DNA of 64,000 nt from Roseicyclus mahoneyensis (GTDB lineage: Bacteria > Pseudomonadota > Alphaproteobacteria > Rhodobacterales > Rhodobacteraceae), in contig NZ_QGGW01000003.1 in assembly GCF_003148775.1 (NCBI RefSeq), forward strand, positions 186,001-250,000. The letters run 5' to 3'. Below are positions 1-64,000 of this stretch, piece after piece. Positions within the stretch are counted from its first letter, which is position 1. Every line of letters starts with the position of its first letter. Both the position numbers and the translations under genes were made by a program. The notes beneath the pieces were generated by a model. The model saw only the letters and a program-made list of their open reading frames with translations. It ran no database searches and was not told the origin of the DNA.

Positions 1-92
1 GCGGGCCTGACGCAGACGTGACCGCGCGGGCGGCGGCGCGGCTTGACAGGGGCGGGGCGGCGGCGGTCTGCTGGCCGGAAAGGAGTCGCGCC

Positions 93-356
93 TTGGGAGA
101 CTTCCTTGCCCTTTTGCTGGCCTATTACACCTGCGATGCGGCAGCGCAGGGGCAGCAGCCGCTCAGCCACGACCGGTTCGCCTGCGTCGAGACCTACGAG
201 GCGGTGAAGGACTGGTTTGCGCCTCTGGACCCGTCGCCCATGGGCACCCCGGAATATGGGGCGGAGCGGATCGCCACCTATCGCGCGTTTACGGCGTGGG
301 AGGCGGCGAATGCGGAACTGGTGGCGCAGTTGCGGGCGGAGGCGCGGGGGGAGTAG
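93..356 (+). CDS. Conserved hypothetical protein, 87 aa
   Basis: Small soluble-looking protein of unknown function. I choose the TTG start at 93 because a strong ribosome site (GGAAAGGAG, 77-85) lies 7 bases upstream; a longer frame back to 18 has no such site. The N-terminus (MGDFLALLLAYYTCDAAAQG) is hydrophobic for only about 10 residues and has a Cys at residue 14. The middle holds a short run FACVETYEAVKDWF and the C-terminus is Ala/Glu-rich and helical. I recall similar short proteins in Rhodobacteraceae but know no function. It stands alone: the next gene is 460 bases away and of foreign composition. Translation seems certain, function unknown. Confidence 0.65.
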   Translation: MGDFLALLLAYYTCDAAAQGQQPLSHDRFACVETYEAVKDWFAPLDPSPMGTPEYGAERIATYRAFTAWEAANAELVAQLRAEARGE

Positions 357-372
357 CGGGCGTGAATGGGTA

Positions 373-395
373 GGTTGCGCCTTCAGGCGCACCGC
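373..395 (-). repeat. Palindromic intergenic repeat, copy 1
   Basis: On the minus strand this reads GCGGTGCGCCTGAAGG followed by CGCAACC. Its core GCGCCTGAAGGCGC is a perfect hairpin. A second copy, lacking two bases, sits at 31494-31514 (21 of 23 positions shared). Both copies are intergenic. Function unknown; REP-like element or terminator remnant are the options. Confidence 0.45.
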
Positions 396-587
396 AATAC
401 CGCTCGACGCCCTCACCAAGCCGGGCCATCGCCGAGCCGCGGGGAGGCGATCTGACCTTTGAGCCTTGCGCTTTATGGTGCCATGCCCGGACGACCTTTG
501 GCCGGAGCGCCCACGTCACCAAATCGCCGCCCCGGGGGGCGGGTCGGCGATGGGCCGGCGTCCTGCGGACGCTGTTCGGCCCGGGGC

Positions 588-614
588 GAGGAACTCCATC
601 GTTTGGAGTTCCTC
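588..614. terminator. Perfect 11-bp hairpin, possible terminator
   Basis: GAGGAACTCCA (588-598), 5-base loop, TGGAGTTCCTC (604-614), followed by TAAATC. There is no long T-run, so termination is not certain. It lies exactly where base composition changes from GC-rich to AT-rich. Confidence 0.45.
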
Positions 615-819
615 TAAATCAACCCGACGGACTCTGCTCTCCGCCTCGAGGTACAACTGAGCAATTGTTGGCCCGTTCGGAAACTTGGGTCCGTATTACC
701 ACGTAGGGGTATTGCAAGAATTGGGCCCCTAGTATAGGGATAGTCGGTAACAGCGGTAAAAATGGGCGCAAATATTTCCAGAATGTTCCGCGCAGTAATT
801 TTGAAATTGAGGAGGAAAA

Positions 820-1560
820 ATGGCTTTTGGAATTGGGCGTTATATAAAGAGAACACTTGGAATTAAGCGCAAGCCTAAAGTAAGGCGAGGTTATATTGGC
901 GACGCGTTTTCCACGTGGTTTGTGAATTTGGATTTCATGGACGACCCTAATTTTTCATCTGCATGGTTAAAGGCTGAAAATGCTTATAAAAACAGCCCAA
1001 TAGATGTCCCTGATATTAGGTGGAGGGCACATGTAGCTTTGTTTGCCGCAAGGCATGGCCTATCACTGGAGGGCGATTTTGTTGAGTGTGGAGTTGACAG
1101 TGGTTTGCTTTCAACCACTATTTGCAATAGCCTTGGATTCCAAAAAGTTCCAAAAAAGTTTTATCTCTTTGACACATTCAAGGGCATACCGACCGCGACA
1201 GAGTCAGAAAACACTAGAATGGGGTATTATGACAGCTACGAGGATGTCAGGCAAAACTTTCAGGAATTCCCCAACGTCGAACTGGTTAGGGGTATTTTGC
1301 CTGGTAGTCTTAGTGACTGCAAGATCAATAAAATATGTTACCTAAGCGTTGATCTGAATGTCGCTAAAACGGAACTTGAGGTTATTAATTCGCTTTGGGA
1401 TAAAATATCGCCAACTGCCTTCATTGTAATCGATGACTACGGTTGGAAGCATCACTTTGAAACATATAATGTATGGAATAATTTTGCCAGATCTAAAAAT
1501 ACGATGGTTGCTACACTGCCAACAGGACAAGGACTTTTAATAAAACCTCATATGGGTTAA
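820..1560 (+). CDS. TylF/MycF-like SAM-dependent methyltransferase
   Basis: 246-aa class I methyltransferase of the TylF/macrocin O-methyltransferase type, a family that methylates hydroxyls on sugars or natural-product scaffolds. Visible motifs are the SAM-binding loop DFVECGVDSG (about residues 87-96), the acidic strand FYLFDTFKGIP, and the metal/substrate region ending IVIDDYG near residue 205. The start is fixed by GGAGG at 811-815, five bases before the ATG. Codon use and composition are plainly AT-rich (AAA, ATA, TTA and AGG codons), unlike every neighbour, so recent lateral acquisition is likely. It stands alone between two hairpins with no glycosyltransferase or polysaccharide partner in view, so the substrate cannot be inferred. 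Family assignment is confident. Confidence 0.8.
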   Translation: MAFGIGRYIKRTLGIKRKPKVRRGYIGDAFSTWFVNLDFMDDPNFSSAWLKAENAYKNSPIDVPDIRWRAHVALFAARHGLSLEGDFVECGVDSGLLSTTICNSLGFQKVPKKFYLFDTFKGIPTATESENTRMGYYDSYEDVRQNFQEFPNVELVRGILPGSLSDCKINKICYLSVDLNVAKTELEVINSLWDKISPTAFIVIDDYGWKHHFETYNVWNNFARSKNTMVATLPTGQGLLIKPHMG

Positions 1561-1576
1561 GTTGTCATACGTGAAG

Positions 1577-1596
1577 GGCTCTGTCGCAACAGAGCC
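1577..1596. terminator. Hairpin after the methyltransferase gene
   Basis: GGCTCTGT (1577-1584), loop CGCA, ACAGAGCC (1589-1596), followed by GTTATC. It sits 17 bases past the methyltransferase stop and just before the convergent thyX stop, so it could terminate both. Read on the minus strand it contains GGCTCTGTTGCG, which resembles IS6-family terminal repeats as I remember them. No transposase is present, so this may be coincidence. Confidence 0.5.
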
Positions 1597-1604
1597 GTTA
1601 TCAT

Positions 1605-2510
1605 TCACCCAAACACCCCCTCAAACTCCCGCCATTCCCCCTTGCTCATCCCGCTCGTCTCCTGCGTCACGTCCTCCCCCGCCAGACGCCGCCGGATCAC
1701 CTCGAGCCCCTTGGCGCTCAGGTTCACGCCGCCCATCCGGTAATCGGCGAAGGCCGCATAGGCGAGCGGCACCCAATCGGCCACCAGCTTGCACATCAGT
1801 TCCGCATAGACCCGGATCTCGTATTGCGCATGGGCGTCCGCCCGTAGGCGCAGGAAGTGGAAAAGGTTGTGCAGGTCCACCTTCCAATACCATTGCGTGT
1901 AGATGTTCGCGGGCAGGTTCATCCGCGCCAGTTCGCGGGCCAGACCCTGCTGGCCATCCTGCGAAAGCATCGCCTCGTAATTGTCATAGGCGCGGCCTGC
2001 GTCGGATTTGAGCAACTCCAGCACGCGGGCGGCTTCCTCACCCTCCAGCACCGCGCCGCGGCCCTGATTGTTGACGGTGGATTGCGCCGCAAGGTTCTCG
2101 GGCGCGGGGATGTAAAACTCGCGGTCCAGGATCGAATAGCGCGCGGAATATTCGTTCACATTGGCGGTGCGGTGGCGGATCCACTGGCGGGCCACGAAGA
2201 CGGGCAGCTTGACGTGGAACTTGACCTCGCACATCTCGAAGGGGGTCGAATGCCAGTGCCGCATCAGGTAGCGGATCAGTCCCTCGTCATTGCTGACATG
2301 CTTGGTGCCCGCCCCGTAGCTGACGCGCGCGGCCTGCACGATGGCGCTGTCGTCGCCCATGTAGTCGATGACGCGGACAAAGCCGTGATCGAGCACCGGA
2401 TGGGCGGTGTAGAGATGCGCCTCCATCCCCTCGCTGACGGCGCGGAGCGTGGGGCGCGGGGTGGCGCGGGCGTCGGCGATCTCGGCCTGGGCTTCGGGGG
2501 TGAGGGGCAT
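1605..2510 (-). CDS. thyX: Flavin-dependent thymidylate synthase ThyX
   Basis: 301-aa FAD-dependent thymidylate synthase, making dTMP from dUMP with methylenetetrahydrofolate as carbon donor and NADPH as reductant; cytoplasmic. The ThyX signature is clear: RHR at 112-114 continuing [11 protein letters not shown] (RHRx7S type). This protein is about 50 residues longer at the N-terminus than the shortest ThyX proteins, as is common in alphaproteobacteria. It is divergent from the glyoxalase-family gene (start 2705) and convergent with the methyltransferase. No thyA is visible in this window, consistent with but not proof of ThyX being the only thymidylate synthase. Confident call. Confidence 0.95.
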
Positions 2511-2704
2511 GGGCCACTCCTTTTCGGGCTTGGGGCATGGCGGGGCGAACCCCCATATCTTGCATTACGCAACCGCCACACCGCAAGATAAAGGGGGTGC
2601 GGCAGGGCGGTTTTACCCACAGGAAATTTACCGCCCGTCGGGGATGTGCCCGGACGCCACCCGCGCTAGGATCGGGCGCAAGGGACAAACCGGAAGGACA
2701 GATG

Positions 2705-3130
2705 ATGCTGAAATACCTGCACACGATGGTGAGGGTGAAGGATCTGGAGAAATCCATGGCCTTCTACCAGCTGCTCGGCCTGCACGAGACGCGGCGGATC
2801 GAGAGTGAGAAGGGCCGCTTCACGCTGGTCTTCATGGCGCCCCCGAACCAACCCGAATGCCCGGTGGAACTGACCTACAACTGGGATGGCGACGAGGGCC
2901 TGCCGTCCGACAGCCGCCATTTCGGCCATCTCGCCTACCGGGTCGGCAATATCTACGAGCTCTGCCAGCACCTGATGGATCATGGCGTGACGATCAACCG
3001 CCCGCCCCGCGACGGGCACATGGCCTTTGTGCGCTCGCCCGACAACATCTCGGTCGAGTTGCTGCAGGAGGGCGAGGCGCTGGCCCCGGCCGAGCCTTGG
3101 GCCTCGATGCCCAACACGGGCCATTGGTGA
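2705..3130 (+). CDS. gloA: Lactoylglutathione lyase / VOC-family glyoxalase I
   Basis: 141-aa vicinal-oxygen-chelate protein, best matched to glyoxalase I, which isomerises the methylglyoxal-glutathione hemithioacetal to S-lactoylglutathione. The N-terminus LKYLHTMVRVKDLEKSMAFY carries the first metal His, and FGHLAYRV near the middle carries another. The segment FVRSPDNISVELLQ contains the C-terminal Glu region. I prefer the second of two adjacent ATGs (2702, 2705) because GGAAGGA (2692-2698) then sits at a normal 6-base spacing. Its stop overlaps the GTG start of the next gene (GTGA at 3127-3130), implying translational coupling. Confidence 0.85.
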   Translation: MLKYLHTMVRVKDLEKSMAFYQLLGLHETRRIESEKGRFTLVFMAPPNQPECPVELTYNWDGDEGLPSDSRHFGHLAYRVGNIYELCQHLMDHGVTINRPPRDGHMAFVRSPDNISVELLQEGEALAPAEPWASMPNTGHW

Positions 3131-3825
3131 GGACGGCGGCGGCCCTTGCCTTTGCGCTGGCCGCCAGCCCGGTGGCCGCGCAGGAGCAGTGCCGCCTTGC
3201 GCTTTTGCTAGGCGTCGATGTCTCGGCCTCGGTCGATGCGGGTGAATACCGCCAGCAACTGGACGGGATCGCCAGCGCGCTCATTGCGCCCGAGATCGTG
3301 GAGGCGTTCGTGAACGGTCCCGGCCCGGTGGCGTTGTCGATCTACGAATGGTCGGGGCGGTTTCAGCAGGACCTGATCGTGGACTGGACGCTGATCACCT
3401 CGGAGGAGGATCTGACGCGCATCGCCGAACGCCTTGCGCGTCAAACCCGCCGCCACGAGGATTTCCCGACCGCTCTGGGCTATGCGCTGGGCTATGCTGC
3501 GGAGCGTTTCGCGGTGGCGCCGCCCTGCCTGTTCCAGACGCTCGACATCTCGGGCGATGGTATCAACAATGACGGGTTCGGCCCTGCCGAAGCCTATGCG
3601 CATTTCCCCTTTGTCGGCATCACGGTGAACGGGCTGGCCATTGGCGGTGCTGCGCGCGGGATCGAGGAGTATTACCTCTCGGAGGTGATCCGCGGCCCCG
3701 GCGCCTTTGTCGAATACGCCGACAGCCATGATGATTTTGCCCGCGCCATGCGCCGCAAGCTGGAACGGGAACTTGGGGTGATGATCCTGGGCGGGCTGGC
3801 CCTGCCGACGGGGCAGTTGCCGTAG
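3127..3825 (+). CDS. DUF1194 secreted vWA-like protein
   Basis: 232-aa predicted periplasmic protein of the DUF1194 family, which resembles a von Willebrand factor A fold. A signal peptide covers about residues 1-18 (hydrophobic AALAFALAA, then SPVAA before QEQC). A MIDAS-type metal motif DVSASVD begins at residue 31. The segment LDISGDGINNDG is a second conserved patch. The GTG start overlaps the gloA stop. The biological role of the family is not known to me; MIDAS proteins usually bind metal plus a protein ligand. Convergent with the Mth938-like gene 21 bases away. Confidence 0.8.
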   Translation: MRTAAALAFALAASPVAAQEQCRLALLLGVDVSASVDAGEYRQQLDGIASALIAPEIVEAFVNGPGPVALSIYEWSGRFQQDLIVDWTLITSEEDLTRIAERLARQTRRHEDFPTALGYALGYAAERFAVAPPCLFQTLDISGDGINNDGFGPAEAYAHFPFVGITVNGLAIGGAARGIEEYYLSEVIRGPGAFVEYADSHDDFARAMRRKLERELGVMILGGLALPTGQLP

Positions 3826-3846
3826 GGGTTGCCGGCATTGCCTCCG

Positions 3847-4200
3847 TCAGACCGGAAGCGCCGCCAGCCCCACGCGCCGCCCCTCGGACAAAAGCACGTT
3901 ATACGTCCGGCAGGCCGCCGGGCTCGCCGCGATTTCCACCCCGAGACCCGCGCCTTCCAGCACGGCGCGCAGATCACGGGGGATTTGGGCGATCTCGGCC
4001 CCCGTCCCGATGAACAGCACGTCGATCTCGCCCGCAGCGGCGAGCAGGCGCGCGCGGTCGTCCTGGCCGCCCCAGCCAAACACGCCCGAGGGCAGGATGA
4101 TGACCGCGCCCTGCACGATCTCGCCGCCGATGCGGAAGAACCCGGGGCCATAGGCATCCACCGGGCGGCTGTCGTCGTATGTCACCTCGTTCATGCGCAT
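3847..4200 (-). CDS. Mth938-like domain protein (DUF498)
   Basis: 117-aa protein of the Mth938/DUF498 (NDUFAF3-like) family. Members are found near secDF in many alphaproteobacteria, and the eukaryotic relative NDUFAF3 is a complex I assembly factor. Visible signature: the central GGEIVQGAVIILPSGVFGWG stretch, then DVLFIGTGAEI. The start at 4200 is set by GAGGAG (4210-4215), 9 bases upstream. It begins 13 bases after the TauE-like gene, so it is the last gene of the yajC-secD-secF cluster. A link to complex I here is inference only; the nuo operon is 46 kb away. Confidence 0.8.
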   Translation of the reverse strand: MRMNEVTYDDSRPVDAYGPGFFRIGGEIVQGAVIILPSGVFGWGGQDDRARLLAAAGEIDVLFIGTGAEIAQIPRDLRAVLEGAGLGVEIAASPAACRTYNVLLSEGRRVGLAALPV

Positions 4201-4213
4201 GGTTCGGTTCTCC

Positions 4214-4966
4214 TCATCTCCAGATCGGCAGGCCCACCAGCGCCGAGGCACCGATGATCGCATAGGCCACGCGGCGATATAACCCCTCGCGCCCCGGATC
4301 GAACAGCGCCTGACCGATCCGGTTGCCCAAGGCATAGGGCACCACCAGCACCAGACCAAGCCACAGTGCCTCGGGCCTGAGCAGGCCCTGCAGCCAGAGT
4401 TGCGGCAACAAGAGCGCCGAGGATAGCGTCAGGAACACCAGCGTGTTGGCGCGCGTCACCGCGGCGGGCGCGCCCGCGCCGAGGTTGAACAAGATCACCA
4501 CCGGCCCGGTCAGCCCCGTGGCGCCGCCCACGACGCCTGTCGCAGCCCCCACGCCCAGACGTGCGCCGGTGCGCGGCGCTGTCTTCATGCGCCAGCCCGC
4601 GACCAGCGCCGCCAGCGTCAGCAGCACAAGACCCGACACCGCCCATTGGATCACCGTCTCGTCCGCTGAGCGCAGCATCCATACCCCCACTGGAAAGCCC
4701 GCCATCGCCGCCAACAGCAATTGCCCAAGTGCCCGCTTGTCGGTCTGGCCAAAGGCACGCGGCACCACCGTGACAAGCGATGACAGCGCCGTCACTGAAA
4801 ACGCGGCGACGGCCAGTTCCGGTGCCACCAGCGACACGGCCACGGGAAGGAAGATCAGCGCGGCACCAAAGCCCGCGAACCCAAACACCGTGCCCGCAAC
4901 CGTCACTGCCAGCAAAAGCCCCCAAAGCCCCGGCAGCGCCAGCGCCGCCGAAAGCCCCTCAGGCAT
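4214..4966 (-). CDS. TauE/SafE (TSUP) family membrane transporter
   Basis: 250-aa polytopic inner-membrane protein with about eight hydrophobic segments in two halves and the glycine-rich repeats GFAGFGAALIF (first half) and GGATGLTGPVVILF (second half) that mark the TauE/SafE/TSUP family. Characterised members export sulfite, sulfoacetate or other small organosulfur anions; substrate here is unknown. Its start overlaps the end of secF by 8 bases, so it is translated from the sec transcript, but there is no reason to think it takes part in secretion. Confidence 0.85.
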   Translation of the reverse strand: MPEGLSAALALPGLWGLLLAVTVAGTVFGFAGFGAALIFLPVAVSLVAPELAVAAFSVTALSSLVTVVPRAFGQTDKRALGQLLLAAMAGFPVGVWMLRSADETVIQWAVSGLVLLTLAALVAGWRMKTAPRTGARLGVGAATGVVGGATGLTGPVVILFNLGAGAPAAVTRANTLVFLTLSSALLLPQLWLQGLLRPEALWLGLVLVVPYALGNRIGQALFDPGREGLYRRVAYAIIGASALVGLPIWR

Positions 4967-5927
4967 CTATGTTGGAAAACTGCGTGCCGGCCTTGCCATC
5001 GGGCTTGGACCAGTCGCGCTTGACCCCGATCATCAGCACCACGTTCTTGGCGACATAGATCGAGGAATAGGTGCCCACGATCACGCCCCAGAAGATGGCG
5101 AAGACAAAGCCGCGGATGACGTCGCCGCCAAGGATCAGCAGGGCTGCAAGAGCAACCAGTGTCGTGCCCGACGTCATCAGGGTGCGCGACAGCGTCTCGT
5201 TCGCGCTGAGGTTCATGACCTCTTGCAGCGGCCGCGTCTTGTATTTGATCAGGTTCTCGCGCAGCCGGTCGAAGATCACCACGGTGTCGTTGATCGAATA
5301 GCCCACGATGGTCAGCAGCGCCGCGATGGTGGCCAGATCGAAGCGGATCTGAAGCAGCGAAAACACCCCGATCGTCAGCACGATGTCATGGACCAGCGCC
5401 ACCACGGCGCCGACGGAGAACTGCCATTCGAAGCGCAGCCAGATGTAAACGAGGATCGCGCCGAGCGAGGCGAGCACGGCGATGATGGCCGTGGTGATCA
5501 ACTCGCCCGAGACCTTGGGGCCCACGGATTCCACGCTGGGAAAGCTCATCGCAGGATAGACCGTGCGCAGCGCGTCCTGCACTGCGGTGATGGTTTCAGG
5601 GGTGACGCTTTCCTGCCCCTCCTGCGCCTGGATGCGGATCATGGCGACGTTCTCGTCGGGGCCGAAGGTTGGGTCGAAGACTTCGGTGATCGACACATCG
5701 CCCAGCGCCAGCGCATCCAGCGCGGCGCGGTAGGCCGCCACATCCACGGGCTGCGAGGATTCCGTCCGGATCGTGGTTCCGCCAAGGAAGTCGATGCCAA
5801 AATTCAGCCCCATGCTGAACCAGATTCCCAGCGACAGCACCATCGCCACCATGGACGCGCCGAAGGTCAGGCGCGCATATTTGAAGAAGTCGATGTTGGT
5901 TTCTTGGGGGACAAGGCGCAGGCGCAT
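4959..5927 (-). CDS. secF: Protein translocase subunit SecF
   Basis: 322-aa SecF, partner of SecD, using the proton-motive force to pull proteins through SecYEG on the periplasmic side. Signature SecF features: first TM segment followed by GLNFGIDFLGGTTI, a periplasmic domain of about 100 residues, then five TM segments including the GYSINDTVVIFDRLREN motif. It starts 3 bases after the secD stop, in the usual secD-secF order. Confidence 0.95.
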   Translation of the reverse strand: MRLRLVPQETNIDFFKYARLTFGASMVAMVLSLGIWFSMGLNFGIDFLGGTTIRTESSQPVDVAAYRAALDALALGDVSITEVFDPTFGPDENVAMIRIQAQEGQESVTPETITAVQDALRTVYPAMSFPSVESVGPKVSGELITTAIIAVLASLGAILVYIWLRFEWQFSVGAVVALVHDIVLTIGVFSLLQIRFDLATIAALLTIVGYSINDTVVIFDRLRENLIKYKTRPLQEVMNLSANETLSRTLMTSGTTLVALAALLILGGDVIRGFVFAIFWGVIVGTYSSIYVAKNVVLMIGVKRDWSKPDGKAGTQFSNIDA

Positions 5928-5930
5928 GGT

Positions 5931-7598
5931 TCAGACCTCGATTGTCTTGGGGCGACGCAGCTCGAACCAGGTCACGATGATCAGTCGGGTCACGTAGATC
6001 GCGGTGAAGACCGAGGTGATGATCCCGATCCCCAGCGTCACCGAGAAGCCGCGCACCGGGCCGGAACCCAGCGTGAACAAGATCACGGCGATGATGAAGG
6101 TCGTGAGGTTGGAGTCGATGATCGCCGACAGCGCGCGGGAATAGCCCAGTTCGATGGCCCGCGCCGGTCCCTTGGCGGTTTTCAGCTCCTCGCGGATGCG
6201 CTCGAAAACCAGCACGTTGGCGTCGACCGCCATGCCGATGGTCAGCACGATCCCCGCGATGCCCGGGAGGGTCAGCGTCGCTCCGATCAGCGACAGCACA
6301 CCGAAGATCAGGCCGACGTTGAGGATCAGCGCGATGGAGGCGAAGACCCCGAAGAGCCCATAGCTGAGCACCATGAAGACCAGAACGGCGGAGAAGGCCA
6401 CCAGCGCCGCCGTCTCGCCCGCCGCGATGCTGTCGGCGCCCAGTTCCGGGCCGATGGTGCGTTCCTCGAGGAAGACCATTTCTGCTGGCAGCGCGCCCGC
6501 ACGCAGCAAGATGGACAGTTCGGTCGATTCCGCCACGGTGAAATTGCCCGTGATCTGGCCAGAGCCGCCCGTGATGGCCGAACGTATGATGGGGGCCGAG
6601 ATCACCTCGTCATCCAGCACGATGGCGAAGGGCGCGCCGATGTTGGCGGTGGTATAGGCGCCGAAATCCCGCGCGCCCCGCGGGTTGAAGCGAAAGGTCA
6701 CCGCCGGTTGCCCGGTCTGCTGGTCGAAAGTCGGCTGGCTGTCGACCAGATCGTCACCGGTCACCACGGGCGTCTGTTCGAGGATATAGAAGGCCCCCGG
6801 CTCATCGAGCGATGGCAGCAGGATCTGGCGCGCATCGACGCGCGCCTCGGGGTCGGTCGTGCGCCGCACGACGGGATGAAAGGTCAGGCGCGCGGTGGTG
6901 CCGATCAGGTCCTTGAGCTCCTGCGCCGAGCCGATGCCGGGCACCTGGATCAAGATGCGGTCGGTGCCCTGGCGCTGGATCGTCGGTTCGCGCGTGCCGG
7001 CCTCGTCAACGCGGCGGCGCACGATTTCCACCGATTGCTGCATGGTGCGATCGTCGGTCGCCTGACGCTCGGCTTCGGACAGCGTGACAACGACGGTATC
7101 GCCGTCGCCCCGCACGTCAAGCGTGGGGGAGCCTACGCCGGTCAACCCGATCACCGGCGTCGCCAGGGTGCGCACGGCGGAAACGGCTGCTGCAATTCCC
7201 TCGGGCTGGCTGATGCGGACCCGCAGTTCGCCCGGGGCCGCATTCTCGCGCCGGATCGTGCCGACCTGATCGCGCGCGTCGCGCAGCACGTCGCGCACAT
7301 CGGGCCAGAGCCCATCGATCCGCGCCTCGTAGACGTCGGCGACCTGCACCTCGGCCAGCAGATGCGCGCCGCCCCGCAGGTCGAGACCAAGGTTCACCAG
7401 CGTCGAGGGCAGGATATCGGGCCAAAGCGCCCGTTCCGCCGCCAGAGCATCGGTGATGACGCCCGTATCCTCGATTACGGCTGTGGCATCATTGTGCCGC
7501 TCGACCCGATCGTAGAACAGGTTGGGCATGGCGAAGGACAGCCCCGCCAGCACCACGAGCATGATCACCAGCCGGTTCCACAACGGGATCTGCAACAT
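5931..7598 (-). CDS. secD: Protein translocase subunit SecD
   Basis: 555-aa SecD. One N-terminal TM helix, then a large periplasmic region (about residues 40-370) that begins after GLDLRGGAHLL, then five TM helices carrying GMAVDANVLVFERIREE, the conserved RND-type membrane motif. Length is normal for a proteobacterial SecD. It is preceded by yajC with a 53-base gap and followed immediately by secF, so the three form the accessory translocon operon. Confidence 0.96.
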   Translation of the reverse strand: MLQIPLWNRLVIMLVVLAGLSFAMPNLFYDRVERHNDATAVIEDTGVITDALAAERALWPDILPSTLVNLGLDLRGGAHLLAEVQVADVYEARIDGLWPDVRDVLRDARDQVGTIRRENAAPGELRVRISQPEGIAAAVSAVRTLATPVIGLTGVGSPTLDVRGDGDTVVVTLSEAERQATDDRTMQQSVEIVRRRVDEAGTREPTIQRQGTDRILIQVPGIGSAQELKDLIGTTARLTFHPVVRRTTDPEARVDARQILLPSLDEPGAFYILEQTPVVTGDDLVDSQPTFDQQTGQPAVTFRFNPRGARDFGAYTTANIGAPFAIVLDDEVISAPIIRSAITGGSGQITGNFTVAESTELSILLRAGALPAEMVFLEERTIGPELGADSIAAGETAALVAFSAVLVFMVLSYGLFGVFASIALILNVGLIFGVLSLIGATLTLPGIAGIVLTIGMAVDANVLVFERIREELKTAKGPARAIELGYSRALSAIIDSNLTTFIIAVILFTLGSGPVRGFSVTLGIGIITSVFTAIYVTRLIIVTWFELRRPKTIEV

Positions 7599-7651
7599 CA
7601 GTCAGGGCCCTTTCGGAAGGTCCGGGTCCGGGGGGCGAAAGCCCCGCGGGA

Positions 7652-7939
7652 TCAGTCGTTGGCGGCTGCCGGTTCCGTCTTGGAGCGGACCTGCGCGATG
7701 GTCGGGCGCAGGACGCGCACCTTCATGCCGGTGGTCAGTTCGACCTCGACCTCGGCATCGTCCTTCACCTTCGTGATCTTGCCGATCAACCCGCCCGCTG
7801 TCACGATCTCGTCGCCCCGGCGCAGGGCCGCGATCATTGCCTGATGCTCCTTCACCTTCTTTTGCTGCGGACGGATCAGCAAGAAATACATGATCACGAA
7901 GATCAGGATGAGGGGGACGAACTGGGCGAAGGCTTCCAT
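7652..7939 (-). CDS. yajC: Preprotein translocase subunit YajC
   Basis: 95-aa single-TM protein that associates with SecDF. The N-terminal helix (FAQFVPLILIFVIMYFLLI) runs straight into the family signature RPQQKKVKEHQ, followed by the small soluble domain RGDEIVTAGGLIGKI. The ATG at 7939 is chosen because it starts directly before the membrane helix; a longer frame to 8254 has no sense as protein and would run into the structured RNA. First gene of the sec cluster. Confidence 0.93.
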   Translation of the reverse strand: MEAFAQFVPLILIFVIMYFLLIRPQQKKVKEHQAMIAALRRGDEIVTAGGLIGKITKVKDDAEVEVELTTGMKVRVLRPTIAQVRSKTEPAAAND

Positions 7940-8279
7940 GTCTCGGGCGGTCCTTTGTGGCATATCGGGCGCGCAAGGCGCGGCCCCTGTCGAAATCCGG
8001 CGCACCCTACTTTCAGGGTTGTGGGAAGGCAAGGCGCGGTCAGGGGCAGATGGGCGCAAACGGCAAGCGGCGCAAGGGGGTGAAGGGGCGCGGGCGGCGG
8101 GACCGGGCTGTGTGCCTGCCGGGCGCTTGCAGGCGCGCGGGCTTGGCCCTGCCGTCGGCCGGAAGGCGCGCCGGTTTCCCCGGCCCTCGGGCCTGCACGC
8201 AGGCAAGCAGACGGCGCGCCCTCGACAGCAGGGGCCCGCTGCCCTACGTCCCACTCAGATCGTTGGTGCCGGAGCGCAG
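7940..8279. other. 340-base intergenic region holding a structured RNA
   Basis: Divergent region between yajC (minus) and the DUF2177 gene (plus). No protein gene is credible. Its right two-thirds is extremely GC-rich and folds into a rod (see the ncRNA entry). The left part (7940-8085) should contain the yajC promoter and the promoter of the RNA; no clean -35/-10 pair stood out. Confidence 0.6.
8090..8248 (+). ncRNA. ssrS: Candidate 6S RNA (rod-shaped structured RNA)
   Basis: Not recognised from primary sequence but from fold. A closing stem pairs 8092-8101 with 8235-8244 (10 continuous pairs, one GU). A short stem pairs 8107-8111 with 8225-8229. A large asymmetric bubble follows (8112-8124 opposite 8209-8224). 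A long arm then pairs 8125-8146 with 8187-8208 (18 of 22 positions). An apical hairpin pairs 8157-8162 with 8180-8185. Closing stem, open central bubble and terminal arm over about 160 nt is the 6S RNA plan, which mimics an open promoter and sequesters housekeeping RNA polymerase. Several pairs are GU on the plus strand and would be CA on the minus strand, which sets the strand. Ends are approximate. Confidence 0.55.
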
Positions 8280-8681
8280 ATGTCCCTTGTTGTCCTCTTC
8301 CTTGTGACCAGTGCCATTTTCCTTGTGGCAGATGCGATCATGCTGCGGTCGGTGATCCAGCCGGTCTTTGCGCGCCACCTTGGCGACGGGCTGTACGATG
8401 GGTTCCGGCTGCTGCCCGCCATCTTGTTCTACTTCACCTACATGTTCGGGGTGATCTACTTCGCCTCATGGCCTGCGCTGCGCGACGGGGTGCCGGTGCA
8501 GGCGCTGATGAATGGCGCCATCCTCGGCTTTCTCGCCTATGGGACCTATGAATTCACGTCATGGGCCGTGATGCGCGATTGGCACCCTCAGATGGTGGCG
8601 ATAGATCTGGCATGGGGAACGGCTGTGACGGCGGTTGCCGCTTGGGGCGGTGTCATGGCCGCACGCGCGCTTGCTGGCTGA
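8280..8681 (+). CDS. DUF2177 family membrane protein
   Basis: 133-aa inner-membrane protein with four hydrophobic segments: about residues 3-22, 45-65, 72-95 and 108-130. The family signature region AIMLRSVIQPVFARHLG lies between TM1 and TM2, and GAILGFLAYGTYEFTSWAVMRDW between TM2 and TM4. Function of DUF2177 is not established. The ATG at 8280 follows GGAG (8271-8274) and lies about 30 bases beyond the candidate 6S RNA, so the two may share a transcript. I recall that the 6S gene of Rhodobacter sphaeroides neighbours a salt-stress membrane protein gene, but I cannot say that it is this family. Confidence 0.85.
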   Translation: MSLVVLFLVTSAIFLVADAIMLRSVIQPVFARHLGDGLYDGFRLLPAILFYFTYMFGVIYFASWPALRDGVPVQALMNGAILGFLAYGTYEFTSWAVMRDWHPQMVAIDLAWGTAVTAVAAWGGVMAARALAG

Positions 8682-8804
8682 CGTGATGCAAGCCGATTGA
8701 ACCGTGGCGTGCCGGCGTTACCCCTGTGCCGTTGCCAGACCGAAGCCGCAATGCCGATTTCGACGACCGGCGGTCGTTCGCGCCAGACTGACGGCCGATC
8801 CGCC

Positions 8805-9014
8805 TCAGCCGATCTTGCGCAGTTCCACCGCCGATTCGCGGCCGTCGCGGCCTGCCCGCAGTTCGTAGCTAAGCTTGGTATTGTCGGGCAGGTCGGTCAG
8901 CCCCGCGCGCTCCACGGCGGAGATATGGACGAAGACGTCCTTGCCGCCGTCATCGGGCGCGATGAAGCCGAACCCCTTTGTGGTGTTGAACCATTTCACG
9001 GTGCCTGTGGGCAT
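8805..9014 (-). CDS. Cold-shock domain protein
   Basis: 69-aa single cold-shock (OB-fold) domain that binds single-stranded RNA/DNA and melts RNA secondary structure. RNP1 (KGFGFIA, about 13-19) and RNP2 (VFVHISA, about 27-33) are both intact, after the usual GTVKWFN start. Full length for a CspA-type protein. It is a single gene with a roughly 180-base divergent upstream region, long enough for the leader that often controls csp genes. Whether it is cold-inducible cannot be told from sequence. Confidence 0.93.
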   Translation of the reverse strand: MPTGTVKWFNTTKGFGFIAPDDGGKDVFVHISAVERAGLTDLPDNTKLSYELRAGRDGRESAVELRKIG

Positions 9015-9195
9015 CGGTCTGTCTTTCCCTCATTGGTCCATGGTGTGATTGCACTCCATGGCGCGCAATCGCCAAAAAAGGATGGCGCGAGGTGCTGAAA
9101 AAGCAAGATGATGGCACCCGGACGGCGCAAGGGCCGGGCAGGTTTTTGCGCAAGGCGTGCAACCTTGGGCGCGGGCTGCTGAAAAAGAGGGCAAG

Positions 9196-9516
9196 ATGAA
9201 GGTTTACGGACTTAAAACCTGCGACACCTGTCGCGCTGCGGTCAAGGCACTGACGGGACAGGGTGCGGTTCTGATCGATATCCGCGAGACACCGCTGGAC
9301 GTCGCAACGCGGGCGCGGTTTCTGGCGGAATTCGGCGATGCGCTGGTCAATCGCCGCTCGACCACATGGAAGGGTCTGTCTGATGCTGAGCGCGCGGACG
9401 CGCCCGAACCCCTTCTGGCCGCGCATCCCGCGTTGATGAAACGGCCCGTGATCGACGCGGACGGCGCGCTTTACCTCGGCTGGGACGCGGGCGTGAGGGC
9501 CGCGCTGGGCGTCTGA
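9196..9516 (+). CDS. ArsC/Spx-family thioredoxin-fold protein
   Basis: 106-aa member of the ArsC/Spx/YffB superfamily. The N-terminus MKVYGLKTCDTCRAAVKAL has a CxxC pair (Cys10, Cys13) at the start of a thioredoxin fold, and the C-terminal half has the family motif HPALMKRPVI. The classic ArsC Arg triad is not fully evident, so arsenate reductase activity is uncertain; YffB-like glutathione-dependent thiol reductase is as likely. The ATG at 9196 follows GAGGG. Its last 46 bases overlap the convergent bufD gene. Confidence 0.8.
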   Translation: MKVYGLKTCDTCRAAVKALTGQGAVLIDIRETPLDVATRARFLAEFGDALVNRRSTTWKGLSDAERADAPEPLLAAHPALMKRPVIDADGALYLGWDAGVRAALGV

Positions 9517-10046
9517 CGCCGGGCCAGAGCCGCATCGACCGATAGCGGCCCCGCGCCCTTGAGCACCAGATAGACCAGCGGGAACAGCCACAGCAGGCGT
9601 GTGTCGATCAGGCCATTGGCGTGGCGGTCAAACAGGCTGCCAAGGGCCGCGCCATGGCCCATCACGTCGACCCATGTCTGCACCAGCACGAAGCCCGACA
9701 TTCCCAGCGCGGCCAGACGGGTGAACAGGCCGATCAGCAACAGGATCGGCAACAGGAATTCCGTCCAGGTGCCGAAGAACACGATCAACTTCGGGAACAG
9801 GCCCAAGGCCGAGGGGTCGTAGCCCACCGCGTCGAACACGCGCGGCAAGATCTGGACATAGGCGCCGGTCGAGAGCGTGAAGAGGCCCGACAACCCGTCG
9901 CCCAGCTTGGTCAGGCCGGAATTCCAGTAATAGAGGAACAGGACCGCCACGAAGATGAACCGCGCCAGCGTCGGCAGCAGGGTAGGCGCGACATGGGTCT
10001 CGAGCGCATCGAAAATCCGGGCGTGAAGCGCGATGAGGGACTGCAT
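9471..10046 (-). CDS. bufD: DoxX family membrane protein BufD
   Basis: 191-aa DoxX-type inner-membrane protein with four hydrophobic segments: about residues 22-40, 85-105, 112-130 and 148-165. Conserved patches are YYWNSGLTKLGDGLSGLFTLS and FFGTWTEFLLPILLLIGLFTRLAALG. DoxX proteins are the fourth gene of bufferin operons, where they are thought to supply electrons or act in the membrane step of maturation; the exact role is not settled. It begins 11 bases after the bufC stop, so it closes the operon. Its 3' end overlaps the ArsC-like gene on the other strand by 46 bases. Confidence 0.85.
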   Translation of the reverse strand: MQSLIALHARIFDALETHVAPTLLPTLARFIFVAVLFLYYWNSGLTKLGDGLSGLFTLSTGAYVQILPRVFDAVGYDPSALGLFPKLIVFFGTWTEFLLPILLLIGLFTRLAALGMSGFVLVQTWVDVMGHGAALGSLFDRHANGLIDTRLLWLFPLVYLVLKGAGPLSVDAALARRQTPSAALTPASQPR

Positions 10047-10057
10047 GGGAAATCCTT

Positions 10058-10804
10058 TCAGGAGTGGCGGTCGGGCTCGCCCGTCAAGGCGCCGGAGGTG
10101 AAGAACAAGGTCACAAGCGCCGCGATATCGGCTTTGGGATGATCGGCGAGCGTGCGCGTCATCGCGTCCGACAGGGTCAGACGGCCCTTGAGAGCGCGGG
10201 CAAAGGTCAGGCCACCCGGCGGCAAAAGGTAGGGCATAGGGTCAAACCCTTTGCGCGCGAGCAGCACATCTTGTGCGCCCGGCGCGGGTTTCGGCGCACC
10301 CTCGGTCGTGTTGTAGCGCCATATGCCGTGGACCGGGTGGCGCGAGGACAGGACCAGCGTGGCAGGCGCCAGCCGCGGGCTAAGCGCCATGACGGCGGCG
10401 GGGTCGATCCCCGTGGTGTCGAAAGGCGCGGCATCGGCGGCATGGTAGGATTGCCGCAACCCCAGATCGAGACGCGCCACATCGGGCAGGTAGCGCAGAT
10501 GCGCGACCGGGGCAAAGCGCGCCAGAAAGCCAGGGAAGCTCGTGCCGTAAAGCGCCAGCCGCGGATCCGCGGGCGGGTTGGCGCGCAGGTAGACGCCCGC
10601 CATCGCCTTGAAGAAGTCATCCCCCACCAGCTTGGCGATTGTGGGAAAGCCGGTTTCCAGCGCCTGCGTCAGCGAGACGGCGACATTGTTGCGGTACACG
10701 TCGAAGCGCTTGCCCGCAGACCCGCCGAACGGGTTCCTCAGCGCCTTGGGTGCGGGCTGGGCGGGGTCAAGCAGAGCTGCGCCGAACTGGCCTTGACCGC
10801 TCAT
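10058..10804 (-). CDS. bufC: DUF2063 protein, bufferin maturation partner BufC
   Basis: 248-aa protein with the N-terminal DUF2063 domain, recognisable by [23 protein letters not shown] and [12 protein letters not shown]. In DUF692/DUF2063 gene pairs this protein is the substrate-recognition partner of the MNIO enzyme. The start at 10804 overlaps the bufB stop (ATGA), so expression is coupled one to one with the enzyme. A longer frame upstream lies inside bufB and is rejected. Cytoplasmic, no signal peptide. Confidence 0.85.
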
Positions 10805-11661
10805 CGCGTCACCTCGGCAGCCTGCAAGATGGCCGTGGCCCGCGCGGCCTCGTCCAGCAACTCGGGCAGGGGCGGCACGTCGGTGTCCCATTCGATCAGC
10901 GTGGGCCGTGGGCCGCCGCGGGCGATGGTGTGAGCGTAAAGCGTCCAGACCGGGTCCACGACCGGTCGGCCATGGCTGTCGATCAGAAGCGGGCGGTCCT
11001 GGTCGTCGGTATCCTCGTCATGGCCGCCCAGATGGATCTCGCCCACGGCATCGAGCGGGAAGGCGTCGATATAGGCGCGCGCGTCCCAGCCCTGATTGGT
11101 GGCCGACACGAAGACGTTGTTCACATCGAGCAACAGCCCGCAGCCGGTGCGCCGCGCCAGTTCGGCGAGGAATTCGACCTCCGCCATCTCGCTGTCGGCA
11201 AAGGCCAGATAGGTTGAGGGGTTTTCCAGCAGCATGCGCCGCCCAAGCGTAGTCTGCACCTCGTCGATATGCACGGCGACGCGGGTCAGGGTCGCGGCGG
11301 TATAGGGCAGGGGCAGAAGATCGTTCAGGAACCCGGTGTCATGGGTCGACCAAGCCAGATGTTCCGAAAAGCTGGCGGGCTGCAGCCAGCCGCACAGGTG
11401 CCGCAGCCGCGCAAGATGGTCGCGGTCAAGCGCACGCTCGCCCCCGATCGACAGGCCGACGCCATGAACCGAGATCGGAAAGCGTTCGGCCAGCGCGCGC
11501 AGTTGCGCCAAGGGGCGGCCGCCATTGCCCATGTAGTTCTCGGCATGAACCTCCAGCCATGCAACGGGGCCCGGGGCCTCGATCAGACCGGCGAAATGTC
11601 GCGATTTGAAGCCGATGCCGGCAGCAAGCGGAAGGGCACGGGGGGCGGTTGTGTCAAGCAT
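10801..11661 (-). CDS. bufB: DUF692 multinuclear iron oxygenase BufB
   Basis: 286-aa MNIO (DUF692) enzyme of the MbnB/BufB type. The family uses two or three iron ions and oxygen to modify cysteines of a precursor peptide. In bufferins the products are thiooxazole-type heterocycles that bind copper. The TIM-barrel pattern of ligands is visible: HAENY (39-43), ISVHG (His66), SEHLAW (Glu100, His101), LENPS (Glu146, Asn147), LDVNNV (Asp179), EIHLGGH (His210, His214), DSHG (His230) and IEWD (Glu257). Which residues hold iron is inferred from family knowledge. No good ribosome site precedes the ATG at 11661; a hairpin between bufA and bufB may set its level. Confidence 0.9.
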
Positions 11662-11690
11662 GTCGGGGGTCCGGCTGGTCAGACAGGGGT

Positions 11691-11719
11691 GCGGTTCCGG
11701 GTGGGGATCCCGGAACCGC
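11691..11719 (-). terminator. Intercistronic hairpin between bufA and bufB
   Basis: Perfect 11-bp stem: GCGGTTCCGGG (11691-11701), 7-base loop, CCCGGAACCGC (11709-11719), about 20 bases after the bufA stop. No T-run follows on the minus strand, so it is more likely a partial attenuator or an mRNA 3'-end stabiliser. Such a device would let the precursor be made in excess over its enzymes. Confidence 0.5.
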
Positions 11720-11738
11720 GGGGATGCGTCGGTCAGGC

Positions 11739-12086
11739 TCAGACCGGACGCAGGACCGAGGTGTCGGTCCCTTCGGGCAGGTCGCGCGCGAGACCTTCGA
11801 AGCCTTCGGCCTCGAGCGCCTCGAGGGTCATGCCCATGCGGCCATCGGGCAGTTCGATGTCGCCGCAGGTGCCGACGGGGACGAGCGTCCAGGCATTGCC
11901 CTGATAGTCAACGGTCGAGGTGCCGGCGCAGGTCGTGCCGGGGCCGGCGGCGCAGTCGTTTTCGCCCGCAAGGCTGACGCCAAAGCACTTTTCATTGGCC
12001 TGCGCCTGCGCTTCGGTCACGCCATGGGCGGAGACGGCGGCGGCAACAGCACCCAGCAGGGCGAGGGATTTCGTGGCGGTGGTCAT
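11739..12086 (-). CDS. bufA: Bufferin precursor BufA (DUF2282), C-terminally extended
   Basis: 115-aa bufferin-type RiPP metallophore precursor. Residues 1 to about 29 form a Sec-type signal peptide ([13 protein letters not shown], then AQA before NEK). The mature part holds the four family cysteines: EKCFGV (Cys34), ENDC (Cys45), TTCAGTS (Cys53) and PVGTCG (Cys74). In studied bufferins the central cysteines are modified by BufB-BufC and the exported product sequesters copper. DUF2282 proteins as I know them end soon after the last Cys. Here an extra acidic tail of about 40 residues follows. The start at 12086 has GGAGC upstream; the longer frame to 12191 has no leader character. First gene of the operon. 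Confidence 0.88.
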
Positions 12087-12099
12087 GGTTGGTCTAGCT

Positions 12100-12125
12100 C
12101 CCGAATGGTCGATGACAGGGGTCAC
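12100..12125 (-). promoter_or_regulatory. Possible ECF-type promoter of the buf operon
   Basis: On the minus strand GTGACC, 16 bases, CGGG, ending 14 bases before the bufA start codon. From memory, the Caulobacter heavy-metal sigma factor SigF recognises GTAACC-N16-CGAA; five of six bases match in the first box but only two of four in the second. The position very close to the start codon is also awkward. Low confidence. Confidence 0.2.
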
Positions 12126-12192
12126 GATTACGCGCCGCCCTTTGAGTGGCGGACAAACGAAAGTTGCGCAGGACAGCCGATCAAACGCCAAT

Positions 12193-12240
12193 CACAGCCG
12201 CGTGGCCCACGATTGCGTTACGGGCCGTGACGCGGCTGTG
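12193..12240. other. Orphan long hairpin
   Basis: Outer 10-bp arms CACAGCCGCG (12193-12202) and CGCGGCTGTG (12231-12240) enclose a second stem GGCCC (12204-12208) with GGGCC (12222-12226). There is no gene end nearby on either strand. Could belong to the bufA leader, to an unannotated small RNA, or be a terminator. Confidence 0.4.
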
Positions 12241-12251
12241 AGCGCGAGGCC

Positions 12252-12279
12252 CAAAAACTAATGTTCAAAAACAAATGTA
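12252..12279. repeat. Imperfect 14-base tandem repeat
   Basis: CAAAAACTAATGTT followed directly by CAAAAACAAATGTA (12 of 14 identical) in an otherwise GC-rich region. A good -10-like TATGAT (12278-12283) overlaps its end. May be a regulator site for one of the flanking genes. Confidence 0.4.
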
Positions 12280-12445
12280 TGATCCTCGTCTTGAGGTTCT
12301 GACGCAGCGTCAACTGTCGCCTTGTGTCAGCGGCCAGGGGGGAATGGGCGAATATGTTTCACCGTATGCCCGTTTGGTCGATGTCCTTTTTCCGCAGCGC
12401 TCCCATCTCTATCTGGTGCCCTGAGTCGCACGAAAGGAAACCTAA

Positions 12446-12814
12446 ATGCGCAACGCTGCCCTCGTGCTGGGCCTGATCGGTGGGTTGATTGCCATGGTCG
12501 TGGGCTTTTTCGTTTATGGCTATGTCGTCTTCGTCGACTGGTTCGGCGAGGTTCCCGACCTCGCCCGGCAACTGCCCGATCCCCAGATGAAAAAGACGGT
12601 CTCGCTGATCGCACCCATCCTTGGGATCGCCGGGGCCGCGATGGCGCGGTCGCGGGCGCTATGGGGCGGGCTTTTGATGCTGGCCGCGGCGGGCGGCATT
12701 TATCACGGCTTGGGTTTTGGCGTCTTCACGATGTTTCCCATCGCTTGCCTCGGGCTTGGCGGTTTCCTCGCGCTGGCCGCGGGCAGGCCGGACGAGGAAA
12801 AGGCGCATTTCTGA
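12446..12814 (+). CDS. Hypothetical membrane protein, 122 aa
   Basis: Small inner-membrane protein with four hydrophobic segments: about residues 4-32, 50-66, 72-90 and 92-112, with a short loop DWFGEVPDLARQLPDPQ after the first. No family recognised. AAAGGAAA at 12435-12442 precedes the ATG. Charged C-terminus GRPDEEKAHF. It is divergent from the bufferin operon but shares its control region, so co-regulation by metal is possible though unproven. Followed at 44 bases by overlapping palindromes that lead into the B12-binding gene. Confidence 0.7.
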   Translation: MRNAALVLGLIGGLIAMVVGFFVYGYVVFVDWFGEVPDLARQLPDPQMKKTVSLIAPILGIAGAAMARSRALWGGLLMLAAAGGIYHGLGFGVFTMFPIACLGLGGFLALAAGRPDEEKAHF

Positions 12815-12857
12815 CCCTCCGGCAGGGGTGTCCGCTCGGCTTGGTGAAATATTTTTC

Positions 12858-12880
12858 TGTGCAAATTTTGCACAGTGCAA
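12858..12880. promoter_or_regulatory. Two overlapping palindromes, candidate operator
   Basis: TGTGCAAA-T-TTTGCACA (12858-12874) is a perfect inverted repeat. TTGCAC-A-GTGCAA (12868-12880) is a second one sharing its right arm. They lie directly before TTGACT (12882-12887) and about 110 bases before the B12-binding protein start. This AT-rich patch stands out in the region. Strong candidate operator for an unidentified dimeric regulator, possibly with two registers. Confidence 0.6.
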
Positions 12881-12990
12881 CTTGACTCGCGCCCGATCCT
12901 GTTGCGCCATGGTGGCAGGGATGTCCGCTGCCCGTGCTGACGCGCGGTTATCCCGCTGCTGTTGCATGTCGGCTGACGGGAGACGGCACG

Positions 12991-13794
12991 GTGAGACAGA
13001 GCAAAGACGACGAGGCGCGTGCGCAGGCGGGGCGCGACACCGCAGACAGCGCGACCGATGCGGGGTCGGAGGCGGGCGGCGTCAATCCCGGATCGGTCGA
13101 ATGGCTGGCCCGTGCGGCGATAGCCCGACTGGCGCGCGAAGCGGCGGAGCGTGCCGGGGCTTCGGCCCCGCCTCTGCCCGACAGCGTGGTTGCCAGCTTT
13201 TGCGATCATCTTGTCGCGGGCGACTACGCAGCGGCCGAGGCGGTGGTGCGACGCCTGACCACCCACAGCCAGGATTATGCCAAGATCGCGGATGGCTTGC
13301 TGTCTCGTGCCGCGCGTCGGCTGGGCGAGGGCTGGGAGGCCGACAAACTGTCCTTCGCCGATGTCTCGGTCGCCATCGCACAGATCTTCCGCCTCAACCA
13401 GGCGTTCCGGCAACGCAATGTGCCCTTCGTCCGTGGGCCGGAACGGTTGGGCATTTTCGCCACCATCCCGGGCCAGCCCCATAACCTCGGGCTTGTGCTG
13501 GCGGCCGAGGCCTTTCGCGGCGAAGGCTGGCAGATCGACCTGCGCCTCGACACGCCCGCACGTGACATCATCGACATCGTCCGCCGCCAGCGCCCCGGGC
13601 TGATCGGTCTGACCATCAGCCGCGAGGACAGGCGGCACCAGATGGCCCACCTGATCCTGAGCCTGCGCGCCCTGCCGTTGCCGATCCGGATCATGCTGGG
13701 CGGGCGCGGGGCGCTTGGCCTCGCGCGCATCCTGCCGCGCGGGCATGTCGACCGTGTCGTGACCGATATCACCTCGGCGCTGCGCGAAGCCTGA
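12991..13794 (+). CDS. Cobalamin-binding-domain protein, regulator-like
   Basis: 267-aa two-domain protein. A helical bundle (about residues 64-145) with LGEGWEADKLSFADVSVA resembles the cap of MerR/CarH-type and AerR-type B12 proteins, keeping the Trp (115). A Rossmann-like B12 domain follows (about 150-267) with PGQPHNLGLVLAA, in which His164 would be the lower axial cobalt ligand of the xxHxxG motif. The first acidic residue of that motif is replaced by Gln. The N-terminal 60 residues are charged and low in complexity, with no DNA-binding domain. So it could act as an anti-repressor-like partner or as a corrinoid carrier. I choose GTG 12991, with GGGAG 8 bases upstream, over ATG/CTG-like starts inside the operator zone. 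Confidence 0.75.
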   Translation: MRQSKDDEARAQAGRDTADSATDAGSEAGGVNPGSVEWLARAAIARLAREAAERAGASAPPLPDSVVASFCDHLVAGDYAAAEAVVRRLTTHSQDYAKIADGLLSRAARRLGEGWEADKLSFADVSVAIAQIFRLNQAFRQRNVPFVRGPERLGIFATIPGQPHNLGLVLAAEAFRGEGWQIDLRLDTPARDIIDIVRRQRPGLIGLTISREDRRHQMAHLILSLRALPLPIRIMLGGRGALGLARILPRGHVDRVVTDITSALREA

Positions 13795-13799
13795 GGGCA

Positions 13800-14816
13800 T
13801 CAATCGCCGATGCGGATGCAGATATTGCCGAAAACCGATTGCGTCTCGAGTATCCGGAACGCGTCCGGTGCTTTGGCGAAGGGAAGGGTCTGACCGACCA
13901 CCGGACGCAGCCCATGTTGCCCGATGGCGCGGCTCAACGCGGCAAGGCCCTGCCGGGACCCCACCGTGACCGCGCGCAGCGTCAATTGCCGGGTCAGGAT
14001 GGCGGGCAGGAAGATCTCGGCCCGGTTGCCGGTCACATTGCCGATCAAGATGATCTGACCGCCCACCCGGGTGCAGCGGATCGTATCGGGCAGGGTCGCG
14101 GCGCCGCCCAGTTCCAGCACCCGGTCCGCGCCCATCCCGTCCGTCGCCGCACGCACGCAGGCCGCCCAATCGGGCGTCGCGCCCCGGTCGATCACCAGAT
14201 CCGCCCCAAGACCGGCGACCTGTGCGGCACGCTCGGGCGTTGAGGTGGTGACGATCACCCGCGCGCCGGCGGCCTTGGCCAGTTGCACCGCCATCAAGGC
14301 CACGCCGCCGGTGCCCAGCACCAGAACCACCTCGCCGGGGCAGATCTGTGGCGCGGCCATGAGCGCGCTCCAGGCGGTCAGGCCGGCGCAGGGCAGGGTG
14401 GCGGCCTCGGCATCGCTCAGGTGGTCGGGCACCGGCACGACGGTCGCGGCGGGAAAGACGCAGGCCGTCGCCAGCACGCCGTCGAGCGGTCCGCCCAGCC
14501 GCCCGGCCTCCAGATCGTCAGGGGGCGGCCCGCCGTCCCAATGCTGGAAGAAGGCAGGGCAGACGCGGGTGCCGGGGGGCAAGCCGGTCACGCCCGGCCC
14601 AGTTGCGGCCACGACCCCCACCCCATCCGAAAGCGGGATCAGCGGTGGTTGAACCCGGCGGCCGTGCTGGCCGCGCAGGACGACAAGGTCGCGGTAGTTC
14701 AGCGCCGCCGCGCGCATCTCCAGCAGCACCTCGCCCGCGCCGGGCACGGGATCGGGCAGCTCGACAAGCCGGAGGTTCTCGAACCCGAACCCACCCTCGA
14801 AGCGCCACGCCTTCAT
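13800..14816 (-). CDS. Zinc-type alcohol dehydrogenase, MDR superfamily
   Basis: 338-aa medium-chain dehydrogenase/reductase. N-terminal GroES-like half with PVPGAGEVLLEMRAAALNYRD, and a C-terminal NAD(P) Rossmann half with VLVLGTGGVALMAVQLA (about residues 160-176). The catalytic-zinc ligand Cys-His pattern of true ADHs is not clearly kept (NYRDLV in place of C-G-x-D), so it may be a zinc-free quinone reductase-like enzyme. Start at 14816 (MKAWRF). It lies 97 bases after thrS on the same strand, separated by a small hairpin (14886-14902). Convergent with the B12 protein, five bases apart. Substrate unknown. Confidence 0.8.
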   Translation of the reverse strand: MKAWRFEGGFGFENLRLVELPDPVPGAGEVLLEMRAAALNYRDLVVLRGQHGRRVQPPLIPLSDGVGVVAATGPGVTGLPPGTRVCPAFFQHWDGGPPPDDLEAGRLGGPLDGVLATACVFPAATVVPVPDHLSDAEAATLPCAGLTAWSALMAAPQICPGEVVLVLGTGGVALMAVQLAKAAGARVIVTTSTPERAAQVAGLGADLVIDRGATPDWAACVRAATDGMGADRVLELGGAATLPDTIRCTRVGGQIILIGNVTGNRAEIFLPAILTRQLTLRAVTVGSRQGLAALSRAIGQHGLRPVVGQTLPFAKAPDAFRILETQSVFGNICIRIGD

Positions 14817-14885
14817 GCAACCCCTCCCCCTTGGCCTTCCCTGTTTCGGGACTACCCCGGGGAAGACGCAGGCCCAAGCCCGCGA

Positions 14886-14902
14886 CGGGGGCAGGGCCCC
14901 CG
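14886..14902 (-). terminator. Short GC hairpin after thrS
   Basis: CGGGGGC, loop AGG, GCCCCCG, 12 bases beyond the thrS stop on the minus strand. The 3-base loop and lack of a T-run make this a weak terminator candidate. Confidence 0.3.
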
Positions 14903-14913
14903 ATTGCGCGCGC

Positions 14914-16869
14914 TCAGCCCGGCGTGCGCAGGTCAGGCGGCACGGCTTCGGCGGCAAGCTCGGCTACGACCTCGGCCAGCGGGCGCAGTTGCGTCTGCGT
15001 CTCGCCCAGACGGCGCAGCGTGACGGTGCCTGCCTCGACCTCGTTGCGGCCGATGGCGAGGATCACGGGCACCTTGCCCACGGAATGCTCGCGGATCTTG
15101 TAGTTGATCTTTTCATTGCGGACATCGGCCTCGGCCCGGATGCCTTTGGCCTGCAACTGCGCCACGGCCTGATGAACGGCATCATCGGCCTCGGACACGA
15201 TGGAGGCGACGACAACTTGACGCGGCGCAAGCCAGAAGGGCAGGCGGCCGGCATGTTCCTCGATCAAGATGCCGATGAAGCGTTCGAAGGATCCAAGGCA
15301 GGCGCGGTGCAGCATGACGGGTCGGTGTTTCTCGCCATCGGGGCCGATGTAGCTAGCATCCAGTCGTTCGGGCAGGACGAAATCGACCTGATGTGTGCCG
15401 CATTGCCATTTGCGGCCGATGGCGTCGGTGAGCGTGAATTCCAGCTTGGGCCCGTAGAAGGCGCCTTCGCCGGGGTTGACCACCGGCTCGATCCCCGCGG
15501 CGCGGGTGGCGGAGAGGAGGGCGGCCTCGGCCTTGTCCCAGACTTCGTCGCTGCCTGCGCGTTGTTCGGGGCGCGTGGAGAACAGGACCTCGAAATCCGG
15601 AAAGCCGAGGTCGCGGTAGATGTTCGACAAGAAGGTGATGAAGCGCGCGGTCTCGGCCTCGATCTGTTCCTCGGTACAGAAAATATGGGCGTCATCTTGC
15701 ACGAAGCCGCGCACGCGCATGATCCCGTGCAGCGCGCCCGAGGGCTCGTAGCGGTTGCACGAGCCGAATTCTGCCATGCGCAGCGGCAGGTCGCGGTAGG
15801 ATTTCATGCCGACATTGAAGATCTGGACGTGGCAGGGGCAGTTCATCGGCTTGAGCGCATTCACGGCCTTTTCGCGGGCGTGGTCCTCGTCCACTTCCAC
15901 GATGAACATGTTTTCCTGATATTTTTCCCAGTGGCCCGAGGCTTCCCACAGCTTGCGTTCGACGACCTGCGGAGTGTTGACCTCGACATAGCCGCCGCGG
16001 CGCTGCTGGCGGCGCATGTAGTCTTGCAGCGTGGTGTAGACGGTCCAGCCGTTAGGGTGCCAGAAGATCTGTCCGCGCGCCTCTTCTTGCATGTGGAAGA
16101 GGTTCATCTCGCGGCCCAAGCGGCGATGGTCGCGCTTTTCCGCCTCTTCCAGAAAGGTCAGATGCGCCTTGAGGTCGTCGCGGTTCTGGAAGGCCGCGCC
16201 ATAGATGCGTTGCAGCATCGGGCGGCTCGAGTCGCCGCGCCAGTATGCGCCCGCGACCTTCATCAGCTTGAAGGCGTCGGCGGGCAATTGGCCCGTGTGG
16301 CTCAGGTGCGGGCCGCGGCACAGGTCCTGCCAAGCCCCATGCCAATACATGCGGATCGGCTGGCCTTCGGGGATCATGCCCACCAGTTCCACCTTGTAGG
16401 GCTCGCCCGAGGCCTCGTAATGCGCGATGGCGCGGTCGCGGTCCCAGATCTCGGTGTTGACCGGATCGCGCAGGTTGATAATCTCGCGCATCTTGGCCTC
16501 GATCTGGCCAAGGTCTTCTGGGGTGAAGGGATCCGTGCGGTCAAAGTCGTAGTACCAGCCATTCTCGATCACTGGGCCAATGGTGACGCGCACGTCAGGC
16601 CAGATCTCCTGCACAGCGCGGGCCATCACATGTGCCATGTCGTGGCGGATGAGTTCGAGGGCTTGGGGCGCGTCCTTCATCGTGTGCAGCGCGATGGTCG
16701 CGTCGCCTTCGATCGGCCATTGCAGGTCGAAAGGAGCCCCGTTCACGGTTGCGGAAATCGCGGCTTTTTCCAACGATTTGGAGATCGAGGCGGCGACCTG
16801 CCCGGGCGTCGTGCCGGCGGGGTAGTCGCGCGCGTTGCCATCAGGGAAGGTCAGGGTGATCTGGGCCAT
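14914..16869 (-). CDS. thrS: Threonyl-tRNA synthetase
   Basis: 651-aa class II aminoacyl-tRNA synthetase charging tRNA-Thr. Domains in order: N-terminal TGS domain (residues 1 to about 62), editing domain with the HxxxH-type motif ([15 protein letters not shown], about 84-98), catalytic core with the zinc Cys in [10 protein letters not shown] and class II motif 2 ([15 protein letters not shown]), motif 3 near [18 protein letters not shown], and the C-terminal anticodon domain after [12 protein letters not shown]. Full length. Start at 16869 ([11 protein letters not shown]). Confidence 0.97.
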
Positions 16870-17087
16870 CGGTCGGCCTCCTCGTCGGTTTGGCGCCTAC
16901 TGAACGCCCGGCTGCGGGTATGTCGTGCGGCTTTCTGGCCAAGCCGCGCGGCGAAGTCAACGGTGGGTCGCGGGCCCCATGCTGGGCGGGCGGGCAGCAA
17001 CCCGCGCATGGGACGGGCGGGTGCCCGACGGGGGATTGCCCCGGTCGCGGTCCTGCCGCAGGGTCGCGCCAACGAGCGGAGGCAATG

Positions 17088-17837
17088 ATGGCAGAGCCGG
17101 ACTTTCTTGACACGCCGCAGGGGCGGCGCATCGCGTGGCACCGGTTTTCGGGGCGCGAACCCGGTGTGGTATTTCTGGGCGGTCTGCGCTCGGACATGAC
17201 GGGCACAAAGGCAGCGCATCTGGAGGATTGGGCGCGGCGCAGCGGGCGGGCCTTTTTGCGTTTCGATTATTCGGGGCATGGCGCGAGCAGCGGCGCTTTC
17301 ACCGAGGGATGCGTCGGCGACTGGGCCGAGGATGCGCAGGCCGCGATCGAGGCGCTGACCGAGGGGCCGCTGGTGCTGGTTGGCTCCTCGATGGGCGGAT
17401 GGATCAGCCTGCTTCTGGCCAAGCGGATGCCCGGGCGGGTGGCAGGGCTGGTGACCATCGCCGCCGCCCCCGATTTCACCGAGGACGGTATGTGGGCCGA
17501 CTGGTCCGAAGACCAGCGCCGCGCTTGCATGGAGGCGGGACAGGTCGCGCTGCCGTCCGACTACGGCGCGGATATGATCATCACCCGCCGCATGATCGAG
17601 GACGGGCGCGATCACCTTGTCTTGCGAACCCCCCTTGCCCTGCCGATCCCGGTGCGGCTGTTGCAAGGCACCGCCGATGCCGATGTGCCGATGGCCGTGG
17701 CGCTCAGGCTTCTCGACCATCTGAAAGGCGACGATATCCGGCTGGAACTGGTCAAGGGGGCCGATCACCGGTTTTCAGATCCCGGGTGCCTCGCCACGAT
17801 CACCCGCGCGGTCGAGGAAGTGCTGGCGCGTATCTAG
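17088..17837 (+). CDS. Alpha/beta hydrolase
   Basis: 249-aa serine hydrolase of the alpha/beta fold. The nucleophile elbow GSSMGG gives Ser101; Asp in TADADVP and His in KGADHRFSDP complete the triad; the oxyanion region is FLGGLRSDM near residue 29. Similar to small carboxylesterase/palmitoyl-thioesterase-like hydrolases. Of two tandem ATGs (17085, 17088) the second has the better distance to AGCGGAGG. A single gene with no functional partner next to it, so the substrate is unknown. Confidence 0.85.
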   Translation: MAEPDFLDTPQGRRIAWHRFSGREPGVVFLGGLRSDMTGTKAAHLEDWARRSGRAFLRFDYSGHGASSGAFTEGCVGDWAEDAQAAIEALTEGPLVLVGSSMGGWISLLLAKRMPGRVAGLVTIAAAPDFTEDGMWADWSEDQRRACMEAGQVALPSDYGADMIITRRMIEDGRDHLVLRTPLALPIPVRLLQGTADADVPMAVALRLLDHLKGDDIRLELVKGADHRFSDPGCLATITRAVEEVLARI

Positions 17838-18081
17838 CCTGTCGCGGGACATCCACTGCCGTTCGGTTTCGCCGCCACGCCAGGGCGGGCAGGGGGCGGC
17901 CCCCGCACCAAGCCAGAGAGGGGGGCGATCCCTTCCAGCCTCTCGCCGCGGATCACACCCAGACACCCGCGATGACCGCGAGGGTGGTGCAGCCCATCCA
18001 CGACCAGACGACGGTTGCACGGGAGAACCGGGCCGAGTTGGACCGTGGACCGGTGCGGGGCGGCAGGTTACAGTTTAGTCC

Positions 18082-19029
18082 ATGACTCGCGCCTTGCCCT
18101 TCGCCGCTGCCTTGGTTTGCCTGCCCGTGATGGTCATGGGCCAGACTTGGCAAAACATCGCCGCCGATACCGGCGGGCTGATCTATGCGGGCACGGTCGC
18201 ACCGGAATATTCGCTGACATTCACCTGCAACGCGCCCTCGCCGCAACGCCGCTCCCTGATCGAGACCGACGATCACGAGACGATCCTGAACGGCCCTTTC
18301 GCCATGTTCATCACCCTGAGTGCGGAGCTTGTGCGGCCGGTCGAGGGTGGAGTTCTGCCTGCGGTGACAGTGACGTTGGACGGAACGGGCTACCGCCTGC
18401 CGCCGCTGCGGTGGGACGAGCTTTATGGTGAATGGATGGTGGAACTGGCCATGGCCGATCCGTTGTTCGGGGCCTTGGCTGCGGCCTCTGATCTGGTGCT
18501 GGACAGCGGCGTGGGGGCGGCTTGGCGCTATCCTGTTGACGGGCTGGCCGAGGGGGTGGGCACCGCGATGTCGGCCTGTGCGACGGGGTGGGTGCAGGCG
18601 GGGTTTGCCTTGCCGGCCCAATTGGGCGCGGCCGCACCGGTGGCACAGCCCGCTATGGCGGGCCTGATGACGGCCGAGATCGACGCCCATCTGCGCCGCG
18701 AATGTGCAGCGCCCTACACGATCACCGATCGGGCCATCGCAGGCCATGACCTTGACCGCGACGGGGTGCCCGACCGAATCCTCGACTGGGCGGGTGTGAC
18801 CTGCGGCGGTGCCATCGCGCGGCCCTATTGCGGCGCGGCCAATTGTTCGATCGACGTGTTCTTGTCGAGCCGTCCGGGCGACCCGCAGTCTTTTCTCGGC
18901 GTGGGCTACACCGTCACGCAGGCGGTCAATGGCGCGCCGGGCCTGCGTTTTGGCGGCACGGCGGGGGCCTGTGCGCGGGGCGAATGCGATCGCGTGTTCT
19001 GGTGGGACGGCAGCCGGTTCCGGGACTGA
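18082..19029 (+). CDS. Hypothetical secreted protein, 315 aa
   Basis: Predicted periplasmic protein: signal peptide of about 20 residues (LPFAAALVCLPVMVMG before QTW). The mature protein has about eight Cys, including pairs around residues 209-260 (RRECAAPY, VTCGGA, PYCGAANCSIDVF), which suggests disulfides. A patch DLDRDGVPDRILDWAG looks like a calcium-binding loop. No family recognised. The preceding 244 bases hold no gene. A hairpin follows and ends the transcript against phaZ. Confidence 0.75.
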   Translation: MTRALPFAAALVCLPVMVMGQTWQNIAADTGGLIYAGTVAPEYSLTFTCNAPSPQRRSLIETDDHETILNGPFAMFITLSAELVRPVEGGVLPAVTVTLDGTGYRLPPLRWDELYGEWMVELAMADPLFGALAAASDLVLDSGVGAAWRYPVDGLAEGVGTAMSACATGWVQAGFALPAQLGAAAPVAQPAMAGLMTAEIDAHLRRECAAPYTITDRAIAGHDLDRDGVPDRILDWAGVTCGGAIARPYCGAANCSIDVFLSSRPGDPQSFLGVGYTVTQAVNGAPGLRFGGTAGACARGECDRVFWWDGSRFRD

Positions 19030-19099
19030 TCCACCCCTGTGGATGTGTCGGGGGATGGATTGCAAAAGTGGAAGTCTGGCCCGGAAACTTGGCCAATGC

Positions 19100-19136
19100 C
19101 GCGCAGGGATTGCCGGATTTAGGACATCCCTGCGCG
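19100..19136. terminator. Bidirectional terminator hairpin
   Basis: CGCGCAGGGAT (19100-19110), 15-base loop, ATCCCTGCGCG (19126-19136); a perfect 11-bp stem between the convergent ends of the 315-aa secreted protein gene and phaZ. No clear T-run on either side. Confidence 0.55.
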
Positions 19137-19152
19137 TGGCTTGAGTGGTGGA

Positions 19153-20415
19153 TCAGCCGACCGCGCGCACCGGTGTCTTGGGGGCGTCGCAATTGGCGTC
19201 GATGAAATCCAGCACCAACGGCCGGATCTTGTTGCGCCAGCTCTTGCCTGCGAAGATGCCGTAATGACCGGCCTCAGGTTCAAGGTAGCTCGCCTTTTTC
19301 GAGGCGGGCAGACCGGTGCACAGATCAAGCGCCGCGACGCATTGGCCGGGGGCGGAAATGTCATCCTTGCCGCCTTCGACGGTCTTGACGGCCACGGTGG
19401 TGATCTTGCCGATATCGACGCGCTTGCCGTCGACGGTAAAGCGGTTCTGCGCGATCTCGAGGCCCTTGAAGATGCGCTCGACGGTCGAGAGGTAGAACTC
19501 CGCCGTCATGTCCATCACGGCAAGGTATTCGTCGTAGAACTTGTTATGCTTGTCGTGGTCGCTCGCTTCGCCCTTGGCCACGCGGATCACCTGATCGCGG
19601 AAGGCGGTGGCGTGTTTCTCGGCGTTCATGGCCATGAACGACGACAGCTGCTGCAGGCCCGGATAGACCATGCGTCCCGCGCCGGCATATTTGAAGCCCA
19701 CGCGCTGCAGGACGAATTTCTCGAGCTGCCCCATGGAAACCCGATTGCCGAAATCGGTCACGTCAGTGGCGGCCGCGTCGGGGTTGATCGGCCCGCCGAT
19801 CAGCGTCAGCGACCGGGGTTGGGCGGTCGGATCTTCCTCGGCCAGATAGGCGGTCGCGGCCAGCGCCAGCGGCGCGGGTTGGCAGACGGCGATCACATGG
19901 CTGTCAGGCCCCATCGCGCGCAGGAATTCGACGAGGTAAAGCGTGTAATCCTCGATGTCGAACTTGCCGGCGCTGACCGGAATGTCACGCGCATTGTGCC
20001 AGTCGGTGATATAGATGTCGCAATCGGGCAGCAGGCTGAGGACCGTGGATCGCAGGAGCGTGGCGTAATGCCCCGACATCGGAGCAACCAGCAAGACCTT
20101 GCGCCCCGTCGGCGCGCGGCCATGCACCTTGAACCGGATCAGGTCGCCAAACGGCCGCGTCACGACACGGTCGACAGACACCATGTGATCGCGGCCGTCA
20201 TCGGCGGGAATGGAATGGATGCCCCAGTCGGGCTTCACGGCCATCCGCGCAAAGCTGCGTTCCGTGACCTCGCCCCATGCGGCGGTCATCTGGATCATTG
20301 GATTGGCGAACAGGCCAAGCTGGGGATAGGAACACATCGCACGCGCGGTCGAGCCCATCCATTGGTTCGTCACGCGCATCGATTCCATGATGTCATAGGT
20401 GAGCATGTAGCGCAT
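19153..20415 (-). CDS. phaZ: Intracellular polyhydroxyalkanoate depolymerase
   Basis: 420-aa PHA depolymerase of the granule-associated intracellular type, releasing 3-hydroxyacid monomers from stored polymer. It starts MRYMLTYDIMESMR, the usual N-terminus, and has alpha/beta-hydrolase features. The nucleophile region is VIAVCQPAPLALAA, giving a Cys in place of Ser as in PhaZ1-type enzymes, and the C-terminal His region is EAGHYGIFAGKSWR. It is divergent from phaC with about 117 bases between, so they share a control region. I saw no CTGC-N3-GCAG site there. Confidence 0.92.
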   Translation of the reverse strand: MRYMLTYDIMESMRVTNQWMGSTARAMCSYPQLGLFANPMIQMTAAWGEVTERSFARMAVKPDWGIHSIPADDGRDHMVSVDRVVTRPFGDLIRFKVHGRAPTGRKVLLVAPMSGHYATLLRSTVLSLLPDCDIYITDWHNARDIPVSAGKFDIEDYTLYLVEFLRAMGPDSHVIAVCQPAPLALAATAYLAEEDPTAQPRSLTLIGGPINPDAAATDVTDFGNRVSMGQLEKFVLQRVGFKYAGAGRMVYPGLQQLSSFMAMNAEKHATAFRDQVIRVAKGEASDHDKHNKFYDEYLAVMDMTAEFYLSTVERIFKGLEIAQNRFTVDGKRVDIGKITTVAVKTVEGGKDDISAPGQCVAALDLCTGLPASKKASYLEPEAGHYGIFAGKSWRNKIRPLVLDFIDANCDAPKTPVRAVG

Positions 20416-20532
20416 CGGCGTCTCCTGCCAGACAACCGGGGAGGAAATTCCGCACCCGGATCAAATCGTCGCTTTGCCCCCTCACCACGGCATCGCTAGG
20501 GTTGAGTGAACCATCGGAAAGGTAAAATCAAG

Positions 20533-22338
20533 GTGGCACGAGAAGATGCACAGGAGCCTGTGGTGGGTGAGAACCTCGACCGCCTGAACCAGAACCTCGC
20601 CCGGATCGAGGATCTGTCCAAACGCCTTGTTGCCGCCCTGAGCGCGCGCAAGCCCGGCGATGCCGGTCTGTCCGGGCCCGGGCAGGACCTGTATCTCAAG
20701 GCAGGCATGGCGATGTGGCAAGAGATGCTGACCAACCCGGCCAAGCTGATGGAACAGCAGGTGCAGTATTGGGGACAGGCGCTGACCCATTACGCCGAGG
20801 TTCAAAAGGAACTGGCGCAGGGCCATCTCGTCTTGCAGGAGGAAGATGACCTGCCCTCTGACAAGCGGTTTTCCAACCCCTTGTGGAAGACGCATCCCTA
20901 TTTCAACTTCATCAAGCGCCAGTATCTGACCTCCGCCCAGGCGATGCAGAAGGCGGTGGATGAGCTGGAGGGGTTGACGCCCCGCGACAAGAAGCGGGTG
21001 GAGTTCTTCGCCAGCCAGATCATCGATCTGTTTTCGCCGACCAATTATCTCGCCACCAATCCGGACGCGCTGGAAAAGGCGGTCGAGACCGAGGGCGAGA
21101 GTCTGGTGAAGGGGCTTGAGAACCTCGTGCGCGATCTCGAGGCGCGGCATGGAGAAATCTTGCCGACGCTGGCCGACCCGACGGCCTTTCACGTCGGCGA
21201 GAATCTGGCCACCGCCAAGGGATCAGTCGTGTTCCGCAACGCGATGATGGAGCTGATCCAATATGCGCCGACAACGGAAACGGTGCATCAGACGCCGCTT
21301 TTGATCTTTCCGCCCTGGATCAACCGCTTCTACATCCTTGATCTCAAGCCGCAGAACTCGCTGATCCAGTGGATCGTCGACCAAGGCTACACGCTCTTCG
21401 TGGTAAGCTGGAAGAACCCCGATGCCAGCTATGCCGACACCGGCTTCGAAACCTACATCGAGGATGGTTATCTCAAGGCCATCGACACGGTCTGCGAGAT
21501 CACGGGCGAAACACAGATCAACGCGGTCGGCTATTGCGTGGCGGGGACCACGCTGGCGCTGACGCTGGCGCTCAAGGCCAAACGCGGGCAGTCCCGGGTG
21601 AAATCAGCCACCTTCTTCACCACGCTGACCGATTTCATCGATCAGGGCGAATTCACGCCCTTTCTCGACGATGATTTCGTCGCTGCCATCGAACGACAGG
21701 TCGAAGAAACCGGCTATCTCGACAGCTATTACATGTCCAAGACCTTCAGCTATCTGCGGGCCAAGGATCTGGTCTATGGGCCCGCCGTGCGCAGCTACAT
21801 GATGGGCGAGGCTCCGCCGGCCTTTGACCTTTTGTTCTGGAACGGCGATTCGACCAATCTGCCGGGCAAGATGACCGTGCAGTATCTGCGCGGCCTGTGT
21901 CAGAAGAACGGGTTCGCGGGCGACGGCTTCGACCTGATGGGCGAAAAGCTGCATGTCTCCGATGTGACCCTGCCGATCTGCGCCATCGCCTGCGAAACCG
22001 ATCACATCGCCGCCTGGAAGGACAGTTTCCGCGGGATCGTGCAGATGGGGTCGCGCGACAAGACCTTCATCTTGTCGGAATCGGGCCATATCGCGGGCAT
22101 CGTGAATCCGCCCAGCAAGAAGAAATACGGTCATTGGCGCGGGCCCGAGGCGATCGGCACGCCCGCCCTGTGGAAAGAGGCAGCCGCCTATCACGAAGGG
22201 TCGTGGTGGCCGTTCTGGGACGGCTGGTTGAGCGCGCGCTCGGGCGAGAAGGTGCCCGCACGCACGCCCGGCACCAAGGAATTTCCGGTCCTTGCCAGCG
22301 CCCCGGGCACCTATGTCCGCGAGAAGGTCGAGGGCTGA
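20533..22338 (+). CDS. phaC: Class I poly(3-hydroxyalkanoate) synthase
   Basis: About 601-aa PHA synthase polymerising 3-hydroxyacyl-CoA on granules. The lipase-like box GYCVAGT gives the catalytic Cys335 (from the GTG at 20533). The catalytic Asp lies in ACETDHIAAW and the His in SGHIAGIVNPP. The N-terminus VAREDAQ through ENLDRLNQNLARIEDLSKRL matches rhodobacterial PhaC. Two GTG starts are possible, 20506 and 20533; I prefer 20533 because GGAAAGG (20516-20522) lies 10 bases upstream and the next residue is Ala. Class I length, with no PhaE or PhaR-synthase partner needed. Confidence 0.93.
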   Translation: MAREDAQEPVVGENLDRLNQNLARIEDLSKRLVAALSARKPGDAGLSGPGQDLYLKAGMAMWQEMLTNPAKLMEQQVQYWGQALTHYAEVQKELAQGHLVLQEEDDLPSDKRFSNPLWKTHPYFNFIKRQYLTSAQAMQKAVDELEGLTPRDKKRVEFFASQIIDLFSPTNYLATNPDALEKAVETEGESLVKGLENLVRDLEARHGEILPTLADPTAFHVGENLATAKGSVVFRNAMMELIQYAPTTETVHQTPLLIFPPWINRFYILDLKPQNSLIQWIVDQGYTLFVVSWKNPDASYADTGFETYIEDGYLKAIDTVCEITGETQINAVGYCVAGTTLALTLALKAKRGQSRVKSATFFTTLTDFIDQGEFTPFLDDDFVAAIERQVEETGYLDSYYMSKTFSYLRAKDLVYGPAVRSYMMGEAPPAFDLLFWNGDSTNLPGKMTVQYLRGLCQKNGFAGDGFDLMGEKLHVSDVTLPICAIACETDHIAAWKDSFRGIVQMGSRDKTFILSESGHIAGIVNPPSKKKYGHWRGPEAIGTPALWKEAAAYHEGSWWPFWDGWLSARSGEKVPARTPGTKEFPVLASAPGTYVREKVEG

Positions 22339-22360
22339 GTCGCGGCTTGCCCCTACGTCA

Positions 22361-22409
22361 TGCTGCAGTGCAGAAAAAACTTGACATGCCGCACTGCAGC
22401 ATTTATGTG
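22361..22409 (+). promoter_or_regulatory. phaP promoter nested between PhaR-type operator arms
   Basis: TGCTGCAGTGC (22361-22371) and its exact reverse complement GCACTGCAGCA (22391-22401) flank a consensus -35 TTGACA (22381-22386); a weak -10 TATGTG follows at 22404-22409 with a 17-base spacer. CTGC-AGT-GCAG (22363-22373) fits the CTGC-N3-GCAG motif I recall for PhaR of Rhodobacter sphaeroides. Bound PhaR would cover the promoter until it moves to PHA granules. Confidence 0.75.
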
Positions 22410-22464
22410 AGGGTCATACGCAAGTATCGCCCCATGACCCGGGGCATGACCCTGGAGAAGACCA

Positions 22465-22911
22465 ATGGCTACCAAGACCCCCGATTTCACCAAGACCATG
22501 ACCGAGATGATGTCCGCCTTCCCGATGGACATGTCGGCCATGAACGACGCCTTCAAATCCTCGGCCGCGATGGGCGAGAAGATGTCGAAGGTGATGCTCG
22601 ATGCTGCGGAGAAGTCGACCGAGATTTCGTCGAAGTGGACGAAAGACACCATCGCCAAGCTGGCCGATGTCACCGCCGTCAAGTCCGAGCCGACCGACTA
22701 CACCAAGTCGATGACCGATTTCGCTTCGGCACAGGCCGAAATGGCTGCCGAGACCATGGCCGCCTTCGCTGAAGTCGCCAAGAAAGTTCAGATGGAAACC
22801 GTCGAACTGATGATGGCTGCCGGCAAGGAAGCCACCGAGGAGGCGACCGCCGCCGTCAAGAAGGCCACCGCCGAGGTGACCACCGCTGCCAAGAAAGCCG
22901 CCGCGAAGTAA
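22465..22911 (+). CDS. phaP: Phasin
   Basis: 148-aa amphipathic granule-coating phasin. The N-terminal half is rich in Met, Phe and Ser (FTKTMTEMMSAFPMDMSAM). The C-terminal half is an Ala/Lys/Glu coiled-coil-like helix ending in repeated AAVKKATAEVTTAAKKAAAK, like the PHA/histone-like Ala-Lys tails of other phasins. Phasins control granule size and surface coverage. It has its own promoter with PhaR-type operators and ends in a strong hairpin, so it is a separate transcript that can be made in large amounts. Confidence 0.9.
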   Translation: MATKTPDFTKTMTEMMSAFPMDMSAMNDAFKSSAAMGEKMSKVMLDAAEKSTEISSKWTKDTIAKLADVTAVKSEPTDYTKSMTDFASAQAEMAAETMAAFAEVAKKVQMETVELMMAAGKEATEEATAAVKKATAEVTTAAKKAAAK

Positions 22912-22962
22912 TTGCTGCGCCGCGTTTCGTGCCGGTGTCCTCCCCACCGGCATGAACACCAG

Positions 22963-22991
22963 AAGGGCAGGCCTGAACAGGGCCTGCCCTT
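22963..22991 (+). terminator. phaP terminator hairpin
   Basis: AAGGGCAGGCC (22963-22973), 7-base loop, GGCCTGCCCTT (22981-22991); perfect 11-bp stem about 50 bases after the phaP stop. The T-run is short (TT). Confidence 0.7.
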
Positions 22992-23030
22992 CGCCATTCC
23001 TGCGGGTGTTTCTGCCCCTGCACAATAAAT

Positions 23031-23092
23031 TTGCATTTCCCCGTCATGCGGCTAGGCTGGCCCATGCTGCAGCGTGCAGGGTTGTGCTGCAC
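23031..23092 (+). promoter_or_regulatory. phaR promoter with PhaR-type sites (autoregulation)
   Basis: -35-like TTGCAT (23031-23036), 16 bases, -10-like TAGGCT (23053-23058). Immediately downstream, over the expected start of transcription, are CTGC-N5-GCAG (23067-23079) and the palindrome GTGC-T-GCAC (23084-23092). This fits negative autoregulation by PhaR. The -35/-10 assignment is weak; the operators are clear. Confidence 0.6.
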
Positions 23093-23113
23093 CGCGGGAA
23101 GGGACAGGGATAG

Positions 23114-23689
23114 ATGTCGAAGGCGCGTCCGGATACCAGTGAGCCGCTGCTGATCAAGCGCTATGCCAGCCGCAGGCTCTATAACACAGAAACGTCGGAT
23201 TATGTGACGCTCGAGGATATCGCGGGCTTCATCCGCGCGGGCCGCGAGGTCAAGATCGTGGACCTGAAATCGGGCGACGATCTGACCCGGCAGTATCTGT
23301 TGCAGATCATCGCCGAACACGAGAGCCGGGGCGACACCATTCTGCCCATATCCGTGCTGAACGATTTGGTGCGCAGCTACACCAATCAGGCCGGGTCGGT
23401 CGTCCCCGATTTCCTGACCATGTCCTTCGAGATGTTGAAACAGGGCCAGTCGAAGATGGTCGAGAACATGACAGCGATGAACCCGATGGCCAAGATGCCG
23501 GGCTTCGAGGCGATGCGCGCCCAGCAGGAGGTTTTCCTCAAGGCGATGACCGGCGGGCTTGGCACGCAATGGTCCGCGCCCGGCAAGGATGCCGACGAGG
23601 GGACTGACGCGGACAAATCCGCCGCCGAAGAGCTTGATGAGATCAAGCGTCAGCTGGCCGATCTGCAATCCAAGCTCAGCAAGATGTAA
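23114..23689 (+). CDS. phaR: Polyhydroxyalkanoate synthesis repressor PhaR
   Basis: 191-aa DNA-binding and PHA-binding regulator. The N-terminal PHB/PHA accumulation domain is unmistakable: LIKRYASRRLYNTETSDYVTLEDI (about residues 13-36). The PHB-binding region follows (QYLLQIIAEHESRG). The C-terminal third is Met-rich and ends in a short coiled coil (EELDEIKRQLADLQSKLSKM). PhaR represses phaP and itself and is released by binding nascent PHA granules. It has candidate sites in both promoters. Next gene 11 bases downstream. Confidence 0.94.
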   Translation: MSKARPDTSEPLLIKRYASRRLYNTETSDYVTLEDIAGFIRAGREVKIVDLKSGDDLTRQYLLQIIAEHESRGDTILPISVLNDLVRSYTNQAGSVVPDFLTMSFEMLKQGQSKMVENMTAMNPMAKMPGFEAMRAQQEVFLKAMTGGLGTQWSAPGKDADEGTDADKSAAEELDEIKRQLADLQSKLSKM

Positions 23690-23700
23690 GGGGGCCTGTC

Positions 23701-24015
23701 GTGCCAATGCCGCGCGCCGCGCTGGCGCTTTCGCTTGCCGTGCCGGTGCTTTCTGGCTGTGGGTTCTTTGGCAATTTGATCGCCCCTCGTTCCCCTGAAC
23801 CGGGGCCATCGCAAAGCGTCTACCGCGCCGCGATGGCGGATTTCTCGGATTGCGCCACGACGACCGATCTTGCCACCCGCGCGGCCATCGCCGGACGTCT
23901 GGCGCAGGCGGCAGCCACACTACAGGCTGAGACGCGGCCGACCGATCCAGACCATTTCTTCATGACCGACCGCGTCAGCGCCGCCGCCGAATATTGCACG
24001 GCAGCAGCCCGCTGA
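23701..24015 (+). CDS. Small lipoprotein, 104 aa
   Basis: GTG start at 23701 (an ATG follows at 23707). A signal peptide of about 19 residues ends in the lipobox LSGCG, with Cys20 as the lipidated residue. The mature part has two further Cys (FSDCATT and AEYCTAAAR), which could pair. No family recognised. It lies 11 bases after phaR, so it is probably co-transcribed with it, but a granule-related role is not implied for an exported lipoprotein. Confidence 0.7.
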   Translation: MPMPRAALALSLAVPVLSGCGFFGNLIAPRSPEPGPSQSVYRAAMADFSDCATTTDLATRAAIAGRLAQAAATLQAETRPTDPDHFFMTDRVSAAAEYCTAAAR

Positions 24016-24022
24016 ACCGGCC

Positions 24023-25390
24023 TCAGGCGAGATCGGCGAAGACCTGCTTCAGGGCGGCATCGAGTTTGGCGAACATCTCGTCCATCTGCGCGTCCGTCAG
24101 CGTGAACGCCGGGCAAAGCACGATCCCTTGGCCCAGCGGGCGGCAGATCAGCCCGTGATCGGTGCAGGTGTTGGCGATACGCTCGCTGACCGACAGGTTG
24201 CCCGCGAAAGGCGTTTTCGTCGCGCGATCCTGCACGGCCTCCAGCGCCCACATGTAGCCGATGCCGCGCAATTCCCCGATATTGGGGTGTTTGGCGATCT
24301 CGCGCAGGCCCGTCTCCATCCGTGGCGCGCCCGCGCGGACCATGTCCAGAAGCCCCTCGTTCAGCACCACGTCGATGGCTTTCAGCGCCACCGCGCAGCC
24401 CACGGGATGGCCCGAGGCCGTAAATCCGTGGGGAAATTCCTCGATCGGGTCGATGGCGGCCTGCAGGCGGTCGGTCATCTCGGGGCCGAGGATCACCGCG
24501 CCCATCGGGAAATACCCCGCCGTCAGCGCCTTGGAGGAGATGATGGCGTCAGGCACGAAATCATAGGTCTGGCTGCCCCAGACATTGCCCGTGCGCCCGA
24601 AGCCGCAGATCACCTCGTCCGCGATCAGGGGGATGTTGTGCTTGCGCAAGATCGGCTGGATCGCCTGGAAATAGCCCGCCGAGGGCGGAATGACGCCGCC
24701 CGCGCCCATCACGGGTTCGGCGAAGAAACCGGCGATCGTGTCGGCGCCTTCCCGCGCGATGACCTCTTCCAGTTCCGCCGCAAGCCTTGCGGTGAACTGC
24801 GCCTCGGTCTCGCCCTCGTGGCCGAAGCGCCAGTAATGCGGGCAGGTGAGGTGGAGAAAACCGGGCAGCGGCAGGCCGAAGACGGAATTGTAGGGCTTGC
24901 CCGTCATCGAGGCGGAAATGGCGGTGACGCCATGATAGCCGTTCCAGCGGGTCAGGATCTTGGTCGCCTGCGGGCGATCCTCGGCCCGGTTCATGAACCA
25001 CAGCATCTTGACCATGGTGTCATTCGCCTCGGACCCCGAGTTGGTGTAGAACACCTTGCCGCGGGGATAGGGCGAAACCTCGATCAGCTTTTCCGACAAC
25101 GCCACGGTCTGGTCGGACATGCGCCCGAAAAAGGCGTGATAGCCGGGGAACCGGTCGTATTGCGCCTTGGCGGCCTCCGCGAGGCCCTTGTGGTCGAAAC
25201 CCGCGACCATGTTCCACAAGCCCGAATTGGCGTCGAGGTAGCGCTTGCCGTTAGTGTCGACGATGTAGGGCCCCTCGCCATGCGTGATCACGACCGTACC
25301 CCGTTCCCGGACCGAGGGCAGGTCGGTGAAACCATAGAGCGAATGCGCCTCGGCGCGGGCTTCCCAGGAATTGGGGGCGTGGTCGTTCAT
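24023..25390 (-). CDS. Class III (omega) aminotransferase, likely polyamine-pyruvate type
   Basis: 455-aa PLP-dependent class III aminotransferase. PLP lysine is K287 in DAIISSKALTAGYFPMGA; the cofactor-binding Asp258 is in LIADEVICGFGRTG. Closest in character to omega-amino acid:pyruvate or putrescine(SpuC-like):pyruvate aminotransferases. Genome context (two gamma-glutamylamide ligases, PuuB-like oxidase, transporter upstream) favours an amine substrate, but taurine and beta-alanine cannot be excluded. Start at 25390 has GGAG just upstream. A terminator separates it from the DegT gene upstream, so it needs its own promoter between 25391 and 25466. Confidence 0.85.
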   Translation of the reverse strand: MNDHAPNSWEARAEAHSLYGFTDLPSVRERGTVVITHGEGPYIVDTNGKRYLDANSGLWNMVAGFDHKGLAEAAKAQYDRFPGYHAFFGRMSDQTVALSEKLIEVSPYPRGKVFYTNSGSEANDTMVKMLWFMNRAEDRPQATKILTRWNGYHGVTAISASMTGKPYNSVFGLPLPGFLHLTCPHYWRFGHEGETEAQFTARLAAELEEVIAREGADTIAGFFAEPVMGAGGVIPPSAGYFQAIQPILRKHNIPLIADEVICGFGRTGNVWGSQTYDFVPDAIISSKALTAGYFPMGAVILGPEMTDRLQAAIDPIEEFPHGFTASGHPVGCAVALKAIDVVLNEGLLDMVRAGAPRMETGLREIAKHPNIGELRGIGYMWALEAVQDRATKTPFAGNLSVSERIANTCTDHGLICRPLGQGIVLCPAFTLTDAQMDEMFAKLDAALKQVFADLA

Positions 25391-25466
25391 GGCGCTCTCC
25401 TGCAATCGGTCTGAGCGGCAAGCTAGCCGCGTGGGCGCGCCGCGGCAATCGCGGCCGGGCAAAATG

Positions 25467-25498
25467 ACACGGCCCGGCGAGGGTGCGCCGGGCCGTGT
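25467..25498 (-). terminator. Strong terminator after the DegT-family gene
   Basis: 13-bp perfect stem: ACACGGCCCGGCG (25467-25479), 6-base loop, CGCCGGGCCGTGT (25486-25498). On the minus strand it is followed by CATTTTGC, so it terminates leftward transcription from the aminotransferase gene that ends at 25527. Confidence 0.8.
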
Positions 25499-25526
25499 TA
25501 GGCCGTGGTTTCACAATGACCTTGCG

Positions 25527-26768
25527 TCAGGTGCCGTAGGCGCGGGTTTCACCCTTCACATCCTCGGCCGCCGCGATCAGCGCGTCGACGATGAAGTCGA
25601 GCTCCGCCTTGGTCAGGCGCACGGGCAGGCGCACGTCGCAGGCGCGCATCAGCATGGCGCGGGTCTGCGGCAGATCCTGCCGCTCTCCCGGAATGAACTG
25701 CCAGTTCCAGAAAGCGCGCGCATTGTCGGTCGACAGGCCAAAGATCTGCACCTTGACCCCGCGCGCCTCGGCGGCGGCGCCAAAGGCCTTGGCCTCGGCA
25801 TCGGTGGCGAAGCCCACAAGGTTGAACTGGATCGAGTCGGGCGCGCGATCCTCGGGCGGCAGCGGCGGGGGCACGTGCAGCCAAGGCGAGGTGTTGAGCT
25901 GACCTGCCACATAGTCGTGGTTCCTGAGCCCGTCGCGCACGCGGCGCGCAAGCTCGGGGATTTGCGGGCGGATCACGGCGGCGGACAGGTTCTGCAGCCG
26001 CATGTTGTAGAGCGGCAGCTGATTTTGCCAGCGCGCAAAGGCCAGCGCAAGTTCGGGGTCGTTCTGCCCCTCGGGTCCCTTGTGCTTTTTCCAGTTGTGC
26101 TCATACGCGCCCGACATGATGACGGCGCGCGCGACCAGATCGGCGTCGTCGGTGATCAAGATGCCACCCTCGCCCGCGTTGATCATCTTGTAGGACTGGA
26201 AGCTGAAACAGCCCATCTTGCCGATGGTGCCGATTTTCTTGCCATGCCACAGCGTGCCGAGCGAATGGGCCGCATCCTCGATCACGGGGATGTCGCGCGC
26301 GTCACACAACGCCATGATCGCGTCCATGTCCGATGTGTGGCCGCGCATGTGGCTGATGATGACGGCGCCGATGGTGTCGTCGAGCTTGGCCTCGAAGTCG
26401 GCCATGTCGATGCGGTAATTCTCGCCCACCTCGACCAGCACAGGCTGGCAAAACGCGTGAACGACAGCCGAAGGCACGGCGGCGAAGGTGAAGGCGGGGA
26501 CCAGAACCCGGGAGCCGGGCGCAAGGTCGAGCGCGCGCAGCGCAAGGAAGATCGCGGCGGAACAAGACGATACGGCGAGCGCGTATTTGACGCCCATCAT
26601 GTCGGCGAACTCACGCTCCAGCAAAGCCACGGGCGCGTCGGCGGGTGCCGTGTAGCGGAACAGGTCGCCCGATTGCAGCAGGCGGTCGATTTCGGCGCGG
26701 GCCGCGGCCGGGATCGGTTCGGCATCATAGACGTTCGGGGCCTGCGCCTCGGAGACGTGCATCGCCAT
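25527..26768 (-). CDS. DegT/DnrJ/EryC1/StrS-family aminotransferase
   Basis: 413-aa PLP enzyme of the DegT/StrS fold type I group, usually sugar aminotransferases. PLP lysine is K194 in CFSFQSYKMINAGEGG, and the IEDAAHSLGT motif (163-172) holds the cofactor Asp. No sugar-nucleotide genes lie nearby. Its position downstream of the polyamine catabolic genes suggests a different amine substrate, but this is inference. GGTG before the ATG and an AT-rich patch (26790-26830, with a TATAAG box on the minus strand) suggest its own promoter. Ends in a strong terminator. Confidence 0.85.
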   Translation of the reverse strand: MAMHVSEAQAPNVYDAEPIPAAARAEIDRLLQSGDLFRYTAPADAPVALLEREFADMMGVKYALAVSSCSAAIFLALRALDLAPGSRVLVPAFTFAAVPSAVVHAFCQPVLVEVGENYRIDMADFEAKLDDTIGAVIISHMRGHTSDMDAIMALCDARDIPVIEDAAHSLGTLWHGKKIGTIGKMGCFSFQSYKMINAGEGGILITDDADLVARAVIMSGAYEHNWKKHKGPEGQNDPELALAFARWQNQLPLYNMRLQNLSAAVIRPQIPELARRVRDGLRNHDYVAGQLNTSPWLHVPPPLPPEDRAPDSIQFNLVGFATDAEAKAFGAAAEARGVKVQIFGLSTDNARAFWNWQFIPGERQDLPQTRAMLMRACDVRLPVRLTKAELDFIVDALIAAAEDVKGETRAYGT

Positions 26769-26903
26769 GGTTTCACCTTTTCGAAATGTCCCTTTCGGAA
26801 ATACTTATACTGTCAGTGCCGCAAAATCCAGCACCCGATCCTCATGTCATGCAAATGTCGCGTCTGTGCCACGGTGTGGCACTAGCTGTAGGGTTGTCGG
26901 GGA

Positions 26904-28205
26904 TCAGATGCCCAAGCGGTCGCGCAGGCTGAACCAGCTCATCGCCAGCGTCAGCAGTGGCGCGCGCAAGCTTGTGCCGCCGGGAAAGCGCGGGATCGGC
27001 AAAGCCTCCAGCGTGGTCAGCCCGTCCTCTTGTCCCATCACGGCCTCGGCCATCACGCGGCCCGCCATGCCCGACAGCGCAACCCCATGGCCCGAAAAGC
27101 CTGCGCCCGACAAGATGTTGGGTGCCACGCGGGCGACATGGGGCAGGCGCGTCATGGTGATGCCAAGCGCACCGCCCCAGACATGACCGATGCCCACGCC
27201 CGCCAGTTGCGGGAAAAGCCGTTCCATCCGGGCGACCAGCGCGGTGCGGATGTCGCGGGGGAAGGCGATGGAATAGCTTTCGCGCCCGCCGAAGAGGAAC
27301 CGGCGATCTGCGCTGAACCGGTAGTAGTTCACCACAAATTTCGAATCGGACACCGCAATATCCTCGGCCAGAATATCCTTCCAACGGTTGGGGATCGGGT
27401 CGGTTGCGGCGATGAAGGAGTTGATCGGCATCACGCGGGCATTCACCTGCGGCAAGATGTTGGGCAGGTATCCATTGCCCGCGATGATCGCATGGCCCGC
27501 CGTGACCTGCCCGCGCGCGGTGGCCAGCGTCAGGCGCGGGCGGGTGACGACATGCGTTACCTCGCTGACCTCATGGATCACGGCGCCCGCCGCCTCGGCC
27601 GCGCGCGCGAGCGCCCGTGCATAGGCGAGCGGGTGCAGGTGTCCGGCCGAACGGTCAAGCGTGCCACCCACGTAAAGCGGCGATTTCACCAGCGCCTCAA
27701 AGGCGTCGCGGCCCATGACCTCGATCTGCGTGCCGTAATGGCGGGCCATGTGATCGGCGTCCAGACGCGCCTGCGCCAGATCGAGGGGGCTGTATTCGCC
27801 ATGCGCCACGCCGGGGCGATAGGCGGCCTCGGGGGCGTGGCTTTCGCAAAAGCTGCGAAGCTGGTCCTTGCCGGCCTGCGACAGATCCCACAGCGCGCGG
27901 GCGCGGTCGCGGCCCAGTTGCGTCTCGAGCCAGGGTTGCCCCTTGTTGAAGCCCGATTGCACCTGCCCGCCATTGCGCCCCGATGCGCCGAAGCCCACGC
28001 GATGCGCCTCGAGCACCACCACCTTGCGGCCCGCGCGCGCCAGCGTCAGCGCAGCCCAAAGCCCGGTGAAGCCCGCGCCGAGGATGACCACATCGCAAGC
28101 TATCGCGCCTGTGAGCGCAGGGCGTTCCTGCTCGGGCGGGAGGCTCGCAGCATACCAGCTGGGTGGGTGGTGGCCCGGACGGTCGTTGCGGTAAAGCGGG
28201 TTCAT
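26904..28205 (-). CDS. FAD-dependent amine oxidoreductase, PuuB-like
   Basis: 433-aa DAO-family flavoprotein. The ADP-binding motif VVILGAGFTGLWAALTLARAG begins near residue 39, followed by GFGASGRNGGQVQSGF typical of the PuuB/gamma-glutamylputrescine oxidase group; the C-terminal FAD contact is SGAGFSGHGVALSG. PuuB oxidises gamma-glutamylputrescine to the aldehyde with release of ammonia and peroxide. The ATG at 28205 overlaps the stop of the preceding gene (ATGA), so it is coupled to the ligase operon. Exact substrate is inferred from context. Confidence 0.85.
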   Translation of the reverse strand: MNPLYRNDRPGHHPPSWYAASLPPEQERPALTGAIACDVVILGAGFTGLWAALTLARAGRKVVVLEAHRVGFGASGRNGGQVQSGFNKGQPWLETQLGRDRARALWDLSQAGKDQLRSFCESHAPEAAYRPGVAHGEYSPLDLAQARLDADHMARHYGTQIEVMGRDAFEALVKSPLYVGGTLDRSAGHLHPLAYARALARAAEAAGAVIHEVSEVTHVVTRPRLTLATARGQVTAGHAIIAGNGYLPNILPQVNARVMPINSFIAATDPIPNRWKDILAEDIAVSDSKFVVNYYRFSADRRFLFGGRESYSIAFPRDIRTALVARMERLFPQLAGVGIGHVWGGALGITMTRLPHVARVAPNILSGAGFSGHGVALSGMAGRVMAEAVMGQEDGLTTLEALPIPRFPGGTSLRAPLLTLAMSWFSLRDRLGI

Positions 28206-29341
28206 CGGGCGATCCGGTAGAAGGTCAGCGTCACCTCAGGCGCGCCATAGGGGCCAAGCGACAGGCCATCCTCGACGGACCATAGCTCGAAATCGAAGCG
28301 ATAGTCGGAGAGGTTCCCCTCCAACCCCTGCGCCTCCACCGCCGCCCGGACCCATGGCGCCAAGGCCTCCGCATCGGGCGGTTCGGTCGGGCCGATGGGC
28401 GGCAGGTCGGACAGTGCCGCCTCAAGGCGCGCGACGTCTCCCTCGGCGAGCCAGATCCGGGCCGTGGGCGTCAGGCTCGGCAGATAGGCAGGCGTTATCA
28501 GGTAGCCGTCGACATCCGTCGCGGGGGCATCGCCGCGCCAGAGTTGCAGGCCGGTCCAGCTCAGCCCGGAAAACGTGGTGTCGATCTCGCCCGCGATGCC
28601 CGCCCCGTCGATGGCATCGCGCAAGGTCTGTCCGATCCCGGCCTCGAGTGTGGTCGGATCGAACTCCGGCATCGCCTCGACCGGGGCGTATATCGTGGGC
28701 AGGCGCAGCATCACGAAGCCGTCGAAGCGGTCTGCTTGGGGTGGCAATTGCTCGGCCCCGGACACCAGCAGCTGCGAGGGATCGGCGAGGATCGCCGCCT
28801 CACGCGCGCGGATGGCCGCGGTGCCGGTCGTGGTCACGGTCTCGAGGGTGGCGGGCCGTCCGGCCTCGATCAGTCCGGCCAGATCACGCTGGGCGTCGGA
28901 TGCGCTGCAATGCGGGCGGAAACAGATGAGGGTCGCAACCTCCCGCCCGTCCAGAAACAGGCTGGCAAAGGGCAGGCTGGTGTTTGTCCCCGGCGGGCTG
29001 AGAAACAGGATCGACAGCAGCACGAGGTTGCGCTCGCCTCGCGGATCATCGGTGTAGAAGGCCTGCGGGGCGGCTGCGACGAGCAGGTCCGCATCGGTGA
29101 CGGCCAGTGTCGGGCCACCCGTGGCCACCGGGTGCAAGATCACCGCGGCCCCGGGTCCCGAGGGGTCGAACCCCTCATTCTGCAAGAACGCGACGCGCAC
29201 CAGCTCTGGCGGCTCGGCGGATGGGGACTGTATGCCGGCCAAGAAGGCGTTGAGCGTCGCGCCGAGGATCAGCACGGCAGCCCCGATTGCAAGCGCGACA
29301 CCGCCCGCGATCATCACGACCAGGCGCAGCCACCACGGCAT
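28202..29341 (-). CDS. Unknown membrane-anchored protein in amine-catabolism operon
   Basis: 379-aa protein with one N-terminal TM helix (about residues 4-28, LRLVVMIAGGVALAIGAAVLILG) and a large, presumably periplasmic domain. No family recognised. Features: a Cys pair LICFRPHCSAS about one third in, a TTTGTAAIRAREAAILAD stretch, and a C-terminal region ending FDFELWSVEDGLSLGPYG. Start at 29341 shares its A with the TGA of the upstream ligase (TGATG) and its stop overlaps the PuuB-like start, so it is translated in strict step with both enzymes. A sensor, chaperone or transport role in amine uptake is possible; nothing in the sequence decides. Confidence 0.75.
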   Translation of the reverse strand: MPWWLRLVVMIAGGVALAIGAAVLILGATLNAFLAGIQSPSAEPPELVRVAFLQNEGFDPSGPGAAVILHPVATGGPTLAVTDADLLVAAAPQAFYTDDPRGERNLVLLSILFLSPPGTNTSLPFASLFLDGREVATLICFRPHCSASDAQRDLAGLIEAGRPATLETVTTTGTAAIRAREAAILADPSQLLVSGAEQLPPQADRFDGFVMLRLPTIYAPVEAMPEFDPTTLEAGIGQTLRDAIDGAGIAGEIDTTFSGLSWTGLQLWRGDAPATDVDGYLITPAYLPSLTPTARIWLAEGDVARLEAALSDLPPIGPTEPPDAEALAPWVRAAVEAQGLEGNLSDYRFDFELWSVEDGLSLGPYGAPEVTLTFYRIAR

Positions 29342-30711
29342 CAGACGTTCAACAGCAGGTGCTCGCGTTCCCACGGGCTGATCACCTGCAAGAACTCGTT
29401 ATGCTCCAGCTCCTTGACGGCGCAGTAGACGCGGCAAAACTCCTCGCCCAGGGTCTGGCGGATCGTGGGGTTGGCGTCGAGCAGGCCAAGCGCGTCGCCA
29501 AGATTGCGCGGCATGCCAGACGGCAGCTTGTAGGCGTCGCCCGCAAAGGGGTCGGAGGGTTGGGTTTTCTCGATCAGGCCCACCAGACCGCAGGCGAGCG
29601 AGGCGGCGATCCCGAGATAGGGGTTGCAATCCATTCCCGGCAGGCGGTTTTCCACCCGCCGCGCCGACGGCTCCGACACCGGCACGCGCAGGCCGGTGGT
29701 GCGGTTGTCACGGCCCCATTCGAGGTTGATGGGTGCGGCGAAATCGGGAACGTAGCGGCGGTAGCTGTTCACGTAAGGCGCCAGCAGCGCGACGACGGCG
29801 GGCAGATTGCGCTGCATGCCGCCGATGAAATGCAGGAATGCGGGGGTTTCCGACCCGTCCGCGTTGGAAAAGATGTTCTGACCCGTCTTGATGTCCACGA
29901 CCGAGTGGTGGATGTGCATGGCAGACCCCGGTTCGCCCTCGATCGGCTTGGCCATGAAGGTGGCGTAAGTGTCGTGTTTCAGCGCCGCCTCGCGGATCAT
30001 GCGCTTGAAAAAGAACATCTCATCGGCCAGCCGGACGGGATCGCCATGGCGCAGGTTCAGCTCGATCTGGCCCGCGCCACCTTCTTGCAAGATGCCGTCG
30101 ATCTCGAGGCCCATGGCCTCGGCGAAATCGTAGATGTCGTCGATGACCTTGCCGTATTCGTCCACGGCCGACATCGAATAGGCCTGCCGCGCGGCGGCCC
30201 TGCGGCCCGAACGGCCCATGGGCGGTTCGATCTCGCGCGCGGGGTCAATGTTGGGGGCGACGAGGTAGAATTCCATCTCGGGGGCGACGATCGGGCTCCA
30301 GCCCCGCGCCTTGTAGAGATCGACGACGCGCTTGAGCACGTTGCGCGGCGCAAACGGCACGGGGCGGCCCTGCTGGTCGTCGATGTCGTGGATCACCTGA
30401 AGCGTGGTGTCTGCGGTCCAGGGCGCGGGCGTGGCGGTGGAGAAATCGGGCGTCAGGATCATGTCGGGCTCGGTGAAGCCGTCGGCGACGCTGTCGGCCC
30501 AGTCGCCGGTGATGGTCTGGAAATAGATCGAGTTGGGCAGGTAGAAGAACGGCTGGCGCGCGAATTTGCCGCCCGGCATGGCCTTGCCCCGCGCAATGCC
30601 CGCAAGATCGGCGACGATGCATTCGACCTCGTCTATGGGGCGCCCCTCAAGGTATTTGCGCGACACCTCGGGCAGCTTGGCGATCAGGGCGGCGACGGAT
30701 TCGGAACTCAT
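29341..30711 (-). CDS. puuA: Glutamine-synthetase-like ligase, gamma-glutamylputrescine synthetase type
   Basis: 456-aa member of the GlnA-like PuuA group, which ligates glutamate to an amine using ATP. Signature features: ATP/metal region APEMEFYLVAP with the Glu ligands, GGAGQIELNLRHGDPV, MAKPIEGEPGSAMHIHHS, and NRTTGLRVPVSEPSARRVENR. Lacks the adenylylation Tyr loop of true GlnA as far as I can see. Its ATG overlaps the stop of the amidotransferase gene upstream. With the PuuB-like oxidase two genes downstream it makes the gamma-glutamylated polyamine route the best assignment; mono-amines are an alternative. Confidence 0.85.
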   Translation of the reverse strand: MSSESVAALIAKLPEVSRKYLEGRPIDEVECIVADLAGIARGKAMPGGKFARQPFFYLPNSIYFQTITGDWADSVADGFTEPDMILTPDFSTATPAPWTADTTLQVIHDIDDQQGRPVPFAPRNVLKRVVDLYKARGWSPIVAPEMEFYLVAPNIDPAREIEPPMGRSGRRAAARQAYSMSAVDEYGKVIDDIYDFAEAMGLEIDGILQEGGAGQIELNLRHGDPVRLADEMFFFKRMIREAALKHDTYATFMAKPIEGEPGSAMHIHHSVVDIKTGQNIFSNADGSETPAFLHFIGGMQRNLPAVVALLAPYVNSYRRYVPDFAAPINLEWGRDNRTTGLRVPVSEPSARRVENRLPGMDCNPYLGIAASLACGLVGLIEKTQPSDPFAGDAYKLPSGMPRNLGDALGLLDANPTIRQTLGEEFCRVYCAVKELEHNEFLQVISPWEREHLLLNV

Positions 30712-31418
30712 GCGCTGGCCTTCGCGGCAAAGGGGATACGTGTGGCGGGCGCGCCTTCCAGCACGTCGGCCAGCCAGTCGGCGATCAGGCGGTTGTCGGT
30801 CGGCTTGTCCAGATCGGCGCGCACCCGGTCGAGCAGGTCGCCGGGCACGGTGGCCGAGCGGTGGAGCATCAGCTCCTCGACCACGGAGGGGGGGAACTCG
30901 GGGTGTGGCTGCACGGTCAGGATCCGCTCGCCATGGGCAAGGACGGCGTTTTGCGTGAAGTCGTTGGAGCCCAGCACGGTGGCGCCGGGCGGCAGGTCCA
31001 CCACCTGATCCTGATGCCAGGCATGCAGCGCCACTTCGCAGCCGCCGATCTCGTAGCTTCGGTGGCCGACCGACCAGCCGCCGTCGAATTTCACCACCCG
31101 GCCACCCAGCGCCTGCGCGATGATCTGATGGCCAAAGCAGATGCCGACCAGCGGGTGGCCCGCGTCGCGGATGGCGCGGATCAGATCCTCGAGCGGGGGG
31201 ATGAAGGGATGATCCTCATAGGCGCCATGGCGCGAGCCGGTGATGAGCCAGGCGTCAGCGTCCTGCGGGCCGCCCGGAAACTCCATGTCCACGACGGACC
31301 ATGTCCGCAGGTCGAACCCGCGATGGGCAAAGAGACGGCCGAACAGATCGGTATAGGTGCCGTCGCGGGCGGCCACTTCGGGCGGGACATGGCCGGTTTG
31401 CAAGATGCCGAGGATCAT
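30708..31418 (-). CDS. Class I glutamine amidotransferase
   Basis: 236-aa triad-type glutamine amidotransferase resembling the GMP synthase amidotransferase domain. Nucleophile Cys94 in VGICFGHQ; His172 and Glu174 in TVQPHPEF. It stands alone without a synthetase domain. In this operon, between two gamma-glutamyl ligases, the probable job is hydrolysis of gamma-glutamyl amides (the PuuD-like step) or supply of ammonia; sequence alone does not decide. It overlaps the next gene by 4 bases. Confidence 0.85.
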   Translation of the reverse strand: MILGILQTGHVPPEVAARDGTYTDLFGRLFAHRGFDLRTWSVVDMEFPGGPQDADAWLITGSRHGAYEDHPFIPPLEDLIRAIRDAGHPLVGICFGHQIIAQALGGRVVKFDGGWSVGHRSYEIGGCEVALHAWHQDQVVDLPPGATVLGSNDFTQNAVLAHGERILTVQPHPEFPPSVVEELMLHRSATVPGDLLDRVRADLDKPTDNRLIADWLADVLEGAPATRIPFAAKASA

Positions 31419-31493
31419 GGGGGGCTCGTGTTTTGGGATGGCGGCAAGCTATGCCCGCCCGGCAGGCGCGGCAAGGGGGCTGTGGGGTAGGGC

Positions 31494-31514
31494 GCGGTGC
31501 GCCTGAAGGCAACC
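31494..31514 (+). repeat. Palindromic intergenic repeat, copy 2
   Basis: GCGGTGCGCCTGAAGG then CAACC: the same element as at 373-395 but missing two bases. It lies in the 145-base gap between the two ligase/amidotransferase transcription units, within a wider GTGCGCC...GGCGCAC inverted repeat, so it may help end the upstream transcript. Confidence 0.45.
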
Positions 31515-31563
31515 GCGCGGAGGGCGCACGCCCCAAGGTGCATCGGCCGCGGTCATGCCGCGG

Positions 31564-32898
31564 TCATACGGTATCGAGATAGAGATCCGTTTGTTCCTGT
31601 GCACTGAGTTCGGACATGTAGTGCAACTCCTGCCGTTTGGTGGCCAGAAGGTTGGCGATCAACTCGGGCGCGAAGATGCGGGCGATCTCGGGGCTTTGTT
31701 CAAAGGCGTCGATGGCCGCCTGCCACGTTGTCGGAAGCTGCGCCAAATCGTGATTGTAGGCGTTGCCGGTGATCGGTTCGGGGGGGGCTTCGCCATCTTC
31801 GATCCCGTTCAGGGCCGCGCCAAGGATCGCGGCCAGAAAGAGATACGGGTTGATGTCGCCGCCCGCCACGCGGTGTTCGATCCGGCGCGCAGGCCCCCCG
31901 CCTGCGGGCACGCGCAGCGCGGTCGTGCGGTTCTCATAGGCCCAGGCAATGCCGGTTGGGGCATGTGCGCCGGGCACCAGCCGATCATAGCTGGACGCAT
32001 GCGGCGCGAACATCAGCATCGAGCCGGGCATCGCCTTGAGGCATCCGGCGATGGCGTGGCGCAAGATGTCGGAGCCCCGCGGCGTGCCGTCGTCAAGGAT
32101 GTTGCGCCCCTCGGAATCGAGGATCGAGAAATGCGCGTGCAGACCGTTGCCCGCGTAATCGGGGTAAGGCTTGGCCATGAAGCTGGCGGCAAACCCATGC
32201 TTGCGGGCCATGCCGCCGGTCATCAGCTTGAAGAGCCAGGCATCATCGGCCGCCTTGAGCGCGTCGGCCTGGTGCATCAGGTTGATCTCGAACTGGCCCG
32301 GCCCCGCTTCGGAAATCGTGGTGTCGGCGGGGATGTCCATATCCTCGCAAGCGTCATGCAGCGCGGTCAGGAAATTGTCCCAGGCATCGAGTTGGCGCAG
32401 TGCCAGGATCTCGGCCTGCTGGCGGCGCTTGCCCGACCGGGGCGAGGGGGGCACGCGCAATTCGCGGCCAGCGTCGTCGATGATGTAGAATTCCAGCTCG
32501 GTCGCCACCACAGGCGTCAGCCCGCGCGCGGTGTAACGGTCGATGACGCGGGCAAGCGCCTGCCGTGGGTCGCCCGCATAGGGACGTCCATCCTCGTGGA
32601 ACATCCAGATCGGCAAAAGTGCGGTGGGCGTGTCGAGCCATGGTACCGGCAGAAAGCCGCGTTCGGTGGGCCACAAGATCCCGTCGGGATCGCCCGCCTC
32701 GAAGACCAGCGGACTGTTCTCGATATCCTCGCCCCAGATGTCGAGGTTCATCACAGAATACGGAAAGCGCGTGCCCTCGGTCAGGGCCTTGGCCGCGAAG
32801 CGGCGCGCGATGCGCTTGCCGCGCGCCTGCCCGTTGAGGTCGGCGGCGACCGTGCGGATCGCCTTGATGTCGGGGTTTTCGAACAGGTAGTCGGTCAT
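31564..32898 (-). CDS. Second glutamine-synthetase-like ligase
   Basis: 444-aa GlnA/PuuA-type ligase, clearly a paralogue of the gene at 29341. Conserved segments: ATELEFYIIDDAG, EAGPGQFEINLMHQADAL, MAKPYPDYAGNGLHAHFS and NRTTALRVPAGGGPARRIEHR. The two differ in the substrate-facing stretches, so they may act on different amines (for example putrescine versus a longer polyamine or a mono-amine). Its start overlaps the second permease gene by 4 bases, tying this ligase directly to the uptake system. Confidence 0.82.
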   Translation of the reverse strand: MTDYLFENPDIKAIRTVAADLNGQARGKRIARRFAAKALTEGTRFPYSVMNLDIWGEDIENSPLVFEAGDPDGILWPTERGFLPVPWLDTPTALLPIWMFHEDGRPYAGDPRQALARVIDRYTARGLTPVVATELEFYIIDDAGRELRVPPSPRSGKRRQQAEILALRQLDAWDNFLTALHDACEDMDIPADTTISEAGPGQFEINLMHQADALKAADDAWLFKLMTGGMARKHGFAASFMAKPYPDYAGNGLHAHFSILDSEGRNILDDGTPRGSDILRHAIAGCLKAMPGSMLMFAPHASSYDRLVPGAHAPTGIAWAYENRTTALRVPAGGGPARRIEHRVAGGDINPYLFLAAILGAALNGIEDGEAPPEPITGNAYNHDLAQLPTTWQAAIDAFEQSPEIARIFAPELIANLLATKRQELHYMSELSAQEQTDLYLDTV

Positions 32899-33734
32899 CG
32901 GATGATCTGGGGCCGGATGCGGAGCCTTGGCCTGCGGTCGGCAGGCAGGTGGCGGTTGAGACGCCTGTTGATCCAGCCGAAGAGCCAGATGATCACCAGC
33001 GTCAGGATCACGAAATAAACCGCCACGATCGGATAGGGCACAAAGGGGTTGAAGGTGCGATCCGCGAAATAGTTGGCGTAGTAGAGCGCGTCACCGCGCT
33101 GCTGGAAGGCCGGGAAGCTGGAGAAGAAGACCAGCGCGGTGGCATGGAACAGGAAGATCGCCTCGTTCGTGTAGCCGGGCCAGCCCAGCCGCAGCATGGT
33201 GGGAAAGCTGATGCGGCGGAATTTCTTCCAGCCTGAAAGGCCGTAGGCATCGGCGGCTTCCAGATCGCCGCGAGGAATGGCGCGCAGCGCGCCATAAAAG
33301 ATCTCGGCGGTGTAGGCTGAGGTGTTGAGGAACAAGACGATCAGCGCCCCGAGCCAGGCCCGCGACAACCATCGGGTTTCGGCCGCGAACTCGACGCCCA
33401 GAAAGGTGAACTCGATGCCCACGCGGGGCAGCATCACGAAGAGCTCGTAGGCCATGAAGAACTGGATGAACAGCGGTGAGCCGCGGAAGACGAAGATGAA
33501 CCATTCGGCCGGTTTGCGGATCAGACGGGCGGGCGTGTTCTTGCCCACCGCCAGCGCCACCGCGAAGAGAAAGCCGAAGGAGAGCGCGAGGATCCCGAAA
33601 TAGACGTTCCAGATCAGGCCCGAGCCGATCAGGACCAGCTGTTGGCACAAGGTGATGTCGGCGCTGGGCAAGAGGCGCTCGCCGATCCCCAGCGACCGGA
33701 GGGCATAGGCCTCGAAGGCTTCTAGGCAGGTCAT
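32895..33734 (-). CDS. ABC transporter permease (polar amino acid/amine type)
   Basis: 279-aa HisM/HisQ-type permease. About five TM segments; the cytoplasmic EAA loop that meets the ATPase is visible as GDLEAADAYGLSGWKKFRRISFP. Unusually, an extra segment (ETRWLSRAWLG) sits between conserved parts. ATG at 33734 overlaps the stop of the first permease (ATGA). Forms the membrane channel with its neighbour. Substrate by context: a polyamine, basic amino acid or related amine. Confidence 0.88.
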   Translation of the reverse strand: MTCLEAFEAYALRSLGIGERLLPSADITLCQQLVLIGSGLIWNVYFGILALSFGFLFAVALAVGKNTPARLIRKPAEWFIFVFRGSPLFIQFFMAYELFVMLPRVGIEFTFLGVEFAAETRWLSRAWLGALIVLFLNTSAYTAEIFYGALRAIPRGDLEAADAYGLSGWKKFRRISFPTMLRLGWPGYTNEAIFLFHATALVFFSSFPAFQQRGDALYYANYFADRTFNPFVPYPIVAVYFVILTLVIIWLFGWINRRLNRHLPADRRPRLRIRPQIIR

Positions 33735-34612
33735 GCTCCGGCCTTTCTGAGCGCTTCGCCCGCCGCCGTCGCCTGCCCGCGCGAGAGGCGCGTGGTCAGG
33801 CGCGCAAGCACGATCTCGGAGACCCGCGTGAAGCAAAGGTAGAAGACCAGCAGGGCAAGGAAGTACCAAAACCGCCAGTCAGGATGCGGATACTGGTAGA
33901 CTGCGGTGCGTGATCCGCCCAGTTCGCGCGCCCAATAGACGATATCCTGGATGCCGAGCAGGAACAGAAGCGGGGTGGCCTTGATCAAGATCATCCAGAT
34001 ATTGCTGAGCCCCGGCAGGGCATAGACCCACATCTGCGGCACCAGCACGCGCCAGAATACCTGGCGGCGCGACATGCCATAGGCTTCGGCCGTCTCGAGC
34101 TGGGCGCGCGGCACCGCCTGCATGGCCCCGTAAAGCACATTGCCGCAAAACGCGCCGAAGACGATGGCATAGGTGATGACGGCAAGCGCGAAACCATAGG
34201 TCTTGTGTACCCATTGCGGGGCGTTGCCCGCGGGCGTGCGCGCCTCGGGGCAGACAAGGAAATTGGCGCCTTGCCGGATCGGATCGGTCCAGTCGGGGCA
34301 TACGATCTGGTGGCGCAGGTATTCGATGGCCTGATCGAGGACGAGGACGAAGAAGAGGAAGAACACGATATCGGGCACGCCCCGCACCATGGCGGTGTAG
34401 AGCTTGCCGAGCCATGCGACGGGCAGGATATGGCTGCGCGAGGCCGCGGCCGCGGCGAAGCCGAAGGCGAGGGAGACGGGGGCGGTGACGGCCAGCAGCG
34501 CGAAGACGACGAGGAAGGACTGGTAGAACAGCATATGCGCGCCGTTGGTCAGGTAGCAGCTGAACCAGCGGAGTGTGTCGAGCGTGGAGGGGTCGGTGCA
34601 GAAGGCGAACAT
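33731..34612 (-). CDS. ABC transporter permease (polar amino acid/amine type)
   Basis: 293-aa HisQ-like permease with about five TM helices and EAA loop AQLETAEAYGMSRRQVFWRVLVP. A large insertion between TM2 and TM3 (about residues 95-145) carries two Cys (IVCPDW and LVCPEA), perhaps a periplasmic disulfide loop; this is longer than usual for the family. Pairs with the permease downstream. Preceded by a 152-base gap with a conserved intergenic element. Confidence 0.88.
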   Translation of the reverse strand: MFAFCTDPSTLDTLRWFSCYLTNGAHMLFYQSFLVVFALLAVTAPVSLAFGFAAAAASRSHILPVAWLGKLYTAMVRGVPDIVFFLFFVLVLDQAIEYLRHQIVCPDWTDPIRQGANFLVCPEARTPAGNAPQWVHKTYGFALAVITYAIVFGAFCGNVLYGAMQAVPRAQLETAEAYGMSRRQVFWRVLVPQMWVYALPGLSNIWMILIKATPLLFLLGIQDIVYWARELGGSRTAVYQYPHPDWRFWYFLALLVFYLCFTRVSEIVLARLTTRLSRGQATAAGEALRKAGA

Positions 34613-34631
34613 GCGGGCCTATCGTGGACGG

Positions 34632-34690
34632 CGGGGGGGCTCTGCCCCCGGCCTGCGGCCTCCCCCGGGATATTTTCTAAACGAAGAAGC
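34632..34690 (+). repeat. Conserved intergenic element (ATATTTT type), copy 1
   Basis: Reads G-run/C-run hairpin (GGGGG-CTCTG-CCCCC), a second hairpin (GGCCTGCGGCC), then GGGATATTTTCTAAACGAAG at 34667. Core shares 20 of 23 positions with the copy at 47600 and lies antisense to the surrounding operon. Likely a mobile-type or terminator-type intergenic repeat of this bacterial group. Confidence 0.65.
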
Positions 34691-34764
34691 AGGGGCGGTG
34701 GCGCGTTAACCTTAATGCAACGTGGCCGGGGGCCGGCGCAAGGCCTGCCCCCGGTCCTTGCCGA

Positions 34765-35484
34765 TCAGAAGGTCGCCGCTTCCGGGCCGAACCATTCGAG
34801 GATCAGCGCGTTGAGCGTGCCGTCTTCCTTCATCGAGGTGATGGCGGCATCGAAGGCTGCACGCCGTTCGTCGCCGTCGCGCAGCGCCATGCCGACGCCG
34901 CCTCCCAGCTGCACGGGCTCGCCCACGATCATGAGGTCGGCATCCTCGGCGGCGATCGGGATCAGGTAATCGCCATCGGCGAAGACGGCATCGGCCTCGC
35001 CGTTGCGGACTGCGGCGACGGTTTCATCCGGCGTGGCAAACTCGATCAGCGTGGCGCCCGAGGCCGCGATGTAGCCCGCCTGGATCGTGTTGGTCTGGGC
35101 CGCGACGACCGAACCCTCGAGAGTGAAATCCTCGGACAGGCCGACGAAGAGGGATTCGGCGGGCGGGAAATAGGGTTGGGTGAAATCGACGATCACCTCC
35201 CGCTCCTCGGTGATCGACATGCCGGCGATGATGGTGTCGTAGTTGCCCGAGGTTAGGTTGGGGATGATGCTGTCCCAGTCGTTGGTGACCCACTCGCAGG
35301 TGAAGCCTGCACGGGCGCAAAGCTCGTCGCCCACGTCGCGCTCGAAGCCGTCGATCTCGCCATTATCGTTGATGAAGTTGTACGGAGGATAAGCGCCCTC
35401 CGTGCCCATGCGCACGACGTCTTGCGCGGCGGCGGCGCCGACGGTGAGGGCCAGAAGGCTGGCGGACAGGATCAGGTGTTTCAT
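34765..35484 (-). CDS. Periplasmic solute-binding protein of the ABC transporter
   Basis: 239-aa family 3 solute-binding protein. Signal peptide of about 20 residues (MKHLILSASLLALTVGAAAA before QDV). Core motifs: RMGTEGAYPPYNFINDNGEIDGFERDVGD and the hinge region ITEEREVIVDFTQPYF. Family members bind histidine, lysine/arginine/ornithine, octopine or similar. Ligand here is inferred to be an amine or basic amino acid because the operon continues into gamma-glutamyl ligases. Confidence 0.9.
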   Translation of the reverse strand: MKHLILSASLLALTVGAAAAQDVVRMGTEGAYPPYNFINDNGEIDGFERDVGDELCARAGFTCEWVTNDWDSIIPNLTSGNYDTIIAGMSITEEREVIVDFTQPYFPPAESLFVGLSEDFTLEGSVVAAQTNTIQAGYIAASGATLIEFATPDETVAAVRNGEADAVFADGDYLIPIAAEDADLMIVGEPVQLGGGVGMALRDGDERRAAFDAAITSMKEDGTLNALILEWFGPEAATF

Positions 35485-35522
35485 CTTGAAGTCTCCCTGG
35501 TGTGGTTTTTGGTGGTCTTGCC

Positions 35523-36299
35523 TCAGGCTGCCTGTGAGTGGCTGAGGAACTGTTGCAGGCGCTCGGATTTAGGGGCGCCGAAAAGGGATGCGGGCGGGCC
35601 TTCCTCCTCGATCTTGCCGAGGTGCAGGAAGATCGTGTGGGTGGACAGGTCGCGCGCCATGCGCATGTCATGGGTGACGAGGATCATGGTGCGACCTTCT
35701 TCGGCCAATGCGCGGATCACGCGCACCACCTCTTGTTCCAACTCGGGGTCAAGGGCTGAGGTCGGCTCGTCGAACAAAAGCGCGCGGGGTTCCATGCACA
35801 GCGCGCGGGCGATGGCGGCACGCTGCTGCTGGCCGCCGGAAAGCTGCGCGGGCCATGCGTCGGCCTTTTCGCCGATGCCCACCTTGTCGAGATAGGCGCG
35901 GGCGCGTTCCTCGACCTCGGCCTTCGGTTGGCCAAGGACGGTAACGGGCGCTTCCATCACGTTTTGCAAGATCGTGAGGTGCGACCAAAGGTTGAATTGC
36001 TGGAACACCATCGAAAGGTTGGTGCGGATGCGGCGGACCTGTTCGGCATCCGCGGGGCGGCGGTGGTGGCCGGTGCCCTTCCAGCGGATGGGGTCGCCCT
36101 CGAAGGTGATCTCTCCTTGCTGGCTGTCCTCGAGCAGGTTGGCGCAGCGCAGGAGCGTTGATTTGCCCGAGCCCGACGAGCCGATGAGCGAGACGACATC
36201 GCCAGCGCGCGCCGTAAGGTCGACGCCGCGCAGCACCTCGAGCGCGCCAAAGCTCTTGTGTAGACCGGTGATCTGGATGACCGGCGGTGCGGCTGACAT
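35523..36299 (-). CDS. ABC transporter ATP-binding protein (HisP type)
   Basis: 258-aa ATPase. Walker A GSSGSGKST (about residues 40-48), Q-loop FQQFNLWSHLT, signature LSGGQQQR, Walker B LLFDEPTSALD, H-loop LVTHDM. First gene of the transporter operon; start at 36299 (MSAAPPVIQITG). A longer upstream frame to 36890 is antisense to nothing useful and is rejected. Energises uptake through the two permeases. Confidence 0.93.
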   Translation of the reverse strand: MSAAPPVIQITGLHKSFGALEVLRGVDLTARAGDVVSLIGSSGSGKSTLLRCANLLEDSQQGEITFEGDPIRWKGTGHHRRPADAEQVRRIRTNLSMVFQQFNLWSHLTILQNVMEAPVTVLGQPKAEVEERARAYLDKVGIGEKADAWPAQLSGGQQQRAAIARALCMEPRALLFDEPTSALDPELEQEVVRVIRALAEEGRTMILVTHDMRMARDLSTHTIFLHLGKIEEEGPPASLFGAPKSERLQQFLSHSQAA

Positions 36300-36418
36300 T
36301 CTGGACCCTTGGATTGTTGGTCTGCGAATTTGTGCCCATGGATGACGCAATTGCAACGGTCTTGTGCAGGGTTCCGCAGGGGAATGGTGCGGTTTGCGTC
36401 GGTTTTTCGGGCGAATGA

Positions 36419-37141
36419 TCAGGGATTGGGCGGGATCGGGATGGCGCGGTAGGTGCGCGCCTCGATGCTCACAAAGCCCCGCAGGTCGAGCGCCGCGGCA
36501 CTGGCCGCGGGCAGGGCGGCCAGCGCCTGTGCCAGCGCCGCGCGGATCGGGGCAGGGTCGCGGCCTTGGGCGGTGATGAGCGGAAGGCCCGGCGTGGGGG
36601 GCGTTCGCGCAATCTCGAGCGTCGGGTCGGCGCCTGCGCGGACCAACAGGCGCCATGTCTGGGCATCGATGGCGGCAAGATCGGCGGCGCCGCCCGCCAC
36701 CGCGCGGGCGGAGGCGGCGTGGCTGCCGGTGAGCGTGACCGGGCCGAGCGGCAGGGAGCGGGCGGTGGCCCAGCCGTGCAATGCGGCCCAGCCCGACTGG
36801 CTGAGCGCGTCGTTGATCGCCACGCGGGGGCGGTCGGGCAGGGATGCGTCGCGGGCGAGGATGACGGAGCGGTAATGGCCCGGCGGGCAATCAGGCAGGC
36901 CGTAGTCGGGGGTGGCCACCAGCGTGACACGCGCATGCAGCCGGGCGCGGAAGGGAAGGCCGCAGGTCTGGGCCAGAAGGAGGTCTGGGCTTTGCCAGAT
37001 CTCCCACAGGTCGCGGTCGCGGGTGAGGTGGTCGGGCGCGCCGATGCCGTGGGCACGGAGCGCATCGCGGATGGCAGACCACAGCGCGTCGGTTTCCGCG
37101 CGCAATTCGGGGCGGTCATACATCGGCAGGGCGGCGATCAA
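36419..37141 (-). CDS. PhnD-like substrate-binding protein without signal peptide
   Basis: 240-aa protein resembling phosphate/phosphonate-type (PhnD) binding domains: LIAALPMYDRPEL at the start, CPPGHYRSVILARDASLPD in the middle, and SHAASARAVAGGAADLAAID near the ligand-binding half. It has no signal peptide, so it is probably cytoplasmic. I choose the TTG at 37141: GAGGG (37149-37153) lies 7 bases upstream and overlaps the stop of the TerB-like gene; the first ATG (37123) lacks such a site. Follows terB-like gene closely; transport genes for phosphonate are absent, so the ligand is unknown. Confidence 0.7.
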   Translation of the reverse strand: MIAALPMYDRPELRAETDALWSAIRDALRAHGIGAPDHLTRDRDLWEIWQSPDLLLAQTCGLPFRARLHARVTLVATPDYGLPDCPPGHYRSVILARDASLPDRPRVAINDALSQSGWAALHGWATARSLPLGPVTLTGSHAASARAVAGGAADLAAIDAQTWRLLVRAGADPTLEIARTPPTPGLPLITAQGRDPAPIRAALAQALAALPAASAAALDLRGFVSIEARTYRAIPIPPNP

Positions 37142-37151
37142 GGGCCGACCC

Positions 37152-37601
37152 TCAATCACCGTAATGGGCGTCTTCCACCCGTTTGCGGGCAAGATTGCTG
37201 TCGCGGTCGTTGATGCCGAGCATGGGCGCGATCATGCGCAGGAGGGAATCCTCGCGCTGGTCGCGTTGGCCGTCGGCCAGAACGATGAACCACAGCGCCT
37301 CGATCACATGGACGCGGTCCTCGTAGGGGACGCTGTCCTTGATCGCGCGGGTGAAGCGGACGGTGTCGGGGGCCTCAAGCTCCAGAGCCTCGGCCTCGGC
37401 GCGCAAGCTGCGTGCTTCGGCGTCGGAGAGGCCGTAGCGATGGGCCAGAACGCGGTCGATCTGCGCCTGCTCGATGGCGGCATAGTCGCCATCGGCCCGG
37501 GCGATGCGCACCAGAAGGGCGGCGAGCGCCGTGCGCGCGTCGTCATAGGGCAGGGGTTCGGGGTCGGGCGCCGTCAGGCGGCGGAGGAGATCGGCTATCA
37601 T
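37152..37601 (-). CDS. TerB-like protein
   Basis: 149-aa all-helical TerB/DjlA-type domain. Conserved acidic metal-binding-like motifs: RIARADGDYAAIEQAQIDRVL and FIVLADGQRDQREDSLLRMIAPMLGI. TerB-type proteins are known from tellurite-resistance clusters but stand-alone copies like this are common and of unknown role. No other ter genes are present. Start ATG at 37601. Confidence 0.82.
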   Translation of the reverse strand: MIADLLRRLTAPDPEPLPYDDARTALAALLVRIARADGDYAAIEQAQIDRVLAHRYGLSDAEARSLRAEAEALELEAPDTVRFTRAIKDSVPYEDRVHVIEALWFIVLADGQRDQREDSLLRMIAPMLGINDRDSNLARKRVEDAHYGD

Positions 37602-37643
37602 GCGGTCCGATATAGGTCGGGGTGGGCGCTGTGGAAAGCCGTC

Positions 37644-38510
37644 TCAGGGGATGCGGATGGACCCTTCGGCGATCCTGACCGCCGATCCGGCGACGCGGAT
37701 AGCCCCAAGCGCTCCGTCCGTGACATCGGTGGTCAACCGAAGGACAGAGGGGCGGCCCATCTCGATGCCTTGCTGCAGCGGGATCGTGGTCGTGCCCTCG
37801 GGCAGTGCGCCATTGGCCAGCAGTTGCGCGGCAAGGATCGCGCTGGCGGAACCCGTGGCCGGATCCTCGGGGATGCCCGCGCCGGGCGAGAACATGCGGG
37901 CGCGGTAGCCCTCGGGCGTGGCGGTGTAGAGATAGGCGCTGTCGACTTTCGCGGCGGTCATCAGGTCGGACCATGCGGGTTCATGAGGCCGGGCAGCGGC
38001 GAGCGTCGAGAGGTCGGTGACGGGGAAGTAGAGAAACGCCGGGCCGCCCTGCCAGACGCTGGGGCCATGCGGGCCGATGCGCGCGGGCTGCAGGCCAAGT
38101 GCTGCGGCGATCATCGCCTGCGGAGGGACGGGGGCGTGGCGGACGGGCCGTTTCGGGGCGGTGAATTCGGCGCGCGACGTTGTGCCGTCGCGGGTGATGG
38201 TGACGGGGACGAGGCCCGCCTCTTCCTCGAGCGTGATGCGAGTCTCGATCTCGCCTGCAAGGTGCAGCGCGCAGCCGATGGTCGGGTGGCCGGCAAAGGG
38301 GATCTCGGCGGTGGGAAAGAAGATGCGGACGCGGGCGCTGTGGGCCGGGTCGGAAGGGCGTTGGACAAAGATCGTCTCGGACAGGTTGAACTGGCGGGCG
38401 ATGGTCTGCATCTGCGCGGTCGTCAGATCATCGGCCCCCTCGACGATGGCGAGCGGATTGCCGGTGAAGGGCGTGGTGGTGAAAACGTCGTAGATATGAA
38501 AGCGGAGCAT
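37644..38510 (-). CDS. PhzF-family isomerase
   Basis: 288-aa protein of the PhzF/diaminopimelate-epimerase fold. Catalytic Glu45 in FNLSETIFV stands at the canonical position; FAGHPTIGCALHL and EDPATGSASAILA are the paired phosphate/carboxylate-binding loops. Only true phenazine operons use PhzF for phenazine; none is present, so this is an isomerase or epimerase of unknown substrate. Divergent from ivd with a 213-base control region between. Confidence 0.87.
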   Translation of the reverse strand: MLRFHIYDVFTTTPFTGNPLAIVEGADDLTTAQMQTIARQFNLSETIFVQRPSDPAHSARVRIFFPTAEIPFAGHPTIGCALHLAGEIETRITLEEEAGLVPVTITRDGTTSRAEFTAPKRPVRHAPVPPQAMIAAALGLQPARIGPHGPSVWQGGPAFLYFPVTDLSTLAAARPHEPAWSDLMTAAKVDSAYLYTATPEGYRARMFSPGAGIPEDPATGSASAILAAQLLANGALPEGTTTIPLQQGIEMGRPSVLRLTTDVTDGALGAIRVAGSAVRIAEGSIRIP

Positions 38511-38658
38511 CGCGGCCTCGGTCCTGCGGTCGGCACCAGCGGATCACCCGACGCGTCCGATGGCAAGGGGGGCGTTTTGCTGCAGCGAAACGGGGCGCAA
38601 AGCTGCGGCTTTGCGGGTCCGAAAACTGCCGTTCTCCGCGCCCTTCAACGCGAATCCT

Positions 38659-38704
38659 TTGACAGCTGGCCGCCCGCAAGGTATGAATTGAACGAGCGTT
38701 CAAT
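38659..38704 (+). promoter_or_regulatory. ivd promoter with overlapping TetR-type operator
   Basis: -35 TTGACA (38659-38664), 17-base spacer, -10 TATGAA (38682-38687). The perfect 8-bp inverted repeat ATTGAACG-AG-CGTTCAAT (38687-38704) starts at the last base of the -10. This shape is typical of TetR/AcrR-family operators that control acyl-CoA metabolism. The regulator gene is not in the window. Confidence 0.75.
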
Positions 38705-38723
38705 TAATGGGAGGGTTGGCGCC

Positions 38724-39887
38724 ATGTTCCTTGGGTCCATGACGTTCGATCTGGGCGATGACGTCAACGCGCTGCGCGAGATGGTGCACCGCTGGGCGCA
38801 AGACCGCGTCAAGCCGCTGGCTGCCGAGACCGACCGCAAGAATGCCTTTCCCAATGAGCTTTGGCCCGAGATGGGCGCGCTGGGCCTCTTGGGCATCACG
38901 GTAGAGGAAGAGTTCGGCGGCGCGGGCATGGGATACCTCGCCCATACCGTCGCGGTGGAGGAGATCAGCCGCGCCTCGGCCTCGATCGGGCTGAGTTACG
39001 GGGCGCATTCCAACCTTTGCGTGAACCAGATCAAGCTCAACGGCACGGCGGAGCAGAAGGCGCGCTACCTGCCGAAACTGGTGTCGGGCGAACATGTCGG
39101 CGCGCTGGCCATGTCCGAGGCGGGCGCGGGCTCGGATGTGGTGGGGATGCAGCTGCGCGCCGACAAGCGCAATGACCGCTACGTCCTGAACGGCACGAAA
39201 TACTGGATCACCAACGGCCCGGATGCCGACACGCTGGTCGTCTATGCCAAGACCGACCCCGAGGCCGGATCGAAGGGGATCACCGCCTTTCTGGTGGAAA
39301 AGACGATGACGGGATTTTCGACCTCGCCCCATTTCGACAAACTGGGCATGCGCGGGTCCAACACGGCGGAACTGGTGTTCGAGGATGTCGAGGTGCCCTT
39401 CGAGAATGTGCTGGGCGAGGAAGGGCGCGGGGTGCGCGTCTTGATGTCGGGCCTCGATTACGAGCGCGTCGTGCTGTCGGGGGTCAACATCGGCATCATG
39501 GCGGGCTGCATGGACGAGGTGATGCCCTACATGGTCGAGCGCAAGCAGTTCGGCCAGCCGGTGGGCAATTTCCAGCTCATGCAAGGCAAGATCGCGGACA
39601 TGTACACCGCGCTGAACACGGCGCGCGCCTATGCCTATGAGGTCGCCAAGGCCTGCGACCGCGGGCAGGTGACACGGCAGGATGCGGCGGCTTGCGTGCT
39701 TTATGCCAGCGAGGAGGGGATGAAGGTCGCCCACCAGGCGGTGCAGGCGATGGGCGGCGCGGGCTTTCTGAACGACAGCCCCGTGGCCCGCATGTTCCGC
39801 GACGCCAAGCTGATGGAAATCGGCGCGGGCACCTCCGAGATCCGGCGGATGCTGGTCGGCCGCGAGTTGATGGCGCTGATGGCATGA
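38724..39887 (+). CDS. ivd: Isovaleryl-CoA dehydrogenase
   Basis: 387-aa acyl-CoA dehydrogenase of the isovaleryl-CoA type, the first committed step of leucine degradation after the branched-chain oxoacid dehydrogenase, passing electrons to ETF. Catalytic Glu247 in GLDYERVVLSG is at the IVD-specific position. FAD-binding segments MSEAGAGSDVVGM and YWITNGPDADTLVVYAKT are present. The ATG at 38724 has GGGAGG 9-14 bases upstream; the frame is open for 600 codons further upstream, but that part is antisense to real genes. First gene of the operon. Confidence 0.94.
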   Translation: MFLGSMTFDLGDDVNALREMVHRWAQDRVKPLAAETDRKNAFPNELWPEMGALGLLGITVEEEFGGAGMGYLAHTVAVEEISRASASIGLSYGAHSNLCVNQIKLNGTAEQKARYLPKLVSGEHVGALAMSEAGAGSDVVGMQLRADKRNDRYVLNGTKYWITNGPDADTLVVYAKTDPEAGSKGITAFLVEKTMTGFSTSPHFDKLGMRGSNTAELVFEDVEVPFENVLGEEGRGVRVLMSGLDYERVVLSGVNIGIMAGCMDEVMPYMVERKQFGQPVGNFQLMQGKIADMYTALNTARAYAYEVAKACDRGQVTRQDAAACVLYASEEGMKVAHQAVQAMGGAGFLNDSPVARMFRDAKLMEIGAGTSEIRRMLVGRELMALMA

Positions 39888-40372
39888 AGGCATGGGGCGC
39901 CATGGCGGTCGGAGTGATCTGGCTCTGGCTGACGGCGGCGTCGGTCTCGGCGCAGGCAGAGGCCCCCCACAGGGTGTGCGACGCCTGTGTCTCTGCCGCC
40001 TGGGCCGCGGACAGCGCCAATTTCTTGGCCCCGCGGGCGTTTCCCATCAGCTGCGGTGCCGAGGTCTTTCCGATGCGGCTGGCCTGTTCCGTGTTCGGCT
40101 ATCTGACGCCAACGGGGATGCAGACCTGTCTGTCGGAGGATCTGACATTCTGGGCCGCCGAGTTGGCGCGGGAGGAAGCGGCTGCGCTTTCCGTGGGGCG
40201 TGCCGGTCGCGGCGACCTCTACGACACTGGTCTGGCGCGGTGCGAAGCCGATGAGCCGGAAGGCGTTGTGCGGCTCTCGTGCGAGGTTGGCGTGCACTGG
40301 CGCGCGGTGATGGCATTCCATGCGGTGCCGCGGATGACCGATCAGCCCGCCCCGGTCACGGAGGTGACATGA
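39884..40372 (+). CDS. Secreted Cys-rich protein, 162 aa (unknown)
   Basis: Overlaps the ivd stop (ATGA). Signal peptide of about 24 residues (MAVGVIWLWLTAASVSAQA). The mature protein has at least eight Cys: VCDACVSA, ISCGAEV, RLACSVFG, QTCLSED, ARCEADEP and LSCEVGV. No family recognised. The spacing CG..AC....C.....C-ADEP....C resembles that of the 190-aa protein at 40650, so the two may be divergent copies. A secreted protein inside a cytoplasmic leucine-degradation operon is unexpected. Confidence 0.7.
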   Translation: MKAWGAMAVGVIWLWLTAASVSAQAEAPHRVCDACVSAAWAADSANFLAPRAFPISCGAEVFPMRLACSVFGYLTPTGMQTCLSEDLTFWAAELAREEAAALSVGRAGRGDLYDTGLARCEADEPEGVVRLSCEVGVHWRAVMAFHAVPRMTDQPAPVTEVT

Positions 40373-40653
40373 GGGCCGGGGTGATCTTGCCGCTTGCCGC
40401 GATGCTGACGGTCGCGGCGGCCTTCGGCCTCTGGCTGGGGGTGCGCGCCGTGCCGCCCACCGAGACCGACATCATCCTCGACGCCGCCGCGCGCTATGTG
40501 GCGGAAACGGGCGGGGAAGCGACGGATTGCGCGGGCTGGCCCCCGCCGATCGAGGGGGTGCGGATGGTGGTGATCTGTGGCCCCGACTGGGCGCAGGCCG
40601 TCGATGCTTGGGGCCGCCCTGTGAACTTGCCCGACCCGGAGCCGGGCGCATGA
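40369..40653 (+). CDS. Small exported or membrane-anchored protein, 94 aa
   Basis: Overlaps the previous stop (ATGA) and its own stop overlaps the next start. Hydrophobic N-terminus (VILPLAAMLTVAAAFGLWLG, about residues 5-24) may be a signal peptide or anchor. The rest is a short domain with two Cys (ATDCAGWPPP and VVICGPDWAQ) and ends in NLPDPEPGA. Not recognised. Tight coupling suggests it works with the two flanking secreted Cys-rich proteins. Confidence 0.65.
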   Translation: MRAGVILPLAAMLTVAAAFGLWLGVRAVPPTETDIILDAAARYVAETGGEATDCAGWPPPIEGVRMVVICGPDWAQAVDAWGRPVNLPDPEPGA

Positions 40654-41222
40654 GGGGCGGGGCGCTGATCGCGCTGACCCTGTTCGCGACGCCTGCGGGG
40701 GCGGAAGGGTTCGACGCCTGTTTCGCGCGATCCATAGCGCATTTCGAGATGGAGTTTGCCCGCACGGGCGTGGCCCGGACGGTCGAGGATTTCGCGCTCG
40801 TCACCCGCGACCGGGTGCATCATTGTGGCTCTCTCGCCATCGTGGCCTGCGACCGGGGGGATGCCCCGCAGGCCTGTCAGCGGGCCTTGGCGGCGGATCA
40901 ACGCGCGCTGACGGCGCGGGTGCTGGGCAGCCTGCCCGTGCCTGCCGAGGTGCCCGCGCCCGATCTGCTGCCGGGGCTTTACCCGCAGCTCTGGGATGTG
41001 GCGCATGGGACATCGGCGGGCGACGATTGCGCGGGCGCGGACGAGCCTGTGGCCGCATGGTGCGACACGCATGAGGCGCGGCTGAAGCTGACCGAGGCGG
41101 TGGCGCTTTGGCAGGTCGCGCGCCTGATGGGCGTGTCGGGGCCGGCGTTGGAACTGGGCTGGGTGGCGGACGCGATGCCGTTCCGGCCCGTGGCGCGTCC
41201 CGAGGGGGAGGAAGGCCAATGA
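40650..41222 (+). CDS. Secreted Cys-rich protein, 190 aa (unknown)
   Basis: Signal peptide of about 18 residues ([13 protein letters not shown] before EGF). Cys pattern [33 protein letters not shown] and AWCDTH; compare the 162-aa protein at 39884. Helical C-terminus ([17 protein letters not shown]). Its stop overlaps the mccB start (ATGA), so this unknown protein is made in step with the carboxylase subunit. No known family. Confidence 0.7.
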
Positions 41223-42823
41223 GGCTGAGATCGACGTTCCTTGCCGGGTCCGAGGAGGCGCGCGCCAACCGCGCGGCGCATCTGGCGGCGCTGGCCGAGA
41301 TCGAGGAGGCCGCCGCGCTGGCGGCGCAGGGCGGTGGTGCAAAGGCGCGCGAGCGGCATGTCAGTCGCGGCAAGATGCCGCCGCGCGAGCGGGTGGCGAA
41401 CCTGCTCGATCCGGGATCGCCGTTCCTCGAGGTCGGGGCGGTGGCCGGGCACGCGATGTATGAGGGGGCCGCGCCCTGCGGCGGGGTAATCGCGGGAGTG
41501 GGCCTCGTCGAGGGGCGGCAGGTGATGGTCGTATGCAATGATGCGACCGTGAAGGGCGGGACCTATTTCCCGATCACGGTGAAAAAGCACCTTCGCGCGC
41601 AGGAGATCGCCGAGGAGAACCGGCTGCCTTGCGTCTATCTGGTCGACAGCGGGGGTGCGAACCTGCCCCAGCAAGACGAGGTCTTTCCGGACCGGGATCA
41701 TTTCGGGCGCATCTTCTACAATCAGGCGCGGATGTCGGCCAAGGGCATCGCGCAGATCGCGGTGGTCATGGGGTCATGCACCGCAGGTGGCGCCTATGTG
41801 CCCGCGATGTCGGATGTGACGATCATCGTGAAGGACCAAGGCACGATCTTTCTGGCCGGCCCGCCCTTGGTGAAGGCTGCGACGGGCGAGGTGGTGAGCG
41901 CGGAGGATCTGGGCGGAGGCGATGTGCACACGCGGCTGTCGGGCGTGGCGGATTATCTGGCCGAGGATGACGCGCATGCGCTGGCCTTGGCGCGGCGGGC
42001 GGTGCGGTCGTTGGGGGGCGGTGTGATGGGCAGATTGCCCAGCCTAGGGGGGCGCGCGCCGGCCTATGACCCCGATGAGCTGTTCGGCGTGGTGCCCGCG
42101 CGGCTGACCACGCCCTATGACATCCGCGAGGTGATCGCGCGCATCGTAGACGACAGCTGGTTCGACGAGTTCAAGCCGCGCTTTGGCGAGACGATCGTGA
42201 CGGGCTTCGCGCAGGTCATGGGGCTTGATGTGGGCATCGTGGCCAACAACGGGGTGCTGTTTTCCGAGAGCGCGCAAAAGGCTGCGCATTTCATTGAATT
42301 GTGCTCGCAGCGGCGTATTCCGCTGGTGTTCTTGCAAAACATCACCGGCTTCATGGTGGGCCGCAAATACGAGAACGAGGGGATCGCGCGGCACGGTGCC
42401 AAGATGGTGACCGCCGTGGCGACGACGGCTGTGCCCAAGGTGACAATGCTTGTTGGCGGCTCTTTCGGTGCGGGGAATTACGGGATGGCCGGGCGGGCCT
42501 ACAGCCCGCGGTTTCTCTGGACATGGCCCAATAGCCGGATTTCCGTGATGGGCGGCGCGCAGGCGGCAGGCGTTTTGGCGACCGTCAAGCGCGACGCGAT
42601 GGAGCGGGCGGGCGAGGCATGGTCAGCAGAGGCGGAGGCCGCGTTCAAGCGCCCCACGGTCGAGATGTTCGAGCGCCAGTCGCATCCGCTCTATGCTTCG
42701 GCGCGGCTTTGGGATGACGGGGTGGTCGATCCGCGCAAATCGCGCGAGGTGCTGGGGTTGAGCCTTGCCGCGGCCTTGAATGCGCCGGTGGAGGAGACGC
42801 GGTTTGGCCTGTTCCGGATGTGA
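41219..42823 (+). CDS. mccB: Methylcrotonyl-CoA carboxylase, carboxyltransferase subunit
   Basis: 534-aa carboxyltransferase (beta) subunit converting 3-methylcrotonyl-CoA to 3-methylglutaconyl-CoA. Crotonase-like oxyanion loops: [16 protein letters not shown] (N-half) and [36 protein letters not shown] (C-half, MCC-specific NYGM). Also [22 protein letters not shown]. Start at 41219 overlaps the preceding stop. Works with the biotin-bearing alpha subunit encoded 500 bases downstream. Confidence 0.95.
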
Positions 42824-42847
42824 CGACCTTCCCTCAGGGGTCCTGCC

Positions 42848-43363
42848 ATGTGCCTGATGGTCTATCTCGGCACCGATGCGCCGCTGGCCGGCTTCGACGC
42901 CGTGGCGCCGGGGCAGATCGGCCTCGATCATGGGCCCGGGCGGAAACCGCAGGGGCTTTGCGGCAAGTCGCATGTCGCGAGGGTCGCCGACCGGATGGCC
43001 GACGGCTGGAATTGTTCCTGCGTCTTTCTCGACCTCGTGCAGGGCGACGGGGCGACACCGGCCGAGCTTGATCGCCTTGTCGCGGATCACCCCGAGACCG
43101 GGACGTTGCACGATGCCTTCGCCACGCTTCGGCAGATCGCCGCGGCGGCGCTGGTCCTCGACCCCGAGGCCTGCCTTCTGTCGTGCTGGAGCGGCGAGGA
43201 GGACCTTCCGCCCGCGCTCGAACGGCGGCTGCCGCCCGAGGGGCTGCTGGCCAATCGCTTTCTCTTCGATGATGTTTCCGACGGGGGCACGGGGGGCAAT
43301 CCGCCGGTTCTGATCCGGCTCTACGCCGACGAAGGGGGGACGCCATGTTCCGAAAGATCCTGA
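42848..43363 (+). CDS. Unknown protein with N-terminal Cys, 171 aa
   Basis: Begins MCLMVYLGTDAPLAG; removal of Met would expose Cys at the N-terminus. A second pair NCSCVFLDL lies near residue 56. I recall a family of uncharacterised proteobacterial proteins starting MCL-x-x-YL with a GCSC-like motif, but no function. Middle part is helical (DAFATLRQIAAAALVLD), then SCWSGEEDLPP. It lies between mccB and mccA and its last 19 bases overlap the mccA start, so its synthesis is tied to the carboxylase. No membrane segment or signal peptide. Confidence 0.7.
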   Translation: MCLMVYLGTDAPLAGFDAVAPGQIGLDHGPGRKPQGLCGKSHVARVADRMADGWNCSCVFLDLVQGDGATPAELDRLVADHPETGTLHDAFATLRQIAAAALVLDPEACLLSCWSGEEDLPPALERRLPPEGLLANRFLFDDVSDGGTGGNPPVLIRLYADEGGTPCSERS

Positions 43364-45288
43364 TCGCGAACCGGGGCGAGATCGCGTGCCGGGTCATCGA
43401 CACCTGCAGGCGCATGGGGGTGCGGACGGTCGCTGTCCATTCCGACGCCGATGCGGGCGCGCGCCATGTGGAGATGGCCGATGAGGCCGTCCGGATCGGT
43501 GGCCCGCGCCCTGCGGAGAGCTATCTGCGAGGCGATGTGATCATCGCGGCGGCGCAAACCACGGGGGCTGAGGCAATTCATCCGGGCTATGGGTTTCTCA
43601 GTGAGAACCCGGAGTTCGTGGAAGCGGTCGAGGCCGCAGGCCTTGCATTCATCGGGCCGAGCGCGGCTGCGATCCGGGCGATGGGGCTCAAGGATGCCGC
43701 CAAGGCCCTGATGGAGGCGGCAGGCGTGCCTGTGGTGCCGGGATATCACGGCGCCAGCCAGGACCCCGAGCATCTGGCGGGCGCGGCCGATGCCATAGGC
43801 TACCCGGTGCTGATCAAGGCTGTGGCGGGTGGTGGTGGCAAGGGCATGCGGCGGGTGGAGGGACCCGAGGGGTTTTTCGAGGCGCTGGCGAGTGCGCGGG
43901 GGGAGGCGGCGACAGCCTTCGGCAATGATGCTGTTCTGGTCGAGAAATATGTGGAAAAGCCGCGCCACATCGAAGTGCAGGTGTTCGGTGACGGGCTGCG
44001 CGCGGTCCATCTGTTCGAGCGCGACTGCTCGCTCCAGCGACGCCACCAGAAGGTGATCGAGGAGGCGCCCGCGCCCGGCATGACGCCCGAGATGCGGGCC
44101 GCGATGGGGCAGGCCGCCGTGCGCGCGGCCGAGGCCATCGGCTATGCGGGGGCGGGGACGGTGGAGTTCATCGTGGATGCCAGCCGCGGGCTCAGGCCTG
44201 ACGGGTTCTGGTTCATGGAGATGAACACGCGGCTGCAGGTGGAGCATCCGGTGACCGAGGCCATCACCGGCGTCGATCTGGTCGAATGGCAGTTGCGGGT
44301 CGCGGCCGGAGAAGCCTTGCCCTGCGGCCAAGGGGATCTGGCCATCGACGGCCATGCCTTCGAGGCGCGGCTTTATGCCGAGGATGTGCCCAAGGGGTTT
44401 CTGCCCGCCACGGGGCGGCTGACGCATCTGCGCTTTCCGCATGGCGCGCGGGCCGAGACCGGGGTGAGGGCCGGGGACGCGATATCGCCGTGGTATGATC
44501 CGATGATCGCCAAGATCATCGTCCATGGGCCCACGCGGGCGGTGGCCCTGCGCAAGCTGGAGCAGGCGCTGGCGGGGTGTCAGGTGGCGGGGTCGGTGAC
44601 GAACCTGTCCTTCTTGCGCCGGTTGGCGGGGCATGCGGGGTTTGCGTCAGGCGATGTCGACACGGGGCTGATCGGGCGCGATCTTGAGGCGCTGGCCGCG
44701 GAGCCTGTTCCGTGCACGCGGGCGCGGTCGCTGGCGGCGCTGGGCGCGCTGGGGCTGGACACAGTGGCGGGGCCGGTCGCGGGCTTCACGCTCTGGGCGC
44801 CCCTGCGGCGGCGGGTGTCGTTGACCCATGCGGGAGAGGTGTCGGAGGCGGTGGTCGAGGTGCGGCCGGGTGGGCTGTTGCATGTGGAGGTCGGTGGCGC
44901 CGTGCATGAGGTTGCGCGTGAGGCGAGCGGCTGGCGCATCGACGGCGCGCAGGTTCCGGCCGAGGTCGTGGTGACGGGTGGTGGCGTGACCGTGTTCTGG
45001 GGCAATGGCTACGGCTTCGGGATCGTCGAGCCGCTGGATGTGGCCGCGACCGCGGGCGCGGGCGGGGGCCGCATCGAGGCGCCGATGCCGGGGCTGGTGA
45101 AGGCTGTCTTCGTCGCAGTTGGCGACCGGGTGGCGGAGGGCGACCGGCTGGCGGTGCTCGAGGCGATGAAGATGGAGCATTCCTTGACGGCTGCGCGCAA
45201 CGGGGTCGTGGCCGAGGTGCTGGTGACGGAGGGCGCGCAGGTCGTGGCGGGCGCGGCGCTTATCGTGCTGGAGGAGGAGGAGGCATGA
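43345..45288 (+). CDS. mccA: Methylcrotonyl-CoA carboxylase, biotin-containing subunit
   Basis: 647-aa alpha subunit. Biotin carboxylase domain residues 1 to about 445 (FRKILIANRGEIACR; ATP-grasp loop KAVAGGGGKGMRRV; EMNTRLQVEHPVTE); a BT-like linker domain; C-terminal biotinyl domain with EAMKMEH, giving biotinyl-Lys609. ATP and bicarbonate carboxylate biotin, and MccB transfers the group. Overlaps both neighbours (19 bases upstream, ATGA downstream). Confidence 0.95.
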   Translation: MFRKILIANRGEIACRVIDTCRRMGVRTVAVHSDADAGARHVEMADEAVRIGGPRPAESYLRGDVIIAAAQTTGAEAIHPGYGFLSENPEFVEAVEAAGLAFIGPSAAAIRAMGLKDAAKALMEAAGVPVVPGYHGASQDPEHLAGAADAIGYPVLIKAVAGGGGKGMRRVEGPEGFFEALASARGEAATAFGNDAVLVEKYVEKPRHIEVQVFGDGLRAVHLFERDCSLQRRHQKVIEEAPAPGMTPEMRAAMGQAAVRAAEAIGYAGAGTVEFIVDASRGLRPDGFWFMEMNTRLQVEHPVTEAITGVDLVEWQLRVAAGEALPCGQGDLAIDGHAFEARLYAEDVPKGFLPATGRLTHLRFPHGARAETGVRAGDAISPWYDPMIAKIIVHGPTRAVALRKLEQALAGCQVAGSVTNLSFLRRLAGHAGFASGDVDTGLIGRDLEALAAEPVPCTRARSLAALGALGLDTVAGPVAGFTLWAPLRRRVSLTHAGEVSEAVVEVRPGGLLHVEVGGAVHEVAREASGWRIDGAQVPAEVVVTGGGVTVFWGNGYGFGIVEPLDVAATAGAGGGRIEAPMPGLVKAVFVAVGDRVAEGDRLAVLEAMKMEHSLTAARNGVVAEVLVTEGAQVVAGAALIVLEEEEA

Positions 45289-45947
45289 TCCGGCTGCATC
45301 ATGTGCCTTGGGGCCGGTCATTCCGGGTGCTTTGGCTCTTGTGCGAGATGGGAATGCCGCCGGACGAGATCATCCGCTACAGGATCGGGGATCGCGCGAT
45401 GCGTGGGCCGGGCCTGATGGGCGTCTCGCCCGCCGGGCGGATTCCGGCGCTGGAAATCGACGGGATCACGGTCTTCGAGAGCGGGGCAATCGTGCAGTAT
45501 CTGTGCGAGACGCGGGAGCATCTGGGCCTTGGGCGCCCGCCGGGGGACGCGGAACGGGTGCGCTACCTCGAGGCGCTGGGGTTTGCCGAGACGCAAGCCT
45601 CGCTGATCGAGCAGTTGAACCTAAATCATCTGTTCCTGAGGCCGCCCGCAAGACCCTCGGCCACGGTGGTCAAGCTTAACACGCTCAGGCTCGCCGATAC
45701 GTTGCGCGCGCTCGAGGGGATGGTGGCGGGCGATTACCTTCTGCCATCGGGGTTTTCAGGGGCCGATGCCATGCTGGGCTTCAACCTCTTCGCCGCGCCC
45801 TACTATGTGCGGATGGACCCCTACCCGGGGTTGCTTGCCTATTGGGCGCGGCTGCAGGCCCGGCCCGGGTTTCAGGCGGCCGCGGCGATCGAAGGGCCGC
45901 AGGAGTTCTATGCCAAGGCCTTCTACGAGGTACCGGTGGATGGGTGA
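45285..45947 (+). CDS. Glutathione S-transferase family protein
   Basis: 220-aa GST-like protein. N-terminal thioredoxin-fold domain (LHHVPWGRSFRVLWLLCEMG ... NPAGRIPALEIDG-type loop here VSPAGRIPALEIDG, then ESGAIVQYLCE), and an all-helical C-terminal domain from about residue 85. The catalytic Ser/Tyr is replaced or unclear (PWGRSFR). Shares 4 bases with mccA and 8 with the lyase gene, so it is fully embedded in the leucine operon. Role there unknown; detoxification of enoyl-CoA or aldehyde by-products is a guess. Confidence 0.82.
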   Translation: MIRLHHVPWGRSFRVLWLLCEMGMPPDEIIRYRIGDRAMRGPGLMGVSPAGRIPALEIDGITVFESGAIVQYLCETREHLGLGRPPGDAERVRYLEALGFAETQASLIEQLNLNHLFLRPPARPSATVVKLNTLRLADTLRALEGMVAGDYLLPSGFSGADAMLGFNLFAAPYYVRMDPYPGLLAYWARLQARPGFQAAAAIEGPQEFYAKAFYEVPVDG

Positions 45948-46800
45948 GCGAGTCGAGATCTTTGAAGTCGGCCCTCGAGACGGGTTGCAAAACGAGAAGC
46001 GCCTGATCCCCGTGACGGAAAAGATCGCGCTGGTCGACGCCTTGAGCCGCGCGGGGTTTCAACGGATCGAGGTGACGAGTTTCGTAAGCCCGAAATGGGT
46101 GCCGCAGATGGCCGATGCGGCAGAGGTGATGGCGGGGATCACGCGGGCGCCGGGCGTGCGCTACGCCGCGCTTGCGCCCAACCTCAAGGGGTTCGAGGCG
46201 GCGGTGACGGCGGGTGTGGATGAGGTGGCGATTTTCGGTGCGGCCTCCGAAGGGTTTTCGCGCGCCAATATCAATGTGGGCATTGCCGAAAGCCTCGAGC
46301 GGTTCCGCCCGGTGATGGAGGCGGCACGGGCCGTCGGGATGCCGGTCCGGGGCTATGTCAGTTGCGTCACCGATTGCCCCCATGATGGGCCGGTGGTGCC
46401 GGGGGCCGTGGCGCGGGTGGCGGGCGCGCTTTACGCGATGGGCTGTTACGAGGTGTCCTTGGGCGACACCATCGGGGCGGGCAGGCCCGAGACCATCGCG
46501 GCAATGTTGCGCGCGGTGGCGGATGTGGTGCCGGTGGACCGGCTGGCGGGGCATTACCACGACACGAAGGGCCGGGCGCTGGGGAATATCGACGCTTCGC
46601 TGGAGGCAGGATTGCGGGTTTTTGACACCGCTGTTGGTGGTCTGGGCGGTTGCCCCTATGCGCCGGGCGCGGCAGGGAATGTGGCGACCGAGGCCGTGGC
46701 GCGACATCTGGCGGCGCGCGGCTTCGAGACAGGGCTTGATCTGGCGGCCGTCGAGGCGGCGGCGGCGATGGCACGGGGGATGCGGGATGGAGACGCTTGA
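45940..46800 (+). CDS. Hydroxymethylglutaryl-CoA lyase
   Basis: 286-aa TIM-barrel lyase splitting HMG-CoA into acetyl-CoA and acetoacetate, the last step of leucine degradation. EVGPRDGLQNEK near the N-terminus (metal Asp and the catalytic Arg), SFVSPKWVPQMAD, GHYHDTKG (metal His pair), and the glycine loop GGLGGCPYAPGAAGNVATE with the catalytic Cys. ATG at 45940 overlaps the GST gene by 8 bases. Confidence 0.94.
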   Translation: MGERVEIFEVGPRDGLQNEKRLIPVTEKIALVDALSRAGFQRIEVTSFVSPKWVPQMADAAEVMAGITRAPGVRYAALAPNLKGFEAAVTAGVDEVAIFGAASEGFSRANINVGIAESLERFRPVMEAARAVGMPVRGYVSCVTDCPHDGPVVPGAVARVAGALYAMGCYEVSLGDTIGAGRPETIAAMLRAVADVVPVDRLAGHYHDTKGRALGNIDASLEAGLRVFDTAVGGLGGCPYAPGAAGNVATEAVARHLAARGFETGLDLAAVEAAAAMARGMRDGDA

Positions 46801-47566
46801 GCTTGAGCTCGACGGTCGCGGCGTGGCCCGGCTGACGTTGAATCGGCCCGAGGCGCATAATGCGATGGATGGCGCGATGATCGCGGAACTGACCGAGGTC
46901 GCCGGGCGTCTTGGCCGCGATCCGGCGGTGCGGGTGGTGGTCCTGACCGGCAACGGGCGGTCGTTTTGCGCGGGCGGCGATCTGGGGTGGATGCAGGCGC
47001 AGATGGCGGCCGATGCCGCGACCCGTGCGCGCGAGGCGGGGGCGCTCGCGGTGATGCTGGGTGCGCTCGATACGATGCCCAAACCGCTGATCGGGCGGGT
47101 GCAGGGGCAGGCCTTTGGTGGCGGCGTCGGTTTGATGAGTGTCTGCGACGTGGCCATCGGTGTCGAAGGCGCAAAGATCGGGCTGACCGAGGTGCGGCTG
47201 GGGCTGATCCCGGCCACCATCGGGCCCTATGTGGTGGCGCGGATGGGGGCGGCGCGGGCGCGGCGGGTGTTTTTCTCTGGCCGTGTCTTCGATGCGGCGG
47301 AGGCGGTCGATCTGGGCCTTCTGGCGCGCGCGGTGCCGCAAGACGGGCTTGATGCGGCGGTGGAGGCCGAGATCGCGCCCTACCTGACGGCGGCGCCCGG
47401 CGCGGTGGCGGCTGGCAAGCGGCTGGTGGCTGATCTTGCGCCGCCGGTCGATCCGGCGCAGGTGGCGGCCAGCATCGAGGCACTGGTGGCACGCTGGGAA
47501 AGTGCCGAGAGCGCCGAGGGGATCGCGGCGTTTTTCGAAAAGCGCAAGGCGGCTTGGGTGGAGTAG
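46787..47566 (+). CDS. Methylglutaconyl-CoA hydratase / enoyl-CoA hydratase family
   Basis: 259-aa crotonase-fold enzyme. Oxyanion segments RSFCAGGDLGWMQ (about residues 58-70) and GQAFGGGVGLMSVCDVAIG, then LTEVRLGLIPATI holding the catalytic Glu. In this operon it should hydrate 3-methylglutaconyl-CoA to HMG-CoA. Overlaps the lyase gene by 14 bases. Ends directly before a conserved intergenic element. Confidence 0.9.
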   Translation: METLELELDGRGVARLTLNRPEAHNAMDGAMIAELTEVAGRLGRDPAVRVVVLTGNGRSFCAGGDLGWMQAQMAADAATRAREAGALAVMLGALDTMPKPLIGRVQGQAFGGGVGLMSVCDVAIGVEGAKIGLTEVRLGLIPATIGPYVVARMGAARARRVFFSGRVFDAAEAVDLGLLARAVPQDGLDAAVEAEIAPYLTAAPGAVAAGKRLVADLAPPVDPAQVAASIEALVARWESAESAEGIAAFFEKRKAAWVE

Positions 47567-47623
47567 GGGGGGCTCTACCCCCTGCCTTCGGCTTCCCCCG
47601 GGATATTTTTGAAACAAAGAAGC
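47567..47623 (+). repeat. Conserved intergenic element (ATATTTT type), copy 2
   Basis: Begins at the base after the hydratase stop: GGGGGG-CTCTA-CCCCC hairpin, GCCTTCGGC hairpin, then GGGATATTTTTGAAACAAAG at 47600 and AAG. Same orientation as the operon. A hairpin followed by ATATTTTT could act as a terminator for the leucine operon; the AAGAAG end runs into the ribosome site of the next gene. Confidence 0.7.
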
Positions 47624-47636
47624 ATGGGAGGGGCGC

Positions 47637-48614
47637 ATGAGGGCAGTCTGGTATGAGCGGTTCGGACCGGCGCGGGAGGTTCTGAGCCTTGGCGAGATGC
47701 CCGACCCGGTGGCGGGACCGGGCGAGGTTCTGGTGCGCCTGCACGCCTCGGGGGTGAACCCGTCGGATGTGAAGCTGCGCGCGGGTGCGCGGGCCGGCGC
47801 GGTGATGGCCTTTCCGCGCATCGTGCCGCAGTCGGATGGGGCGGGCGTGATCGCGGCGGTCGGGGCGGGGGTAGATGCGGCCCGCGTCGGGGAACGGGTC
47901 TGGGTCTGGAATGCAGGCTGGCACAGGGCCTTTGGCACGGCGGCGGAGATGGTCGCGCTGCCCAACGAGCAGGCGGTGCGGTTGCCCGATGGCACATCTT
48001 TTGCCGATGGGGCCTGTTTCGGCATTCCGGCAATGACGGCTTGGTATGCGGTTATGGGCGACGGGCCGGTAGCGGGGCAGACGGTGCTGGTGACGGGCGG
48101 CGCGGGGACGGTCGGCCGCTATGCGGTGCAGATGGCGCGGGCGGCGGGCGCGCGGGTGATCGCCACTGTATCGTCCGAGGCAAAGGGCGTGCATTCCACC
48201 GCAGAGGAGTGGGTGAATTACCGCGAGACCGACGTCACGGGTGCGGTGCTGGAGATGACGGGCGGTGCGGGCGTCGACCGGATCATCGAGGTTGATTTCG
48301 GGGCGAACCAGGCGGTCGACCTCGCGTTGATCAAGCCCGGTGGCGTCATTGCCGCCTATGCCAGCGCCGCCGAGATGGTGCCGAGGCTCGAGTTCTACCC
48401 CTTCATGTTCAAGAACGCCCGGCTGCACATGTTGATCGTCTATCAGCTGGCCGGGGAGAAGCGGCGCGCGGGCGAACGGCAGTTGACCGACTGGCTCGAG
48501 GCGGGCGCGCTGAGCCTTGCCGTCGTGCCGGGTGGCGGGCTGGGCGATTGCGCGGCGGCCCATGACCTTGTCGCCTCGGGGGCCAAGCTGGGGACGGTAG
48601 TGCTGGACATCTGA
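47637..48614 (+). CDS. NADPH:quinone reductase-like MDR protein
   Basis: 325-aa zinc-free medium-chain reductase. GroES-like N-half with ASGVNPSDVKLRAG, Rossmann half with VLVTGGAGTVGRYAVQMARAAGA (nucleotide loop AxxGxxG type, about residues 147-165). Substrate unknown; quinones or enones are typical. Preceded by GGGAGG (47626-47631). It follows the intergenic element, so it may belong to a separate transcript from the leucine genes. Confidence 0.85.
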   Translation: MRAVWYERFGPAREVLSLGEMPDPVAGPGEVLVRLHASGVNPSDVKLRAGARAGAVMAFPRIVPQSDGAGVIAAVGAGVDAARVGERVWVWNAGWHRAFGTAAEMVALPNEQAVRLPDGTSFADGACFGIPAMTAWYAVMGDGPVAGQTVLVTGGAGTVGRYAVQMARAAGARVIATVSSEAKGVHSTAEEWVNYRETDVTGAVLEMTGGAGVDRIIEVDFGANQAVDLALIKPGGVIAAYASAAEMVPRLEFYPFMFKNARLHMLIVYQLAGEKRRAGERQLTDWLEAGALSLAVVPGGGLGDCAAAHDLVASGAKLGTVVLDI

Positions 48615-48689
48615 CGGTCCGACCGTGCTAGCCTTGTTCCGAGGGCGCCGCCCGGCGGGGAGGCCGGGCCGCCCAGCGGAGGATCAGCG

Positions 48690-50237
48690 ATGACGACATA
48701 CCCTAGCCTGCACGGGACGGTCGCGGTGCCCGAGGTCTCGATCACGGAGCTGCTGTTCAGGGGCCTCGAGGGGCGCGGGGATGCACCTGCGATCATCGAC
48801 GGGCCCACGGGGAATGTGCTGAGCGCGGGCGATCTGATGGACCGGATCCGGCGGCTGGCGGGCGGGCTGACCGAACGCGGCGTGCTGCCCGGCGGCACGG
48901 TCGCCATCCTTGCCCCCAATATGCCCGAATATCCCATCGTGTTTCACGCCGTGGCATATGGCGGCGGAACCGTCACCACGATCAACCCGACCTATACCGC
49001 GCCCGAGATCCATCACCAGCTGGCCGATGCGAGGGCTGTCATGCTGGTCACGATCCCGGCCTTTGTCGAAGTGGCGCGCGCCGCGGTCGAGGGGACGGGC
49101 GTGCGCGACATCGTGGTGATCGGGGCGCAAACATGCCTGTCGCTGGACGATGTGATGGGCCGGGCAAAGCAAGCGCAGGTGCCCGTCGATCTGGCGCGCC
49201 ATGTGGTGGTGCTGCCCTATTCCAGCGGCACGACCGGGCGGCCCAAGGGGGTGATGCTGACCCATCGAAACCTTGTGGCCAATGTCATCCAGTCAGGCGC
49301 GGTCGCGGGCATCACGCCTGATGATGTGGCCATCGCCTTTTTGCCGTTCTTCCATATCTACGGCATGACCGTGCTGATGAACCTGTTCTTGCAGCAGCGC
49401 GCAAAGCTCGTGACGATGCCGCGCTTTGATCTGGAGATGTTCTTGCGCCTGATCGAGACGCATCGCGCGACGCGGCTCTACATCGTGCCGCCGGTGGCGC
49501 TGGCGCTGGCCAAGCATCCGCTGGTGGACCAGTTCGATGTCTCGAGCGTGGTGGAAGTGTTTTCGGGCGCGGCGCCCTTGGGGCCGGAGACCGAAATCGC
49601 GGTGGGCGACAGGTTCGGCGCACGCTCGGTGCAGGGCTATGGCATGACCGAGATGAGCCCGATTTCCCACATGACCGTCGCAGGCAACATCCGCCATGGG
49701 TCGAGCGGGCAGGCCGTGCCGTCCACCGAATGCCGCATCGTCGATCCGGTGGCGCTGTCGGATATGGCCCCGGGGCAGGAGGGGGAACTGTGGGTCCGCG
49801 GGCCGCAGGTGATGCTGGGCTATCTCAACAACCCTGAAGCCACCGCCGAGACCCTGACGCAAGATGGCTGGCTGCGCACCGGCGATCTGGCGGTGATCGA
49901 TGCGGATGGGTTCATGTTCATCCGCGACAGGCTGAAGGAACTGATCAAGTTCAAGGGGTTTCAGGTCGCGCCTGCCGAGGTGGAGGCGGCACTTTGTGCC
50001 CATCCCGGCGTGTCGGATGCCGCCGTGGTGGGCCGGTCTGACGCCGAAGCGGGTGAGGTGCCGGTGGCTTTTGTCGTGCGCGCCCCCGGGGCGGAAGTGG
50101 GGCCTGAAGATTTGCGCGCCCATGTCGAGGGCTGCCTTGCCCATTACAAGCATCCGTCGGAATACCGCTTTGTCGACAGCGTTCCGAAATCGGCGAGTGG
50201 CAAGATCTTGCGCCGCGAACTGCGGGCGGGCCTTTAG
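48690..50237 (+). CDS. Acyl-CoA synthetase, 4-coumarate-CoA ligase-like
   Basis: 515-aa adenylate-forming enzyme activating a carboxylic acid to its CoA thioester. AMP-binding P-loop YSSGTTGRPKGVMLTH (about residues 177-192), A5-type motif GYGMTEMSPIS, A7/A8 region LRTGDLAVIDADGFMFIRDRLKELIKFKGFQV, and the catalytic Lys near the end in PKSASGKILRREL. The closest group by motifs is 4-coumarate:CoA ligase-like. Substrate (fatty, aromatic or branched acid) is not determined; its place after the leucine operon might suggest a branched acid. Confidence 0.88.
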   Translation: MTTYPSLHGTVAVPEVSITELLFRGLEGRGDAPAIIDGPTGNVLSAGDLMDRIRRLAGGLTERGVLPGGTVAILAPNMPEYPIVFHAVAYGGGTVTTINPTYTAPEIHHQLADARAVMLVTIPAFVEVARAAVEGTGVRDIVVIGAQTCLSLDDVMGRAKQAQVPVDLARHVVVLPYSSGTTGRPKGVMLTHRNLVANVIQSGAVAGITPDDVAIAFLPFFHIYGMTVLMNLFLQQRAKLVTMPRFDLEMFLRLIETHRATRLYIVPPVALALAKHPLVDQFDVSSVVEVFSGAAPLGPETEIAVGDRFGARSVQGYGMTEMSPISHMTVAGNIRHGSSGQAVPSTECRIVDPVALSDMAPGQEGELWVRGPQVMLGYLNNPEATAETLTQDGWLRTGDLAVIDADGFMFIRDRLKELIKFKGFQVAPAEVEAALCAHPGVSDAAVVGRSDAEAGEVPVAFVVRAPGAEVGPEDLRAHVEGCLAHYKHPSEYRFVDSVPKSASGKILRRELRAGL

Positions 50238-50334
50238 GCCCCGCAGGTGCGGGGATACCGCACTTGAGGCACGGTGCGCGATCGCGGCAGGGTGGTGGTC
50301 CGGGCCATCGGTCAAGGCGGAGGATCAGGCGGTA

Positions 50335-50805
50335 ATGAGGTCGGTTCTGACGGCGATGGTGGTGGCGCTCTGGGCATTGCCTGCGCTGGCGCAAGAGACC
50401 GGGCAGATGATCATCGAGACCGGCGGAGACAGCCACCTTTTCTCCGCGACAGGCGTCTGGGCGGATGTCCACGGGCTATCGGCCCCGGCGATGGAGATCG
50501 AGATCGCGGCCGAGCATGCTGACGGCACGGATGTCTTTCTGAACTTTGTCGTTCTGGACGGGCAGCCGCGCGAGGTGCTGTTCCGGTTGCGTGAGCCTGA
50601 CACCGCCGATGTCTATGGACGCGAATGGACCGAGGGGCCCGGCTTTCGTGTCGTTCTGTCCGGGCTGCGGCGCGAGGGCGCCGTTGTTACCGTGGTGGGC
50701 ACGTTTCGCGGGGCGATCGTCGATCCCTTCACGTCAGGCGGGCGGGCGCGCCTCCGCGGCAGCTTCGTCGTGGACCTGGTGGAGCCCTCCTACTCGCCAA
50801 GTTGA
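50335..50805 (+). CDS. Hypothetical secreted protein, 156 aa
   Basis: Signal peptide of about 19 residues (VLTAMVVALWALPALA before QETG). The mature part looks all-beta (IIETGGDSHLFSATGVW, AMEIEIAAEHADGTDVFLNFVVLDG, VVTVVGTFRG) and has no Cys. Not recognised. It lies between the acyl-CoA synthetase and the nuo operon, 143 bases before nuoA, and probably belongs to neither. Confidence 0.72.
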   Translation: MRSVLTAMVVALWALPALAQETGQMIIETGGDSHLFSATGVWADVHGLSAPAMEIEIAAEHADGTDVFLNFVVLDGQPREVLFRLREPDTADVYGREWTEGPGFRVVLSGLRREGAVVTVVGTFRGAIVDPFTSGGRARLRGSFVVDLVEPSYSPS

Positions 50806-50841
50806 CAGCTGGCGTGCTTTCCCCGATTTGCCGCACCCCGC

Positions 50842-50880
50842 CCCGTTGACCCCTCTGGCCGTGGAGCGTAAATCAACGGG
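50842..50880 (+). promoter_or_regulatory. Putative nuo promoter framed by an inverted repeat
   Basis: -35-like TTGACC (50846-50851), 17 bases, -10-like TAAATC (50869-50874). Perfect 8-base arms CCCGTTGA (50842-50849) and TCAACGGG (50873-50880) overlap both boxes. Either an operator for a regulator of complex I or a coincidental pairing. About 70 bases before nuoA. Confidence 0.4.
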
Positions 50881-50948
50881 CACGCGACCGGACCCGCCGG
50901 GGGCTTTCCCCGGGCAGACGACCATCCAGCCAAGGCCAGAGGACATCC

Positions 50949-51853
<905 letters not shown>

Positions 51854-51881
51854 CGCCCCTTTGGGCGCGAAGGAGACGGAC

Positions 51882-52499
51882 ATGAGCGTCGAGGCCTTGA
51901 GCGAACTGGCCGCCTATATCTCGGAACGGCAGTCCGACGCCGTGCTGGGCACGACCGTGTCCGCGCATGGCGAGTTGACGGTCGAGATCGTGCCGGTGGC
52001 CGTGCCTGAGTTCATCGACTGGCTCCGCGGTGATCCCAACTGCAAGTTCTCGACGCTGATCGACATCACGGCGGTCGACTGGCCCGAGCGTGACCGCCGT
52101 TTCGACGTGGTCTGGCATTTTCTGAGCATGCACCAGAACCAGCGCATCCGGGTCAAGACCGCGCTGCGCGACGACGAGATGCTGCCCTCGATCACCGGCA
52201 TCCACCCCGGCGCGGGCTGGTACGAGCGCGAGGTCTACGACATGTTCGGCATCTTGTTCACAGGCCATGCCGACCTGCGCCGCCTGCTGACCGACTACGG
52301 GTTCCGCGGCCACCCGCTGCGCAAGGATTTCCCGACCACGGGCTACACCGAGGTGCGCTATGACGACGTGCTGAAACGCGTGGTCTACGAGCCGGTGAAG
52401 CTGGTGCAGGAATACCGCCAGTTCGACTTCATGTCGCCGTGGGAAGGCGCCGAGTATGTCCTGCCGGGCGATGAGAAGGCCAAGGGGGCGGCGAAATGA
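51882..52499 (+). CDS. nuoC: NADH-quinone oxidoreductase subunit C
   Basis: 205-aa 30-kDa subunit of the peripheral arm. Signature [39 protein letters not shown] in the C-terminal half. AAGGAGA at 51870-51876 sets the ATG at 51882. Its stop shares 4 bases with the sulfotransferase start. Separate nuoC and nuoD genes, as usual in alphaproteobacteria. Confidence 0.95.
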
Positions 52500-53422
52500 G
52501 CCGGACCGGCGAAACGCTGTTCTACTGCATCGGCGCGCAGAAAGCCGGTACGACCTGGCTGAGCAAGTATCTCGGCCAACATCCAGAGGTTTTTGTGCCC
52601 CATCACAAGGAGATGGACTATTTCTTCAGTCTTCAAGCAGGCAACAAGCGCCAGCAGATCCGAAGACGTCTGCAGATCCTTTTGAAGGATTGCGTGACAC
52701 AGGGTTCAAACGGTGCCTTGCGCGAAGACTTTCCGCTCGATCGGATTGCGGAGCTTAGTAATCTCATCGCTGTCTTGGGCGGAAAGGCGGACTACTTAAG
52801 CCTGTTTCATGCCCGCGCTCCGGGCGTAAAGGCTTTTGGTGACCTGTCACCCTCCTACAGCCTTTTGGCCCGCGAGGCCTATACAGACATGGCCGGCCGC
52901 CATCCCGATACCCGCTTCATTTTCTTGATGCGTGATCCGGTCATGCGATTTTGGTCATCCGTCCGAATGTGGTATGCCAGCAATGCCGAAACGCGGGCAA
53001 CCAAATCCATTCAGGAACTTTTTTACGACCGTTTGCGTGTGCCGACCGACCATCTTGTCCTGTTCTCTCGGTATGGCCGGGTCATCAACGAGCTGGAATC
53101 CGTCGTGCCGCGCGAGCGTATCCATTACGATTTCTACGAACACATCTTCAGTCCGCACGGCCAGAGCCATCTCGACAAGCTCACCGATTTCCTCGGCGTA
53201 TCCCGCCGCGAGGGCGCGCTGGACAGAAAGGTCTGGGAAACCGACACAACGCATGCAAGCCAATCCGACCTGACGCAGACCATGCGCGATGACGCGCGCG
53301 AGGTCTTCGATCAGGTCTACAAGGTGGTGCGCGCGCGCTTCGGCGATGCGGCACCCGCATCGTGGTTGTGGGAGACCGACACCAAGGCCACGGTCGCATC
53401 CGCAGGGGGATCGAGATCATGA
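52496..53422 (+). CDS. Sulfotransferase family protein inside the nuo operon
   Basis: 308-aa PAPS-dependent sulfotransferase. 5'-phosphosulfate loop [10 protein letters not shown] (13-22) with the conserved Lys15; 3'-phosphate motif from Arg146 ([10 protein letters not shown]) to Ser154/155; C-terminal TDFLGVS region. Similar to bacterial enzymes that sulfate glycans, lipids or small molecules; acceptor unknown. It overlaps nuoC (ATGA, 52496-52499) and nuoD (ATGA, 53419-53422), so nuoD translation probably depends on it. Codon use in the middle (CTTAGTAATCTCATC) is less GC-biased than nuo neighbours, pointing to insertion by transfer. I do not know sulfotransferases as part of nuo operons; whether it acts on complex I is open. 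Confidence 0.88.
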
Positions 53423-54654
53423 TGGACGGCAGCATCGAGACACGGCGCGGGTTTCAGGACGTCGAGACCGGCGAACAGCAGATCCGCAACTTCAATATCA
53501 ACTTCGGGCCCCAGCACCCGGCGGCGCATGGCGTGCTGCGCCTCGTGCTGGAGCTGGACGGCGAGATCTGCGAACGCTGCGACCCGCATATCGGCCTTCT
53601 GCACCGTGGCACCGAAAAACTGATGGAAAGCCGCACCTACCTGCAGAACCTGCCCTATTTCGACCGGCTTGATTATGTTGGCACGATGAACCAGGAACAT
53701 GCTTGGGTGCTGGCCATCGAGAAGCTGACGCGCACGCCCGTGCCGCGCCGCGCGCAACTGATCCGCGTACTTTACTGCGAGATCGGGCGCATCCTGAACC
53801 ATCTGCTCAACGTCACCACGCAGGCGCTGGACGTGGGCGCGCTGACGCCGCCGCTCTGGGGGTTTGAGGAACGCGAGAAGCTGATGATCTTCTACGAGCG
53901 CGCCTGCGGGGCGCGGCTTCACGCCGCCTATTTCCGCCCCGGCGGCGTGCATCAGGATCTGCCGCCCGCGCTGATCGCGGATATCGACACCTGGGCCGAT
54001 GAGTTTCCCAATGCGCTGGCCGACATCGACACGCTTCTGACCGAAAACCGCATCTTCAAGCAGCGCAATGTCGATATCGGCGTGGTGACCGAGCAAGATA
54101 TCTTCGATTGGGGCTTTTCCGGCGTGATGGCGCGCGGATCGGGTCTGGCCTGGGATCTGCGGCGCGCGCAGCCTTATGAATGCTACGACGAGTTCGACTT
54201 CCAGATCCCGGTCGGCAAGAACGGCGATTGCTACGACCGCTACCTGTGCCGGATGGCCGAGATGCGGGAATCGACAAAAATCATAAAGCAGGCCTGCGCC
54301 AAGCTGCGCGAGCCCGAAAATCAGGGCCCAGTGATGACGCGCGGCAAGATCAGCCCGCCGCCGCGCGCCGAGATGAAGACCTCGATGGAGGCGCTGATCC
54401 ATCACTTCAAACTTTACACCGAGGGCTTCCACGTCCCCGAGGGCGAGATCTACGCCTGCGTCGAGGCGCCCAAGGGTGAATTCGGCGTCTATCTTGTGGC
54501 CGATGGCACCAACAAACCCTACCGCGCGAAACTGCGCGCGCCGGGCTTCGCGCATCTGCAGGCGATGGATCACCTGTGCCGCGGTCACCAGCTGGCGGAT
54601 GTGTCGGCGATCCTCGGCTCGCTCGACATCGTGTTCGGCGAAGTGGACCGGTGA
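53419..54654 (+). CDS. nuoD: NADH-quinone oxidoreductase subunit D
   Basis: 411-aa 49-kDa subunit forming the quinone site with NuoB. Conserved [26 protein letters not shown] near residue 24 (the His-loop), [13 protein letters not shown], and the C-terminal FGVYLVADG and DIVFGEVDR. Two tandem ATGs (53419, 53422); GGGGGA upstream serves either. Overlaps the sulfotransferase stop. Confidence 0.95.
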
Positions 54655-54670
54655 ATACGCCCTTCCGTCT

Positions 54671-54716
54671 CTTCTCTGTTTGAAAAATATCCCCGCCGGA
54701 GGCTCCCGCAGCTTCA
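54671..54716 (-). repeat. Conserved intergenic element (ATATTTT type), copy 3
   Basis: On the minus strand GGGATATTTTTCAAACAGAG then AAG (core 54671-54693), preceded by GCTGCGGGAGCCTCCGGC. Core matches copy 2 at 21 of 23 positions. It lies between nuoD and nuoE, opposite to transcription, and lacks the long G-run hairpin of copies 1 and 2. Confidence 0.65.
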
Positions 54717-54754
54717 ACCGCCGTACAAGATGACCAGTTAGGACCGCTCACCAG

Positions 54755-55867
54755 ATGCTTCGCCGCCTCCACCCCGACCAGCCCGCCAGCTTCGCCTTCA
54801 CCCCCGCCAACCAGGCCTGGGCCGAGGCGCAGATCACCAAATACCCCGAGGGGCGGCAGGCCAGCGCCATCATCCCGCTTTTGTGGCGCGCGCAGGAGCA
54901 GGAGGGCTGGCTGACCCGGCCCGCGATCGAGCATGTGGCCGAGATGCTGGGCCTTGCCCATATCCGTGCGCTCGAGGTCGCGACGTTTTACTTTATGTTC
55001 CAGCTGCAGCCCGTCGGCAGCGTTGCGCATCTGCAGATCTGCGGCACCACGACCTGCATGATCTGCGGCGCCGAGGATCTGATCGCGGTCTGCCGCGACA
55101 AGATCGCCCCCAAGGCGCACCAGCTGTCGGCCGATGGAAAGTTCAGCTGGGAAGAGGTGGAATGTCTGGGCGCCTGCGCCAATGCGCCGATGGCCCAGAT
55201 CGGCAAGGACTATTACGAGGATCTGACGGCCGCGAAACTGGCCCATATCATCGACGAGATGGCAGCCGGTCGCGTCCCCACGCCCGGGCCGCAAAACGGG
55301 CGCTACGCCTCCGAGCCCGCGGGCGGGCTGACCTCGCTCAAGGATCATGAGGCAGGGCGCGATGTGCTCAACACCTCTGCACGGCTGGCGGTCGACCTTG
55401 GCGACACGATCAAGCGGATCGACGGCACCGAGGTGCCTTTGTTGGCGCCATGGGGCAAGCAGTCGGGCAGCGATGTCGCTGTGGCGGAACGTGCCACCCG
55501 CACGCCCGATCCGCGACCGTCGGCGGGCAAACCCGCGGACCGGACGGGCGTGACCGAACAGGCCGCGCAAGCCGAGGCCACGGCGCGTCCGACCCACGAG
55601 GCCGTGCCGGGCGCTGCGCCCGAAGCCGAGCCCGAGCGTCTGATCGCCCCGCGCGCCGGGACAGCGGCCGATGATCTCAAGAAGATCTCGGGCGTGGGCC
55701 CCAAGCTCGAAGGTCTGCTGAACGAGATGGGTTTTTGGCATTTCGACCAGATCGCCGCCTGGACGCCCGAACAGGTCGCCTGGGTCGATGCGCGCCTTCA
55801 ATTCAAGGGCCGGATCGAGCGTGACGACTGGATCGGACAGGCGGCATCGCTGGCCGGGTCGCGCTGA
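54755..55867 (+). CDS. nuoE: NADH-quinone oxidoreductase subunit E with C-terminal HhH-like extension
   Basis: 370 aa, about twice the usual NuoE length. Residues 1 to about 175 are the 24-kDa subunit with the [2Fe-2S] N1a ligands Cys96, Cys101, Cys137 and Cys141. A further segment to about residue 235 is typical of rhodobacterial NuoE. A Pro/Ala/Glu linker (about 240-300) then leads to a helix-hairpin-helix-like module (304-364): [32 protein letters not shown]. The same module recurs on the proteins at 56286 and 57019. Its role in complex I is unknown to me; scaffold or assembly contact is a reasonable guess. Confidence 0.93.
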
Positions 55868-55965
55868 CCCCATAGCGAGGCCACTATGTCGCGGCCCGGG
55901 CCACTGGTCGTCAGCGCGGTCATGCTTAACTTGATGTCGGAACGACCGTTCTGGAGTTGAAATCA

Positions 55966-56217
55966 ATGACAAAAATGACAACCGGGCGCCGGTTCATGCT
56001 GATCACGGCAGTCTGGACCCTGTCGGCGATCATGGGCCTGACCGTGGCCCTTGCCGCCGTGGGTTGGCTTGGCCTGTGGGTTGCCGTGGGCGCCTTCGCG
56101 GGTCTTGGGACCACGGTCGTCGGCGGCGTTCTGGGGCAGTTCCTGTTCGCGACCGACTTCGATGGCATGATCGAAGGACAGCGCGCGCAGGCAACAGACC
56201 GCGACACAACGTCCTAA
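55966..56217 (+). CDS. Small membrane protein in nuo operon, 83 aa
   Basis: Two TM helices (about residues 9-32 and 34-56: MLITAVWTLSAIMGLTVALAA and WVAVGAFAGLGTTVVGGVLG) and a short charged tail GMIEGQRAQATDRDTTS. ATG 55966 chosen because GGAG (55953-55956) lies 9 bases upstream; a TTG at 55957 is too close. Not recognised. Part of the nuoE-nuoF accessory block. Confidence 0.65.
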   Translation: MTKMTTGRRFMLITAVWTLSAIMGLTVALAAVGWLGLWVAVGAFAGLGTTVVGGVLGQFLFATDFDGMIEGQRAQATDRDTTS

Positions 56218-56285
56218 AGGGGCGAGACAAACGGGTTTCCCCGGGCTAAACATGCGCCAAGCGACATGTAACGGGGGGATCTGTT

Positions 56286-56975
56286 ATGAACTCGACGCCA
56301 AGCGGCCTGATCAATCTGGCCATTGTCTGGGGCGTGGCATCGGCGGCGGGCTTTGCCGGAATGGCGGCGCTTATGCTGCTTGGGGATTGGACACTGCTTC
56401 AGGCGCTGTTTGCAGCTGCGATCATCTTCTTCATTCTGGGCGTTGTCCTGTCCTTGATGTTCCTGTCGCCCTTGCCTGGCCCGGTGCCTGCCGGAAGCGC
56501 GGGTTGGGGCGGCAAGACGACGGAGGTGTCCAAGGCCGCCCATGGGGCCGCCGCGACCCCTGCCGCCGCACCCAAGGAAGCGGCACCGGCGGCCGAGGCG
56601 GTCACGACCGAAACCGCAACAGCCGCCGCCGCGCCCGAGCCTGTGGCCGCACCGTCAAGCGCACCCGCCGAGGTGACGGACGCCGTCGGCACCCGCCCTG
56701 CCGCGCTTGATGGCCCGCGCGCGGGCGGTGCGGACGATCTCAAGCGGATCAAGGGCATCGGCCCCAAGCTGGAGCAACTGTGCCACAGGCTCGGCTTCTA
56801 CCATTTCGACCAGATCGCGGCATGGACCCCGGCCGAGGTCGCATGGGTCGACGAGAACCTTGAAGGCTTCAAGGGCCGCGTGACCCGCGACACATGGGTG
56901 GCGCAGGCGCGGGTTCTGGCGGCCGGTGGCGACACGGAATTTTCGCGCAAAGTCGACGATGGCGACGTATACTGA
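56286..56975 (+). CDS. Membrane-anchored HhH-like protein in nuo operon
   Basis: 229 aa. Two TM helices (about 10-32 and 36-60), a long Ala/Pro/Glu linker (about 75-145), then the helix-hairpin-helix-like module (148-210): [32 protein letters not shown], ending FKGRVTRDTWVAQA. The module is nearly the same as the NuoE extension. With its membrane anchor it could dock the peripheral arm near the membrane or serve in assembly; this is inference. Tail EFSRKVDDGDVY is acidic. Confidence 0.8.
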   Translation: MNSTPSGLINLAIVWGVASAAGFAGMAALMLLGDWTLLQALFAAAIIFFILGVVLSLMFLSPLPGPVPAGSAGWGGKTTEVSKAAHGAAATPAAAPKEAAPAAEAVTTETATAAAAPEPVAAPSSAPAEVTDAVGTRPAALDGPRAGGADDLKRIKGIGPKLEQLCHRLGFYHFDQIAAWTPAEVAWVDENLEGFKGRVTRDTWVAQARVLAAGGDTEFSRKVDDGDVY

Positions 56976-57018
56976 TCCTCCGGAGGGGTGGTGACCACCA
57001 GACCCGAAGCGTGTGGAC

Positions 57019-57564
57019 ATGACCATGACTGAGGCGATGTGGCTGCGCGGGCAGGCTGCGCAGCGGGATTTTTTTCACCTTGTTGTCTTCGGCACGGCCT
57101 TTGTGGGGGCCGCTGCCGTGCAGGCCATTGCCCTTGGCCTGACAGCGCCGCGTTCCTATTGGGCCGCGCTTGGCCGCGCAGCAGCGGCCCCGCCCCGTTT
57201 GCGGTCGAAACCGCCGCGCAAATCCGTGGCGGAGGTTGTCAAGCTGACGCCGCCCGCTCTGGTCGTGCCTGACGCACCCCGGATACCTCGGGCCGCGCCT
57301 GCGCCGACCGACCCCGAAGCGACCGCGACCGCCTCTCAGCATCTGCGGGATGCCCCGCGCGGCGGCGTGGCCGATGACCTGACGAGGCTCAAGGGCGTCG
57401 GCCCCAAGCTGGAGGCCGCGCTCAACGAGTTCGGGATCTACCGTTTCGACCAGATCGCTGCGCTGGACGAGGAGGGGATCGCCTGGCTCGACGCGCAGCA
57501 AAAGGGGTTTCGCATGATCTGCGCCCGCCACGATATCGTCGCGCAGGCCCGCGCGCTGGTCTGA
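57019..57564 (+). CDS. Second membrane-anchored HhH-like protein in nuo operon
   Basis: 181 aa. One TM helix (about 19-42), a basic then Pro/Ala-rich linker (about 55-115), and the HhH-like module (118-178): DDLTRLKGVGPKLEAALNEFGIYRFDQIAALD. It departs from the other two at the end, where FKGR-x-RD-x-W becomes GFRMICARHDIV. Start uncertain: GTG 57013, ATG 57019 or ATG 57025, none with a good ribosome site. Third copy of the module within 2 kb. Confidence 0.75.
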   Translation: MTMTEAMWLRGQAAQRDFFHLVVFGTAFVGAAAVQAIALGLTAPRSYWAALGRAAAAPPRLRSKPPRKSVAEVVKLTPPALVVPDAPRIPRAAPAPTDPEATATASQHLRDAPRGGVADDLTRLKGVGPKLEAALNEFGIYRFDQIAALDEEGIAWLDAQQKGFRMICARHDIVAQARALV

Positions 57565-57651
57565 CCCTCCGCGGTCCGGGACGCCGAGGATTGCCCCGGC
57601 CACGGCACTTCCGCTAAAGCGGGCGGCAGGCGATCCAAGGCAAGGCCCGTG

Positions 57652-57900
57652 ATGGCACCGCGACCCAAGACCCCCAAGATCGAAACAGACACCGAGCGCC
57701 GCCGCCTTGGCCAGATCCGGCTGGCGGCCTTCGTGATGGCCGCCACCATGGTGCTGTGGATGGGGGCCAGTTTCCTCGGCGGACGGTTGGGCCTGCCGCC
57801 GCGCTTTGCCTTCCTGATCGACCTTGCGGCGATTGCCGCACTGGTCTGGGCGCTATTTGTGACATATTGGGTGTGGAAAGCGCGGCGCGCAGATCGCTGA
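57652..57900 (+). CDS. DUF5337 family membrane protein
   Basis: 82 aa with two TM helices (about 23-42 and 50-72) after a basic N-terminus; [36 protein letters not shown] matches the DUF5337 pattern I know from Rhodobacterales nuo operons. Function unknown; probably a small accessory of complex I or its assembly. ATG at 57652 preferred to the GTG at 57649. Confidence 0.8.
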
Positions 57901-57953
57901 CGCAAGCCATGCGGCCTGCCAGACCCGGGCCCCAGACACGCGAGAGAGGCCAT

Positions 57954-59249
57954 ATGCTTCAGGACAAGGACCGGATCTTCACCAATATCTACGGCATGCA
58001 CGACCGCAGCCTCAAGGGTGCGATGGCGCGTGGCCATTGGGATGGCACCAAGGACATCATCGCCCTTGGACGAGACAAGATCGTCGAGATCATGAAAGCC
58101 AGCGGCCTGCGCGGGCGCGGCGGCGCGGGTTTCCCCACGGGTCTCAAATGGTCTTTCATGCCCAAGGAATCGGACGGGCGGCCAAGCTATCTGGTCGTGA
58201 ACGCCGACGAGAGCGAACCGGGCACCTGCAAGGACCGGGAGATCATGCGCAATGATCCCCACACCTTGATCGAGGGCTGCCTGATCGCCAGTTTCGCCAT
58301 GCAGGCGCATGCCTCCTACATCTACATCCGCGGCGAATACATCCGCGAGCGCGAGGCGCTGCAGGCCGCAATCGACGAATGCTACGAGGCCGGGTTGCTG
58401 GGTAAGAATGCCGCGAAATCCGGCTGGGATTTTGACCTTTACCTGCATCACGGGGCCGGGGCCTATATCTGCGGCGAGGAAACGGCGCTGCTCGAATCCC
58501 TCGAAGGGCGAAAGGGCATGCCGCGGATGAAGCCGCCGTTCCCGGCTGGCGCGGGCCTTTATGGCTGCCCCACGACCGTCAACAACGTCGAATCCATCGC
58601 TGTAGCCCCCACAATTCTGCGCCGTGGCGCGGAATGGTTCGCGGGCTTTGGCCGCCCCAACAACGCGGGCACCAAGCTGTTTGCGATCTCGGGCCATGTG
58701 AACAACCCCTGTGTCGTCGAGGAAGCCATGAGCATCCCCTTCGACGAGCTGATCGAGCGCCATTGCGGCGGCATCCGCGGCGGTTGGGACAATCTCAAGG
58801 CCGTGATCCCCGGCGGGTCGTCGGTGCCGATGCTGCCGGCCGCCGTGATGCGCGAGGGCGCGATCATGGATTTCGACTGGCTGCGCGAACAGCGCTCGGG
58901 ACTTGGAACAGCGGCGGTGATCGTGATGGACCAGTCCACCGACATCATCAAGGCGATCTGGCGGCTGTCCAAATTCTACAAGCACGAATCCTGCGGTCAG
59001 TGCACGCCTTGCCGCGAGGGCACGGGCTGGATGATGCGGGTGATGGACCGTCTGGTGAAGGGCGAGGCCGAGGTGTCGGAAATCGACATGCTCCTCGATG
59101 TCACCAAGCAAGTCGAGGGGCACACGATCTGCGCCTTGGGTGATGCGGCGGCCTGGCCGATCCAGGGCCTCGTGCGCCATTTCCGCCACGAGATCGAGGA
59201 CCGTATCCGCGTGAAACGCGGCGGCACGGTCGAGATTGCCGCCGAATGA
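57954..59249 (+). CDS. nuoF: NADH-quinone oxidoreductase subunit F
   Basis: 431-aa 51-kDa subunit where NADH reduces FMN. FMN/NADH loops [16 protein letters not shown] and [19 protein letters not shown]; cluster N3 ligands in [15 protein letters not shown] and a distal Cys in [16 protein letters not shown] at 57954 follows GAGAGAGG. Its stop overlaps the next gene (ATGA). Confidence 0.96.
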
Positions 59250-59581
59250 CTGCCCTGCGGGCCGCCTGCCTGTGTCTGCTGATCTTGTCGGGCTGCACGC
59301 CGGTCGCCGTTGCGCCCGCCCTGATCGCGACGCAGACCCAGCTTGAGGTCGGCGGCCTGAACGGGCGCGTGCCCTATAGCCAGAGCCTGCCTGCGATCGA
59401 AGTGCGCCGGAGCGACGGCACCGGCTTGGTCCGCGACGAGTGGGTCGCCGCCGAAACCGCCGCGGCGGCCCATTGCACGGGATTGGGTGCCACCTATGAA
59501 CGCCTGCCGCCCGCGCGCGACTACACCCAGATCCGGCTTGATGATGGGGTGTTCTACTTCATGGCCCGCTGCCTGCGCTGA
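59246..59581 (+). CDS. Small lipoprotein A in nuo operon, 111 aa
   Basis: Signal peptide with lipobox LILSGC (Cys17). Mature part: [25 protein letters not shown], then [26 protein letters not shown] and a final Cys (FMARCLR), the last two perhaps paired. Overlaps nuoF by 4 bases. Not recognised. A lipoprotein coupled to nuoF translation is odd for a cytoplasm-facing enzyme arm. Confidence 0.72.
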
Positions 59582-59681
59582 ACCCGGCTGTTACCGGCGG
59601 ACGCTTGACGCACAGGGACGGATGGGCGAGACCGGAGCAGGGCGATGTCGCGCCCGGGCTGTGCTGGCAAACGGAAGACCC

Positions 59682-60023
59682 ATGACGAAGAAGATCCTGC
59701 GTCCTGTGATGGTCCTCGGCGTGGTGGCTTTGGTCACCGCCTGTGGCGCGCGCGATCAGGGGCCGCGCGGCGTGGGCCTGCCCTTTGACGCGCGTCTGTC
59801 CGAGGGCGAGACGCGGCGCGATTTCTCGGTTCTGGTGCGCGCGCCGGGTGCGACGCTGGAGCAGGCGCGCGAAAGTGCCCGCTATGAGGCGACGCGCCAT
59901 TGCATCGAACAGACCGGGTTTTCCGATGCCATTTGGGCGATCGACCCCGCGACCGGCGAATGGGCGGTGGCGCGCAGCGCCGCGGGCGAGCCCGTGGTGT
60001 CGGGCCGCTGCGCCCGGCGGTAA
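59682..60023 (+). CDS. Small lipoprotein B in nuo operon, 113 aa
   Basis: Lipobox VTACG (Cys21). The mature domain shows the pattern FSVLVRAPGATLEQARESARYEATRHCIEQTGF, then GRCARR at the end; two Cys may pair. It resembles the lipoprotein at 63395 in layout (strand, AR..A helix, GF), so the two may be related. ATG at 59682. Unknown function. Confidence 0.7.
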   Translation: MTKKILRPVMVLGVVALVTACGARDQGPRGVGLPFDARLSEGETRRDFSVLVRAPGATLEQARESARYEATRHCIEQTGFSDAIWAIDPATGEWAVARSAAGEPVVSGRCARR

Positions 60024-60026
60024 GGG

Positions 60027-60320
60027 ATGGCGTTCGGCCTTGGTCTCCGTGATCGGGGTCGGCCGAACCCAGGCCTTTGTTCGGAATGCGGCCATGCCAA
60101 TGCGCTCGGGTTCGGCTCCATGACCTGTGACGGATGCGGCGCGAAGATTGCCGAGGATCCGCTAGAGCGTGCCATGGCCTCACGACGCAAGGAAGCAAGG
60201 GCGCGGCGCGCCCGCGAGGGTCTTTCGGGGGACAGAGCACGCCACCGACTCGAACTGAAGGTCATGGGGGCCGTGTTCGCGCTGATCGCCGTCGCCGGGG
60301 TCGTCTGGTGGATGGGCTAG
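60027..60320 (+). CDS. Zinc-ribbon-like single-TM protein in nuo operon, 97 aa
   Basis: N-terminal CSEC (18-21) and CDGC (34-37) form a likely zinc ribbon, followed by a basic helix (MASRRKEARARRAREGL) and a C-terminal TM helix (VMGAVFALIAVAGVVWWMG): a tail-anchored, cytoplasm-facing protein. Starts 3 bases after the previous stop. Not recognised. Could be an assembly factor for metal centres; that is a guess. Confidence 0.7.
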   Translation: MAFGLGLRDRGRPNPGLCSECGHANALGFGSMTCDGCGAKIAEDPLERAMASRRKEARARRAREGLSGDRARHRLELKVMGAVFALIAVAGVVWWMG

Positions 60321-60473
60321 GCCGACATCTGTGGCCAATTCGACTCAAGTCGTGGCAAAGCGCGGCGCCCGATGTTGTGAATACTGCTCTTTTTCCCTAG
60401 ATTCACACCCATAAGAGTGATCCGACCCATCGAAAGAGGTCGGGCAGGGCAAGGGCAGCAAGGGCATCGGTAC

Positions 60474-60728
60474 ATGGTACGTCTGTATTGGTACGGGCTT
60501 GCGATCATCTATATGGCGGCCTGTGCCGCCGGGATGGTCTTGGGGTATACATGGGGCATCGGCGGCTCGATCCTCGGGATCGTGCTGGGCGCCATGATGG
60601 CATCGGGCGTGGCGATGGCGCTCAACACACCCGAACGGATGGAGGCCGCGATCTACGGCATCCTCTCGATGGTCTTCATCACCGGTCTTGTCTGGCTGAT
60701 CGTCACCTTCTGGGGTGTGCGGATTTAA
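60474..60728 (+). CDS. Small membrane protein in nuo operon, 84 aa
   Basis: Two or three hydrophobic segments (LYWYGLAIIYMAACAAGMVLG, IGGSILGIVLGAMMASGVAMAL and IYGILSMVFITGLVWLIVTFWG). ATG 60474 with AAGGG 9 bases upstream; GTG 60417 is the other option but has no ribosome site. The preceding 150 bases look more AT-rich and may hold an internal promoter, though no clear boxes were found. Unknown function. Confidence 0.65.
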   Translation: MVRLYWYGLAIIYMAACAAGMVLGYTWGIGGSILGIVLGAMMASGVAMALNTPERMEAAIYGILSMVFITGLVWLIVTFWGVRI

Positions 60729-60858
60729 GCGCATTCTGGCAAGGCGATAAGCGAGCCGGCGCTCAGCCGGGTTCGCGTCTCGTGCCTGATATTGAATAAC
60801 CGATGGCGATTTCCCCATGTCGGCGGCGGGACCACAGGCAACCAAAGGCAAGACCAAG

Positions 60859-61287
60859 ATGAAACCCTATGCCAAAGTCATGGCGATCTCGATCCTTGTG
60901 ATCGCAACCGGCCTGCTCACGACCGTCGGGTCGGCACGCGCCGACCAATATGCTGCGCTGCGCACCGACGGACGGCTTCACAACGGACTTTTGGCCGTCA
61001 CCATCGGGCGGCACATCGAACGCACCTGCCCCTCCATCGACCGCCGCAGCCTTGCCGCGAACGCCTTTTTGCTGGGGCTGGCCAATCACGCCATGGGCCT
61101 TGGTTACAGCCGCGCCGAGGTGACGGCTTATGTCGAGGATGACACTGAGCAGGCGCGCTATATTGCCTTGGCGCGGCAATACTTTGCCGAACGCGGCGTG
61201 ATGTCGGATGCGGATGCCGACGGCGCCTGCCGCGTGGGCCGCGACGAAATCGCCGCCGGTTCGCCCATTGGCAGACTGCTCCGGTAG
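60859..61287 (+). CDS. DUF5333 family secreted protein
   Basis: 142 aa. Signal peptide of about 28 residues ([24 protein letters not shown]). Mature part fits DUF5333 as known from Rhodobacterales nuo operons: [58 protein letters not shown], with two Cys likely paired. ATG 60859 is preferred to 60817 because the signal peptide begins there (MKPYAK). Periplasmic; function unknown. Confidence 0.8.
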
Positions 61288-61367
61288 GTCTAAAAGCGGC
61301 TCCAACCAAGACTGAGCAGGGCGGCATTTCAGACGCGCCGCCCGGGCCCGAGGAAGGACCGCATCCC

Positions 61368-63389
61368 ATGAGCGACCTGCGCAAGATCATCATTGACGGC
61401 CATGAGGTCGAGGTGGATCCCGCCATGACCCTGATTCAGGCCTGCGAGGTCGCCGGCATCGAGATCCCGCGGTTTTGCTACCATGAGCGACTGTCCATCG
61501 CCGGCAACTGCCGGATGTGCCTTGTCGAGGTCGTGGGCGGTCCGCCCAAGCCCACCGCGTCTTGCGCGATGCAGGTCAAGGATCTGCGCCCCGGCCCCGA
61601 GGGGCAGCCGCCTGTCGTCAAGACCAACTCGCCCATGGTCAAGAAGGCCCGCGAGGGCGTGATGGAGTTCTTGCTGATCAACCATCCGCTCGATTGCCCG
61701 ATTTGCGATCAGGGCGGCGAATGCGACCTGCAAGATCAGGCGATGGCCTATGGCGTCGATTTCTCGCGCTACCGCGAACCCAAGCGGGCGGCCGACAACA
61801 TGGACCTCGGCCCGCTGGTCGGCACTGCGATGACGCGCTGTATTTCGTGCACCCGCTGCGTTCGCTTCATCACCGAGGTCGCGGGCGTGCCCGAGATGGG
61901 CCAGACCGGCCGCGGCGAAGACAGCGAGATCACGAGCTATCTGGGCCAGACGCTGGCCTCCGAGTTGCAGGGCAACATCGTCGATCTGTGCCCGGTGGGT
62001 GCGCTGACGTCCAAGCCCTATGCCTTCACCGCGCGGCCATGGGAACTGACCAAGACCGAATCCATCGACGTGATGGATGGGCTGGGGTCCAACATCCGCA
62101 TTGACACCAAGGGGCGCGAGGTCATGCGCATCTTGCCGCGCAACCATGACGGCGTGAACGAGGAATGGCTGTCAGACAAGTCGCGCTATGTCTGGGACGG
62201 CTTGCGCCGCCAGCGACTTGACCGGCCCTATATCCGCGAAAACGGCAAGTTGCGCGCGGCCACCTGGCCCGAAGCGCTGGAGCTTGCGGGGCGCAAGATG
62301 AAAGGGGCGGTGAAGCTTGCGGGGTTGATCGGCGATCTGGTCCCCACCGAGGCCGCATTTTCGCTCAAGCAGTTGGTCGAGGGGCAAGGCGGGGTCGTCG
62401 AATGCCGCACCGATGGGGCGAAACTGCCTGTGGGCAACCGGTCTGCCTATGTCGGCACGGCCTCGATCGAGGATATCGACGCCGCGAAATACATCATGCT
62501 GATCGGCACCAACCCGCGTGCCGAGGCCCCGGTGCTGAATGCACGAATCCGCAAGGCATGGCTGAAGGGCGCGCAAGTAGGCCTGATCGGTGCGGCGGTC
62601 GATCTGACCTATGACGTCGCCCATATGGGCACCGACCGCAAGGCCCTTGCCGACCTCGCCGCCCGTGAGTTCGGTGCGGTCAGGGATGTGCCGTCTATCG
62701 TGATCGTGGGGCAGGGCGCGCTCCGCGAGGCCGATGGCGCGGCGGTTCTGGCCCATGCCCAAGCCGTGGCGGAAAAGACCGGCTCGGGCCTATTGATCTT
62801 GCACACCGCCGCTGGCCGCGTCGGCGCGATGGACGTTGGCGCGACCTGCGAGGGTGGTTTGACCGCCGCGGTCGAGGGCGCGGATGTGATCTACAACCTT
62901 GGCGCCGACGAGGTCGACATCGCGCCGGGCGCATTCGTGATCTATCAGGGCAGCCATGGCGACCGGGGCGCGCATCGGGCCGACCTGATCCTGCCTTCCG
63001 CCGCATGGACCGAGGAACAGGGTCTTTTCGTCAATACCGAAGGCCGCCCGCAACTGGCGCTGCGTGCAGGCTTCCCGCCGGGCGAGGCCAAGGAAAACTG
63101 GGCCATTTTGCGCGCGCTCTCGCCCGAACTGGGCTTGACGCAGCCCTGGAGCACGCTGGCCGAGTTGCGGCGTGCCATGGTCAAGGCCGTGCCGCATCTG
63201 GCGATGGTGGACGAGGTGCCGGAAAACGCATGGCAGGCCATGCCGACGGGCGCCCTTGGCAACGCCGATTTCGTCCTTGCCGTTACCGATCATTACCTGA
63301 CCAACCCGATCACCCGGGCATCGGGGCTGATGGCCGACCTTTCCGCGCGGGCCAAGGCGCGCGCCGAGACCAGGATCGCGGCGGAGTAG
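61368..63389 (+). CDS. nuoG: NADH-quinone oxidoreductase subunit G
   Basis: 673-aa 75-kDa subunit. N-terminal [2Fe-2S] site [20 protein letters not shown]5 region [18 protein letters not shown]4 region [16 protein letters not shown] with a later Cys in DLCPVGAL. The C-terminal molybdopterin-like domain is present but without cofactor motifs, as usual. Length normal for alphaproteobacteria. Confidence 0.96.
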
Positions 63390-63394
63390 GGCCC

Positions 63395-63799
63395 GTGACG
63401 CGGGGCCGCAGTGGTCTGCTGGCCCTTGCGGGCCTCTGCGCCGTTGCTGCCTGCACGGCCCCAGAGGGGCCGCGCCCCGGCAGCATGCCGCCCGCCAGCT
63501 ATGACGGTGTCCAGACCCGGCTTCTGGACGATGATCTGGTCAATTTCCGGGTCCAGATGACGGGTGTGGCGACCCGCGACGACTTGGACGCTTACGCCCG
63601 CTGCGCGGCTGCGCAATACGCCCTCATCCGTGGCTTCGGCTTTGCGCGACATGTCCGCACGAATGTGCAGGAACAGGGTGGCGTTTGGGTCGCAGATGCG
63701 GTTTACACCATTTCGCCGGCGCTCCCTCGGGGGTTGCAGACGCTCGACGCCGAAGTCGTGGCGGCCGCATGTGCCGATCAGGGGATACCGACGGTTTAG
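63395..63799 (+). CDS. Small lipoprotein C in nuo operon, 134 aa
   Basis: GTG start 5 bases after nuoG. Lipobox VAACT (Cys20). The mature domain [44 protein letters not shown] and [34 protein letters not shown] matches a conserved protein I associate with the nuoG-nuoH gap in Rhodobacterales. Two Cys in the mature part. Same layout as lipoprotein B. Function unknown. Confidence 0.78.
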
Positions 63800-63809
63800 G
63801 GAACGACCC

Positions 63810-64000
63810 ATGGACGGTTTCTTTTCGACCACGCTGGGACTGATGACGATCATGGCGGCGCAGAGCCTTCTGGTGCTCGGCTTTGTCATGATCAGCTTGT
63901 TGTTCCTCGTTTACGGTGATCGCAAGATCTGGGCCGCCGTGATGATGCGGCGCGGCCCGAACGTCGTGGGCATTTTCGGCCTGCTGCAGACGGTGGCCGA
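63810..64000 (+). CDS. nuoH: NADH-quinone oxidoreductase subunit H, 5' part
   Basis: First 63 codons of NuoH (ND1), cut by the window end. First TM helix ([28 protein letters not shown]) then the conserved [24 protein letters not shown], which lines the quinone tunnel entry. Starts 11 bases after lipoprotein C. The remaining nuoI-nuoN genes should lie beyond the window. Confidence 0.93.

Follow-up and report, generated by a model that had tools for sequence, protein, structure and literature searches.

A Buf1 bufferin operon with a long-tailed precursor and a conserved upstream palindrome in Roseicyclus mahoneyensis

Bufferins, copper-binding RiPPs described only recently, form a very abundant class, and for the Caulobacter bufferin both the chemistry and the copper function are established. 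In a 64,000-nucleotide stretch of the Roseicyclus mahoneyensis genome (hereafter named the window), a complete bufferin operon had been predicted, with a precursor continuing far past its last core cysteine and no ECF sigma/anti-sigma pair at its side. This locus raises two questions that can now be tested: why do some lineages lengthen the tail of their bufferin, and what controls the operon in the many Rhodobacterales that have no SigF/NrsF at the locus? The reading which we hold to be likely, taken as a whole, is that of a Buf1 operon in which the long tail forms a folded and optional elaboration, control is exerted through a palindrome rather than by SigF/NrsF, and a hairpin keeps bufA expression above that of bufBCD.

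The operon and its neighbourhood

The identification as a bufferin operon proved right, all four genes scoring above curated family cut-offs, and the gene order bufA-bufB-bufC-bufD was borne out on the minus strand, between 9471 and 12086:

11739..12086, minus strand: bufA, DUF2282 bufferin precursor, 115 aa (PF10048, 83 bits, cut-off 22.4; translation)
10801..11661, minus strand: bufB, MNIO bufferin maturase, 286 aa (NF050167, above cut-off)
10058..10804, minus strand: bufC, DUF2063 partner protein (PF09836, 79.8 bits, cut-off 27.2)
9471..10046, minus strand: bufD, DoxX membrane protein (PF07681, 36.8 bits, cut-off 23.6)

The tight coupling of the last three genes is also found, with the start of bufC overlapping the stop of bufB (ATGA) and a gap of 11 nt between bufC and bufD. 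The gap between bufA and bufB is 77 nt, with a hairpin inside. BufB, the product of the sole MNIO gene of the genome, scores 354 bits against PF05114 and 382.8 bits against NCBIfam NF050167, “MNIO family bufferin maturase” (equivalog cut-off 310). Upon alignment with solved MNIO proteins, it matches the chains of 3bww, TglH and MbnB. The motifs HG, SEH/SDH, EN, LDVNN, IHxxGHD, DxHG and ExD are common to BufB and 3bww, and are found in BufB at positions 64-67, 99-104, 144-149, 178-182, 208-215, 228-231 and 256-259; it is in these motifs that we take the metal ligands of BufB to sit. Both the PME type 1 (DUF2063) partner and DoxX are encoded in the operon, above Pfam cut-offs.

The precursor itself can be divided into three parts:

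12003..12086, minus strand: BufA signal peptide, probably of the Sec type, about residues 1-28 (hydrophobic, boundary placed by eye)
11865..11993, minus strand: conserved core of BufA, residues 32-74, with four Cys (alignments of 22 and 68 bufferins)
11742..11864, minus strand: tail of BufA, 41 residues (75-115), made of the shared RDLP tail, an insert (90-98) and an extension (105-115)

Judged by eye, the N-terminus is hydrophobic, with AQA near the end of the stretch that precedes the core. The DUF2282 match spans residues 31-79, and the four predicted core cysteines are indeed present (C34, C45, C53 and C74) and invariant in 68 aligned bufferins. By analogy with the Caulobacter bufferin, BufA would be made with a Sec signal, its two central cysteines would be oxidised by BufB and BufC into copper-binding thiooxazoles, and the modified protein would be exported, where it would buffer periplasmic copper.

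Among known systems, the closest in layout are the Caulobacter operons CC3254-CC3257 and CC2907-CC2905, which share with the window a DUF2282 precursor, an MNIO protein and a DUF2063 partner in the same order (PMC3511200, PMC12452194); CC3254-3257 also has DoxX in common with it. Captophorins with EGKCG repeats (fontiphorin, oxazolin) rely on an MNIO protein and a PME1 partner as well, and yield thiooxazole products, but their precursors are repeat-type, and not DUF2282 as in the window (PMC13097082). On all the sequence criteria tested, the operon belongs to the Buf1 (DUF2282) bufferins.

Most Rhodobacteraceae loci have the same buf gene order, mostly flanked by thrS and arsC/csp. Since this neighbourhood (thrS on the upstream side, arsC-like and cold-shock genes on the other) is so widely shared, we regard the operon as an inherited chromosomal locus, and not as a recent import. 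As far as its sequence goes, it is ordinary for Buf1 bufferins; a tail of a minority type and the conserved control site set it apart.

Some details of the surroundings may be recorded. bufD (minus strand) and the arsC/Spx-like gene at 9193-9516 (plus strand) are convergent, and their 3' ends overlap by 46 bp (9471-9516). On the other side, 12446-12814 (plus strand) encodes a small hydrophobic protein of 122 aa with a sub-threshold DUF4064 match only. It recurs beside the buf operon: its homologue cluster is present in 36 of 80 loci. There it lies mostly at the bufD end, in convergent orientation, but in this genus it is divergent from bufA. A gene for a protein with a B12-binding domain (12934-13794, plus strand) also adjoins the operon in the window.

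The C-terminal tail of BufA

BufA runs 41 residues beyond C74. The unusual length noticed in the original prediction is real, but the tail is not unique, and some half of it corresponds to the tail that Rhodobacteraceae bufferins normally have. Short-tailed Buf1 of this family (e.g. at loci L013 and L097) resemble the window in core, RDLP motif, operon and neighbourhood, and differ in their tail, which has 22-29 residues after the last core cysteine, ends with GSLEALDRDLPA or a close variant, and lacks both the insert 90-98 and the extension 105-115. The window tail is this usual design with 9 residues inserted before RDLP and about ten residues added after it. The proviso that homologues might show the tail to be normal for the family therefore holds by half, for the short RDLP tail; the form with 40-54 residues belongs to a minority, some 5% of genera.

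This last estimate comes from a sample of 394 Rhodobacteraceae genomes, almost all one per genus, 279 of which have DUF2282. A profile of the long tail matched 15 of these 279 bufferin-bearing genomes at E < 1e-18, which makes the long tail a minority subfamily rather than a singleton. One further match was found at 4e-8, and the remaining 21, with E-values from 1e-5 to 1e-3, are consistent with the short motif that both tail forms share. Within the genus, 7 of 12 bufferin-bearing genomes have the long form. All 15 strong matches fall at bufA genes, giving no sign that the tail is a mobile domain of other proteins. The published lengths of Buf1 precursors vary from 30 to 835 residues, and fusions to cytochrome c, MerC and others are known among them (PMC12452194). 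In these fusions DUF2282 is joined to extra sequence, as it is here; the extra parts are recognisable domains, whereas the window tail matches no Pfam family.

Other tails and arrangements were seen in passing. In the genome G029, the bufA found at 5115 on the minus strand of locus L195 has a different tail of 61 residues (GSLKPLARDLPSIDAHEKAFPGKGKAYEEQIKGYKPVEGFEPFAKG), unrelated to the long tail of the window. Long tails with Met- and acid-rich ends occur at loci L124, L128, L133 and L049 (e.g. MVEMMDDDMMEES, PVDMMMDS). Tandem bufA copies at a single locus were found three times (L009, L062 and L076).

That the tail arose by a frameshift, as envisaged at the outset, or by read-through was ruled out by homologous in-frame tails in 26 distinct sequences; tails differ by whole codons and keep RDLP, which speaks against any frameshift. 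In these same sequences L, G, G and RDLP are invariant. Among eight long-tailed genes, dN reaches at most 0.026 in the core and up to 0.31 in the tail, and the dN/dS of the tail is about 0.13-0.8 where both changed. By these substitution rates the tail is constrained, far less than the core, and because of the dN/dS range we call the constraint weak.

The AlphaFold2 model of BufA, built with 68 relatives, has a mean pLDDT of 75 and a pTM of 0.63. Residues 1-25 are disordered in it, and the blocks from residue 81 to 115 have pLDDT values of 87-92. In the tail, the model predicts one helix (88-93) and two strands (98-100, 112-114). With only 22 relatives, the tail was again the best-predicted part of the protein. 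No relative of the model with its tail was found in the PDB by Foldseek at an E-value of 0.001 or better. These predictions suggest that the long tail is a folded elaboration of mature BufA, in which a short helix would be added before the shared RDLP segment and a strand after it.

How tails change was examined on a BufB+BufC tree of 87 rows. Tail type changes at least nine times on it, seven of these changes being forced by well-supported branches, in a quick tree with SH-aLRT support only, which would not tell transfer of bufA alone from transfer of the whole operon. One clade is dominated by the long form, which turns up again in several others. Such a scattered distribution, together with variable length, other tail types elsewhere, and a dN/dS of up to about 0.8 in some pairs, might be expected of nearly neutral C-terminal drift in a small secreted protein. 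We find this unlikely, given the eleven invariant columns across 17 tails, the same insert in distant lineages and the high predicted order.

The tail had also been proposed to be a follower peptide, i.e. a recognition element needed by BufB/BufC for the modification, and perhaps cleaved later. Its position directly after the core, its restriction to BufA and the strong conservation of the RDLP motif in short and long forms fit this proposal, which is nevertheless weakened by the maturases. Within the genus, BufB is 83-85% identical to that of the window in short-tailed members and 81-85% in long-tailed ones, so that equally similar enzymes serve either tail. Moreover, according to preliminary results in the literature (PMC12452194), the precursor is recognised at least in part by its signal peptide, and the operon is without a protease gene. 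An obligatory follower is for the first two of these reasons rather improbable; the short RDLP part may itself be a recognition element.

Still less probable, in our view, is a second metal site in the long tail, based on the Met- and acid-rich end that it has in many species, as would be expected of a periplasmic Cu(I) site. Over the 26 distinct long tails, Met makes up 9.3% of the residues after RDLP, versus 1.85% in BufB/C/D, and 22% are acidic; the binomial p-value ignores shared ancestry. In some species such a composition would suit Cu(I) binding. The extension of the window, however, has no Met, Cys or His, and for want of Met we do not claim Cu(I) binding for it. We favour the model in which the long tail would be a folded elaboration at the C-terminus of the mature bufferin, and an optional one.

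The upstream palindrome and the intergenic hairpin

An adjacent SigF/NrsF pair is common in Buf1 clusters, but does not define bufferins. None lies beside the window operon, as had been noted, and no GTAAC-N16-18-CGAA motif was found upstream of its bufA; adjacent genes and promoter motif are thus both absent from this locus. Both bufferin operons of Caulobacter are under SigF, which acts from GTAACC-N16-CGAA (PMC3511200). Where those operons are under SigF/NrsF control, the window locus has a palindrome upstream instead:

12188..12220, minus strand: palindromic site TAACGCAATCGTGGGCCACGCGGCTGTGATTGG, candidate operator, conserved, 134 nt upstream of the bufA start
12161..12166, minus strand: CAACTT, 21 nt past the palindrome, where TAnnnT (-10-like) is conserved (from the base counts at 72 distinct sites)
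11691..11719, minus strand: intergenic hairpin between bufA and bufB, 11-bp stem GCGGTTCCGGG/CCCGGAACCGC

The consensus of the palindrome is 29 bp long (TCACG-N4-CGTG-N3-CACG-N4-CGTGANTGG), and is followed 21 nt on by TAnnnT. When up to 6 mismatches in 22 positions are allowed, a threshold set after seeing the data, it precedes bufA in 75 of 113 loci, a few of them from the same genome twice. In shuffled upstream regions the best site had 7 mismatches. The loci of Pannonibacter, Labrenzia, Thalassospira and Acuticoccus showed no such site. In the present genome, the bufA site is the only one with 3 mismatches or fewer, its own reverse complement aside, and over 41 genomes all matches with 2 mismatches or fewer precede bufA, except three. 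The latter, scattered and with 2 mismatches each, were considered as further operator targets and taken as chance.

SigF/NrsF is present in none of the 75 palindrome loci, versus 6 of the 38 others (Fisher p 0.001, relatedness uncorrected). Four of these 6 loci have a SigF-type promoter, and 32 of the 113 have neither palindrome nor SigF/NrsF. The view that control differs here from the SigF arrangement is supported, with a conserved palindrome standing where the SigF promoter would be. No DNA-binding gene recurs in the conserved neighbourhood of the operon (80 loci); ArsR-like and LysR-like genes, recognised by eye, are each found in 10 of the 80 loci, several kb off. Elsewhere in the genome, an unlinked ECF sigma/NrsF pair is located at about 288,500-289,700 of another contig (G000:C4; L188:1847-3171).

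That this pair, the only SigF/NrsF of the genome, controls the operon in trans is very improbable: NrsF is absent from all 12 other genomes of the genus, 11 of which nevertheless carry both operon and palindrome, and the GTAAC-type motif is missing before this bufA. From its conservation, we infer that the palindrome is most likely the site at which a DNA-binding regulator would control transcription, replacing SigF/NrsF; the promoter downstream of it would be one whose -35 box is poor. No earlier description of the palindrome turned up in a literature search of small extent, and the site offers a concrete bait for finding the regulator of the bufferin operon. It is tempting, if doubtful as a general rule, to extend this to Rhodobacterales bufferins at large, which would then combine a dedicated regulator acting at an essentially single-target palindrome with exchanged C-terminal modules tuning metal binding or periplasmic placement.

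Finally, the hairpin between bufA and bufB has counterparts elsewhere. Of 91 relatives, 67 have a stem of at least 10 bp after the stop of bufA, versus 3% of mononucleotide shuffles, and its sequence varies among relatives. The hairpin probably keeps bufA output above that of bufBCD.
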